DNA from: Bacillota bacterium
GTDB lineage: Bacteria > Bacillota > Sulfobacillia > JAIMAT01
Length of the DNA stretch: 41,439 bases
Reading direction: 5' to 3'
Assembly: GCA_023511835.1 (NCBI GenBank)
Contig: JAIMAT010000011.1
Span: 1-41,439 of the forward strand
Shown here: piece after piece, positions 1 to 41,439 of the stretch
Layout of the letters: each line of letters begins with the position of its first letter
How positions within the stretch are numbered: the stretch's first letter is position 1
Program-made: the position numbers and the translations under genes
The notes under the pieces: model-generated
Database searches by the model: none
Told to the model about the DNA's origin: nothing
The model's input: only the letters and a program-made list of their open reading frames with translations

Positions 1-577
1 CCGGCCAGAGCTCGGCGGGCGGCCGGCGACCGGCGAGCACGGCGCAGGTCCCCGGCCCCAGCCGCTCCAGGAAGCGCTCCCGGAAGAGCGGCTCTTCGCC
101 GCCCAGGCGGTCGTAGTCGTCCACCAGGAGCGCCAGCCCCCGCTCCGCCGCCTCGCGCGCGGCGGCCGCCGCCAGCCGCTCCAGGCGCGTCTCGGGCGCT
201 TCGCCCGGCGCGGGTGCCAGCGCCAGCGCCCGCTCCAGCCGGTCGAGCAGCAGCACCAGGGCGCCGCCCTCGCTCCCGGCCTCCGCCGCCAGGGTCAGCG
301 GGCGGCAGGCCGCCTCCTCCGCCAGGCGCCGGCAGGCGTTCAGAAGAGCCGACTTGCCCGCGCCCGCCGGGCCGTGGACGTAGACCAGCGCGGGCCTGGC
401 GCTCGCCTCCTCCAGGGCCGCGCGGACGGCGCGAAGCTCGCGCGTGCGGCCGACGAAGAGCGCCGCCTCCGACTCCCGCACCAGCTGCCCCAGGGTGAGC
501 GTCCCCTCGGCCGGCGTCGCCCCCACCTCCCACCGGAGGCCGCCCGTGGCGGCCCGCGTCGGGGCCCATGCTGCCAT
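1..577 (-). CDS. AAA-type ATPase / LAL-like regulator, N-terminal part (cut by window edge)
   Basis: This is the first 192 codons of a gene that runs off the left edge. From the ATG at 577 the frame reads into a GRTREL motif typical of AAA_16 ATPases fused to transcriptional regulators. It is followed by a Walker A loop (GPAGAGKS, about residues 67-74) and a Walker B-like strand (LALLVDDYDRL). The segment ending LAGRRPPAELW resembles the ATPase module of MalT/LAL-like or winged-helix ATP-dependent regulators. The gene follows another ATPase regulator on the same strand, 104 bases downstream of its stop, so the two may be cotranscribed. The output domain is outside the window, so a regulatory role is inferred. 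The ATG was chosen because it is the last good start before the conserved region; no strong ribosome binding site is seen. Confidence 0.7.
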   Translation of the reverse strand, partial: MAAWAPTRAATGGLRWEVGATPAEGTLTLGQLVRESEAALFVGRTRELRAVRAALEEASARPALVYVHGPAGAGKSALLNACRRLAEEAACRPLTLAAEAGSEGGALVLLLDRLERALALAPAPGEAPETRLERLAAAAAREAAERGLALLVDDYDRLGGEEPLFRERFLERLGPGTCAVLAGRRPPAELWP

Positions 578-681
578 GGCGCCCCCCGACCCGGCATCGG
601 GAAGAGCCCGCATCCGCGACGCTCCGCGAGACGGACCGGGAGATGGGGGATTCTCCCCAACCCGCCCGCGGCGCCCGCCCC

Positions 682-3528
682 TCAGGCGCCCAGCCCGCTT
701 CGCGTCGCCCAGAGCGCCAGCGCCGTCCGGTTGGGCAGGTCCAGCTTCTGGAAGATGTTGCGCAGATGGCGGTCGACCGTGCGCGGGGAGATGGCGAGGC
801 GGGCGGCGATCTGGCGGTCGGTCAGGCCCTCGGCCACCAGCGCAGCCACCTCCGCCTCGCGTGCCGTCAGCCCGTTCGGCAACCCCCGCCCGGGGGCGAG
901 GCCGTGGCGCGCCAGCTCCACCTCCGCCGCCGCCAGGGCACCGGCGGCCGGCGTCTCCGCCAGAAGCGCCCGGGCCGCCTCCAGGTCGGCCGCCGCGGTC
1001 GCCGCCGTCGCGGAGCGCCCCGCCAGGAGGGCGGCGCGCTCCAGCCGCACCAGGGCCGCCTGCAGGGGAAAGCGGCAGCGCTCCGCCCGCTCCATCGCCT
1101 CGGCCAGGGAGGCGGCCGCCACCCCCTCCTCGCCGCGCTCGCGGGCCAGACGGCCGACCAGGCGACCGGCGCGGACGAGCGTGTAGCTGGAGCCCGAGAG
1201 GCGGGCGTCCTCCAGCGCCTCCCGGGCCGCCCGCCAGGCGGCCTCCGCCTCGCCGCGGCGGCGGTGGTAGAGCGCCCGCGCCACGCGCACGTTGGCGCGG
1301 AAGAAGGCGGCCCGGGCCAGCGGCGGCCAGGCCTCGGCCGCCTCCAGCCACGCCAGCGCCCCCTCCTCGTCGCCCAGCGCCACGCAAAGCTCGGCGCGGA
1401 GCGCGTGGGCGAGGACCAGGAAGTTGTGGCTGACGGGCACGGGGTCTTCGGGGCGGAAGGGCGGCACCGACTCCAGCAGGGGTTGCGCAGCCGCGGCGTC
1501 GCCCAGGTCGAGCAGGATCCAGCCGGCGTACCAGCGGAGCGAGCCGCCGAAGCTCTCGGGGTGCTGCCGGGCGCACTCCAGCACGTCGCGCCGGGCGCCC
1601 GGCCAGTCGCCGCGGAAGTAGCGGTAGACGCCCGCCAGGCTGTAGCCCGGCGGCATCAGGCCGAGACCTCCGCGGGCGGCCAGCTCCTCCTCGAGCCGAC
1701 CCAGCTCCCCCGCCACGGCGTCCACCGCGGTCGCCGGCATCGCGGGACCGACCAGCAGGAGCAGGAGCTGGTTGGCCTTGAGGCGTGCCGCGTTGCGGAT
1801 GTCGCCCAGGCGCGCCGCCCGCTCCGCCGCCTCGCCGCACATGGCGGCCGCCCCGGCGAAGTCGTCCGAGGTGAAGGCCAGGATCATGCCCACGTTGAGC
1901 AGGTCGTGGCTGGCGCTGGGCCGCTCGCGCGCCGCCAGGCGGCGGAAGAGGCGTTCCGCCTCCTCGGCCTGGCCGCGGTGGGCGAGGACGCCGACGCAGG
2001 CCGCACCCGCCCGCGGGTAGCCGGCCACCTCGCCGAAGAGCTCCCGCTCCAGGCGCTCGAAGCGCGGGTCGCCGCGCAGCTCCTCCTGGGCGGCCATCAC
2101 CGCCTCCGCCTCCTCCAGGGCGCCGCGCTCCTCGCGCACCACCGCCAGCCAGGCGAGCAGGTGGCGTGCCCAGACCTCCACCGCCCGGTCGCCCGCCTCG
2201 GTCGCCGCCGCCAGCGCCTGCCGGAGCGCCTCCGGCGCCCCCGGTCGGCCGCCGGCCTGCCGGCACCAGCCCAGCTTGAGGAGGAGCTCCGCACGGCCGG
2301 GGTCGCCCTCCGGCAGGAGGGCCAGCGCCTGCCCGTACCGCTCCTCGGCCTCGGCGGGAGCGCCCAGGCGCAGAGCGCGGTCGCCGGCACGAGCGAGGAA
2401 GCCCGGCGCGCGCGGGTCGCCGGCGCGCTGCAGGTGGAGGGCGAGCGCCTCCACCTCGTCCGGGGCCACCGCCTCCAGGGCGGCCGCGGCGCGGGCGTGC
2501 CAGCGCCGCCGGCGCGGCCCCGCCAGCCGGCCCAAGAGCGCCTCGCGGACCAGCGTGTGGGTGAAGGCGAAGCGCTCGCCGGCCGCGTCCAGCGGCTCGA
2601 GGAGACGGGCGTCGACCGCTTCCTCGAGCAGGCCGGCCAGCTCCTCCTCGCCCAGGTCGACCGTCCGTTCCAAGAGCGCGAGCGGAAAGTCGGCCCCCAG
2701 CACGGCCGCCGCCTCCAGCACCGCCTGCGCGGCGGGCGAGACGTCGGCCAGGCGGCGGTCGATGGACTGCCGGACGCTCGTCGGCAGCGGCTCCCCCTCG
2801 CCGGGCAGGGCGCCGCCCCGCACCACGGGCAGGAGCAGGTCGCGCAGAAAGAGCGGCAGCCCCTCGGTACGGCGGTGGAGCCGGCGCGCCAGCGCCTCGC
2901 TCTCCCCGCCGCCCAGGCCGAGCGCCTCCAGGAGCTCGGCCACCTCCTCCGGCCCCAGGCCGCCCAGGGCCATGCGCACGGCGCCGGCGCGCTCCACGTC
3001 GGGCAGCCAGCCCCAGAGCGGGTGGCCGCGGCGGACGGCCTCCGAGCGGACGGTGGCCAGGACCAGCGCCGGCAGCTCGCCCAGCAGCCCGGCCAGGTGG
3101 CGCGTCAGGTCGAGGGTGGCGGCGTCGGCCCAGTGGAGGTCCTCCACGAGGAGCAGGAGCGGCCGCTCGAAGCGGGCGAGCCAGCCGGCCAACGCCCGGG
3201 CGGTCTCGTAGGGGCTCCACGCGCCCGGCGCCGTGCCGAAGGGCGGAGGAAGCCCGGCCGGTTCCCGCTCCTCCTCCCGCGCCAGCGCGGCCACCAGCTC
3301 GCGCCAGGGGCCGAAGGGAGGCGTCTCGCCCGGTCCCGGGCAGCGGCCGGCCAGCGCCAGCGCCGGCCCGGCCTGCGCCATCAGCCGGCGCACCAGCGTC
3401 GACTTGCCCGCGCCGGCCTCCCCCTCCACCAGGACAAGGCGGCCGGCTCCCGCCTGCGCCTCCCGGAGCCGGTCCTGCAACTCCTCCAACTCGCGCCGGC
3501 GACCGACGAAGGGGATCGCCTGTTCCAC
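682..3528 (-). CDS. LuxR-family ATP-binding transcriptional regulator (LAL type)
   Basis: The product is about 948 residues, the usual size for large ATP-binding LuxR regulators. It has an AAA_16 ATPase domain near the N-terminus with FVGRRREL, Walker A (GEAGAGKST, about residues 33-41) and Walker B (LLLLVEDLHWAD). A long middle of alanine/leucine-rich helical repeats, probably TPR-like, follows. The C-terminus is a LuxR/GerE helix-turn-helix beginning LTAREAEVAALVAEGLTDRQ and including ISPRTVDRHLRNIFQKL. Such proteins couple nucleotide and ligand sensing to DNA binding; the ligand here is unknown. I chose the GTG at 3528 because GGGAGGTGG lies upstream and the conserved domain starts at once. 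A TTG at 3645 or ATG at 3633 would add a low-complexity extension. It is divergent from the methyltransferase gene. Confidence 0.9.
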   Translation of the reverse strand: MEQAIPFVGRRRELEELQDRLREAQAGAGRLVLVEGEAGAGKSTLVRRLMAQAGPALALAGRCPGPGETPPFGPWRELVAALAREEEREPAGLPPPFGTAPGAWSPYETARALAGWLARFERPLLLLVEDLHWADAATLDLTRHLAGLLGELPALVLATVRSEAVRRGHPLWGWLPDVERAGAVRMALGGLGPEEVAELLEALGLGGGESEALARRLHRRTEGLPLFLRDLLLPVVRGGALPGEGEPLPTSVRQSIDRRLADVSPAAQAVLEAAAVLGADFPLALLERTVDLGEEELAGLLEEAVDARLLEPLDAAGERFAFTHTLVREALLGRLAGPRRRRWHARAAAALEAVAPDEVEALALHLQRAGDPRAPGFLARAGDRALRLGAPAEAEERYGQALALLPEGDPGRAELLLKLGWCRQAGGRPGAPEALRQALAAATEAGDRAVEVWARHLLAWLAVVREERGALEEAEAVMAAQEELRGDPRFERLERELFGEVAGYPRAGAACVGVLAHRGQAEEAERLFRRLAARERPSASHDLLNVGMILAFTSDDFAGAAAMCGEAAERAARLGDIRNAARLKANQLLLLLVGPAMPATAVDAVAGELGRLEEELAARGGLGLMPPGYSLAGVYRYFRGDWPGARRDVLECARQHPESFGGSLRWYAGWILLDLGDAAAAQPLLESVPPFRPEDPVPVSHNFLVLAHALRAELCVALGDEEGALAWLEAAEAWPPLARAAFFRANVRVARALYHRRRGEAEAAWRAAREALEDARLSGSSYTLVRAGRLVGRLARERGEEGVAAASLAEAMERAERCRFPLQAALVRLERAALLAGRSATAATAAADLEAARALLAETPAAGALAAAEVELARHGLAPGRGLPNGLTAREAEVAALVAEGLTDRQIAARLAISPRTVDRHLRNIFQKLDLPNRTALALWATRSGLGA

Positions 3529-3865
3529 GGCCGGATTTCCACCTCCCGCCCGCGGCGCGCCTCGCCCGCCGAGGAGACTCCGACGCCCGCCACCGACCGA
3601 GAGCCTTTCGCGAAAGGCCGTCCGGGCGTGCATGGGAGGATTCAACCGGCCGGGGAGGGGCGGCGGGGTGGAGCTTGCGCTTTTGCGAGAGCATTCTCGT
3701 CATGGTGCCCCTTTCCTTCTTTGCCAGTCGAATACTTGTAAATTCGGGCTTGCGGAACGATCGCGTCCCTTGGAGAGCGGCGCCGATCGCGGTCTGCGCC
3801 CTCGGCGGTCTCTGCCCTCGGAAGAAGGCGCCCTCCGTCGTATGCTCGCCCGGGGGAGGGAGAGG
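3529..3865. other. Divergent intergenic region
   Basis: This gap separates the minus-strand LAL regulator from the plus-strand methyltransferase and must carry promoters for both. It contains a locally A/T-rich patch around 3710-3745, unusual for this window. A short dyad, CGAGA-GCAT-TCTCG, lies near 3683-3696. I could not settle on a convincing -35/-10 pair for either direction. If the LAL gene starts at 3645 the true gap is shorter. Confidence 0.4.
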
Positions 3866-4489
3866 ATGAGCACCGGCAGTTTCGACCGCGTGGCCCCCCT
3901 CTACGACCGCGTCAGCGGCCTGGGGCCCTTCCGCTCCCTCTACGAGGCGGTGGCCGCGCAGGTGCGCTGCGCCCCGGGGGAGCGACTGCTGGACGTGGGC
4001 TGCGGCAACGGCCGCCTGCTGGCGCTCCTCGGGCGGAGGCAGCCGGCCTGCCGCTACTGGGGCGTCGACCCCTCGCCGGGGATGCTGGAGGCGGCCCGCC
4101 GCCGCCTGCCCGACGGGGCGGTGGAGTGGCGGGTGGGCGAGGCGGAGAGCCTCCCGTTCGAGGGGGCTTCCTTCGACTGGGTGGTGAGCACGCTCTCGCT
4201 CCACCACTGGAGCCGGCCCGAGGCGGGCGTGGCCGAGCTCGGGCGCCTGCTCCGACCGGGAGGCCGCCTGGTGCTGGCGGACATGGCGGTGGAGAGCGGC
4301 TGGCAGCGGCTGGCCTTCCGGATCGGCCACTGGTTCGAGCCGGCCGACGAGCTGCGCTGGATCGCCCAGGCGGATCTCGAGCGCTGGCTTGCCGCCGCCG
4401 GTCTGGAGAGCGTGGCCAGCCCGGTGCTGCCCGGGCTGGCGGGGCGTTTCCTCTTCGTGCGGGTGGCGGAGCGGCGCGGGGAGGCGTAG
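3866..4489 (+). CDS. Class I SAM-dependent methyltransferase
   Basis: The product is a 207-residue methyltransferase of the UbiE/Methyltransf_11 type. It has the SAM-binding motif I (LLDVGCGNGRLLALLG, about residues 38-53), an acidic motif II region (YWGVDPSPGML) and the post-motif strand (DWVVSTLSLHHW) usual in small-molecule methyltransferases. The end of motif III reads LLRPGGRLVLADM. The ATG at 3866 sits directly after a purine-rich GGGGGAGGGAGAGG stretch, so the start is well supported. An upstream extension in the same open frame lacks family similarity and was not included. It is a single gene, convergent with the GGDEF/EAL gene. The substrate cannot be told from sequence. Confidence 0.9.
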   Translation: MSTGSFDRVAPLYDRVSGLGPFRSLYEAVAAQVRCAPGERLLDVGCGNGRLLALLGRRQPACRYWGVDPSPGMLEAARRRLPDGAVEWRVGEAESLPFEGASFDWVVSTLSLHHWSRPEAGVAELGRLLRPGGRLVLADMAVESGWQRLAFRIGHWFEPADELRWIAQADLERWLAAAGLESVASPVLPGLAGRFLFVRVAERRGEA

Positions 4490-4504
4490 GGGCGGGGCGA
4501 AGGC

Positions 4505-4535
4505 GGCGGGCGGCCAGGCCGTACCGCCGCCCGCC
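4505..4535. terminator. Hairpin between convergent genes
   Basis: A perfect 10-bp stem (GGCGGGCGGC with GCCGCCCGCC) and an 11-base loop lies between the stops of the plus-strand methyltransferase and the minus-strand GGDEF/EAL gene. There is no T-run on either side, so it is a terminator-like hairpin rather than a classic intrinsic terminator. It is followed by a short CCCCGG-rich tandem stretch. Confidence 0.45.
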
Positions 4536-4574
4536 CCGGCCCCGGCCCCGGCGCCCTCTCCCGGCCGGCCGCGT

Positions 4575-6545
4575 TCAGGGCTCGTCCGCCCTGGCGAGAT
4601 AACGCTCGGCGAACTCCGCCGCCCCGAGCGGCAGGCTGAAGAGAAAGCCCTGATAGAGGTCGCACTCGGACTCCTGCAGGACCGCCAGTTGCGTCTGGCG
4701 TTCCACGCCCTCCGCCACCATCTCCAGCTCCATGGCGTGGGCCAGCCGACCGATGGCCAGGAGGACGGCCGCGTCGTCGGCCCGGACGTCGATCTCGCGC
4801 ACGAACATCTGGTCCACCTTGACGCCGTCCACCGTCAGCTCGCGCAAGACGGCCAGCGAGTTGTAGCCCTCGCCGAAGTCGTCGACCAGGATGCGCACGC
4901 CTGCCTGGTGGAGCGTCCTCAGCTTCTCCGCGGTCTCCTCCTGGTTCCGGATGAGCGCCGTCTCCGTGATCTCCACCGCCAGCCAGGCCGGCGGGACGTC
5001 CCAGCGGGCCAGGGTCGAGAGAAAGCGCTCCACGAAGTCGGCGCGCTGCATTTCGGCCGGGGAGACGTTGACCGCCACCGGCAGCGGCAGCCGCCCCTCC
5101 TCGCGCCAGCGGGCGATCTGCCGGCAGACTTCCTGGAGGACGAAGCTGCCGATCTTGTGGATCAGGCCCACTTCCTCCGCCACGGGGATGAACTCGGCGG
5201 GCGGGATGTTCCCGAGCTCGGGGTGCCGCCAGCGGACGAGCGCCTCGGCGCTGACCACGCGCCCGCTCTCCAGGTCCACCTGGGGCTGGTATTCCACGTA
5301 GAACTCCCGCTCCGGGTCGCGCAGGACCCTGCGCAGCTCGCTCTCCAGGCGCAGCCGGTCCCAGGCCCGCTGGGTCAGGTAGGGCATGTGGACGTGGTAG
5401 CGGTTCTTCCCCTGCCGCTTCGCCTCGTAGAGGGCGGCGTCGGCGTTCTTCAGGAGCGCTTCGGCCGTCTCGCCGGCGGCGGGGTAGAGGGCGATGCCCA
5501 CGCTCGCCGTCAGGGAGAACTGGTAGCCGTCCCAGGCGACGGGCTCGCCCAGCCGCCGGACGATGCGCAGCGCCACGGCCTCGGCGTTCTCCACCGCGGA
5601 GAGGCGGGGGAGCACCACCACGAACTCGTCGCCGCCGAAGCGCGCCACCGTCTCGTCGCCCCGCACGCAGCCCTCCAGGCGGCGCGCCACCGCCGCCAGC
5701 ACGGCGTCGCCCGCCTCATGTCCCAACGCGTCGTTGACCAGCTTGAAGTTGTCCAGGTCCACGTACATCACCGCCAGGAGCCCTCTCCGGGCGCGCGCCT
5801 CCCGGATGGCTTCGGCCAGGCGCTCCTCCAGCTCCCGGCGGTTGGCCAGCCCGGTCAGCGGGTCGCGCCGGGCCAGTCGCTCCGCCTGCTCCACGGCCGC
5901 CTTCAGCGCGCTGACGTCGCTGGCGATGCAGAAGGCCCCGATGGCCCGGCCGGAGTGGTAGATGGGGACGAAGCGCGTGAGGAGGCTCACCTCCCGCCCC
6001 TCCGGGTGACGCGCGGCCAGCTCCAGCGGGGCCACCGGATGCAGGAAGGCTTCACGGAAACGCCTGGTGGCCTCGGGGATCTGCGCTTCGGGGAACCACG
6101 ACCAGCCGCGCGCCCCCAGGAGCTCCGCCCGCGGCCGCCCCAGGATCTCCTCGGCGGCCCGGTTGACCGCCACCACCCGTCCTCCGAGGTCGAGGATGGC
6201 CGCCGCGTCGACGGTGTGGTCGAAGAGCGCCCGGAAGGCCTCCCGCTGGAAGGCGAGGCTTGTGAGCCGCAGGCGGTCGACGTGGGTGAAGTAGAGAACG
6301 AGGCCGAAGAGTCCGGGAGTGTCCACCACCAGGAGCCAGAGCATCCGCCAGCTCGCCTCGGAGAGCGGGCGCACCTGGGCGACCTGGCCGCGGATCCAGG
6401 GTCCGAGATAGGTGTAGCCCACCAGCTCCGTCAGAACGGCGCCGGCGGCCAGCGCGAGGAAGCGGAGCAGGTAGAGGCCCCACGGCCGGAAGGCGCCCCT
6501 CCTTTCCTCCGCCAGCGAAGCCAGCAGGTCGGTGTCGCTCGCCAC
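4575..6545 (-). CDS. Membrane-bound PAS-GGDEF-EAL cyclic-di-GMP enzyme
   Basis: The 656-residue product has two N-terminal membrane segments (about residues 24-48 and 68-88) with a short loop between them. A PAS sensor domain (about 100-215), a GGDEF domain and an EAL domain follow. The GGDEF motif is intact at 304-308 (RFGGDEF), so diguanylate cyclase activity is possible. The inhibitory I-site reads RGDE instead of RxxD, so product inhibition may be weak. The EAL motif (EALVRW, 434-439), DDFGEG (555-560) and the EGVE segment near the end are intact, so phosphodiesterase activity is likely. The gene begins 16 bases after the chemoreceptor stop and is probably cotranscribed with it, linking chemosensing and c-di-GMP. 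The start is GTG with a poorly spaced AGAGG. Confidence 0.92.
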   Translation of the reverse strand: MASDTDLLASLAEERRGAFRPWGLYLLRFLALAAGAVLTELVGYTYLGPWIRGQVAQVRPLSEASWRMLWLLVVDTPGLFGLVLYFTHVDRLRLTSLAFQREAFRALFDHTVDAAAILDLGGRVVAVNRAAEEILGRPRAELLGARGWSWFPEAQIPEATRRFREAFLHPVAPLELAARHPEGREVSLLTRFVPIYHSGRAIGAFCIASDVSALKAAVEQAERLARRDPLTGLANRRELEERLAEAIREARARRGLLAVMYVDLDNFKLVNDALGHEAGDAVLAAVARRLEGCVRGDETVARFGGDEFVVVLPRLSAVENAEAVALRIVRRLGEPVAWDGYQFSLTASVGIALYPAAGETAEALLKNADAALYEAKRQGKNRYHVHMPYLTQRAWDRLRLESELRRVLRDPEREFYVEYQPQVDLESGRVVSAEALVRWRHPELGNIPPAEFIPVAEEVGLIHKIGSFVLQEVCRQIARWREEGRLPLPVAVNVSPAEMQRADFVERFLSTLARWDVPPAWLAVEITETALIRNQEETAEKLRTLHQAGVRILVDDFGEGYNSLAVLRELTVDGVKVDQMFVREIDVRADDAAVLLAIGRLAHAMELEMVAEGVERQTQLAVLQESECDLYQGFLFSLPLGAAEFAERYLARADEP

Positions 6546-6561
6546 AGCCTCTCGTGCCCCC

Positions 6562-8652
6562 TCAGGCCGCGGCGGAGCCGGTCGCGCCCGCGCGCCGCCG
6601 CGCCGGCTCGGAGCGCGCCTCTTCGCGCGCGCGGCCCTCCTGCCGGTCGATCCGGAAACGGCCCACGTGCTCCTCCAGCGCCTGGGCCAGACGGGCCAGC
6701 TCCTGCGCCCGCTGCTGTACGGTGGAGCTCGACGCCTCCAGCTCCTCCACCGCGGCGGAGACCTCCTCGGCGGAGGCGGCCGTCTCCTGGGCGGTGGCGG
6801 CCAGGCTCTCCACGCGCGAGCTCACCTCGCGCGCCGAGGCCGCCATCTCCTCGGCCGCCGAGGCGTTCTCCTCGGTGGTGCCCGACAGCTCCTCCATGGC
6901 CTTGGAGACCGAGCGCGCCTCCTCGGCCGCCCGCCGGGTCCCTTCGGTCATCCTGCCCACGGCTTGGACCGTCCCCTCCACCGCCCGGAGGATGCGGCCC
7001 AGCGCCTCGCCCGCCTCGTCGATCCGCGCCGTGCTCTCCTCCACCCGGCCGCTGTTCGTCTCCATGATGGCCACGGCCTCCTGGACGGCCGCGGTGATGG
7101 AGCCCAGGAGCGACGCGATCTCCTCCGTGGAGCGGGCCGACTGCTGGGCCAGCGAGCGGATCTCCTGGGCCACCACGGAGAAGCCGCGCCCGTGCTCCCC
7201 GGCCCGCGCCGCCTCGATGGCGGCGTTGAGCGCCAGGAGGTTGGTCCGGTCGGCGATCTCGGAGACCGCCTGCACGATGTCGCCGATCCGTTTGGATCGC
7301 TCGCCCAGCGCCCGCACCGTCTCGGCCGCCTCGTTGGAGCCGGAGCGGATCTCGGGGAAGCGGGCGAGCACCGCGCCGATGGCGCTGGCTCCCTGCCGCG
7401 TGGCGTCCAGCGCGCCCTGCGATATCTCCAGCACGTGCTCGCCCTCCCGGGCCACGGAGTCCACCTGCTGCATCAGCTGCGCCAGCGAACGCGAGGCCGT
7501 CTCCACCTGGCCCGCCTGCCACTCCGCCCCGCGCGCCACCTGGTCGACGGCCTGCCCCACCTGGGCCACCGCCGCGCCCGCCTCCTCGGAGTCCGCAGCC
7601 TGCTGGCTGGCGGCCTGGGCGACCTGCTGGACCGCCTGGCTGATCTGGGCCGTGGCCTGGGCTGCCTCGCTGCTGGAGAGCGCCAGCTCTCCCGAGAGGC
7701 GGCGGACGTCCCGGCTCGAGGCCCGCAAGGCGCTCACCAGGCCGCGCAGGTTGTGCAGCATGCGGTTGAAGGAGAGGGCCAGCTCGCCCGTCTCGTCGCG
7801 CGCACGAAGCTCGATCTCCCGCGCGGTCAGATCGCCTGCGGCCACGCGGGCGGCCGCCTCGGCCACGGCCCGGACGGGCGCGGAGAGCGCGCGGGAGAGG
7901 ATGAGGCCGAAAAGGAGCGCCAGCAGCGCCGCGGCCACGGTGACGGCGAGCGCGGTGGTCCGCGCCGCGGCGGCCGCCGCCTCGCTCGCCCGCTGCCTCG
8001 CCTCAGCCTGGCTGCGGGCGAGCCCGACCAGGCGGTTCACGTCGGCCTTGACCGCCTCCCGCTGCTGGTAGAGGGCGCTCCCCGTCCCCACCAGCGCGGC
8101 GCCGTCCGCGCCGGCGGCCTCCGCCTGCGCGAGCACGCCGGCCACGGTCGCCTCGTACGCCCGGTCCGCCTTCTCCAGCGCCGCCAGCGCCGACTCCTCC
8201 GCCGCGGAGAGGACCAGCCCCTGCAACCGCCCCTCCACCTGCCGGATCGACTGCTCCGCCGGGGCCACCTGCGCGCGGACCTGCGTGTCCCGCGTCAGCA
8301 CGTAGGTGACCGCAAAGCGCTGCAGGTCGCCCTGCAGCCCCTGCAGCTGCTCCGCCAGCTGGAGCGTGGCGTCGCTATGCGTCACCACCCGCTGGTAGCC
8401 GCCGATGGCGCCGTCCAGCCGGTCGAGGATGACCAGGTTGCCCGCCAGCACCAGCAGCGCCATCGCCAGGAAGCCGCCCAGCAGCTTGACGAAGAGCGGG
8501 ATCCGCAGCTGCCGGCCGCTTCCGGCCGCCTGCCGCCCCGGCCGGGCCTGCGCCTTCTCCGGCGCGGGGGCGGGCTCCTCGAGGCTGGAAAAATCTACCC
8601 CCCCCCCCCGTTGCCACTTGCTTCCATACGCTCTTCTTCCATTGTCATCCAC
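6562..8652 (-). CDS. Methyl-accepting chemotaxis protein
   Basis: The product is a transmembrane chemoreceptor of about 696 residues. It has TM1 at about residues 53-76, an extracytoplasmic helical sensor domain (about 77-210), TM2, a HAMP domain and a long MCP signalling coiled coil. The conserved hairpin tip reads [20 protein letters not shown] and is the CheA/CheW contact region. Two starts compete. A GTG at 8652 reads straight through the run of 12 G. An ATG at 8640-8642 ([11 protein letters not shown]...), with AAGGTGG six bases upstream, would hit a stop right after the G-run unless the run gains one G. I annotate the GTG because it needs no indel. A sigma-28-like promoter lies about 40 bases upstream, fitting a motility regulon gene. 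The GGDEF/EAL gene follows directly. Confidence 0.9.
8598..8609 (-). repeat. Poly-G tract (12 G) in the first codons of the chemoreceptor gene
   Basis: Twelve consecutive C on the plus strand are twelve G on the coding strand. They lie about 15 codons into the chemoreceptor reading frame. Tract length decides which of two competing start codons is in frame with the receptor body. It is the longest homopolymer seen in the window. Confidence 0.9.
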
Positions 8653-8687
8653 CTTCGCTCCCCGTATTCGAAGGTTTTCGCCATGGC

Positions 8688-8714
8688 TTATCGCGCGTGG
8701 TTGGCCTGGATTTA
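8688..8714 (-). promoter_or_regulatory. Sigma-28 (FliA/SigD)-like promoter of the chemoreceptor operon
   Basis: On the minus strand TAAA (8714-8711) is followed by 15 bases and then CGCGATAA (8695-8688). The flagellar sigma factor consensus is TAAA-N15-GCCGATAA. The -35 core and spacing match exactly, and six of eight -10 positions match. A transcript would begin near 8681, about 30-40 bases before the chemoreceptor start. This is a visual match in a biologically fitting place; it has not been scored against background. Confidence 0.55.
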
Positions 8715-8718
8715 TGGA

Positions 8719-8746
8719 GGGGCGGCCCCGGCTGCGGGGCCGCCCC
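8719..8746 (-). terminator. Hairpin after the DUF4097 gene
   Basis: A perfect 11-bp stem (GGGGCGGCCCC / GGGGCCGCCCC) with a 6-base loop lies 15 bases after the stop of the DUF4097-like gene and just upstream of the chemoreceptor promoter. It lacks a T-run. Its position suggests it separates the two minus-strand transcripts. Confidence 0.5.
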
Positions 8747-8761
8747 GGCGGGGGGCAGACT

Positions 8762-9700
8762 TCAGAGCTCGTCCAGCAGCCGCTCCGCCTCCTCCGGGTC
8801 GATCTCGCCCCGGGCCAGCGCCTCGAGCACGGCGCGGGCGTCGGGGTAGCGGCGGCCCGGCGCGGGCGGCTCGGGCCCCGCCGCCGGCGCCTTACCCGGC
8901 TGGCCGAAGAGGCGGACGCGGCCGGCACCGGTGCTCAGGCGGATCCAGCCGCTCCCCGGGCCCAGCTCGTCCACCGAGTAGAGGCCCACGCCGCCGCGCC
9001 GGGTGAAACGGATCCCGGCCGTGCCCTCCACGCTGCCCGCGCCGGTGCGCACCTCGAGGCGGCCGCCGCGGACGCCGTCCAGGTAGAGGCTGACGTCGCC
9101 GAAGCCCGAATGCACCTCGATGCGTGCCTCGCCGTCGCTCTCGGGCCGCAGCTCCACCTGCCCGGCGCCGCTGCGGAGCGAGGCCTCCCGGCCCACGCGC
9201 GCCGCGAACGCCACGTCGCCCGCCCCCGAGCGGATCTCCGCCTGCTCGAGGAAGCCCCCCCGCACCCGTACGTCGCCAGCCCCGCTGTGCACCAGGAGGC
9301 GCCCGCGGTGGCCCTCCACCGTCACGTCGCCCGCCCCGCTGTCGACGCGCAGCTCGCCCGAGCAGGCGCGGACGTGCACGTCGCCGGCCTTCACCTCCAC
9401 CCGCCCGGAGCCGCCCAGCCCGGCCACCTCCACCTCGCCCGTCGCCTGGACGTCCCACCGCTCCAGCCCCGGCGGCGCGGTCACCTGGAGCCTCGCCCCG
9501 GCGTCGGCCGCAAGCCAGCTCCTCCAGCGCACCGGCATCTCGATGCGGAGCCGCTCGCCCTCCCGGTCCACCCGCGCCTCCGGCGGCAGCTCCAGGCGCC
9601 AGCCGTCGCCCGCCTCGAGGCGGAGCGCCGCCAGGCGCCCCCGGATCTCCAGCGCGCGCACGCCCTCGAAGTCGCCGCGCCCTTCCTCTCGCTCCGCCAC
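8762..9700 (-). CDS. DUF4097-like beta-repeat protein with C-terminal SHOCT-like helix pair
   Basis: The 312-residue product is dominated by short beta repeats with a SGAGDV-type turn at residues 121, 139, 158, 177, 198, 219 and 257, mostly 18-21 residues apart. This is the pattern of DUF4097 (adhesin-like, single-stranded beta-helix) proteins. The last 30 residues ([20 protein letters not shown]...) form a SHOCT-like helical hairpin, often found at the C-terminus of such bacterial proteins. No signal peptide or membrane segment is visible, so it is probably cytoplasmic or surface-associated by other means. The gene starts with GTG and follows the MFS transporter by about 50 bases on the same strand. 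Its function is unknown; related proteins are linked to envelope stress, which is only a family-level hint. Confidence 0.85.
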
Positions 9701-9749
9701 CCGCGCCTCACCCCTTCCCGAACGTCCCGCCCCATCCCGGCCGGCCGCG

Positions 9750-11000
9750 TCACGAGGAGGCGGCCCGGCCCGCCTCCTCCCCGCCCGCCCGCGGCGCCCA
9801 GCGCTCCACCTCCAGCAGCTCCGGCGCCGCCAGAAGCGACAGGAGGACGACGAGAAGCGCCAGCAAGGCGGCTCCGGAGAAGATCCAGGGGAGCGCCAGG
9901 CGGTCGCCGAGAAGGCCGCCCAGCATCTCTCCCAGCGGCGTCAGCGCCATGACCAGCGTGGAGAGGAGGCCCAAGACGCGCCCCAGCATGGCGGGCGGCA
10001 CCCTCCACTGGAGGAGCGTGGTCACCGACACGTTCACCCCGGCGTTGAGGAGGCCGATGCCGAAGAGGAACAGGGCGTCCAACCCCGCGCTCCGGCTCCA
10101 GCCCAGCCCGGCCAGGAGGAGCGCCTGCAGGAGGACGGAGCCGATCAGCCGCCGCCCCCGCGGCTCCAGCCGCAGGAGGCCGAGGAGGAGACCGCCCGCC
10201 AGCGCGCCCGCCGAGAAGGCGGCGCCCAGCGTCCCCAGCACCTGCGGCCCGGCCTGGAAGAGGCGCCGGACCACCACCGGCAGGAGGACGAAGGCGCCGT
10301 TGAAGGCCAGGTTGAGAAAGGTGGCGACGGCCAGCAGGCCGACCAGCGGCCTCTCGCCGGCCACCCAGCCGAGCCCCTCGCCGAAGTCGCGGAGAAAGCC
10401 GCGCCTCGCCCCTCCGCCGCCCGCCACGCGGACGCTCCCCAGGCTTCCCGCCAGGAGGAAGCCCAGCGCCGAGCAGGCGTAGCTGCCGGCGTCGGCCGCC
10501 GCCGCCGACCAGGGCCCCCAGGCGCCCGCCAGCCAGCCGCCCAGCGCCGGCCCGGCCACGCGCCCCAGGTTCTGCGCCGTCCAGACGAGGCTGTTGGCCC
10601 GGGGGAGCTGCGGCGCGGGGACCACCTCGGGCCAGAGCGCGCCCATGGCGGGGTTGAAGAAGGCGAAGCCGGCCGCGTCCAGCATCAGCAGGAAGTAGAC
10701 CAGCGCCACCGGCGCCCTCCCCGCCAGGAGGACGGCCGCCAGCGCCACCATGACCAGGCCCCGTGCGCCCTCCAGGGCGACGAGGTAGCGCCGGCGCGGG
10801 AGGCGGTCGGCGACGACGTCGCCCGGCGCGGCCAGCGCGGCCATGACCAGCGCCTGGGCCGCCTCCGCCCCCGAGGCGCCCGAACCGGTCACCGAGACCA
10901 GGTTGGCCAGCCCCAGAAGGAGGAAGGCCCGGTTCCGCCGGAGCGGTCCTCCCCCCGCCTCGCGCCGCTCCCCGCCACCCGCCGCGCCACCGTCTGCCAT
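9750..11000 (-). CDS. MFS transporter (EntS/MFS_3-like)
   Basis: A 416-residue hydrophobic protein of the MFS_3/enterobactin-exporter-like group, with the loop 2-3 signature ADRLPRRR and a repeated membrane-segment pattern. The ATG at 11000 has a near-perfect AAAGGAGG eight bases upstream, so the start is firm. The N-terminal part is odd. Between NLVSVTGSG and VVADRLPRRR there are about 20 fewer residues than such proteins usually have, as though the second half of TM1 and the start of TM2 were lost by an in-frame deletion. The rest looks intact. It is the upstream partner of the DUF4097-like gene and divergent from the esterase gene. The substrate is unknown; exporters of this group often carry drugs or siderophores. 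Confidence 0.85.
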   Translation of the reverse strand: MADGGAAGGGERREAGGGPLRRNRAFLLLGLANLVSVTGSGASGAEAAQALVMAALAAPGDVVADRLPRRRYLVALEGARGLVMVALAAVLLAGRAPVALVYFLLMLDAAGFAFFNPAMGALWPEVVPAPQLPRANSLVWTAQNLGRVAGPALGGWLAGAWGPWSAAAADAGSYACSALGFLLAGSLGSVRVAGGGGARRGFLRDFGEGLGWVAGERPLVGLLAVATFLNLAFNGAFVLLPVVVRRLFQAGPQVLGTLGAAFSAGALAGGLLLGLLRLEPRGRRLIGSVLLQALLLAGLGWSRSAGLDALFLFGIGLLNAGVNVSVTTLLQWRVPPAMLGRVLGLLSTLVMALTPLGEMLGGLLGDRLALPWIFSGAALLALLVVLLSLLAAPELLEVERWAPRAGGEEAGRAASS

Positions 11001-11210
11001 GGCCCCGCCCTCCTTTGCCATCATTGATCGTGATATGCGAGAAGTCAATGTTCCATTTGATATTCGCTATTTGTCGTCGCAACGAGATGGGCGTCGGAGG
11101 CGGGCCGCGGGGCTGGCGGCCGGCCGGCCAGGAGCGACGCCCCCGCCGACGAAGTAGGGCCGAGCGGCCGGCCGCTGCAGCGGAGCCGGCCGCGCGGGGA
11201 GGTGGTGGGC
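11001..11210. promoter_or_regulatory. Divergent promoter region of MFS transporter and esterase
   Basis: This 210-base gap between divergent genes contains an A/T-rich island at 11020-11085, conspicuous against the surrounding GC-rich sequence. It probably holds promoters in one or both directions. On the minus strand, TTGACT-N17-AATGAT (11048-11020) looks promoter-like but would start transcription almost at the ribosome binding site, so I do not call it. No clear operator dyad was found. Confidence 0.35.
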
Positions 11211-12107
11211 ATGGCCAGCGCGGAGAGCCAGGCCATGCGGCAGATGCTGCTCCGGCAGAGGGAAGCCGCGCGGAGGGCGGCGCCCCCCTCCGTGGAGGAG
11301 CAGCGCAGGCAGCTGGACGCCATGGGCGGCCTGCTTCCTCTGGCGCCGGACGTGGTCGTCCGCCGGGCCGAGAGCGGCGGCGTTCCCGGCGAGTGGATCG
11401 ACGCGCCGGGCGCGCGGGCGGATCGCGTCCTCCTCTACCTGCACGGGGGCGCCTACTCCATGGGCGGGCCCGCCTCGCACCGCAGCCTGGTGGCCCGCCT
11501 GGCGCGCGCCGCGGCCGCGCGCGGTCTGCTGGTCGACTACCGGCTGGCGCCGGAGCACCGCTTCCCGGCGGCGGTGGAGGACGCGGTGGCGGCCTATCGC
11601 GGCCTGCTGGCCGCCGGCCTGGAGCCCGGGCGGATCGTCCTGGCCGGCGACTCGGCCGGGGGCGGGCTGGCCGTGGCCACGCTGGTCGCCCTGCGCGAGG
11701 CGGGCCAGCCGCTGCCGGCGGGGGCGGCGCTCCTCTCGCCCTGGACCGACCTGGCGGGAACGGGCGAGACGCTCAGGACGCGGGCGGAGCGCGATCCCTG
11801 GATCGATCCGTCGGGCATCGGCGGGGCGGCCCGGCTCTACCTGGGCGAGGAAGACCCGCGCCACCCGCTGGCCTCGCCGCTCTACGCCGAGCTGGGCGGG
11901 CTGCCGCCGCTCCTCATCCACGTGGGCGAGGACGAGGTGCTGCTGGACGACGCCCGCCGCCTGGCCGAGCGCGCCCGCGCCGCGGGCGTGGAGGTGACGC
12001 TCCGCGTCTGGCCGGAGATGTGGCACGTCTTCCAGGCCTTCCCCATGCCCGAGGCGGAGGAGGCCATCGCCGAGATCGGCCGCTTCGTCCAGGCGCGGAC
12101 GCCGTGA
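11211..12107 (+). CDS. Alpha/beta-hydrolase, hormone-sensitive-lipase-like esterase
   Basis: A 298-residue esterase of the HSL (family IV) group. It has the oxyanion-hole motif HGGAY (residues 78-82), the nucleophile elbow GDSAGG (Ser148), the acid in GEDEVLLDD (about Asp241) and the catalytic His in MWHVF (His272). The YRLAPEH segment is also family-typical. It would hydrolyse short acyl esters in the cytoplasm; the natural substrate is unknown. The ATG at 11211 was chosen over an upstream GTG because GGGGAGGTGG ends four bases before it. The gene converges on asnB with only 13 bases between the stops. Confidence 0.92.
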
Positions 12108-12120
12108 GCCGCTCCGCTTC

Positions 12121-14145
12121 CTAGGGTTGGAGCCCGGCCGGCGGCGTCCCGCCCGCCGCCGGCGCCGCCTCCGCCAGCGCCGCGCGGCCGGCGGCGGGCC
12201 GGTCGATCCAGCGGCGGAACCAGAGCTCCAGCATGAGCAGCGCGAAGAGCTGCCGGGCGGCCAGACCGTCGGCGCGCGAGGCGGCCGGGGCGGCGCCCGG
12301 GCCGCCCGCGGCCCGGCGGAGGAGGCGCTCCACCTCCTGCCGCCGGAAAAGGCCGCGCTCGGCCAGGCGGCGCGAGAGGAGGAGCTCCTCGGCCAGGGGG
12401 CGGAGCTCCTCGCGCAGGAGACGCGCCACCGGCGCGGTGAAGCCCAGCTTCCTGCGCTCCGCCGGCCCCGGGGGCAGCCGATCCGCCAGAGCACGGCGCA
12501 GGATGTACTTGAACGAGCGGCCGCGCACCTTGAGGCGGGCGGGGATGCGCGCCGCCAGCTCGACCACGCGGTCGTCGAGGAAGGGCACGCGGAGCTCGAC
12601 GGAGTGGGCCATGGTCAGCTTGTCCGCCTTGAGGAGCGTATCCCCGGGGAGCATGCAGGTGACGTCCATCTCCAGCATCCGCGCCAGCGGGTCGGCCGCG
12701 GCGCCACCCGCCGCCGGCGGGCGCGGCTCCCGGCCGAGTTCCGGCCCGGCGCGCAGACCGGGCTCCAGGAGGCGCTCCCGCGCCGCCTCATCGAAGAGGC
12801 CGCCCACGCAGAGGTACCAGGCGTCCACCGGCAGGAGCGCCCGGCGCAGCCAGTTCCGCCCCGGGAGCGGCGCGGGCCAGCGCTCCGCCCAGCCCGCCAG
12901 GCGCGCCCGCAGGCCTGGCGGCAGGCCGGCCAGGAGCCTCCCGGCCGCCGCCGCCCGGTAGACCGCATAGCCGCCGAAGAGCTCGTCGGCGCCCTCGCCC
13001 GAGAGGAGGACGCGACCGTGGCGGTGGACTTCCTGGCTGATCCGCTCCAGGGGGAAGACGGTGGGATCGCCCAGCGGCTCCTCCAGTGCGTCGACGACGG
13101 CCTCCAGGCGGTCGGGCAGCTCCGCCGTCTCCACCACCACCTCGTGGTGGCGGGTGCCGTAGCGCCGGGCCGTGGCGCGCGCCTCGTCCAGCTCCCAGAA
13201 GCCGGGCAGCGGCTCGCCCCGGCGCGCGAAGCCGAGCGAGAAGGTGTCCAGCGGCCGGGAGGCGCGGGAGGCCGCCAGCGCCAGGAGGGCGGCCGAGTCG
13301 AGACCGCCGCTGAGGAGGAGGCCGACGGGGACGTCGGCCTGGAGGTGGAGCTCCACCGCCTCGGCCAGCGTGGCCTCGAGGAGGCGGGCGGCCTCCGCCT
13401 CCCCCTCCGGGCCGGAGGCGGGCGCGGCGCCGGCGACGGCCGCCGCCTCCTCCCCCGCCCCCGCACCGCCGGGCCAGCTCCAGTAGCGCCCCCCGCGGGC
13501 GCGGCCGCGCCGGACCACCAGGTAGTGGCCCGGCTCCAGGCGGCGGATGCCGCGGAAGAAGGTGGCCGCGCCGGGGACGAAGCGGTAGGCGAGGTAGGCC
13601 TCCAGCGCGGCCAGGTCGGGTCTGGCCTCCAGGCCGGGCAGCGTGAGGAGGGCGCGGATCTCGGAGGCGAAGGCGAAGCCGCCGCCGGGGAGGGCGGCGA
13701 CGTAGAGCGGCTTGATGCCGAGCCGGTCGCGGGCGAGCAGGAGCTGGCGGCGCCGCCGGTCCCAGACGGCCAGGGCGAACATGCCGCGCAGGCGGCGGAG
13801 GGCGGCCACACCCTCCTCCTCGTAGAGGTGGGCGATCACCTCCACGTCGCTGCGCGAGCGGAAGCGGTGTCCGCGCTCCTCCAGAGCGCGGCGGAGCTCG
13901 AGGTGGTTGTAGATCTCGCCGTTGCAGACGACCGCCACCGAGCCGTCCTCGCCGGAGAGCGGCTGGCGGCCGCCCTCGGGGTCGAGGATGGCGAGGCGGG
14001 TGAAGCCGAGGCCCATCCCGTGCTCCACCAGGAGCCGCTCCTCGTCGGGGCCGCGGTGCGCCATCTGCCGGCACATGCCGGCCAGCCAGGCGGCGGGTGG
14101 CCGCTCGCGGGGGTCGGGGGGCTGGAGGCCGCAGATGCCGCACAA
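12121..14145 (-). CDS. asnB: Asparagine synthetase, glutamine-hydrolysing
   Basis: The 674-residue product makes asparagine from aspartate, ATP and glutamine. The N-terminal glutaminase domain needs Cys at position 2, which fixes the start as the TTG at 14145 (TTG-TGC-GGC-ATC gives M-C-G-I). The long upstream extension in the same open frame must be excluded. Further glutaminase landmarks are RGPDEE (31-36) and CNGEIYNHLE (74-83). The synthetase domain has the PP-loop SGGLDS (279-284) and the SGEGADELFGGY segment. Both active sites look complete. An alanine/glycine-rich insert (about 226-250) joins the domains. A GGAGGAG lies somewhat far upstream (about 13 bases). The gene is alone on its transcript; no T-box was recognised in its leader. 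Confidence 0.95.
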   Translation of the reverse strand: MCGICGLQPPDPRERPPAAWLAGMCRQMAHRGPDEERLLVEHGMGLGFTRLAILDPEGGRQPLSGEDGSVAVVCNGEIYNHLELRRALEERGHRFRSRSDVEVIAHLYEEEGVAALRRLRGMFALAVWDRRRRQLLLARDRLGIKPLYVAALPGGGFAFASEIRALLTLPGLEARPDLAALEAYLAYRFVPGAATFFRGIRRLEPGHYLVVRRGRARGGRYWSWPGGAGAGEEAAAVAGAAPASGPEGEAEAARLLEATLAEAVELHLQADVPVGLLLSGGLDSAALLALAASRASRPLDTFSLGFARRGEPLPGFWELDEARATARRYGTRHHEVVVETAELPDRLEAVVDALEEPLGDPTVFPLERISQEVHRHGRVLLSGEGADELFGGYAVYRAAAAGRLLAGLPPGLRARLAGWAERWPAPLPGRNWLRRALLPVDAWYLCVGGLFDEAARERLLEPGLRAGPELGREPRPPAAGGAAADPLARMLEMDVTCMLPGDTLLKADKLTMAHSVELRVPFLDDRVVELAARIPARLKVRGRSFKYILRRALADRLPPGPAERRKLGFTAPVARLLREELRPLAEELLLSRRLAERGLFRRQEVERLLRRAAGGPGAAPAASRADGLAARQLFALLMLELWFRRWIDRPAAGRAALAEAAPAAGGTPPAGLQP

Positions 14146-14266
14146 GCCGGTTCGCTCGCTCCTCCCGGCGACCCGGGGGGGCCGCCGCGGAAATTTCTGC
14201 CGGAGACAACCGGGCATAAGGATACCGCGAGCGGACGGCGGGAAAGAACCTGCCGCACGCGAGGGA

Positions 14267-14301
14267 GCGGGCGACGCGAAGAGGCCCGCGGCGTCGCCCG
14301 C
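14267..14301. terminator. Dyad between the vapC stop and the asnB start
   Basis: A perfect 11-bp inverted repeat (GCGGGCGACGC / GCGTCGCCCGC) with a 13-base loop lies in the 241-base gap downstream of vapC and upstream of asnB. It could end the toxin-antitoxin transcript or fold in the asnB leader. No T-run follows, so the role is uncertain. Confidence 0.35.
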
Positions 14302-14386
14302 CATCCGAGGAGCAGCGGCGCGATCGGAGACGAGGACCACCTCCGGCGCCAGGCGCCACTCCGAGCCCTCCCAGGCGGCCTCGTGG

Positions 14387-14827
14387 TCAGTCGTTCAACC
14401 CAGAACCCACGACGTCGAAGCCCAGCGCTTCCGCAGCCCGCGCCAGCCGCTCGTCCCGCGCCGCGAAGGTCATGGGGCTGGAGTGCTGCCGGGCCAGCCA
14501 CAGGGCCGATGCCAGGTGGACGGCGTCCATCCCGCCGAGCCCATGCTCCTCGGCCAGATCCCCGGCGATACGGGCCACCGCGCCCGTCGCCGGAAGGACG
14601 AACAGCGCCTCCCAGTCGGCCAGCAGGGCGGCCTTGATCCGGCTCAACGCACTCTCCGAGAGATCGCCCTCCCGATGGCGGCGTGCCATCGCACTCCGAA
14701 TCTCGGCGTAGGCGATCGCGCTCGTGGCCGCCACGTCAGCCTCCTCCACGAGACGGCGGACTCGGGCCGACCCGGGCTCCAGGACATAGAGCTTGACCAG
14801 AGCGCTGGAATCGAGGTAGGCGATCAT
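14387..14827 (-). CDS. vapC: VapC-like PIN-domain ribonuclease toxin
   Basis: A 146-residue PIN-domain protein with the expected four acidic residues: Asp6 (AYLDSSALVKLY), Glu42 (AYAEI), Asp101 (GMDAVHLA) and Asp125 (AARDERLA). VapC toxins cut tRNA or rRNA with Mg2+ and are neutralised by a small partner antitoxin. Here the partner is the gene immediately upstream, overlapping by four bases (ATGA), which means translational coupling. All catalytic residues are present, so the toxin looks functional. The pair lies between asnB and the sugar-acid operon, without other mobile-element genes. Confidence 0.92.
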   Translation of the reverse strand: MIAYLDSSALVKLYVLEPGSARVRRLVEEADVAATSAIAYAEIRSAMARRHREGDLSESALSRIKAALLADWEALFVLPATGAVARIAGDLAEEHGLGGMDAVHLASALWLARQHSSPMTFAARDERLARAAEALGFDVVGSGLND

Positions 14828-15099
14828 TCGGACCTCTCTTCACGAACGGCCTCGGAGAGCGAACGGGCCTCCGACAGCCTGGGAGCGACCGCCTCGGCCA
14901 AGCCCCGCGGCTTCCCCCCTTGCCATTCGGCCCCGATCCGCTCGGCCAGTGCCCGCAGCTCCGCCGCGACCCCACCCACCGGACCCAGCTGGGCCAGCGG
15001 CTTCCCGCGATCGGTCACCAGGAAGACCCCGCCCTTCGCCGCCCGGGAGAGAAACTGGCTGAGATGACTCTTCAGGTACCGGACGCCCACCCGTTCCAC
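14824..15099 (-). CDS. Phd/YefM-family antitoxin
   Basis: A 91-residue antitoxin of the prevent-host-death family, starting MERVGVRYLKSHLSQFL, the usual opening of this group. It continues with the FLVTDRGKPLAQLGP strand-turn segment. The N-terminal half binds DNA and autoregulates; the charged C-terminal half (rich in Glu/Arg/Ser) wraps the toxin. I chose the GTG at 15099 because AAGAGGTGG precedes it and the family consensus starts there; an ATG at 15123 has no good ribosome binding site. Its stop overlaps the VapC start. The likely operator lies in the 220 bases upstream, but no clear palindrome was seen. Confidence 0.88.
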   Translation of the reverse strand: MERVGVRYLKSHLSQFLSRAAKGGVFLVTDRGKPLAQLGPVGGVAAELRALAERIGAEWQGGKPRGLAEAVAPRLSEARSLSEAVREERSE

Positions 15100-15321
15100 G
15101 GCGACCACCTCTTGTGGCCCCATCTTACGACAGATGTAGTCCCGTCCTTTGCGCTCGCCCTCGGCCGCGTGCGCACCGGCAGGAGACGGCCGCCAGGGGC
15201 ACCGCATCTCCCCGCCCGTCCTGCCGGGGCGAGAGCAGCGCGCCTGCCCGATGCCCGCAACCGCAGATGCCGCTACCCCACGGCCAGATAGAAAGGGCCT
15301 CTGCCGGTCTGCCGGCCGGGG

Positions 15322-16359
15322 TCAGGCCCCCGGCACCAGCACCGCCCGTCCCTCGACGCGGCCGTGGGCCAGGTCGTCGAAGGCCTGGTTCATCTCCTCG
15401 AAGCGGACGCGGCGGACGCGCGGACGGGCGACGCCGCGGCGCGCCAGCTCCAGCACCTCGCTCAGCTCCAGCAGGCTCCCCCAGCTGCTGGTGGTCAGCT
15501 CGGCCTCATTGAGCAGGCCGGCGCTGAACTCCAGCTTGCCGCCGGCGAGGCCGACCACCACCACGCGCGCCTGGTGGCCGGCCATGGACCAGGCCTGGGC
15601 CAGGGTCGAGTCCGAGCCGACGAAGTCGATGACGCCCTGCGCGCCCTCCCCGCCGGTCAGCTCGCGCACCCGGGCCACCGGATCCTCCTCGCGCCCGTGG
15701 ATCACGTGGTCGGCGCCCAGCTCGCGGGCGATCTCCAGCTTGCGCGGGTCGACGTCGACGGCCACCACCGTGCAGCTCGGGGTGAGCGCCCGGGCGTACT
15801 GGACGCCGAACTGGCCGAGGCCGCCGACGCCGATGACGACCACCGTGCTCCCCGGATAGAGGCGGGGCAAGAGCTTCTTCACCGCGCGGTAGGGCGTCAG
15901 GCCGGCGTCGGTGAGCGGCGCCGCCTCCGCCGGGTCGAGGCCCTGGAGCGGCAAGAGGTAGCGGTAGGTGGGCACCAGCAGGTAGTCGGCGTAGCCGCCG
16001 GGCCGGCCGATGCCGACCCACTGGCGCACGTCGGTCAGCTGCTCCTGCCCCGACCAGGCGAAGCGGTCGGGCCGCTCGCTCCAGCCGCCATAGACGGCCA
16101 CCGCCTCGCCCGGGCGGAGGCTCTCGGGCACCGTCTCGCCCACCGCCTCCACCCAGCCGGCGTTCTCGTGGCCCAGGGTGAAGGGGAAGCCGGGCAGGAT
16201 GGGGATCTCGCCGCTCATCAGGTGCAGGTCGGAGTGGCAGAGGCCGGAGCCGCCGATGCGGACGAGCACCTGCTCGCCGCGCGGCTCCGGCACCGGTACC
16301 TCGCGGATCTCGAGGGGCTTCTTGTACTCCACCAGCTGTGCGGCACGCATGGTCCGGGC
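15322..16359 (-). CDS. Zinc-containing alcohol/sugar dehydrogenase (MDR family)
   Basis: A 345-residue medium-chain dehydrogenase. Catalytic zinc ligands are present in GLCHSDLH (Cys42, Asp45) and GHENAG (His65, Glu66). The Rossmann loop GVGGLGQFGVQ is intact, so NAD(P)-linked alcohol or polyol/aldose oxidation is plausible. The structural-zinc lobe is unusual: where many relatives have four cysteines, this protein has a cysteine-free insert around YGGWSERPDRFAWSG. The TTG at 16359 was chosen because a perfect AAGGAGGTG lies six bases upstream. It is the last gene of the galactonate-type operon, so it may oxidise the imported sugar to its lactone. That substrate is inferred only from context; a general alcohol dehydrogenase is the alternative. 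Confidence 0.88.
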   Translation of the reverse strand, partial: ARTMRAAQLVEYKKPLEIREVPVPEPRGEQVLVRIGGSGLCHSDLHLMSGEIPILPGFPFTLGHENAGWVEAVGETVPESLRPGEAVAVYGGWSERPDRFAWSGQEQLTDVRQWVGIGRPGGYADYLLVPTYRYLLPLQGLDPAEAAPLTDAGLTPYRAVKKLLPRLYPGSTVVVIGVGGLGQFGVQYARALTPSCTVVAVDVDPRKLEIARELGADHVIHGREEDPVARVRELTGGEGAQGVIDFVGSDSTLAQAWSMAGHQARVVVVGLAGGKLEFSAGLLNEAELTTSSWGSLLELSEVLELARRGVARPRVRRVRFEEMNQAFDDLAHGRVEGRAVLVPGA

Positions 16360-16440
16360 CAAGGCCGGCACCTCCTTACAAGGGGTTCTGGAGCGCCGGG
16401 AGCGGCGGGGATCCCCGCCGCCCCTCTTCGACACCCGTCG

Positions 16441-17115
16441 CTATTCTCCCCGCTCCCCGGGGGAGGCCGCCCCGCCCGGCCCGGCCTGCGCCCGCGCCGC
16501 CTCGGCGGCCGCGCGCACCGCCTCCGCCGCCGCGCGCACGTCGCCGGCCTGCGCCAGCGCCCCGCCCAGGCCCAGTGCCAGCGCCCCGGCCTCGAACCAG
16601 GCGGGCGCCGCCTCCGGGACGACGCCGCCGGTGGGGAGGAAGTCGACCCCGGGGAAGGGCTCGCGCAACGCCTTCAAGCCCGCCGGCCCGAGGGCGCCGG
16701 CGGGGAAGAGCTTGACCAGGCGGAGCCCCGCCGCCAGGACGGCCGCCAGCTCGCCCGGCGTCATCACCCCGGGCACGTAGAGGACGCCGGCCGCGCGGGC
16801 CGTCTCCAGCACCGCCGGCGTGAAGACCGGGCTGAGCAGGAAGCGCGCCCCCGCCGCCACCGCCTTCTCCGCCTGGGCCGCCTCCAGCACGGTGCCCGCC
16901 CCCACCAGCAGGCGGGGGTGGCGGCGCGCCAGCTCCGCGAGGACGGCGTCGGCCTCCGGAGTGTTAAAGGAAACCTCGATGACGCCCAGGCCCGCCTCCG
17001 CCCAGGCCAGCGCCCGCTCCAGGGCGGCGCCGGCGCTGGCCGCGCGGACGATGGCGACCAGGCGCTCCTCCCGGATCCGGCGGAGGACCGCCTCCCGCTC
17101 CGCTTCCTGCTCCAT
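16441..17115 (-). CDS. 2-dehydro-3-deoxy-6-phosphogluconate/galactonate aldolase
   Basis: A 224-residue class I aldolase of the Eda/DgoA family. The Schiff-base lysine is in LVKLFPAG (Lys135) and the catalytic Glu in VIEVSFNTP (Glu47). The phosphate-binding LPTGGV turn is also present. It cleaves 2-keto-3-deoxy-6-phospho-sugar acids to pyruvate and glyceraldehyde 3-phosphate, the last step of the pathway encoded here. Its position beside D-galactonate dehydratase makes the galactonate isomer (KDPGal) the likelier substrate, but KDPG cannot be excluded. It starts 28 bases after the IclR gene; the ribosome binding site is weak (AAGCGAG), suggesting coupling to upstream translation. Confidence 0.92.
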   Translation of the reverse strand: MEQEAEREAVLRRIREERLVAIVRAASAGAALERALAWAEAGLGVIEVSFNTPEADAVLAELARRHPRLLVGAGTVLEAAQAEKAVAAGARFLLSPVFTPAVLETARAAGVLYVPGVMTPGELAAVLAAGLRLVKLFPAGALGPAGLKALREPFPGVDFLPTGGVVPEAAPAWFEAGALALGLGGALAQAGDVRAAAEAVRAAAEAARAQAGPGGAASPGERGE

Positions 17116-17143
17116 CTCGCTTGGCCGGCCCCCTTCCGGCCGG

Positions 17144-17920
17144 CTAGAGGACCCCGCGGATCTCCCGGCTGAGGGCGGCGCAGTGCTCCCGCACCAGCCG
17201 GCCCACCTCCTCCACGCGCTCGTCGGGCATGCGGAAGAGGGGGGCGGCGACGCTGATGGCGCCCACCGGGCCGTCCGAGCCGAGGATGGCGCCGCCGACG
17301 CAGCGCAGGAACTCCTCGTGCTCGGCGTTGTCGATGGTGTAGCCGCGCTCCAGCGAGCGGGCAAGGTCCGCCTCCAGCTGCTCGCGGGAGGCCAGCGTGT
17401 TGGGCGTGTAGGCGCGCAGCTCCAGGCTCTCCAGGATCCTCTCGCGCTGCTTCGGCTCCATCCAGGCCAGGAGCGCCTTGCCCACGCCGGTGCAGTAGAG
17501 CGGGGCCGTCTTGCCGACCTTGGAGTACATGCGGATGCTGTGGACGCTCTCGTACTTCATGGCGTACATGACCTGGTTCCGGTGGAGTACGCCCAGGTGG
17601 ACGGTCTCCCCCGTCTCGCGCCAGATGGCCTCCAGGTGCGGCTTGGCCACGTCGCGCAGGCGGAGGGAGGCGAGGGCGCTGGCGCTCACCTCCAGCAGCC
17701 CCAGCCCCAGCTTGTAGTTGCCCGTGCCCTCGTCGACGGTCACCCACGACTCCTCGCGCAGCGTGGCCAAGAGCCGGTAGACGCTGGACTTGGGCAGGCC
17801 CAGGCTGCGCGCCAGCTCGGTCAGCGGGGCGCCCTCCTCCCGCTGGCCGAGGAGCTTGAGGAGCTGCACCGCCCGCAGGACGGAGCGGATCTGGGCGGCC
17901 TCCTGGTAGCTCGTCGCCAT
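17144..17920 (-). CDS. IclR-family transcriptional regulator of the sugar-acid operon
   Basis: A 258-residue IclR-type regulator. The N-terminal winged helix (about residues 10-70) includes LTELARSLGLPKSSVYRLLATL. The C-terminal effector domain (about 80-250) has typical segments such as GKALLAWM and SVAAPLFRM. IclR proteins bind small acids and either repress or activate the adjacent catabolic operon. This gene lies inside the operon it probably controls, between dgoD and the aldolase gene. The likely target is the pair of tandem dyads at 25911-25946 upstream of the first gene. The ATG at 17920 has GGGAGG about ten bases upstream. In E. coli the galactonate operon is run by a GntR protein, so an IclR regulator is a local variation. 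Confidence 0.93.
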   Translation of the reverse strand: MATSYQEAAQIRSVLRAVQLLKLLGQREEGAPLTELARSLGLPKSSVYRLLATLREESWVTVDEGTGNYKLGLGLLEVSASALASLRLRDVAKPHLEAIWRETGETVHLGVLHRNQVMYAMKYESVHSIRMYSKVGKTAPLYCTGVGKALLAWMEPKQRERILESLELRAYTPNTLASREQLEADLARSLERGYTIDNAEHEEFLRCVGGAILGSDGPVGAISVAAPLFRMPDERVEEVGRLVREHCAALSREIRGVL

Positions 17921-17970
17921 GCCGCCGCGACCTCCCGTGGGGGGCGACCGCCTCGCCGACGCCTCCCCGG

Positions 17971-19119
17971 CTACCATTCCGCCACGCTCCCGTCGGGCAG
18001 GCGCCAGACCGGGTTGTGCCAGCGGAGCGCGGGCGAGGCGGAGGCGCGGATGGCTTCCTCGCGCAGCTCGATGCCCAGGCCGGGCCCCTCGGGGAGCGCG
18101 ATGGTGCCGTCCGTGGGGACGAGCCAGGACGCGTCGGCGAGGTAGGTCTCCAAATCTGCTTCCATATTGTAGTGGATGCCGAGGCTCTCCTCCTGGATGA
18201 AGGCGTTGGGCGTCGAGGCGTCCACCTGGAGCGCCGCGGCCAAAGCCACCGGCCCCAGCGGGCAGTGGGGCGCCACCGCCACGTCGTAGGCCTCGGCCAT
18301 GGCGGCGATCTTGCGCACCTCCCAGATGCCGCCGGCGTGCGAGACGTCGGGCTGGATGACGGCCACGCCGCCCGCCGCCAGCAGGTCGCGGAACTGCCAG
18401 CGCGTGTAGAGGCGCTCGCCGGTGGCCAGGGGGATGCGCGTCTTCCGCGCCAGCTCGGGCAGCGCGAAGGCGTGCTCGGGGAGGACCGGCTCCTCGACGA
18501 AGAGCGGCTCCAGCTCCTCCAGCGCCGCCAGCAGCCGCACGGCCTCGGCCTGGTGGACGCGGCCGTGGAAGTCGAGCGCCACGTCCACCTCCCAGCCCAC
18601 CGCCTCGCGCACGGCGCGGACACGGCGGACCACCTCGCGCACCAGCGCCGGCGACTCCAGGTAGGCGGTCTCCGCCGTGGCGTTCATCTTGATCGCCCGG
18701 TAGCCCATGGCCACGCGCTGGCGCGCCTGGTCGGCGGCCTCCTCGGGGCGGTCGCCGCCCACCCAGGCGTAAACCTTCATGCGCTCGCGGACGCGCCCGC
18801 CCAGGAGCTCGTAGACCGGCACGCCCAGGGCGCGCGCCTTGATGTCCCAGAGCGCCTGCTCGATGCCCGAGAGGGCGCTGGTCAGGACCGGCCCGCCGCG
18901 GTAGAAGCCGCCCCGGTAGAGGACCTGGAAGAGGTCCTCCACCCGGCGGGGGTCGCTGCCCAGCACGTACTCCATCAGCTCCTCCACCGCGCGCGCCACG
19001 GTGGAGGCACGCCCCTCCACGATGGGCTCGCCCCAGCCCACCAGGCCGTCGTCCGTCTCCAGCCTCAGGAAGAGCCACCGGGGCGGAACCGGGAAGAGCT
19101 CCGCGCGCGCCACCCGCAT
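17971..19119 (-). CDS. dgoD: D-galactonate dehydratase
   Basis: A 382-residue enolase-superfamily (mandelate racemase group) enzyme that dehydrates D-galactonate to 2-keto-3-deoxygalactonate. Key residues occur at the same numbers as I recall for E. coli DgoD: metal ligands Asp183, Glu209 and Glu235, catalytic His185 (DFHGRV) and His285 (APHCPLGP), and Glu310. The opening (PPRWLFLRLETDDGLVGWG) and the ending (WRLPDGSVAEW) closely follow DgoD. This is the most specific functional marker in the operon. It is followed by the IclR gene after about 50 bases and preceded by the kinase gene, 33 bases upstream. Some related dehydratases act on other sugar acids, so the exact isomer should be treated as likely, not proven. 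Confidence 0.95.
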   Translation of the reverse strand: MRVARAELFPVPPRWLFLRLETDDGLVGWGEPIVEGRASTVARAVEELMEYVLGSDPRRVEDLFQVLYRGGFYRGGPVLTSALSGIEQALWDIKARALGVPVYELLGGRVRERMKVYAWVGGDRPEEAADQARQRVAMGYRAIKMNATAETAYLESPALVREVVRRVRAVREAVGWEVDVALDFHGRVHQAEAVRLLAALEELEPLFVEEPVLPEHAFALPELARKTRIPLATGERLYTRWQFRDLLAAGGVAVIQPDVSHAGGIWEVRKIAAMAEAYDVAVAPHCPLGPVALAAALQVDASTPNAFIQEESLGIHYNMEADLETYLADASWLVPTDGTIALPEGPGLGIELREEAIRASASPALRWHNPVWRLPDGSVAEW

Positions 19120-19152
19120 CCGCTCACCACCTCCCCCTCTCCGTCTGCGCCC

Positions 19153-20103
19153 TCAGCGCTGCAGCGCCGGGCCGCGCAGGAGCGCCTCCAGCTCCTCCCG
19201 GTAGGGCGCCCCCTCGAAGTCGCCGCCCGTGCGCACGGCCATGGCGCCGGCCAGGTGCCCCGCCTCCACCGCCTCGCGCCAGGAGGCGCCGCCCAGGCGC
19301 CAGGCGGTGACGGCGGCGGCGAAGGCGTCGCCCGCCCCGAAGGGGCTGACCGGCCGCCTGGCGTAGACCGGCTCCACCCGCTCCACCGCCCCGTCCGGCG
19401 TGCGGATCTCCGTCGGCCGGCGACCGCGCCGCAGGACGAGGACCGTCCCGTGGCGGGCGGCCAGCCCGGCCAGCTCCTCCACCTCCAGGCCCAGGGCGCG
19501 GACCTCCTCCTCGGTGGCGAAGAAGGTGGCCGCGCGCGGCAGGGCGTAGGCCAGGATCTCGCGCCAGCGCTCCGGCCCGCCCAGGCGCAGGCGGACGTTC
19601 AGGTCGAAGCTGCGCCACTCCAGCTGCCGCCCCTCCTCCAGGAGCTGGGCGGCCGCCTGGTCGAGGCCGTCCTGGCGGCAGAGGGAGATGCCCGTCACGT
19701 GGAAGCCGCGCGCCCCGACGAGCGCCTCGCGCAGGCGGGCGCCGCCGCGGTAGAAGCCGCCGGCGCTTCCTCTGCGCAGGTAGAGGACCGAGGGCTCGCC
19801 GTCGAGGCCGGGCAGGTCCTTCACCATCAGCCCCGTGGGCCGCTCGGGGTCGCTCTCCACCCCCGCCACGTCCACCCCCTCGGCCCGGGCCGCCCGGAGC
19901 ACCCGCCGGCCGAAGGGGTCGGCGCCCACCGCCCCCAGGAAGCGGGCGGGCACGCCCAGGCGGACCAGCCCGACGGCGTAGTTGAGCTCGGCGCCCACCA
20001 CGTGGAGCGCCAGGCTGGACGCGTCCTCCACGCGGGAGTCGCCGGCGTCCAGGGCGACCAGCGCCTCGCCGACCGTGACCACTGCTGCAACGGGTTCCGA
20101 CAC
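19153..20103 (-). CDS. PfkB-family 2-keto-3-deoxy sugar-acid kinase
   Basis: A 316-residue ribokinase-family (PfkB) kinase. The C-terminal signature FGAGDAFAA carries the catalytic base Asp259, and the KDG-kinase-type segment FDLNVRLRL is present. It most likely phosphorylates the product of the neighbouring dehydratase (2-keto-3-deoxygalactonate) to the substrate of the aldolase gene. E. coli uses an unrelated DgoK for this step, so the PfkB enzyme would be a non-orthologous replacement. The GTG start at 20103 has GGGGGAG five bases upstream. KDG rather than KDGal specificity cannot be excluded from sequence. Confidence 0.9.
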   Translation of the reverse strand: MSEPVAAVVTVGEALVALDAGDSRVEDASSLALHVVGAELNYAVGLVRLGVPARFLGAVGADPFGRRVLRAARAEGVDVAGVESDPERPTGLMVKDLPGLDGEPSVLYLRRGSAGGFYRGGARLREALVGARGFHVTGISLCRQDGLDQAAAQLLEEGRQLEWRSFDLNVRLRLGGPERWREILAYALPRAATFFATEEEVRALGLEVEELAGLAARHGTVLVLRRGRRPTEIRTPDGAVERVEPVYARRPVSPFGAGDAFAAAVTAWRLGGASWREAVEAGHLAGAMAVRTGGDFEGAPYREELEALLRGPALQR

Positions 20104-20192
20104 GCTCGCTCCCCCTCGCGCCGGGCGCCCCGCGGGGACCGCCCGGCGGGCGCCGGGCCGCGGGCGCTCGCTCCCGCGGCCCGGCCCCCTGC

Positions 20193-21404
20193 TCAGCGCG
20201 ATCCCTGGATCAGGTTGTCATAGACCCACTGGACGTCGAACTTGGCGTCGGCCACCGCCGAGACCGGGGTGCCCTTGTACTCGGCCAGCTTGTCCTTGGT
20301 GATGACCAGCGGCTGGAGCCAGAGCTGGTGGTTGACCTTCTCGCCCTTCAGGATGAACTGGGCGACGTAGAAGGCCAGCTCGCCCACCTGCGGGAAGGTG
20401 GAGTAGGACCAGGTGGAGTCGAAGTACTTGTCCCGGTTCTGCCACCACCACTGCAGGAAGGCGCCCCGGTTGTCGCCCACCATCAGCGGCACCGGCCGCC
20501 CGGCCGCCTGGAAGGCCTGGACCACGCCGTAGTTGCCGCCGTTGATGAGGACCGCGTCCACCTTGGGCAGGTTGGGCAAGAGGCCGGCCACCGCCGACTG
20601 CGCGGTGGCGTCGTCCCAGTTGCCGTAGACGGTGCCGACCACGTGGATGTCCGGGTACTGCTTGAGCACCTCCATCCAGCCCTGGTACTCGCCGTCGTCG
20701 ATGGAGGTGCCGGCCAGGCCGCGGACCACCAGCACGTTCCCCTTGCCGTTCAGCTGCTTGACGATGTAGTCGGCCAGCATCTTGCCGAAGTCGACGAAGT
20801 TCCAGTTGAGCACGTAGGCCTCGGGCGCGGTCACCGGCGTGTCGAAGTTGACCACGGGGATGCCCGCCTGGGTCGCCTTGGCGATGACCGCGTTGAGACC
20901 GGTGCTGGAGGAGGCGTCGACCAGGATCACGTCGACCTTCTTGAGGATCAGGTCGTTGATCTGGGCGATCTGCTGCGTCGTGCTGTTGCCGGCGTAGGTG
21001 TAGATGACCTTGCCGATCTGGTGGCACTGGATGGCCCGGTCGATGGCGCGGGTCATGTCATCCTGCATGGTCTTGCGCCAGCTGTTGCCCAGGAAGGCGA
21101 AGGAGACGCCCACCGTGGCGCTGGGCGCGTTGAAGCCGAAGGGGTTCTGGCACTCCCCGCCCGTGCTGCTGCCGCCGCTGCCGCTGCCGCCAGCGGAGCC
21201 GCCGCTGCTCCCCGAGCCGCCCGAGGCGGTGGAGGTGCCGGCGGAGGAGCCGGAGGTGGCGCTGGTGGCGCCGCCGCCGGTGCCGGAGCTGCTCTTCGTC
21301 GACGGGCTGCCGCCGCAGGCGGCGGTCAGGCCGACCAGCGCCAGCACCGTCAGGCCGGCCAGAAGCCGCCGCAAGAGCGCACCCTGCACGATTCGTCGCA
21401 ACAT
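20193..21404 (-). CDS. Sugar ABC transporter substrate-binding lipoprotein
   Basis: A 403-residue extracellular binding protein of the RbsB/Peripla_BP_4 group. The signal peptide ends in a lipobox (LTAAC, Cys30), so the mature protein is a lipoprotein. A Ser/Gly/Thr-rich linker of about 50 residues follows, probably a spacer from the membrane. The ligand-binding domain begins near TVGVSFAFLGNSWRK and includes DVILVDASSS and VPLMVGDNRGA. Binding proteins of this class usually carry neutral aldoses. The gene lies between the MBL hydrolase and the kinase genes, separated from its permeases by the hydrolase gene. There are 89 bases between it and the kinase. Confidence 0.93.
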   Translation of the reverse strand: MLRRIVQGALLRRLLAGLTVLALVGLTAACGGSPSTKSSSGTGGGATSATSGSSAGTSTASGGSGSSGGSAGGSGSGGSSTGGECQNPFGFNAPSATVGVSFAFLGNSWRKTMQDDMTRAIDRAIQCHQIGKVIYTYAGNSTTQQIAQINDLILKKVDVILVDASSSTGLNAVIAKATQAGIPVVNFDTPVTAPEAYVLNWNFVDFGKMLADYIVKQLNGKGNVLVVRGLAGTSIDDGEYQGWMEVLKQYPDIHVVGTVYGNWDDATAQSAVAGLLPNLPKVDAVLINGGNYGVVQAFQAAGRPVPLMVGDNRGAFLQWWWQNRDKYFDSTWSYSTFPQVGELAFYVAQFILKGEKVNHQLWLQPLVITKDKLAEYKGTPVSAVADAKFDVQWVYDNLIQGSR

Positions 21405-21446
21405 CCCTCGACCTCTCCTTCCGAGATCTGGTCCAGCGAGATCTGG

Positions 21447-22322
21447 TCAAGCGTGGGACCGCTGGGCGCCGAAAGCTCCCGATCGCGTCGCTGCCTCCGC
21501 CGCTCTCCGCTCCCCCCCTTCGCCCGCCGCCTCCCCGTCGAAGGCGAGCAGCGTCCGCTCGCCGCGCACCGGCAGGAGGAGCGCGGGCCCCCCCTGCACG
21601 GCCACCGCGCGGGCCAGGCGGCCCACGTCGCCCTCGTTGCCGCGGAAGGCCTCGTAGTGCATGGGGACGAGCAGGCGGACGCCCGCCTCCAGGGCGAGCC
21701 GGGCGGCCTCCCGCTCGTCCATGTTGCCGACGATGCCGGCGGCCTCCCGGTAGGCGTCGCGGCCGTTGACCGGCAGCAGCGCCACGTCGGCGCCGAGGCC
21801 GGCCACCGCCTCGGCCAGGCCGGGGTAGACCAGGCCGTCGCCCGCGTGGAAGAGGCGGACGCCGCCCGCCTCGACCACGTAGCCCAGGAAGCGCGCCCGC
21901 TCCGGCGGGCCGCCGAAGTCGTAGGCGCCGGACCAGCCGGGGCCGCCCACCCCGTGCAGGGCGGGCAGCGCGCGGAGGCGGAAGCCCCCCACCTCCCGCC
22001 ACGCCCCCGGGGCGACGCCCTCCACCCGCTCGGCCGGCAGGCCGCCGGCCAGCGCCAGCGGGCGGACCGGCTCGGGCACCAGCACCCGCGGCCGGCCCCC
22101 CGCCTCCAGCAGCGCGCGCAGGAAGGGCAGGTCCAGGTGGTCGTCGTGCTCGTGCGTCGCCAGCACCACGTCCACGCCGGCCAGCCGCGCCGCCTCCACC
22201 GGGGGCGGGTAGAGCCGCCCGGGGTGGTCGGAGAGGAAGGGGTCGACGAGAAGCTTCCTCCCGCCCGGCTCCTCCAGGAGGAAGCCGGCCTGTCCCAGCC
22301 AGGTCAGCCACAGGAAACGCAT
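21447..22322 (-). CDS. UlaG-like metallo-beta-lactamase-fold hydrolase, possible sugar lactonase
   Basis: A 291-residue MBL-fold protein with the metal motif HEHDDH (His57, His59, Asp61, His62). Further likely ligands are in PALHGV, FHAGDG and LVPMHYEAF. It resembles UlaG, which opens L-ascorbate-6-phosphate lactone, and the broad UPF0173/YtnP-like MBL group. Within this operon a lactone-opening step is needed if the imported sugar is oxidised by the dehydrogenase at the operon's end. This gene is the only lactonase candidate seen. That role is inference. No signal peptide is present, so it acts in the cytoplasm. It begins 15 bases after the permease stop. Confidence 0.88.
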   Translation of the reverse strand: MRFLWLTWLGQAGFLLEEPGGRKLLVDPFLSDHPGRLYPPPVEAARLAGVDVVLATHEHDDHLDLPFLRALLEAGGRPRVLVPEPVRPLALAGGLPAERVEGVAPGAWREVGGFRLRALPALHGVGGPGWSGAYDFGGPPERARFLGYVVEAGGVRLFHAGDGLVYPGLAEAVAGLGADVALLPVNGRDAYREAAGIVGNMDEREAARLALEAGVRLLVPMHYEAFRGNEGDVGRLARAVAVQGGPALLLPVRGERTLLAFDGEAAGEGGERRAAEAATRSGAFGAQRSHA

Positions 22323-22337
22323 CGCCCGGACCCCCCT

Positions 22338-23291
22338 TCACCCCGCCCTGCGCAGCGCGAGGACGAGGATGATCATGGCGCCCTCCAGCACGTTGCGGGC
22401 GCCGGCGCTCAGCCCGGTGGCCTGCATGCCCGTCTCCAGGAAGCGGAGCAGCACCGCCCCGCCGAAGACGCCCAGCGCCGTGCTCCGCCCGCCGGCGATG
22501 AGCGAGCCGCCCAGCACCACGGCGGCGATGGAGCCCAGCTGGTAGGGGCTGCCCATGCCCAGGAAGGCGCCGCCCGCGTAGGCGCCCAGCAGCACCCCGC
22601 CCAGCGAGGCGGCCAGCGAGGAGAGGACGTACGAGAGGAAGCGGACCCGCCCCACCCGGATCCCCGTCAGCTCCGCCGCCGCCTCGCTCTGCCCGCCGGC
22701 CTCCAGGTGCCGCCCGTAGCGCGTGTGCTGGAGGAGCAGCCCGGCCAGCGCCGTCAGGAGGAGCGAGAGCCAGAGCATGTCCGGCAGGCCGAGGAGTGAG
22801 CCGTGCACCCAGCGCGCCAGCGCCGGGCTGGGCGCGCCGCCCTGGCCGACGCCGTAGTAGAGCTGGATGAGCGAGTCGAGCATGAAGCCGGTGGCCAGCG
22901 TGGCCACCATGGCCGGCAGGCGGAGGCCGACCACCAGCGCGCCGTTGACCGCCCCCAGCAGCAGCCCGGCGCCCAGCGCCGCCCCCACGCCGGCCAGCAT
23001 GGCCGCCCCGTCCCGCCCGTGCGCCACCGTCGCCTGGAGGATGGCGGCCAGCGTCACCATGCCCGAGACCGAGAGGTCGATGCCGCCCGCCCCGCCGGTG
23101 ATGACCAGCATCTGGCCCAGCCCCACCACCACCAGGAAGCCGGCCAGCCCCAGGTTGGTGACCAGCGCCTCCCAGCTGAGGCGCTGCTGCAGCACCGCCG
23201 TCGCCAGGTAGGCGACCGCGCCGCCCGCCAGCGACCAGATCCAGGCCCAGCCGCGCAGGCGGCGCGTCACGGCCGCGGCGCGCGCGCTCAT
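22338..23291 (-). CDS. Sugar ABC transporter permease (RbsC type)
   Basis: A 317-residue permease of the BPD_transp_2/RbsC family with about 8-10 hydrophobic segments. The conserved GGIDLSVSGMVTLAA segment near the first third is diagnostic (family GxxDLSVG). Its ATG overlaps the stop of the fused ATPase-permease gene by four bases, so translation is coupled. It presumably pairs with the permease domain of that protein to form a heterodimeric channel. The open frame continues far upstream, but that part is antisense-like sequence; the start at 23291 is set by the overlap and by the family N-terminus. Confidence 0.93.
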   Translation of the reverse strand: MSARAAAVTRRLRGWAWIWSLAGGAVAYLATAVLQQRLSWEALVTNLGLAGFLVVVGLGQMLVITGGAGGIDLSVSGMVTLAAILQATVAHGRDGAAMLAGVGAALGAGLLLGAVNGALVVGLRLPAMVATLATGFMLDSLIQLYYGVGQGGAPSPALARWVHGSLLGLPDMLWLSLLLTALAGLLLQHTRYGRHLEAGGQSEAAAELTGIRVGRVRFLSYVLSSLAASLGGVLLGAYAGGAFLGMGSPYQLGSIAAVVLGGSLIAGGRSTALGVFGGAVLLRFLETGMQATGLSAGARNVLEGAMIILVLALRRAG

Positions 23292-25879
23292 GCCTCCGCC
23301 TCCTTCCCCAGCGCCAGGCGGAGCGCCAGCACCGCCACCAGCGCCAGCCCCTCGATGAGCGAGGCGTAGTTGACGTTGACCGAGGCCAGGCCCAGGAGCG
23401 CCTCCAGCAGGCTGAAGAGGAGCGCGCCCAGGACGGCGCCCGCCGGCTCGACGCGCCCGCCGGAGAAGGAGCCGCCGCCCACGATGACGGCGGCGATGCC
23501 CAGGAGCGTCGCCGGCTGCGAGGCGAGCGCGTCGGCCGAGGAGGTGAGGGCGGTGACGGCGAGGCCGGCCAGCGTCGCCCAGAAGCCCGCCGCCGCATAG
23601 GCGGCCAGGCGCGCCGCCACCGCCGCCCGCACCGCACCCACGCGCAGCGCCAGGTGGTCGGCGTTCTCCCCCGCCGCGCGCAGGCGGACACCCAGGCGCG
23701 TGCGGAAGAGGAGGAGGGCGTTGGCCAGGGCGGCCAGCCCGCCCACCACCAGCGGCTCGGGGAGGAGCGGGAGGCTGGCGTTGCCCGCGGCCAGGAGCCA
23801 GGCGGGCGCGCTTCCTCCCGGCGTGGGCAGGATGACCAGGGCGACGCCCAGCCAGACGAAGGAAGCGCCCAGCGTCACCACGATGGCCGGCACGCGCCGG
23901 AGGGCGACCACCAGCCCCTGGGCGACGTAGAGGAGCCAGGCCAGGAGGAGCGCCGCCGCGCCCAGCGCCGGCCGCTGGACGAGCCAGGTGGCCGAGAGGG
24001 CGTTGACCAGGCCCATGTAGGCGCCCAGGCCGAGGTCGATGTCGCCCACGGCGATGACCATCAGCTCGCTGGCCGCGGCCAGGAGGACGGGCGTGAAGGA
24101 GCTGACGAGCACCGGGAGCCCTGCCGGCAGGAGCGCCGAGGGCTCCACCAGCGCGATGCCCGCCGTCACCAGCAGCACCGCCACCGCCGCCAGCAGCCAG
24201 CCCGCCTCGCCCAGCCGGAGCCGGAGCCGGCCGCCGCCCAGCGCCCCGGCCGCCGGGCGATCGCGCCCTTCCGCCCGGGCCGGCGCGCCGGTCCCGCCCG
24301 CGCCGCCCCCTTGGCCCGCGCCGGAGCCGGCGAAGGAGGCGGCGACGATGTTGGCGCGGGTGACCTCCCCGCCCGCCAGCTCGCGCACCAGCCGCCCCTC
24401 GCGCATGACGTAGACGCGGTCGCAGACCTCCATCTCGTCGTCGTCGCTGCTGGTCCAGACGACGGCCTTCCCCTGCTCCGCCAGGCCGCGCAGGAGGCGG
24501 TAGAACTCCTGCTTGGTTGCCGCGTCGACGCCGCGCGTGGGGTCGTCCAGGAGGAGGATCTCGGGCTCGGCCGCCAGCGCCCGGGCGATGAGCGCCTTCT
24601 GCTGGTTGCCGCCGCTCAGCGAGGTGACGGGCTCGTCGGGCTCGGCGGCGCGGATGGCGAGCCGCTCCGCCCACGCGCCGTAGAGCCGCCGCTCGCGCGC
24701 CGGCAGGACGAAGGGGCCCCAGGAAGCCCCGCCCAGGCTCCCCACGGTCACGTTGCGCAGGGTGCTCCAGAGGGCGAAGATCCCGCTCCCCCGCCGGTCC
24801 CCGCTGACCCAGGCGACCCGCCTCCCCCCGCCGGCGCCGCCGCGCTGGCGGGCGTGGCGGAGAAGCTCGCGCAGGAGCCGCGTCTGGCCTTGGCCGGCGA
24901 GGCCCGAGAGACCGACGATCTCGCCGGCGCGCACCTGCAGGGAGAGCTCGCCGGCCGCCGCGCCCTGCGGGCGGAAGTCGATGAGGAGCGGCCGCCCCTC
25001 CTCCCCCGCGCGCGAGGGGGCGGGGGAGGGCGCCGCCGGCTCGCCCGGCGCCGCTTCCTCCGCCGCCTCGGTGCGGCCGCCCATGGCCTCCACCAGGGCG
25101 GCACGGGTGAAGGCGTCGCGCGGGCCGCGCCGGACCACCTCGCCGTCGCGCAGGACCGTGATCTCGTCGCAGAAGGCGAAGACCTCGTCGAGCCGGTGGG
25201 TGATGAGGACGACGCCGACGCCGCGGTCGCGGAGGCGCTCCATGAGGCGGCCGAGCCGCTCCACCTCCTCCCGCCCCAGGGCGGCCGTGGGCTCGTCCAG
25301 GACGAGGAGGCGGAGGCCGGGCCGGCTGGCGGCCAGGGCGATCTCCAGCATCTGGCGCCGGGCCAGCGTCAGCCGCTCGACGCGCGCCTCGGGCGCGATG
25401 CCGCTGCCGGGGAAGACCTCCTCCAGGGCGGAGGCCGCGGCGCGCCGGGCGGCGGCCCGCCAGCCGCCGGCCTCGCGGGGCGCGCGTTCTGCGCCCGGGC
25501 CGGCCGGCTCCAGTGCGAAGTGCTCGTAGACGCGGAGGTTGGGGAAGACGGGGACTTCCTGGTGCGCGATGGCGATGCCCCAGGCGCGGGCCTTGCGGGC
25601 GTCCCAGGCGGCGGCCGGGAAGGTGCGGCCGTCGACCGCCACTTGCCCGCTGTCGGCGGGCAGCTCGCCGGTGAGGATGCGCATGAGCGTCGTCTTGCCC
25701 GCGCCGTTGGCGCCGAGCAGGCCGTGGACCCGCCCCGCGCGCAGCGCCAGGTCGACGCCGCGCAGGACCCGGTGGCCCCCGAAGCGCTTCTCGACGCCGC
25801 GCACCTCGACGAGGAGCTCGTTCAGGAGCTCGCCGGGCGCGGCCGTCCCCGCGGCTGCCGGCCCCTGCCGATCGTTCAC
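23288..25879 (-). CDS. Fused sugar ABC transporter protein: two ATPase domains plus permease
   Basis: An 863-residue single protein joining an RbsA-type double ATPase to an RbsC-type permease. NBD1 has Walker A GANGAGKT (about 57-64) and Walker B LLVLDEPTAAL. NBD2 (about 300-520) has the usual degenerate P-loop of RbsA second domains, a perfect signature LSGGNQQK, and LLLDDPTRGVD, where the family's DEPTRGVD Glu is Asp. A Gly/Ala-rich linker (about 530-565) leads into a membrane domain with GDIDLGLGAYMGL, the permease marker. RbsA and RbsC are normally separate chains. The GTG at 25879 is chosen because GGGAGGG lies seven bases upstream. It is the first gene of the nine-gene operon, downstream of a promoter and two dyads. 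Confidence 0.93.
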   Translation of the reverse strand: MNDRQGPAAAGTAAPGELLNELLVEVRGVEKRFGGHRVLRGVDLALRAGRVHGLLGANGAGKTTLMRILTGELPADSGQVAVDGRTFPAAAWDARKARAWGIAIAHQEVPVFPNLRVYEHFALEPAGPGAERAPREAGGWRAAARRAAASALEEVFPGSGIAPEARVERLTLARRQMLEIALAASRPGLRLLVLDEPTAALGREEVERLGRLMERLRDRGVGVVLITHRLDEVFAFCDEITVLRDGEVVRRGPRDAFTRAALVEAMGGRTEAAEEAAPGEPAAPSPAPSRAGEEGRPLLIDFRPQGAAAGELSLQVRAGEIVGLSGLAGQGQTRLLRELLRHARQRGGAGGGRRVAWVSGDRRGSGIFALWSTLRNVTVGSLGGASWGPFVLPARERRLYGAWAERLAIRAAEPDEPVTSLSGGNQQKALIARALAAEPEILLLDDPTRGVDAATKQEFYRLLRGLAEQGKAVVWTSSDDDEMEVCDRVYVMREGRLVRELAGGEVTRANIVAASFAGSGAGQGGGAGGTGAPARAEGRDRPAAGALGGGRLRLRLGEAGWLLAAVAVLLVTAGIALVEPSALLPAGLPVLVSSFTPVLLAAASELMVIAVGDIDLGLGAYMGLVNALSATWLVQRPALGAAALLLAWLLYVAQGLVVALRRVPAIVVTLGASFVWLGVALVILPTPGGSAPAWLLAAGNASLPLLPEPLVVGGLAALANALLLFRTRLGVRLRAAGENADHLALRVGAVRAAVAARLAAYAAAGFWATLAGLAVTALTSSADALASQPATLLGIAAVIVGGGSFSGGRVEPAGAVLGALLFSLLEALLGLASVNVNYASLIEGLALVAVLALRLALGKEAEA

Positions 25880-25910
25880 GGACTTCCCTCCCGGGATGCA
25901 GGCCGGTGGT

Positions 25911-25946
25911 GTTCCGTATAGCAGAACTCTGTTCTGTGTGCTGAAC
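25911..25946. promoter_or_regulatory. Tandem operator dyads, candidate IclR binding sites
   Basis: Two similar dyads lie side by side: GTTCCGTATAGCAGAAC (25911-25927) and GTTCTGTGTGCTGAAC (25931-25946). Both have arms of the form GTTCnG / CnGAAC. Their centres are about 20 bases apart, two helical turns, so two dimers could bind on one DNA face. IclR proteins often recognise TTCCG...CGGAA-like palindromes. The sites cover the start of the predicted transcript of the sugar-acid operon, suggesting repression by the operon's own IclR protein. Confidence 0.6.
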
Positions 25947-25953
25947 TGCGCAC

Positions 25954-25982
25954 ATGCTAACATCCGGCACCACAGGGTGCAA
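25954..25982 (-). promoter_or_regulatory. Promoter candidate of the sugar-acid operon
   Basis: On the minus strand TTGCAC (25982-25977), 17 bases and TAGCAT (25959-25954) form a sigma-A-like pair. TG lies one base before the -10, giving an extended -10 that can offset the weak -35. Transcription would start near 25947, right at the tandem dyads and about 70 bases before the GTG of the first gene. Confidence 0.45.
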
Positions 25983-26370
25983 GAAGGCCGGATGCGGAGC
26001 GGCGCCTACGGGGGGCGGGATCTTCCTCCAGGCTTCACGGCCTGCGAAGGCAATCGGGCCCGGGTCACTCCCCCTCCACCGGCGAGGGACGTCGTCGCCA
26101 GGAGGAGGCGGGCCTCCGCGGCCCGGCCATGGCAGGCCGACGCCCCGAGCTGTGCGGGCAGAGCGGACCGGGCGAAAGGAGAAGTAGTGTGCAGATCGAA
26201 ACTCTTTGTCACATAGCGGATCCTCGGTGGTTGGCCTGTTTTGCGGATATCCGTTGTTTTTATGTCGCGCTCCTGGACATTCGGGCGCCGCACGGATCCA
26301 TTCAACCGGAAAGGAGGTCGGTTCGGGCAACGGGCGGGACCGGTCGGCGCCCCGCTGGAGGGAGAACTCC
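25983..26370. other. Intergenic region upstream of the SDR gene
   Basis: This stretch separates the minus-strand sugar operon promoter from the plus-strand dehydrogenase. It is less GC-rich around 26170-26290. It holds a 10-bp palindrome CGGATATCCG (26244-26253) and a perfect AAGGAGGT (26311-26318) with no start codon at usable distance. The SDR's own GGAGGGAG lies at 26358-26365. No confident gene or promoter was identified. Confidence 0.4.
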
Positions 26371-27133
26371 ATGGGCCAGAGACTGGGCGGTAAAGTGGCA
26401 CTCGATCACCGGGGCAGCGAGCGGCATCGGTGCGGCGACGGCTCGTCTCTTCGCGCGCGAGGGAGCCAAGGTCGTCGTGGCCGACGTGATGGTGGAGCAG
26501 GGCGAGAAGGTCGTCTCCGAGATCCGGTCGGACGGGGGTGAAGCCACTTTCGTCCGCTGCGACGTGACGAACCCCGACGACGTCAAGGCCGCCATCGATC
26601 TCGCCGTTCGAACCTACGGCCGCCTGGATGTCCTGCACAACAACGCGGGGATCGAAGGGCCGCAGGCGGAGACCGCCAACTACCCGGAGTCCGACTTCGA
26701 ACGCGTGATCAACGTCAACCTGAAGGGTGTCTACTTCGGTCTCAAGTACGGAGTTCAGGCCATGCTGGCAAACGGTGGCGGGTCGATCATCAACACCGCA
26801 TCCGTGGCCGGCCTGGTCGGCTTCCCCGGGCTTCTGGCCTATAACGCCTCCAAAGGCGCCGTGATCCAGATGACCCGGACGGCGGCCCTTGAATACGCCA
26901 AGCAGGGGATACGGATCAATGCGATCGCGCCCGGGGTGATCGAAACCCCGATGGTCCAGCGCCTCCTCGCCGTTCAACCGGAGGCCTATGACTCCTTCCT
27001 CGCCCTGGAACCGATCGGTCGCTTCGCAACGCCGGAGGAGGTCGCCCAGGTGGCACTCTTTCTGGCGTCGGACGACTCCTCATTCGTGACGGGGTCGGTC
27101 AGCATCGTCGACGGCGGCCTGACCGCCATGTAA
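26371..27133 (+). pseudogene. Short-chain dehydrogenase/reductase, broken by a 1-base frameshift
   Basis: The start ATG at 26371, with GGAGGGAG nine bases upstream, reads MGQRLGGKVAL. The reading then needs to jump one base to continue as ITGAASGIGAATARLF, the glycine-rich NAD(P)-binding motif. Skipping the G at 26404 (CTC-G-ATC) restores one continuous protein of about 253 residues. The rest is intact: NNAG, the catalytic Ser in NTASVAG, YNASK, and a C-terminal SIVDGGLTAM. As given, translation from the ATG would end early, so the gene is inactive, or the extra base is a sequencing error. The fold is that of FabG/glucose-dehydrogenase-like SDRs; the substrate is unknown. Codon use is less GC-biased than in flanking genes. 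Confidence 0.85.
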
Positions 27134-27157
27134 CTGCGCCCGCACGATGTGGACGCA

Positions 27158-27189
27158 GAGCGAGGGCGGTTGCGAAACCGCCCTCGCTC
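27158..27189. terminator. 14-bp hairpin after the SDR gene
   Basis: A perfect 14-bp stem (GAGCGAGGGCGGTT / AACCGCCCTCGCTC) closed by a GCGA tetraloop, a stable GNRA type, lies 24 bases after the SDR stop. No T-run follows. It lies between convergent units, so it could stop transcription from either side. A second, imperfect hairpin (GTGCCC...GGGCAC, 27321-27353) lies nearby. Confidence 0.55.
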
Positions 27190-27380
27190 CGCACCGGTTT
27201 CTGCCGTCGTCACAGGGAAGCCGGCCCCCAGGCGGTTCGAGCAAGCCCGGTTGCAGACGCCGGCCGGGCTCCGATCCGGGTAGAGGGCGCTCCGGGTGGG
27301 GGCGGCGGCGCCGAAGGCGGGTGCCCGGGCGCGGCTCGCGCCGGGGCGGGCACCGTCCCGGCCCGCCACCCCACCCTCGG

Positions 27381-27650
27381 CTAGAACCGGACGGTCTTCT
27401 CCCAGACCGGCGGGGCGCCGCGTTGCCGCCGGAGGAGGAGGCGCCACCAGCCGGCCGCCAGCACCGCCGTCCACAGCTGCGAGTAGGTGAAGTACATGGC
27501 CAAGCCGGCCACGACATTGGGCACGCTGGTCAGGTCGTCCAGCACCATGGCCGCCCAGATCTGGTGGACATAGAGGAGGACCGCCAACCAGAGCACCAGG
27601 AGGGGAACCGCATCGCTTCCGCCCCACGGGCAGCCGTATGGCAGCTCCAC
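27381..27650 (-). CDS. Small two-helix membrane protein, hypothetical
   Basis: An 89-residue open frame with two hydrophobic stretches, VPLLVLWLAVLLYVHQIWAA and a second from about VVAGLAMYF to GWWRLLL, followed by a basic tail. The layout recalls small accessory subunits of sodium/solute symporters (DUF3311-like), but I cannot assign it. The GTG start has no convincing ribosome binding site. It lies beyond the intrinsic terminator that closes the upstream operon, so it may be poorly expressed, carry its own promoter or be a remnant. No partner symporter is in the window. Confidence 0.45.
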   Translation of the reverse strand: MELPYGCPWGGSDAVPLLVLWLAVLLYVHQIWAAMVLDDLTSVPNVVAGLAMYFTYSQLWTAVLAAGWWRLLLRRQRGAPPVWEKTVRF

Positions 27651-27698
27651 CTGGCTCGGGGGGAGATACTCGCCGCCGCCCCCTCCCGGCCGCCCGGG

Positions 27699-27733
27699 AA
27701 GAAAAGGCCGGGCCCCCCTGCGGGGCGCCCGGC
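27699..27733 (-). terminator. Intrinsic terminator closing the peptidase/transporter operon
   Basis: On the minus strand a 12-bp GC-rich stem with one mismatch (27722-27733 with 27707-27718, loop of three) is followed by C and TTTTCTT. This is the best intrinsic terminator in the window. It lies about 30 bases after the stop of the second IclR gene, the last gene of the operon. Confidence 0.75.
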
Positions 27734-27764
27734 GCCAACGCCCGTCGCCGAGGGGCCGGTGGCG

Positions 27765-28646
27765 CTACGGCGAGGCCGGAGAGAGAGGCTCCTCGCGCGA
27801 ACCGGGATCCAGGGGGTCGGTCTCCTGAAGGACGAAGACGATATCACGGGCCGTCGCGCGCAGCTCCGCGAGGAGCGGGCGGGTACGCGCCTCGTCCCAG
27901 CGGGTCCGCGGGCCAGCGACCGCGACGGCGCCGATGAGGCGGCCCGCCCGGTCCAGGAGGGGGACCCCCAGGCTGAAGGCCCCCGGTTCGTACTCGCCCA
28001 GGGAGAGCACGTAGCCTTCCCGTTCGATGCGCGCCAACTCCAGCCACAACTCCTCCAGGTCGGTGCCGCTCGCCCGGATTTCCGCCGCATGGGTCTCGAG
28101 GTACAGGCGGATCTCCGGCTCCGGGAGGTAGGCGAGGAGGACGCGCGCCGGCGCACCCACGTGCAACGGCTGCGTGCCGCCCAGCTCGGGTACCACGCGC
28201 AGCGGGTGGGGGGAAGGGACGGCGTCCACGTAGACGCACTGGCCGTTTCGCGCGACCGTCAACACGGCCGTCTCGCCGCACTTCTCCACCAGGCGGTTCA
28301 GGTACGGCCTCGCCGCGGTGCGCAGGTCGGAGGCGCGCGCCGTCCGGGCCGCCAGCGTCCAGAGGCGCTCGCCCGCCCGGTACATGCCGTCCGGCTGGCT
28401 GTGGTCCACGAACCCGTAATGGGAGAGCGTGGCCAGGATCCGGATGAGGACGGTCTTGTTCATCCCGAGCGCGCGGGCCAGCTGTGTGACGCCCCAGTGG
28501 TCCCGGGAGGCGACCGCATCCAGCACCTGGAGCGCCCGACCGACCGTCTGCAGCAGCTCGCCGCCCGATCCCCGGGAGGCCACCGGTCCCGAGGGGCTCC
28601 GCTTCCTCCCGGAAGCGCCCGTCCCTGTCCGCTCCGCTCCGGCCAC
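27765..28646 (-). CDS. IclR-family transcriptional regulator (second)
   Basis: A 293-residue IclR regulator. After a basic, disordered N-terminus the winged helix (about residues 32-90) includes VTQLARALGMNKTVLIRILATL. The effector domain follows, with GAPARVLLAYL and FSLGVPLLDRAGRLIGAVAV. It is the last gene of the M19/Dpp/CapA operon, before the intrinsic terminator, and probably regulates that operon. The perfect dyad at 35856-35874 upstream of the first gene is a candidate target. The GTG start has GGGGAGGG seven bases upstream, which overlaps the end of the preceding oxidoreductase region. The ligand is unknown. Confidence 0.92.
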   Translation of the reverse strand: MAGAERTGTGASGRKRSPSGPVASRGSGGELLQTVGRALQVLDAVASRDHWGVTQLARALGMNKTVLIRILATLSHYGFVDHSQPDGMYRAGERLWTLAARTARASDLRTAARPYLNRLVEKCGETAVLTVARNGQCVYVDAVPSPHPLRVVPELGGTQPLHVGAPARVLLAYLPEPEIRLYLETHAAEIRASGTDLEELWLELARIEREGYVLSLGEYEPGAFSLGVPLLDRAGRLIGAVAVAGPRTRWDEARTRPLLAELRATARDIVFVLQETDPLDPGSREEPLSPASP

Positions 28647-28663
28647 GGCTCACCCTCCCCGGC

Positions 28664-29713
28664 TCAAGAGACGCGAATGACGATCTTGCCGACGTGCCTT
28701 CGTTCCTCGATCTCGCGCTCGGCCCGGGCGATCTCCTCCAGGGGATAGACCGCATGGATCACGGGATGCAGGAGACCCGCCCAGACCATTCGGGTCACGG
28801 CCAGAAAGTCCTCCCAGTTGCCCATGGGGGCGCCCAGGATCCGGCGATGCCACTGGTAGACCTCGCGCACGCTCAGGTGCAGGTCGTCTCCGCCGGTCGC
28901 CCCCGAAAGCACCACCCGTCCCCCCATGCCCAGGCACCGCAGCGTGGCCGGCAAAGTGGGACCGCCCACGGCGTCCAGGGCGAGATCGACCCCCTCGCCG
29001 CCGGTCCATGCGCGGACCTCCACCTCCCAGTCCGCGCGCGAGTCGAAGGCGACGCTGGCTCCCAGCTCCAGCAGGCGCCGCCGTTTCTCCTCCGAGCCGG
29101 CCGTGACGGCCACCGTCGCCCCCGCTGCCAGCGCGATCTGCAGCTGCGCCACCCCGAGACCGCCTGACGCGCCCACCACAAGAACCCGTTCGCCCGGGCG
29201 AAGGCGGCCCACGGTGATCACGCCGCGCCAGGCGGTGGTGTAGACCGCCGGGACGGCCGCCGCAACCTCGGGCGCGACGCCTTCGGGAACCGCGACGACG
29301 TTCCTCGCCGGGACGGCGACATACTCGGCCAGCCCTCCCCAGCGGTGTTCCCCGATGATGGCGTACCGCGGGCACATGGTCGGCTCGCCGCGCCGGCAGT
29401 ACCTGCACTGGCCGCAGCTGATGCCGGGGTAGACGAGAACCCGCTGGCCCGGCGCGGGCAGGGATGTCTCCGGTCCGTCCGGCGGCCCGAAGGCGGCCAC
29501 CCGGCCGACGATATCCACGCCCGAGACATGCGGCAGGCGGATGGGCGGCACGCCCGGGCCGCTGAGCCCCTGGCGGGCGAAGATGTCCAGGTGGTTGAGC
29601 GCCACGGCCTCCACGCGGAGGAGGATCTCGCCCGGCCCCGGCCGGGGGACGGCCACCTCCTCGAGGCGCAGGACCTCGGGGCCGCCATGCCGGCGGATGA
29701 CCACCGCCCGCAT
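28664..29713 (-). CDS. Quinone-oxidoreductase-like medium-chain dehydrogenase
   Basis: A 349-residue MDR protein. The Rossmann segment VVGASGGLGVAQLQIALAAG is of the zeta-crystallin/quinone oxidoreductase type and suggests NADPH use. The catalytic zinc Cys is absent: the expected position reads ALNHLDIF (Asn40). Yet a full structural-zinc cluster is present (Cys100, Cys103, Cys106, Cys114 in SCGQCRYCRRGEPTMC). This mix is known in some QOR-like reductases. It likely reduces an enone or quinone-like carbonyl; the substrate is unknown. It lies between capA-like and iclR genes. The start codon is less certain: a GTG four codons upstream is possible, and no strong ribosome binding site is seen. 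Confidence 0.88.
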   Translation of the reverse strand: MRAVVIRRHGGPEVLRLEEVAVPRPGPGEILLRVEAVALNHLDIFARQGLSGPGVPPIRLPHVSGVDIVGRVAAFGPPDGPETSLPAPGQRVLVYPGISCGQCRYCRRGEPTMCPRYAIIGEHRWGGLAEYVAVPARNVVAVPEGVAPEVAAAVPAVYTTAWRGVITVGRLRPGERVLVVGASGGLGVAQLQIALAAGATVAVTAGSEEKRRRLLELGASVAFDSRADWEVEVRAWTGGEGVDLALDAVGGPTLPATLRCLGMGGRVVLSGATGGDDLHLSVREVYQWHRRILGAPMGNWEDFLAVTRMVWAGLLHPVIHAVYPLEEIARAEREIEERRHVGKIVIRVS

Positions 29714-29754
29714 GCTCCGGGGCACGGCCTCGCCGGTCGCGGGCCGCTCCGCTC

Positions 29755-30897
29755 TCAGATCCCGCCCTCCCATTCCAGGCACCCCTCTTCCACGCGGACT
29801 CGGGCACCCATCCGGCGCGAAAACGCCTCGAGCCGCCGGGCGATCCGGTCCGCCTCGTCCGGGGCCACCCGAACAGCCTCCCCGCGACGATTCAGCCTCG
29901 CCGGCACCAGGCGGAGGCGCCGGATGCGCAGCCTTGCTCCCGCGGAGGCCGCGAGCTCGATCCAGGCGAGGCTGCTCTCCTCGTTCTCCGGCAGGCGAAC
30001 GGGGGCATAGAGCGCCGCCGAGGCCTCTGGCTCGCCGCCTGCCGGCCCCTCGAGCGCGCTCTCCATGCCGCCCGGAAGGTACTCCGGGTGAAACAGGAAG
30101 TTCCCCAGGCTGTACAGCACCGGAACACCCTCGATCTCGCCCAGCCCATACGGCGCATGGGGGTGGTGGCCCACGATCAGGTCGGCCCCCGCCGCCACCG
30201 CGCGCGCAGCGACGCGCAGCTGGTACTCCGCCACGGTCCCCTGGAAGGCCGAGCTCCACTGGGGCGGCACGCCCCAGTGGAGCGAGAGGATGACGAACTC
30301 CGCCTCCCGGCGGGCCCGGGCGAGACTCTCCTCCATGCGGCGCAGATCGGCCTCGACGGGCTCGGTGTGCACCCAGGGCGGCGTGCCGGGCTGCTCGTCC
30401 AGCAGGGCGGCATCCGCCTCCCAGCGGGTGCGCACCTTGATCCCGGCGATCCCCGGCCGTCCTTCGGCCGCCTGAAAGCCGGGCGGGACGGTGCAGGCCC
30501 ACGCGACCAGGGCGACGCTCTTCCCCCCCGCCGCCAGCCTCACCGGCCTGGCCGCCTCGGTCCAGTCCATCCCGGCCCCGCCGAACCGGATACCCCTCTC
30601 CGCGAGGCGGCGGCGCGTCGTGACGAGCGCTTCGGCTCCCCAGTCCATGGTGTGGTTGTTGGCCAGCGAGACGGCGTCCAGCCCCAGCTCCGCGAGCCAG
30701 TCGGCCGCCTGCGACGGGAGGCGCAGCCGGATCAGCTTGTCCGCGGGCACGCCGGGGCCCTCGACGATCGGGCCCTCCAGGTTGGCCAGCCGGAGGTCCG
30801 CGGCCCGGAAGAGGTCGAGCCAGACCTCCCCGGAGGGCCTCTCCAGGGGGGCGACGTCCCCCACCGCCACGATCTTCAACGTCTCCTCGCGCTCCAT
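29755..30897 (-). CDS. CapA-family metallophosphoesterase-like protein
   Basis: A 380-residue PGA_cap (CapA/PgsA) domain protein. The metal-site motifs are GDV (Asp14), NLEGP (39-43), ANNHTMDWG (79-87), SLHWG and GHHPHA. These match the calcineurin-like phosphoesterase fold of proteins first linked to poly-gamma-glutamate capsule synthesis. Unlike membrane-anchored CapA, no signal peptide or transmembrane segment is visible, so this is probably a soluble cytoplasmic enzyme. No capB/capC ligase genes are nearby, so capsule synthesis is unlikely. Its location among peptide-uptake and dipeptidase genes points to processing of an imported peptide or amino-acid conjugate, which is inference. Confidence 0.9.
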   Translation of the reverse strand: MEREETLKIVAVGDVAPLERPSGEVWLDLFRAADLRLANLEGPIVEGPGVPADKLIRLRLPSQAADWLAELGLDAVSLANNHTMDWGAEALVTTRRRLAERGIRFGGAGMDWTEAARPVRLAAGGKSVALVAWACTVPPGFQAAEGRPGIAGIKVRTRWEADAALLDEQPGTPPWVHTEPVEADLRRMEESLARARREAEFVILSLHWGVPPQWSSAFQGTVAEYQLRVAARAVAAGADLIVGHHPHAPYGLGEIEGVPVLYSLGNFLFHPEYLPGGMESALEGPAGGEPEASAALYAPVRLPENEESSLAWIELAASAGARLRIRRLRLVPARLNRRGEAVRVAPDEADRIARRLEAFSRRMGARVRVEEGCLEWEGGI

Positions 30898-30915
30898 CGG
30901 AGGCCTCCCGCCCTT

Positions 30916-31830
30916 TCAGCGCCGGATGCGGGGATCCAGGGCGTCCCGCAGCCCGTCGCCCAGGAAGTTGTAGGCCAGAACCACCAGCGTCACGGCGAGT
31001 CCGGGGAGGACGGCCAGCCGCGGGGCCGTCCAGACGTACTGCTGGGCGTTCTGCAGCATGTTGCCCCAGCTGGCGGTGGGCAGCTGGATGCCCAGGCCCA
31101 GATAGCTCAGCGCGCTCTCGGTCAGGATCGCCCAGGCGACGCCGAGGGTGGCCGAGACGATGAGCGAGGGCGCCACCTGGGGCAGCAGGTGCCGCGCCAG
31201 CACCCGGCCGTCGGAAGCTCCCAGGGCCCTGGCCGCCTCCACGAACTCCTGCTCCTTCAGGCGCAGGGTCTCGCCATAGATCACCCTGGCCACCTGCATC
31301 CAGCTGGAGACGCCGATCACCAGGGCAACCATCAGCGGCGTCCTGCCGAGCACGGTGAGGGCGACGAGGGCGAAGAAGAAGCTGGGGATCGCCATCATCG
31401 CGTCCGTCAGGCGCATCAGCAGGGCGTCCAGCCAGCCCCGGTAGTAGGCCGCGACCAGGCCGACAACCAGACCGGCCACCAGCGAGAAGAGCATCGCCAG
31501 GAAGCCCACCGCCAGCGTCACCTGGCCGCCGTGCAGGAGGCGGCTCAGCTCGTCACGGCCGAGCTCGTCCGTGCCCAGCGGGTGCACCGCGCTGCTTCCC
31601 GCCAGGGTGTGCAGCGGGTCGGTGGCGTTCGGGTCGACCCGCCAGAAGAAGGGCCCCGCGAAGACGGCCAGATGGGCGAGCAGCAGAAAGACCAGCGAGA
31701 GCGCCGCCAGCCGCTGGCGGAGCAGCCGGCCAAGGAAGCCCCGCCGCTTCGACTCCGCCTCTTCCTCGCGAATCAGGACGGGTTCGTCCGGCAGCGGCAA
31801 CCCGTTCTCGGCAACCCGACTCGACACCAT
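30916..31830 (-). CDS. Dipeptide/oligopeptide ABC permease, DppC type
   Basis: A 304-residue permease of the DppC/OppC group, with an N-terminal OppC_N segment, HPLGTDELGRDELSRLLHG, and the EAA loop EFVEAARALGASDGRVLARH that contacts the ATPase. About six membrane segments are visible. The ATG at 31830 follows GGGAGGTGGG closely; an upstream ATG at 31872 would overlap the previous gene's end with a low-complexity extension. It pairs with the DppB-type permease directly upstream. No ATPase gene follows, unlike standard dpp operons; the next gene is the CapA-like protein. Confidence 0.93.
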   Translation of the reverse strand: MVSSRVAENGLPLPDEPVLIREEEAESKRRGFLGRLLRQRLAALSLVFLLLAHLAVFAGPFFWRVDPNATDPLHTLAGSSAVHPLGTDELGRDELSRLLHGGQVTLAVGFLAMLFSLVAGLVVGLVAAYYRGWLDALLMRLTDAMMAIPSFFFALVALTVLGRTPLMVALVIGVSSWMQVARVIYGETLRLKEQEFVEAARALGASDGRVLARHLLPQVAPSLIVSATLGVAWAILTESALSYLGLGIQLPTASWGNMLQNAQQYVWTAPRLAVLPGLAVTLVVLAYNFLGDGLRDALDPRIRR

Positions 31831-31873
31831 CCCACCTCCCTGCCCGCCCGTGCCCGCGCCGCTTCTAGCCATC

Positions 31874-32818
31874 TCAGGCGATCCGGATGCGCGGATCGAC
31901 CCAGGAGTGGACGACGTCGACCAGGAGGCTGACGCCCACCACGATGGCCGTAACCACCACCGTGATCCCCATCACGAGCGAATAGTCCCGCTGGGCGGCC
32001 GCCTGCACGGCCAGCGAGCCCATGCCCGGCCAGCCGAAGACGCTCTCGGTGATCACCGCCCCTCCGAGAAGCCTCGGCACCAGCACGCCCAGGGTGGAGA
32101 TGACCGGAACCAGGGCGTTCCTGAGCGCATGGACGTAGATCACCCTCAGCTCGGCCATGCCCTTGGCCCGCGCCGTCCGCACGAAGTCCTGTCCGATGAC
32201 CTCCAGCATGGCCGAGCGGGTGAACCGGACCACGGAGGGCAGGGTGGTGCTGGAGAGGACGATGACGGGCAGCACCAGGTGCGCCAGGCGGTCGCCGATC
32301 CCCCCGCCCCCGTCGGACGAGGCTCCCGAGGCGGGCAACCAGGCCAGTTCCACGGAGAAGAGGAGGATCAGCATGATCCCGAGCCAGAAGGCGGGAACGC
32401 TCAGGCCCAGCACACTGGCGAAGCCGATGCCCTGGTCCGCCAGCCCGTTGCGCCGCAACGCCGACACCACCCCCAGCGCGACGCCCAGGAGACAGGAGAG
32501 GGCCAAGGTGGCCGTGCTGAGAAGCAGCGTGTTGGGGAACCGCTGGCCGATCAGCTTGGCCACCGGCTGGTCCGCCGAGAGCGAGAGGCCGAGATTGCCC
32601 CGCAGGAGCCCGGCCAGCCACTCCGCATAGCGCACGGCGACGGGCTTGTCGAGGCCGTAGCGGACCATGATCGCCTGCCGCTCCTGGGCGGTCATGTCCA
32701 TCCGCATGGCCGCCGCCGGCCCGCCCGGCGCCAGGTTGACGAGAAAGAAGGTCACCGCCGTCACGATCAGGAGAACCGCCAGGCTCTCCGCCAACCTCCG
32801 CAACAGGAACCGCGCCAT
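31874..32818 (-). CDS. Dipeptide/oligopeptide ABC permease, DppB type
   Basis: A 314-residue DppB/OppB-type permease. It starts MARFLLRRLAESLAVLL and has the usual RYGLDKPVAVRYAEWL loop. The ATPase-contact EAA loop reads DFVRTARAKGMAELRVIYVHALRN, given here in two parts as DFVRTARAKG and VIYVHALRN. It ends in the family-typical SWVDPRIRIA. Six membrane segments are expected. It lies between the binding-protein and DppC-type genes and would form the heterodimeric channel with DppC. Confidence 0.93.
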   Translation of the reverse strand: MARFLLRRLAESLAVLLIVTAVTFFLVNLAPGGPAAAMRMDMTAQERQAIMVRYGLDKPVAVRYAEWLAGLLRGNLGLSLSADQPVAKLIGQRFPNTLLLSTATLALSCLLGVALGVVSALRRNGLADQGIGFASVLGLSVPAFWLGIMLILLFSVELAWLPASGASSDGGGGIGDRLAHLVLPVIVLSSTTLPSVVRFTRSAMLEVIGQDFVRTARAKGMAELRVIYVHALRNALVPVISTLGVLVPRLLGGAVITESVFGWPGMGSLAVQAAAQRDYSLVMGITVVVTAIVVGVSLLVDVVHSWVDPRIRIA

Positions 32819-32875
32819 CGCTCACCGCACCCCCAGGCGGCCGCGGCGCCCCCCGGCGCCGCGGCCGCCGCCACC

Positions 32876-34558
32876 CTACTTGGACAGCCACCACTCGTTG
32901 ACGTACTCCATCGCGTCCCGGAGCCCCAGGTCGGGTACGCCGTGGAGGCGGACGTTCCGCACCTGGACTTCCTGCGGGAACCAGAGGAAGACGTACGGGA
33001 GCGTCTGCGCCATGTACTGCTGCAGCCGCCGGTAGACCTCAACCCGTGCCTGGGGATCGCTCGTCTGCTCGCCCGCCACCAGGAGCTGGTCGAGCTTCGC
33101 GTCCTTGTACCCGGGGATGTTGTTCCCCTTCCCCGCGGCACTGGAGATAAAGAACGGCAGCACGTCGGGATCCGCGGGATAGACCCACCAGTTGATGGTC
33201 GCGTCGTAGCTGCGCTGGACCACATCCTTCTGGATGAAGGCGTTCCACTCCATCGAGTTCAGCTGGGCGTCGATGCCCACCTTGCGCAGGTATTGCTGGA
33301 CCAGCTGGCTGACCGGGAGGACGTCGCCCTTCAGGCCCACGTCCAGCACAAAGTGGAACGGTTTGCCATCCTTCACCAACACCCCGTCCGCGTTGGTCTG
33401 CGTCCAGCCCGCCTCGGCCAGCAGCTGCCTGGCCTTGGCCGGATCGTACGGGTAGAGACCGGCCAGCGACGGGTCGTAGTACTTCTTCAACGCGGGCGAG
33501 ATGGGAGCGTTGGCCACCGTGGCGTACCCCTTTTCCACGGAAGCGATGATGGCCTTCCGGTCGATGGCGTAGAGGATCGCCTGGCGCACGCGCACGTCCG
33601 TGAAGAGGGGATTCGCCTGGTTGAGCGCGAGCCAGTAGAACTGCACCTGCGTCTCCGGGCGGATGACCAGGTTTTTCGCGGCCTTGACCCGGTCCACGGC
33701 CGACTTGTCGTCCAGCGTGAAGATGGTGATCTCGTTGCTCAAGGCCTGCGCCAACTGCGCGTTGGGATCGGGCAGGATCTTGAACACCAGCTTGTCCAGA
33801 TGCGGAGCTCCGCCGAAGTAGTCGGGATTCCGGACCAGCACCACGTCCTGCCCCGGCGTATAGCTCTGGAGCATGAAGGGGCCGGTGCCCACCGGATGCT
33901 CCTTGTTGAACGAGGCCAGTGTCCACGGGTCCTTGCCCTCGAAGATGTGCTTGGGCAGGATGCCGGCGTTGTAGGCCAGATAGGCAGGCAGCGCGGCGAA
34001 CGGTCTGTTCAGGTGAAAGACGACCGTCGAGGGGTCCACCGCGACGACGTCCTTCACCGCCTTGAAATACGAGGCACCGTTGGCCGCAAGCTTGGGGTTG
34101 AGCACGATCTGGTCGAACGTGAAGGCCACGTCGTCGGCCGTGAACGGCTGCCCGTCATGCCATTGGACGCCCTGGCGCAGGTGGAACGTCCAGCTCAACC
34201 CGTCCTTCGACGGCTCCCACGACGTCGCAAGGTCGGGTGCGGGGCTCAGGTCCTTTCCGGGCTTGGTGAGCCCGTCAAACAGGACGCGGTTGACGAAGAC
34301 GGACTCCACGTAGGCGTTCGGGTGCCACGGGTTGAACGTGGGGTCCGCGACGATGGGAATGGTGACCGTGCCCCCGTTCTGGGGCGCTCCCGAACCGGCG
34401 GCCGTCCCCTGCCCCGACCCGCCCGCGTTCGATGCACCTCCGGAACCGCCGCAGCCTGCCAGCGCGACCGTCAGGGCCAGGGCTGCCGAGAGCAGCCCGA
34501 CCCACCGCCTCCATCTCTCGCGGGCGACCCTCCCGCGGACCCGTCCCGATCCCCTCAC
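32876..34558 (-). CDS. Peptide/solute-binding lipoprotein of ABC transporter (SBP_bac_5, DppA/OppA type)
   Basis: A 560-residue family 5 extracellular binding protein. The signal peptide ends in a lipobox (LALAGC... with Cys36), and a Gly/Ser-rich linker follows. The domain includes DLATSWEPSKDGLSWTFHL and GVQWHDGQPFTADDVAFTFD, split here as GVQWHDGQPF and TADDVAFTFD, both hallmark segments. The typical ligand is a di- or oligopeptide, though family members also bind nickel, opines and glycans. It lies 60 bases downstream of the M19 gene and just before the permeases. It begins with GTG after a G-rich stretch. Confidence 0.94.
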   Translation of the reverse strand: MRGSGRVRGRVARERWRRWVGLLSAALALTVALAGCGGSGGASNAGGSGQGTAAGSGAPQNGGTVTIPIVADPTFNPWHPNAYVESVFVNRVLFDGLTKPGKDLSPAPDLATSWEPSKDGLSWTFHLRQGVQWHDGQPFTADDVAFTFDQIVLNPKLAANGASYFKAVKDVVAVDPSTVVFHLNRPFAALPAYLAYNAGILPKHIFEGKDPWTLASFNKEHPVGTGPFMLQSYTPGQDVVLVRNPDYFGGAPHLDKLVFKILPDPNAQLAQALSNEITIFTLDDKSAVDRVKAAKNLVIRPETQVQFYWLALNQANPLFTDVRVRQAILYAIDRKAIIASVEKGYATVANAPISPALKKYYDPSLAGLYPYDPAKARQLLAEAGWTQTNADGVLVKDGKPFHFVLDVGLKGDVLPVSQLVQQYLRKVGIDAQLNSMEWNAFIQKDVVQRSYDATINWWVYPADPDVLPFFISSAAGKGNNIPGYKDAKLDQLLVAGEQTSDPQARVEVYRRLQQYMAQTLPYVFLWFPQEVQVRNVRLHGVPDLGLRDAMEYVNEWWLSK

Positions 34559-34618
34559 GAACGACCCCCCCTTTGGCCGACCAGCGGCCCCAAGACTCTG
34601 GCGACCGACCGACCCGGC

Positions 34619-35821
34619 TCAGCGAGCCCAGGTCTGCTCGAAAACCCGGAGCATGTTGCGGCCGAGGACCTTGCCGATCTCCTTGTCCGAATACCCGTGG
34701 CTGACCAGCCACCGCGTGATGTTGGGGAAGCACTCCGACGGGTTCTCCAGCCCGCGGACGTATTCGACTTCGCGGAAGTCCTCACCGGAATGGGTCTGGC
34801 TGATGGACAGCTGGTTCGCGAACGCCCGGTGGAGACCGACGTGGTCGCCGAAGAGCGTATCCGGGCCGAAGGCCACGTGGTCGATGCCCACGAGGTTTGC
34901 GATGTATTCGAAATGTTCCATGAACGAGTCGATGGAATGCTCGGGATGGTTGCGGGTCAGCGTCGTGTGCGGCGCGGCCTCGATGCCGATCACGCCGCCC
35001 TTTTCGGCGCAGGCCTTCAGGACCTCGTCGGGCTTCATCCTGCTGGTGTTCCAGAGGGTGCGAGCTCCCACGTGGGTGATCAGGACCGGTTTCTCGCTGG
35101 CCTCGATCACGTCCAGCGCCGTCCGGTCCCCGCAGTGCGCCACGTCGATGGTCATCCCCAGGCGGTTCATGCGGCGAACCACCTGGCGCCCGAAGACCGT
35201 CAGGCCGCCGTCCCGCGCCTCGCGCAGGCCCGACCCCAGGGCGTTGGACTCCGAATAGGTGATCCCCATCACCCGGATGCCCAAGCCGTAGAGCACGTCG
35301 ACCCGGTCCACCTCGTTCTCGATGGCCGTCGCCGCTTCCAGCGACGGCACCAGCGCGATGCGCCCCTCCTCCCGCGCGCGGTAGAGGTCCGGCAGCGTTC
35401 CTGCGACATAGACCATGTCCTGGTGTGCGATGTCGCTGAAACGCATGCCGATATCGTGAATGATGTCCGTCCATTTCCATCCGGCCCGTGACGTGATCAC
35501 GGCCGTGCCGTCCATGAAGTTCTCCAGGAGCACATCGATGCCGGAGACGCTCAATCCCTCGTACCCCGTCCAGTCGCGGCCATGCCGGCGATATTCGAAG
35601 ATCTCGCTCACATCCTCCGGCACGATGAACGCGTGGTCGTGGGCGGAGACGACGGTGTTCTCCTCCAGCAGCCGTTGCACGCGCTGCTCCTGCTCCTCGG
35701 TGACCGGCACCGTGTAGGCGGGCACGCGACCGATCTCGCGGGCCAGCTTGAACTCCCTGTAGTCCACGCCGGGCTCCAGATACTGGAACGACCTGTAGCC
35801 GGTATAGCGCTTTTGCTTCAA
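34619..35821 (-). CDS. Membrane-dipeptidase-like metallohydrolase (peptidase M19)
   Basis: A 400-residue M19 (renal dipeptidase family) protein. Candidate metal ligands are His61-Asp62-His63 (SAHDHAF), the bridging Glu162 (PSLEAA), His229 (DVAHCG) and His250 (ITHVGAR), with Asp321 (VAFGPD). The first motif is HDH rather than the common HxD, placing it in a divergent branch. M19 enzymes cut dipeptides, including those with a D-residue, and some beta-lactams. No signal peptide is present, so it acts in the cytoplasm on imported substrates. The TTG at 35821 is chosen because GGAGG lies eight bases upstream and the protein then begins MKQKRYTGYR. It is the first gene of the seven-gene operon, downstream of a perfect dyad. 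Confidence 0.92.
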   Translation of the reverse strand: MKQKRYTGYRSFQYLEPGVDYREFKLAREIGRVPAYTVPVTEEQEQRVQRLLEENTVVSAHDHAFIVPEDVSEIFEYRRHGRDWTGYEGLSVSGIDVLLENFMDGTAVITSRAGWKWTDIIHDIGMRFSDIAHQDMVYVAGTLPDLYRAREEGRIALVPSLEAATAIENEVDRVDVLYGLGIRVMGITYSESNALGSGLREARDGGLTVFGRQVVRRMNRLGMTIDVAHCGDRTALDVIEASEKPVLITHVGARTLWNTSRMKPDEVLKACAEKGGVIGIEAAPHTTLTRNHPEHSIDSFMEHFEYIANLVGIDHVAFGPDTLFGDHVGLHRAFANQLSISQTHSGEDFREVEYVRGLENPSECFPNITRWLVSHGYSDKEIGKVLGRNMLRVFEQTWAR

Positions 35822-35855
35822 TCGGCTCGCCTCCGTCAACCCTTCTGGTTCGCTT

Positions 35856-35874
35856 ATCGGACCTATGGTCCGAT
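35856..35874. promoter_or_regulatory. Perfect operator-like dyad upstream of the M19 operon
   Basis: The 19-base dyad ATCGGACCTATGGTCCGAT has 8-bp perfect arms and a 3-base centre. It lies 34 bases before the TTG start of the first operon gene. On the minus strand it falls between TTGCGA and GATAAG, a weak promoter-like pair with a long spacer, so a bound protein would block transcription. The IclR gene at the operon's end is the obvious candidate regulator, but a GntR-type site would look similar. Confidence 0.6.
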
Positions 35875-36464
35875 TTGTCGCAAACGCTTCGACGCTCGTT
35901 GCCGAACTCCTCTCCCGCGGCCGACTCTCCGGGCGGATCCGGCCGCGGCCGGCATCCCCGCCTGCGCGCACCCGGCCGGAGCGGCCAAGGCGGCACCCGA
36001 GAGTGGCCGCCTCCGCGACGACGCAGACGAGTGCTCTCCCGCCGAGGCCGGTGCCTCTCGGGGCGCGGCGACGGCCCGAGGCCCGGGCGAGACCGCCTGC
36101 CGGCGCCCGGACCGCGATGCCTGATGCAGGGGCGCGACGATACGCCCGCCTCGTCCCGCGCCACGGACTGCGATATCCAAGCCGGACGGTCCATCTCGGC
36201 CCTGGTCTGAGCGGGATCCGCTTGGGGGGAACCGCAAGGCAACCCGCTTCCTCCGTTGTCGATGCAGGGCGGGAGCGGAAAGAGCTCGAGGATGGGAGGT
36301 AAGGGGTGGCAAGCCGAACGGGTGGCCTTGGGCGGCCAGGGTGTGCATCGTGCGGCGGGCCCGGCGGCCGGAAGGCGACTCGGCCGTCGACCGGGGAGGC
36401 CCTCTAGGTACCCGAGTCGCCCGCCGCTGGCCGCACCGGCAAGGCCGCTCGGTCCGACGTCGGA
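35875..36464. other. Long intergenic region without a recognised gene
   Basis: About 590 bases between the dyad upstream of the M19 gene and the mrr remnant. No open frame here has recognisable similarity. One mini-frame (36306-36407, 33 codons, GTG after GGGAGGTAAGGG, with one CxxC) has a usable ribosome binding site but arginine/glycine-rich random-looking sequence. The region could hold degraded coding sequence or the end of an older insertion. I see no tRNA, repeat or attachment site. Confidence 0.4.
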
Positions 36465-37150
36465 TCAGAGCTCATCGAAGAAGCACGAGTCGACGCGGCA
36501 GATCGGGGAGCGGGCGATCTCCGCCACCCCCACGCCGTGCCGGATCATCAGGCGGGCCATGGTCTCGCCGTCGACGAGAACGACGCGGTGGGTCACGCTC
36601 TCCACGAAGCGCCGCGCGGAGTCGGTGAAGCGCGACGTGGTGAGAAAGACGCCCTTACTGGCGTGATGGCCGGCCAGGCTGCCCACGAAGTTGCGCAGCG
36701 GTTCGGCGCCGACCGGGGCCTGCCAGCGCTTGGCTTGGACGTAGACCCGCTCCGGGCCGAGCGGGTCCTGGCGGACCACCCCGTCCACCCCCTGGTCGCC
36801 CGTCCCGCCGAGGGCCTGCGCCGCCTCCTCGTACGAGCCGCCGTAGCCCATGGCCACCAGGAGGCGCAGGACCGGCCGTTCGAAGGCCGCGGGCGAATAT
36901 CCCGGATCCGCCGGAGAAGCTCGCCCGCCGCCTCCCCCAAGTGCTCCCCGTGCGCCGCCTCCATGCGCTCCTCGGCCGAGAGGGAGCGCTCGGGCCGCCC
37001 CTCCCCCGCGCGGTCTCCGTGCCGGCCTCTTTCCGCCGCCCGCTTCCACTCCCGGAAGTCCGGATACCGCCTCAGGAAGGCCTCCGTCGCCGTCTCGCCC
37101 GACGCCCATGCGGCCCGGCCGCGCTCCGTCACCCGGAACGACCGCCACAA
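36465..37150 (-). pseudogene. mrr: Mrr-type restriction endonuclease remnant, frameshifted and N-truncated
   Basis: The C-terminal part is a clear Mrr catalytic domain: FERPVLRLLVAMGYGGSYEE, GTGDQGVDGVV, VYVQAKRW (the QAK of the PD-(D/E)xK site), GVFLTTSRF and VVLVDGETMARLM. The preceding linker region (VTERGRAAW, ATEAFLRRYPDFREW, then LLRRIRDI) is in another frame. The switch falls near 36900, where one base is missing between the two halves. The N-terminal winged-helix half expected in a roughly 300-residue Mrr is absent, and the YeeE gene's end lies directly upstream. Mrr cuts methylated DNA. With no start codon for the first half, this is most likely a dead gene, although the frameshift alone could be a sequence error. 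Confidence 0.8.
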
Positions 37151-37220
37151 CGAGCAGGACCATGGGGCCGGCCCGTGCTCGTTCCAGGCCTCTGCCTCCC
37201 GGCCGCCGCGCCCGTGGCGC

Positions 37221-38174
37221 TCAGGCCGCGTAGCCGAAGAGCGGTCGCAGTTTGACGCCGAGCCGGCTGCCCAGCAGGGCGAACGCGAACCAGACCCAGC
37301 CGTGAAGGCTGAACGAGGCGACCCCGCTGACGAAGGCGCCAATGTTGCAACCGAAGGCGAGCCGGGCGCCCCAACCCATCAGCACGCCGCCCAGCACCGC
37401 CCCCGCAGCCGTGCGGACCCGCACGCGCCGCAGGTAGGGCCGCGGGAACCGGCCGGCAACCGCAGCCGCCAACAACGCCCCCAGGATGGCGCCGAGATCC
37501 ATCACCGTCGTGACGTCCGCCCAGACGGACGTCCGGAGCGCCTGGGCGTTGGCCGGAATGCGCCAGTAGGCCCAGGCCCCAGGAGAGCCGCCCAGGGCGC
37601 CGAAGGCCTTGGCGGCGAGGAGGGCGAAGGCGGAGGTGATCCCCCAGGGGCGCCCCGCCACCAGCAGCGTCAGGAAGTTGGCCACGGCCAGACCGGCGGC
37701 GCCCGCCGCCAGCGACCAGCCTGCGCGACCGGCCATCTTCCCGCTTCCCGGCAGGACCAGAATGCGGACCGCCTCGCCATACCGGCGCCGCTCCAGAACA
37801 AGGGTGAGAGCCGCCACCCCGCCCGCCAGCACCAGCTGGACGGCGACCGCGCCCGCCGGCCCCAGCGAGTGCAGCAGCAGCACCGCCGGAAGGTGGGGGG
37901 CCGCCATCCACCGGTCCCAGCGGTAGGTCCCCAGGAGCGAGCCGGCCAGGAAGCCGCCCAGGGTCAGCAACCCCCGCACGTCGCCTCCGCCCGTGTGGTA
38001 GAGCGTACCGGAGGCGCAGGCGTCCGCCGTCTGCATGCCCAGTCCGAAGGCGAAGGAACCGACCAGGAGCGCCACTCCCAGCGGGGTCGCGTAGCCGCTG
38101 ACCGCCCGGCCGAAGGCCTGACCCGAGAGGAGGAGGGGAAGGAAGAGGAGCGAGGTCAGCACCACCAGGAGCAT
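37221..38174 (-). CDS. YeeE/YedE-family sulfur-compound transporter, probably N-truncated
   Basis: A 317-residue, highly hydrophobic YeeE/YedE (TsuA-like) protein, a family that imports thiosulfate or related sulfur species. The family's Cys motifs are seen in DACASGTLYHTGGGD and RLAFGCNIGAFVSG, and the end SLHGWVWFAFALLG is typical. The annotated ATG at 38174 falls inside conserved sequence. Upstream, the same frame continues with family-like residues (FLRRLVSIRLERRGAAIRAQ) back to a stop near 38325, without any ATG, GTG or TTG. The N-terminal membrane segment and its Cys motif seem lost. The gene is therefore probably a truncated transporter. Accessory TusA-like genes are not in the window. 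Confidence 0.82.
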   Translation of the reverse strand: MLLVVLTSLLFLPLLLSGQAFGRAVSGYATPLGVALLVGSFAFGLGMQTADACASGTLYHTGGGDVRGLLTLGGFLAGSLLGTYRWDRWMAAPHLPAVLLLHSLGPAGAVAVQLVLAGGVAALTLVLERRRYGEAVRILVLPGSGKMAGRAGWSLAAGAAGLAVANFLTLLVAGRPWGITSAFALLAAKAFGALGGSPGAWAYWRIPANAQALRTSVWADVTTVMDLGAILGALLAAAVAGRFPRPYLRRVRVRTAAGAVLGGVLMGWGARLAFGCNIGAFVSGVASFSLHGWVWFAFALLGSRLGVKLRPLFGYAA

Positions 38175-38298
38175 CTGCGCCCGGATGGCCGCGCCGCGTC
38201 GCTCGAGACGGATGGAAACGAGGCGGCGCAGGAACGTCGAGCGGGTGGCGGAGTCTCGCCAGCCCGGGCCCGGGTACCCGGACCGCCCAAGGCTGGCG

Positions 38299-38688
38299 CT
38301 ACTCCTTCACCCCGACCACCCAACCCGCCCCTTGCGGCGTCACCAGCAGGCGGTCGCCCGGGCCCAGGCAGGGGACGCGGCTCATCGCGTGGGTGTTCTC
38401 GACGGTCAGCACACCGCCGCGGACAAGGTCGATCACGTCCGTGCAGTGGCTGAGCCCTTCCGCGTCCGGCGCGCAGTTGAAGTCGGCGCGGACCACGCCC
38501 TCCTCGCTTCCGCTCAGCGTGCCGTCGAGGATCCTCAACACGTACCTCCCGTCCGCACCGTTACGCTGCCAATCCGAGACGACGGGTTCGGTCGGCCCGG
38601 TGGCCGGCCGGCTCTGGGTCCACGCCCAGGCCGCCAGGCCGATCGCGAACGCCAGCGTGACGAAAAGGACGGCCCATCTGCGCTGCAA
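38299..38688 (-). CDS. Small secreted or membrane-anchored protein, hypothetical
   Basis: A 129-residue product starting at the TTG at 38688, which has GGGGGAG six bases upstream. It opens with a signal-anchor (RRWAVLFVTLAFAIGLAAWAW). The outside domain is small and rich in beta-forming residues, with three cysteines (NCAPDAEGLSHC and RVPCLG) that could form a disulfide. The end reads LLVTPQGAGWVVGVKE. I recognise no family. Its position between the BNR-repeat lipoprotein and the YeeE gene gives no functional clue. An ATG at 38739 would add 17 residues before the signal sequence and is less likely. Confidence 0.65.
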   Translation of the reverse strand: MQRRWAVLFVTLAFAIGLAAWAWTQSRPATGPTEPVVSDWQRNGADGRYVLRILDGTLSGSEEGVVRADFNCAPDAEGLSHCTDVIDLVRGGVLTVENTHAMSRVPCLGPGDRLLVTPQGAGWVVGVKE

Positions 38689-38840
38689 CGGCGTCTCCCC
38701 CTGTTCCGGCCCATGCCTTCGGGCGCCGGCGTGCCGCATCGGCCGGCCGTCAACCCCAGTCTAGCAGTCTCACTCCCGTCGCCACCGCCAGGAGGGGCAA
38801 GGAAGCAGCCGCAGCCCGCGCGGCTCTTCCCCTTCCCTCG

Positions 38841-40064
38841 TCAGCCCTGCGCGGGCGGCGCCGCCGGCTGCCACGTGCGCCCCCCGTCCCGGGTGCGCAG
38901 GAGGAGCGTCGCGCCGGCTCCTTCCTGCGGATCGGGAAGCAGCGCCCAGCCCGTGGACGGGTCGACGAAGTCCAGCTGCTGGACGCCGGCCAGGCTCCGA
39001 TCCGGGTGGACGGCGCTCCAGGTGCGGCCGCCGTCGTCCGTCCGGTAGAGCGTCGTCCCGTCGGTGACGACGGCCTCTCGGGCGTCGATCAGGTGGAACT
39101 GGGGCGGCCCCTCCGCGGAGGCCGCCAGCCGGACGGGGGTCGAAGGCGCCCAGGTGGCGCCGCCGTCCTCCGTGGCGTATAGGACGAGGAGGCGGTTCTC
39201 GAAGAGGACGGGCAGCACGCCCCGGCCGCCGGAGGCGAAGAGCGGCGGGTAGCTGGTGGCGGCGCCGCCGTCGGCGCTCAGGCCGGCGGGTACCGGCAGC
39301 GGCTGGCGCGACCAGCTCTGGCCGCCGTCCGCGGTGCGGTAGAGGAGGATGCCCCGCCCCGCCCAGACGCCGGTGAGCCAGGCGTGGCGGGCGTCGGCGA
39401 AGGCCGCGCCGCTCTTGATGCCGGCGAAGACGGAGAGGCCGGGCCCGCCGGTGGCGCCCGGGTGGGCGCCGACCACCTCCTGCCAGCTGGCGCCGCCGTC
39501 GCGGGAGAGGAGGAGCGTCACCGCCTCGCTTCCTGCGCCCGCGCCCTGGTGGAGGAGGATCCAGCCCGTCCGCCGGTCGACGAAGCGGACCTGCGCGAAG
39601 CCGGCCATGCCGAGCGGGCTCGCCGTCCAGCTCCGGCCCCCGTCCTCGGTCCGGTAGAGGACGACCGGCCGGCCGGGGTCCCGGGGCTGGGAGACCACCC
39701 AGGCGTGGCTGGCGTCGAGGAAGGCGCCGTCCCAGCCCGTCACCCCCGCCCCGGCGCCGGCCGGCGTCACGTCCCACCAGGAGGCGCCGCCGTCCGCGGT
39801 GCGGAGGATCATGCTGCCGGCGACGGCCCAGCCGCGGAGAGCGTCGACGAAGCGGACCTGCAGGAGATCCCGGATGCGGAGCGGCTCGGCCGCGCCTCCC
39901 CCGGGGACGGCGGACGTTGCGCTCCCCGGCGAGGAGCCCGGCGGCCGCTTCGATCCCGCCGGCGCGCGGCTCGCCGGACCGGTGGCGCAGCCCGCCGCGA
40001 GCCAGACGGCCAACAGGAGGAGGCCCGCCCTCCGCACCAGGAAGCCCCGCCTCGCCCTCGCCAT
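38841..40064 (-). CDS. BNR/YCF48-like beta-propeller lipoprotein
   Basis: A 407-residue lipoprotein: signal peptide ending WLAAGC (Cys26), a Pro/Ser/Gly linker to about residue 60, then a propeller built from BNR (sialidase Asp-box) repeats. Asp-box motifs include RTADGGASW, RTEDGGRSW, SRDGGASW, RTADGGQSW, ATEDGGATW, RTDDGGRTW and RTRDGGRTW, about seven blades. Intervening FVDxxxGW strands match the YCF48/photosystem II assembly-like group. Catalytic sialidase residues are not evident, so it is probably a binding scaffold on the cell surface. The ATG has AAAGGAG upstream. It follows the 154-residue gene by 36 bases and may be cotranscribed. Confidence 0.88.
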   Translation of the reverse strand: MARARRGFLVRRAGLLLLAVWLAAGCATGPASRAPAGSKRPPGSSPGSATSAVPGGGAAEPLRIRDLLQVRFVDALRGWAVAGSMILRTADGGASWWDVTPAGAGAGVTGWDGAFLDASHAWVVSQPRDPGRPVVLYRTEDGGRSWTASPLGMAGFAQVRFVDRRTGWILLHQGAGAGSEAVTLLLSRDGGASWQEVVGAHPGATGGPGLSVFAGIKSGAAFADARHAWLTGVWAGRGILLYRTADGGQSWSRQPLPVPAGLSADGGAATSYPPLFASGGRGVLPVLFENRLLVLYATEDGGATWAPSTPVRLAASAEGPPQFHLIDAREAVVTDGTTLYRTDDGGRTWSAVHPDRSLAGVQQLDFVDPSTGWALLPDPQEGAGATLLLRTRDGGRTWQPAAPPAQG

Positions 40065-40100
40065 CCCCCGTCTCCTTTCCTCCCCGCACCGGCGCCCGCC

Positions 40101-40565
40101 TCAATACTCGCCTTTGATCACAAAGAAGGAGCCACGAACGGTGCCCGCCAGGTTGGACTTCTGCTTTGCAAACTTGAACTTACCCTCGAGTTCCCTGGGC
40201 ACCTCCATCCCCTCGGAGAGCTTGAATCCGACCGCGCGACCCTTGGGGTCATCGACCGCATACATCACGTTGGCGACAAGGCCATCCTCGTAGAACACGT
40301 AGGCCCAGCGGATGTTCTCCACCTGAAACCGCGACGTCTCCAAGGGTTTGGCGGAGAGCTCGATGCCGCGCTCTTCCTTCAGGATCCGGTGCACGTAATC
40401 CACCGTCTCCCGGCTTTCGCTCGCGGGTACGACCGTGAAGACGTGATTGTATTTCTTCATGAAGTAACGGGCCTCGTTGGCGCGCAGTCCCGCCAGCGCC
40501 TGCGCAACCGGCGAGGATTCCAGGCCGACCGTGGAGACATTTCGAAAGTCGACGACGTAGGCCAT
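40101..40565 (-). CDS. Unrecognised 154-residue soluble protein
   Basis: The product starts MAYVVDFRNVSTVGLESSP, with AAAAGGGGGATCGGAC before the ATG, a good ribosome binding site. It is a mixed alpha/beta protein without signal peptide, membrane segment or cysteine. Lysine and aromatic content is higher, and third-position A/T use is higher, than in neighbours, which argues for a real, possibly acquired gene. Segments such as NIRWAYVFYEDGLVANVMYAVDD and the C-terminal RGSFFVIKGEY suggest a beta-rich core (the first is given here as NIRWAYVFYEDG and NVMYAVDD). I recognise no family. It lies just upstream of the BNR lipoprotein. Confidence 0.75.
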   Translation of the reverse strand: MAYVVDFRNVSTVGLESSPVAQALAGLRANEARYFMKKYNHVFTVVPASESRETVDYVHRILKEERGIELSAKPLETSRFQVENIRWAYVFYEDGLVANVMYAVDDPKGRAVGFKLSEGMEVPRELEGKFKFAKQKSNLAGTVRGSFFVIKGEY

Positions 40566-40686
40566 GTCCGATCCCCCTTTTGGCTCTTCGGCTGGTACCG
40601 CTTCCTTCAACGAGGAATCCGCCCGTGCCGAGCAGGCGTTCCGCCCTCGCGCTACCGAACCGCGCTCCTCTTTTCAGGGCGTTCTT

Positions 40687-41439
40687 TCACGCCCCGCTCG
40701 AGACCGCGCTGGCGAGATCATCCTCGACCGGCGCGGCCAGCGTGAGCCCCGCGAGCAGCGTCAGCGCGCCCAGGACGGGCCAGAGGAGGGTCAGCGGCAG
40801 CGCGATCATGAGGGCGCCGGCCACCGCCACGCCCAGCGGCACGGTCGCGGTGTTCAGGGCGCCGGCGATGCCGATCGTCCGGCCCAGCATGCCTTGCGGG
40901 ACGGTGCCGAGGAACCAGGCGGTCGAGGCGCCGGTGGCCACGCTGGCCGCAAGCCCCGTGGCGACGATGGCCGCGACGTCCCAGGCGGCGTTCGGCCACG
41001 CCCCCACCGCGGCGAAGGCGAGGCCGGCGAAGGTCACCCCGGCGGCGATGAGGCTCCTCGTGCTCCAGCGCGCCGAGAGCCGGCCCAGAAGCAGCCCGCC
41101 CGCCACCATGCCGGCGAAGAAGCCGGCGTAGATCACGCCGAGGAGCGATCCGCTGCCGCCCAGGGGCCCCTTGACCCAGGCGGTCAGGAGCAGATCGGTC
41201 GGCGCCAGGGCGAAGTTGGCCACGACCGTCGCCAGGAGCACGCGGCGCAGCATGCGGGAGCGGAAGACGAGGCGGAAGCCCGCCAGCCACTCCGCCAGGA
41301 GGCCGCCCTTGCCGCGGGCCGTCGCCCCTTCCTCGCGCGGAAGACGGAGCAGGACGAGGCTCGCGACGTAGACGAGGAAGGAGATCCCGTCCAGGAGGAA
41401 GAGGAGCGGCGCGCCCACCAGGTCGAGGAGGAGGCCGCC
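40687..41439 (-). CDS. MFS transporter, C-terminal part (cut by window edge)
   Basis: The last 250 residues of an MFS_3-type transporter whose start is beyond the right edge. It begins inside a membrane segment (LLFLLDGISFLVYVASLVLL), then has the central loop with GFRLVFRSRMLRRVLLATVV and six further hydrophobic segments. The LLGRLSARWSTRSL loop and PQGMLGRTIGIAGAL segment are typical. It ends in an acidic tail. The architecture resembles the MFS transporter at 9750-11000, so the two may be distant paralogues. The substrate is unknown. Confidence 0.88.
   Translation of the reverse strand, partial: GGLLLDLVGAPLLFLLDGISFLVYVASLVLLRLPREEGATARGKGGLLAEWLAGFRLVFRSRMLRRVLLATVVANFALAPTDLLLTAWVKGPLGGSGSLLGVIYAGFFAGMVAGGLLLGRLSARWSTRSLIAAGVTFAGLAFAAVGAWPNAAWDVAAIVATGLAASVATGASTAWFLGTVPQGMLGRTIGIAGALNTATVPLGVAVAGALMIALPLTLLWPVLGALTLLAGLTLAAPVEDDLASAVSSGA

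Follow-up and report, generated by a model that had tools for sequence, protein, structure and literature searches.

Gene content and organisation of the locus

The window analysed here is a stretch of 41,439 nucleotides that makes up the whole of contig 11 (GC 74%) of a MAG of 2.36 Mb in 156 contigs, referred to below as G000. It encodes a methyl-accepting chemotaxis protein (hereafter the receptor), whose gene lies between a DUF4097 gene upstream and a PAS-GGDEF-EAL gene downstream. The features of the region are as follows.

4575-6545, minus strand: PAS-GGDEF-EAL gene, beginning 16 nt past the receptor stop codon (EAL 1.8e-69, GGDEF 3.8e-49)
6562-8652, minus strand: methyl-accepting chemotaxis protein gene, 696 aa from the GTG at 8652, stop codon at 6562-6564
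8651-8675, minus strand: inverted repeat ACCTTCG-N11-CGAAGGT
8719-8746, minus strand: 12-bp perfect stem with a 4-nt loop, 3' of the DUF4097 gene
8762-9700, minus strand: DUF4097 gene, upstream of the receptor, with a 59% relative in the congeneric genome G002

The receptor was identified as a methyl-accepting chemotaxis protein by its MCP signalling domain (MCPsignal, residues 441-591, E 6.5e-37; PF00015, 127.4 bits against a cut-off of 34.6) together with a HAMP domain (residues 252-303, E 4e-14; PF00672, 53.1 bits against a cut-off of 25), and hydrophobic stretches that would suit transmembrane helices are visible by eye. The receptor gene and the PAS-GGDEF-EAL gene are likely to belong to one operon.

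Terminator prediction gave no hit, the 12-bp stem at 8719-8746 included, and a scan for sigma-70 promoters found none. The 3' arm of the inverted repeat covers the AAGGT of the Shine-Dalgarno-like sequence of one candidate start (ATG 8642, see below), while its loop contains that of another, GGGGAG; by its position the repeat could be an operator or a hairpin that selects between starts. The predicted RNA fold of the leader over 8560-8720 was no better than that of shuffled sequences (z 0.32), and the three matches returned by an Rfam scan of 8400-8900 (501 bases) each fell below the gathering score. The leader (8610-8719) is AT-richer than the contig, with a GC fraction of 0.527 vs 0.74, and AT-rich sequence extends about 15 bases past the G tract described next. 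The dip in GC at the tract (minimum 0.53) is one among 13 low-GC stretches in the window, whose minima range from 0.49 to 0.58.

A tract of 12 G near the start of the receptor gene

As a preliminary description of this DNA had stated, a run of 12 G is located about 15 codons into the chemoreceptor gene. The tract comprises exactly 12 G, begins in receptor codon 15 counted from the GTG at 8652, is separated from the nearer end of the contig by 8.6 kb, and is a genuine feature of the assembled sequence. No other mononucleotide run in the window reaches 8: G/C runs of length 6 occur 25 times, those of length 7 six times, those of lengths 8 to 11 not at all, and that of length 12 once. A geometric fit from the shorter runs predicts 0.0098 runs of at least 12 per window, or 0.56 per 2.36 Mb, which places the tract about 100-fold above the expectation extrapolated from the runs of the window. 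Markov models gave expectations for runs of at least 12 in the window of 0.19 (order 1), 0.008 (order 2), 0.015 (order 3) and 0.008 (order 5); like the geometric fit, these models were fitted on the window itself with the tract included. In a dinucleotide-shuffle control, which together with the Markov model of order 1 is the most permissive of the nulls, a run of nine G was unsurprising, a mean of 6.6 matches being expected vs four seen.

Start codons and reading frames around the tract

The candidate starts and associated signals are listed below. Shine-Dalgarno (SD) energies were computed against what we take to be the anti-Shine-Dalgarno sequence.

8595-8597, minus strand: TAG, closing the frame of ATG 8642 at a tract length of 12 G
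8598-8609, minus strand: homopolymeric tract of 12 G
8615-8617, minus strand: GTG 8617, third frame, in the receptor frame at 11 or 14 G only, weak SD (-3.3 to -3.9 kcal/mol)
8640-8642, minus strand: ATG 8642, in the receptor frame at 10 or 13 G only among lengths 9 to 15, SD energy -8.1 to -8.4 kcal/mol
8646-8648, minus strand: ATG 8648, same frame as ATG 8642, SD energy -9.1 kcal/mol, or -7.2 with minimum spacing
8649-8655, minus strand: AAGGTGG, Shine-Dalgarno-like, 6 nt before ATG 8642
8650-8652, minus strand: GTG 8652, in the receptor frame with 12 G and also with 9 or 15, SD energy -7.1 kcal/mol
8658-8663, minus strand: GGGGAG, Shine-Dalgarno-like, 5 nt before GTG 8652

With the tract at its assembled length, translation from GTG 8652 enters the receptor, and that from ATG 8642 gives a reading of 15 aa and then meets the TAG just after the run. 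A frame table for 9 to 15 G agrees that a thirteenth G would bring ATG 8642 into the receptor frame, and 10 G would do likewise. Apart from the 15-aa reading and the case of 10 G, these points had been made in the preliminary description, which had missed several other starts, namely ATG 8648, ATG 8627 and ATG 8684 in the frame of ATG 8642 (and so in the receptor frame with 10 or 13 G), and GTG 8617 in the third frame. Its placing of AAGGTGG 6 nt before ATG 8642 is correct, but its view of ATG 8642 as the best-looking start is weakly supported, given SD energies of -8.1 to -8.4 vs -7.1 kcal/mol and a difference in codon usage that is not significant. Codon usage was rejected as an arbiter of the true frame ahead of the tract. 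Frame A had an advantage of 6-10 bits over the GTG frame, yet in the comparison that was tested for significance shuffled sequences attained the difference in 23-25% of cases (P ~0.24), and the third frame equalled frame A.

A start scan found no receptor-frame ATG, GTG or TTG downstream of the tract until ATG 8463, a codon within the first transmembrane helix (helix assigned by eye). A canonical start must therefore lie upstream, with the tract translated; initiation at a rare start codon (CTG or ATC) 3' of the tract is a conceivable alternative. According to the frame table every frame has some start upstream, and on paper no length between 9 and 15 G silences the receptor outright. A change in length would thus shift initiation between starts, not abolish the gene. 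The earlier proposal that tract length decides which start works holds in its frame arithmetic and in that the tract is translated from canonical starts, but it had overlooked that GTG 8652 has a Shine-Dalgarno-like sequence of its own. In common with contingency genes, the locus has a long simple repeat in its 5' coding region, and on paper a change in its length switches the frame or the start.

Paralogues and congeneric genomes

The closest paralogue of the receptor, at 60%, is encoded on contig 77 of G000 (L174:2972-4909). From its last in-frame stop (2879-2881) to ATG 3035 in the first helix this gene has no in-frame ATG, GTG or TTG. A CTG six bases after AGAGGTGG occupies the site equivalent to ATG 8642 and, from the sequence, is the likeliest start of the paralogue. 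This correspondence slightly favours ATG 8642 as the ancestral start. The N-terminal tails ahead of the first helix vary among the paralogues.

The genomes searched included no second one of the species. In the two congeneric genomes, G001 and G002, the best matches to the receptor reach 40-41%, and the gene upstream of these matches corresponds to the upstream neighbour of another paralogue (contig 13). The G002 relative of the DUF4097 gene sits near a contig end. The receptor was not found by tblastn (E up to 0.01) in 8 kb of G002 around this relative, and tblastx against the same region gave, among the matches listed, short fragments only. Absence of the receptor beside the G002 DUF4097 gene could reflect an inserted or rearranged segment as well as a false join, and as a test of the junction synteny was set aside: the G002 region neither confirms nor excludes the junction.

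Long G tracts in the genus and class

On contig 9 of G002 a further long tract, of 13 G (7782-7794), starts at codon 9 of an EAL-domain gene of 413 aa (EAL E 9.2e-43), and it is the sole tract of at least 12 G found in that genome.

Contig 9 of G002, 6582-7820 (L214:1080-2321): EAL-domain gene, GTG start, SD energy -12.6

This gene is in frame at 13 G, and past the tract the two alternative frames end early, one within 2 codons and the other within 4. At 12 or 15 G the EAL frame would be opened by an ATG located 57 nt upstream, so that the putative switch would not be cleanly off. In G000 a 69% relative was found at a contig start, in its 3' part only, leaving the 5' end without a counterpart. 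The G002 order, in which the EAL gene follows a gene judged ClpX-like by eye, is not shared by G000; since the tract lies ~280 nt past the end of the similarity to the G000 ClpX-like locus, the break in synteny is not located at the tract.

Runs of G or C of at least 10 number 12 in G000, five of them of at least 12; counting runs that are preceded by a non-G base, there is one in G001 (11) and two in G002 (13 and 10). Of the six tracts of at least 12 G that the three congeneric genomes contain, two lie close to a start, within coding sequence and on the G strand, which gives P 0.0125 in a post hoc binomial test that uses our own classification and an expectation of ~3% per tract, assuming one gene per kb. 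When all 15 tracts of at least 10 G in the three genomes were taken, the same test gave P 0.073. A tract on contig 63 of G000 was excluded from the start-proximal pair because its flank looks foreign.

On contig 1 of G000, runs of 10 and 11 G at 57551 and 59254 lie within a cell-division gene cluster. The 11-G run is at the head of a minC frame (Pfam), and the 10-G run comes right after the next frame, which is MinD-like by eye.

A class-wide habit of start-proximal G tracts was not supported, the pattern of Shine-Dalgarno sequence, start and poly-G being present in 25 of 154 class genomes vs, by our own count, 20 of 154 for a backwards control. The 25 loci, one per matching genome, are mixed: in L220, L222 and L231, for instance, a long open frame follows the tract, and in others the frame is short or masked. 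Loss of mismatch repair as a source of hypermutability was ruled out, as mutS1 and mutL were found in all three congeneric genomes. Their presence means that slippage would be damped, which counts against a switch.

Comparison with known systems

Dixon et al. in 2007 reportedly found several functional initiation codons in lic2A of Haemophilus influenzae, with a potential for differential expression. The receptor gene resembles lic2A in having a repeat near the start plus multiple initiation codons. In H. influenzae, a pathogen, the repeats of the lipo-oligosaccharide genes are CAAT tetranucleotides and switching is known (PMC3938747), whereas here the repeat is poly-G and the switch putative.

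Among chemotaxis receptors, tlpB of Helicobacter pylori has a variable G-repeat in its mRNA leader that is the target of the sRNA RepG; the repeat has 12 G in strain 26695, its length sets expression, and the gene is co-transcribed with a second one (PMC8295292). The likeness lies in a chemotaxis receptor with a 12-G repeat near the start of its gene. In tlpB the repeat belongs to the leader and acts via RepG, whereas here, for canonical starts, the tract is inside the coding region and would act by frame. A G-repeat in an untranslated leader, which in the RepG type of control pairs with a C/U-rich loop of the sRNA, is thus not what is found for the canonical starts, a rare start after the tract aside.

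In Listeria inlA, 5' homopolymeric tracts have been described as a mechanism of gene inactivation, a frameshift leaving a peptide of 8 aa, and in the accompanying survey of homopolymers poly(A) and poly(T) were the enriched kinds (PMC2831843). The receptor shares with inlA a 5' coding homopolymer and a short frameshift peptide (15 aa here, from ATG 8642), but the tract is poly-G in a contig of 74% GC. The Clostridioides difficile genes pdcB and pdcC encode phase-variable c-di-GMP phosphodiesterases (PMC9286219). Phase variation of c-di-GMP turnover is thereby comparable to what the 13-G EAL gene of G002 would undergo, although in pdcB and pdcC it proceeds by inversion through site-specific recombination and here a homopolymer would be responsible.

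A literature search on poly-G phase variation in Firmicutes, thermophiles or Symbiobacterium found nothing. A search on phase-variable poly-G tracts in chemoreceptors led to work on Campylobacter methylomes, and chemoreceptors bearing homopolymers may already be in print for Campylobacter and Treponema. By analogy, the mode of action of the tract would parallel the start switching of lic2A and recalls the 12-G repeat of tlpB. The tract is a plausible contingency switch of a known kind, and the receptor a putative member of the phase-variable genes.

Interpretation of the tract

We propose that the 12-G tract is a start-proximal poly-G contingency (phase-variation) tract of the chemoreceptor gene, a tentative reading of the sequence to which we would give a probability of about 0.38. 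It is favoured by the combination of an outlier run, a site on the coding strand within the first 20 codons, a start in each frame and the 13-G EAL gene of G002, and also by the DUF4097 and receptor genes showing no visible cut at the tract. Slipped-strand mispairing in replication would gain or lose Gs. At 12 G, translation of the receptor would begin at GTG 8652; at 10 or 13 G it would begin at ATG 8642 or ATG 8648, with an output that may be similar or higher, and at 11 or 14 G a low output would be expected from GTG 8617. The downstream GGDEF-EAL gene, 16 nt away, would perhaps be co-affected through coupling, and such variation may have a role in fitness.

Almost as likely is an artefact, either a miscounted homopolymer, with a fixed true frame from ATG 8642 or ATG 8648, or a false contig join, made by an artefact of poly-G reads, that set the leader beside a receptor body from elsewhere. 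The assembly is in 156 contigs, of which the window is one, and other tracts of this MAG look suspicious. On contig 63 (L146), an acyl-CoA dehydrogenase frame (2764-3396) opens at about residue 128 of 378, in mid-protein, two bases past a 12-G tract (2751-2762), and the GC content shifts from ~0.70 on one side of the tract (0.89 adjoining it) to 0.59-0.66 on the other. The site is likely to be a chimeric join or a decayed gene; the match also ends early, at 306 of 378, so that natural decay is possible there. The contig 63 tract is preceded by a TTG at -31, which is in frame, and by an ATG at -27, so that a start-proximal look can arise at suspect sites. Contig 39 has a 19-G tract 90 nt from its end. 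On contig 42 (L145:2323-3462) an ftsW-like match breaks off at profile position 122/357, with cyclase-like sequence following; this frame looks chimeric, though the change is away from its tract. Among 41 relatives 28 exact 12-G tracts were counted, three of which belong to G000 and were handled separately; of the 25 taken, all outside this genome and its genus (L176-L203), 14 are no more than 120 bases away from the end of their contig, which suggests that in this class assemblies break, or are seeded, at long runs of G. Together with contigs 63 and 39, these tracts are grounds for treating long G runs in such MAGs with caution. The CTG of the contig 77 paralogue, at the site corresponding to ATG 8642, speaks for a miscount in particular.

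The preliminary description had offered a miscounted homopolymer as the simpler alternative, and this has gained weight from contig 63, contig 39 and the tracts near contig ends, but the neighbouring genes at 8598-8609 are not visibly cut. The order of upstream gene, stem, AT-richer leader, Shine-Dalgarno sequence, start, tract, N-terminal tail and helix is that of a contiguous gene start. For a random join, two sequences on the same strand would both have had to break close to a gene start, and the ~15 AT-rich bases that persist past the tract also speak against it.

Less probable, though it deserves consideration, is that the gene is an ordinary one, in which initiation is fixed at GTG 8652 with its GGGGAG, the tract encodes glycines in a cytoplasmic tail ahead of the first helix, and changes in its length are rare and non-regulatory. 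As assembled, GTG 8652 is in frame and its Shine-Dalgarno sequence is well spaced. The variable tails of the paralogues, the presence of mutS1 and mutL, and shorter G runs near other starts in the genome, such as the 11 G at the minC frame, agree with this explanation, but the lack of G/C runs of 8 to 11 in the window makes a run of 12 an outlier, and another frame has starts whose SD energy is as good or better.

An extension of the contingency reading to the genus, with poly-G contingency tracts employed on chemotaxis and c-di-GMP genes (the receptor and the G002 EAL gene), seems improbable at present. Under it, the receptor tract would be a three-state dial, because start strength differs from one frame to the next.

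If the tract is an artefact, it warns that claims of phase variation from MAGs should wait until the long G runs concerned have been checked for joins and miscounts. If, as we tentatively prefer, it is a contingency tract, poly-G switching of chemotaxis, described in Helicobacter, would be extended to an uncultured high-GC lineage of Bacillota, and bet-hedging of sensing in natural populations would be suggested.

Follow-up and report, generated by a model that had tools for sequence, protein, structure and literature searches.

A probable CUT2 importer with its double ATPase and one of two permeases joined in a single gene, a recurrent and little noted variant

Importers of the CUT2 (RbsABC-type) group, among them RbsABC of Escherichia coli and Bacillus subtilis, MglABC, AraFGH, LsrABCD and NupNOPQ, have a double-NBD ATPase with one degenerate site. 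RbsABC and the other CUT2 importers also share an RbsC-type permease and a Peripla_BP_4-type binding protein with the locus described here, whereas their ATPase and permease are separate chains. The normal gene order is rbsA-rbsC, and LsrCD and NupPQ comprise two permeases each, as found here. In ABC dimers, the Walker motifs of NBD2 pair with the signature of NBD1. For B. subtilis RbsA and for NupO, which belongs to the CUT2 importer NupNOPQ, one competent and one degenerate ATP site have been described (PMC11466899). In the open-access literature, we found no paper describing an RbsA-RbsC fusion.

The window, a stretch of 41,439 nucleotides from a Bacillota bacterium (contig JAIMAT010000011.1), very probably encodes a CUT2 importer in which the genes for the double ATPase and for the first of two permeases are joined into one. 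The fused gene (23288-25879, minus strand, 863 aa) starts with GTG, about 6 nt downstream of a Shine-Dalgarno-like GGGAGGG, and ends with TGA. As the earlier note had described, a single uninterrupted frame of 863 codons carries NBD1 (residues ~22-275, 25055..25816), NBD2 (residues ~295-516, 24332..24997), a Gly/Ala-rich linker (residues ~520-554, 24218..24322) and a complete permease domain (residues ~560-860, 23300..24202), all on the minus strand. The NBDs are supported by a motif alignment of 154 RbsA-type ATPases, and the permease domain by its BPD_transp_2 match and a permease tree. In Pfam, the fused protein has two matches to ABC_tran and one to BPD_transp_2 (residues 593-851, 1e-13). 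The overlap pointed out before is also there: within the ATGA at 23288-23291 the fused gene ends and a free permease gene (22338-23291, minus strand, 317 aa, BPD_transp_2 3e-27) begins. A scan of the window for Rfam families and tRNA found none.

The locus combines a double-NBD RbsA-type ATPase, a BPD_transp_2 permease and a Peripla_BP_4 binding protein, as expected for CUT2, and departs from the separate ATPase and permease chains usual in the group by its single frame. In the ATPase tree, fused and unfused members are intermixed, which makes separate chains a usual rather than a defining trait of CUT2. The best NCBIfam matches of the ATPase were LsrA, AraG, XylG and YtfR, all below their equivalog cut-offs. 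AlphaFold2 (73 rows) predicted the fused chain with a mean pLDDT of 87 and a pTM of 0.83. Both NBDs and the permease domain were confidently folded and mainly the linker was disordered, with pLDDT <50 at residues 520-554, as for a flexible connection of ~40 residues. Foldseek and VIA-align rows covered mainly the NBDs, and a profile search of solved structures for a CUT2 permease returned none at E 0.01. Therefore, a partly single-chain CUT2 importer could be a useful structural target.

The two ATP sites differ in their motifs. NBD1 has an intact Walker A (GANGAGKTT), the DE of Walker B and the H-loop His, together with a divergent signature, LTLARRQ. NBD2 has an intact signature (LSGGNQQK), a Walker A without Lys (GLAGQGQTR), a D in place of the catalytic E, and no H-loop His. 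Since the Walker motifs of NBD2 pair with the NBD1 signature LTLARRQ, all these departures fall in one ATP site, and the fused protein has the pattern of one competent and one degenerate site that is found in CUT2. The same division runs through the 154 aligned ATPases. In NBD1, the Walker A K is present in 153/154, the catalytic E in 154/154 and the H-loop H in 153/154. In NBD2, the Walker A lysine position has K in 6 rows, against 105 with R and 35 with Q, the H-loop columns lack His in all but one row, and LSGGN is kept.

The earlier note had singled out DDPTRGVD in NBD2 as a deviation from DEPTRGVD. The motif is present (residues 445-452), with D446 (24542..24544, minus strand) placed by motif alignment at the catalytic-Glu position of the degenerate site, and it is not peculiar to this protein: of the 154 RbsA-type ATPases, 118 have E at the position and 24 have D. 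Among the loci that came from genome searches alone, E was found in 49/72 and D in 15/72; the remaining loci were fetched by patterns including DDPTRGVD, which biases the share of D among them. The closest fused relatives with the motif read, those of the genomes G147 and G049, Paraburkholderia and Agrobacterium, also have D. As judged from the alignment, D446 is not an anomaly and is common to close relatives.

Furthermore, the tethered and the free permease belong to two separate lineages, A and B, divided by a branch with 97% SH-aLRT. In the clade of the window protein, the tethered domain always matches A and the free gene matches B. The asymmetric heterodimer proposed in the earlier note is thus borne out insofar as a distinct free permease is present. 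The fusion is not its cause, because unfused relatives (L082, L084, L087, L090, L101 and L164) already have the order ATPase, permease A, permease B, which makes an asymmetric channel independent of the fusion. Of the fused loci flanked by at least 3 kb on each side, all (13/13) have exactly one extra permease gene nearby; of the unfused loci with the same flanks, 41/61 have one permease and 20/61 have two. By chance, the pattern would have a probability of about 0.004, or (20/61)^5, on the assumption of about five independent fusing lineages and with a phylogenetically uneven sampling. The two-permease pattern among the sampled fused loci is a lead, and may be new. The free permease also lies within a 1344-codon open frame (22338-26372, minus strand), which upstream of this gene is mostly out of the coding frame; its open length does not speak for a gene, because long spurious open reading frames are common at such G+C.

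The earlier note had asked for a search for the NBD-NBD-TMD architecture, and had considered that relatives might always have two separate genes. Unbroken examples were found in independent genomes, including complete plasmid sequences, and the fused relatives span several phyla, so it does not hold that every relative has the two genes apart. Among 154 genomes of the class, the best unbroken full-length matches came from G147 (43%) and G049 (42%), followed by G095 (38%), which is more distant. In G147 and G049, the free permease after the fused gene is 40% and 44% identical to that of the window, and the binding proteins are 40-48% identical. In the wider phylum (398 genomes, two candidates scored per genome), no unbroken fusion besides that of the window was found at E <= 1e-70. 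The congeners G001 and G002 gave matches over the ATPase length only, so the fused gene does not occur throughout the genus.

Annotated fused orthologs in a plasmid collection are UIY26807.1 (Rhizobium leguminosarum pRL1), WP_051374217.1 (Paraburkholderia sprentiae) and WP_080855319.1 (Agrobacterium leguminum), which are 37-40% identical to the window protein over the ATPase part. Like the window, all three have the order NBD-NBD-permease A, a 4-bp overlap with the gene of permease B, and an adjoining binding protein; their catabolic neighbours are different (SMP-30/gluconolactonase, other hydrolases). Public records name each of them “ATP-binding cassette domain-containing protein”, and since they are labeled only as ABC-domain proteins, automated annotation hides the permease half. 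A further fused protein, from the same collection, is encoded on a Sinorhizobium meliloti pSymA. Azospirillum oryzae looked fused in tblastn and was discarded, as there is a stop between its genes. A separate fused group with a rhamnose-type binding protein includes Mesorhizobium WP_258599523.1 and Vibrio nigripulchritudo WP_281832989.1. These two share the domain order and the overlapping free permease with the window, whereas their NBD2 has DEPTQGID instead of DDPTRGVD. More fusions were detected in metagenome-assembled genomes of Hydrogenedentota, Desulfocapsa, a betaproteobacterium and Propionibacteriaceae, and also in Mesorhizobium sp. CU3. The genome of the latter (G538, with locus L117) contains two different unbroken fusions, at C51:194600-197002 and C24:93099-95543.

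Mapped on a tree of 161 ATPases, the state “fused” requires seven changes, at least four of which are forced by starred branches. The clade that contains the window protein has 99% support; seven of its 13 rows are fused and six unfused, and it also includes UIY26807.1, WP_051374217.1 and WP_080855319.1. For a single fusion event within this clade, the tree of the ATPase and both permeases gave a p-AU of 0.348, a value that neither rejects nor establishes it; this tree carries a long-branch warning, and the window protein itself sits on a long branch. The separate place of WP_258599523.1 and WP_281832989.1 in the ATPase tree marks an independent fusion. Separate fusions occurred in the Mesorhizobium/Vibrio/Propionibacteriaceae group, in Hydrogenedentota, in Desulfocapsa and in a betaproteobacterium.

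Could the fusion be a sequencing or assembly artefact, in which a lost stop or a frameshift merged adjacent genes? At a G+C of 77%, chance stops are rare, about one in 140 codons (model stop rate 0.007 per codon), and a stretch of 60 codons is stop-free with a probability of 0.65, so that the open frame alone is weak evidence; in many relatives, in addition, both genes share a frame and a single stop separates them. However, codons 490-570 of the fused gene have zero stops in all three sense frames, and the stretch between codon 505 and codon 566, the latter inside TM1 (the first membrane helix), is free of ATG, GTG and TTG in every frame. GC3 in the fused-gene frame is 0.93-1.0 and is kept across the linker. 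Together with the same fusion in independent genomes, complete plasmid sequences included, this makes an artefact extremely improbable. On the sequence evidence, the fused NBD-NBD-TMD gene is real and unbroken, and is neither an artefact nor unique.

A real gene might still be non-functional in transport, with an ATPase inactivated by DDPTRGVD and LTLARRQ in a decaying operon. Two non-consensus motifs and the long branch of the window protein would fit such a decay, but both motifs lie in the site that is degenerate family-wide, and the competent site (Walker A K, DE, H, LSGGN) is intact. Frame breaks are absent, and the D is common to intact orthologs, which leaves a degraded gene hardly more credible than an artefact. 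Alternatively, two fused chains could form a homodimer with four NBDs and work without permease B. Fused exporters do homodimerise, and the Desulfocapsa fused gene (L093, 1188-3605) shows no second permease, on a contig that ends ~1.1 kb upstream. Against this stand the one further permease gene at 13/13 fused loci with 3 kb flanks, which in the window is translationally overlapped, and the fact that one chain already holds the needed NBD pair. We consider the homodimer very unlikely.

We thus return to a CUT2 importer with one tethered and one free permease. The fused system would be active in transport. Its complex would be built from a single fused chain (NBD1-NBD2-permease A) and one free permease B, together with the lipid-anchored binding protein, a stoichiometry that we infer. 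ATP would be hydrolysed at the one competent site, formed by the Walker motifs of NBD1 and the LSGGN signature of NBD2, and the second site (NBD2 Walker motifs and NBD1 LTLARRQ) would be degenerate and mainly structural. Through the flexible linker, ATPase and permease A would be supplied 1:1 and would stay together, with the transport chemistry unchanged.

Among transporters of a well-known kind, the fused protein is a minor variant, and its fusion is recurrent and little noted. It shows that a single chain can combine a CUT2 ATPase with one permease, with a second, different permease as the channel partner in the sampled loci. By the fusion, the ratio of subunits would be genetically fixed, and so, possibly, would the left-right arrangement. 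We would tentatively go one step further, to a reading that we hold to be possible and rather doubtful: that the fusion of a CUT2 ATPase with a permease arose several times, solely in two-permease systems, and fixes the pairing of permease and ATP site. A suggested reason for such a confinement is the 1:2 ATPase:permease stoichiometry: one ATPase chain needs two permeases, so that tethering one of them leaves a distinct free partner. If this is true, tethering one defined permease to the asymmetric ATPase pair fixes which permease faces which ATP site, and offers a single-chain handle for asking whether the degenerate and the competent sites drive different halves of the channel.

The surrounding operon hints at the substrate. 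From a promoter region near 25900, the order is fused gene, permease B, a hydrolase with a metallo-beta-lactamase (MBL) fold, a Peripla_BP_4 lipoprotein, a PfkB kinase, a galactonate dehydratase and an IclR-type regulator, all on the minus strand. The hydrolase (21447..22322, Lactamase_B_2 and Lactamase_B_3) is lactonase-like by a weak UlaG match (PRK11709, 34 bits, below its cut-off). An MBL gene follows permease B in Agrobacterium too, and was dismissed as a shared component, the two proteins being without useful similarity. The substrate-binding protein (20193..21404, Peripla_BP_4 1.3e-53) has a lipoprotein-like N terminus, and its PDB relative is 4pe6 (E 8e-53). The PfkB sugar kinase (19153..20103) is nearest to 2-keto-3-deoxygluconate/galactonate kinases, at 128 bits versus an equivalog cut-off of 400; the galactonate dehydratase (17971..19119) is a DgoD equivalog (NF010624, 594 bits, cut-off 311). 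Among the genes examined beside the kinase, no aldolase was identified.

Because a galactonate dehydratase and a 2-keto-3-deoxy-sugar-acid-kinase-like gene are in the operon, the substrate could be an aldonate or aldonolactone, a reading from gene neighbourhood that we regard as evenly balanced. The imported compound would then be handed to the galactonate dehydratase and the 2-keto-3-deoxy-sugar-acid kinase. Among the neighbours of fused relatives are SMP-30/gluconolactonase genes or enolase-superfamily enzymes. The IclR-type regulator sequence (~17144-17905, minus strand) lies downstream of the galactonate dehydratase, inside a longer frame of 644 aa. A palindrome at 25922-25936, CAGAACTCTGTTCTG, has perfect 6-bp arms and a 3-bp spacer. 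It lies ~43 nt upstream of the fused gene's GTG and is a candidate for the operator of the operon's IclR-type regulator.
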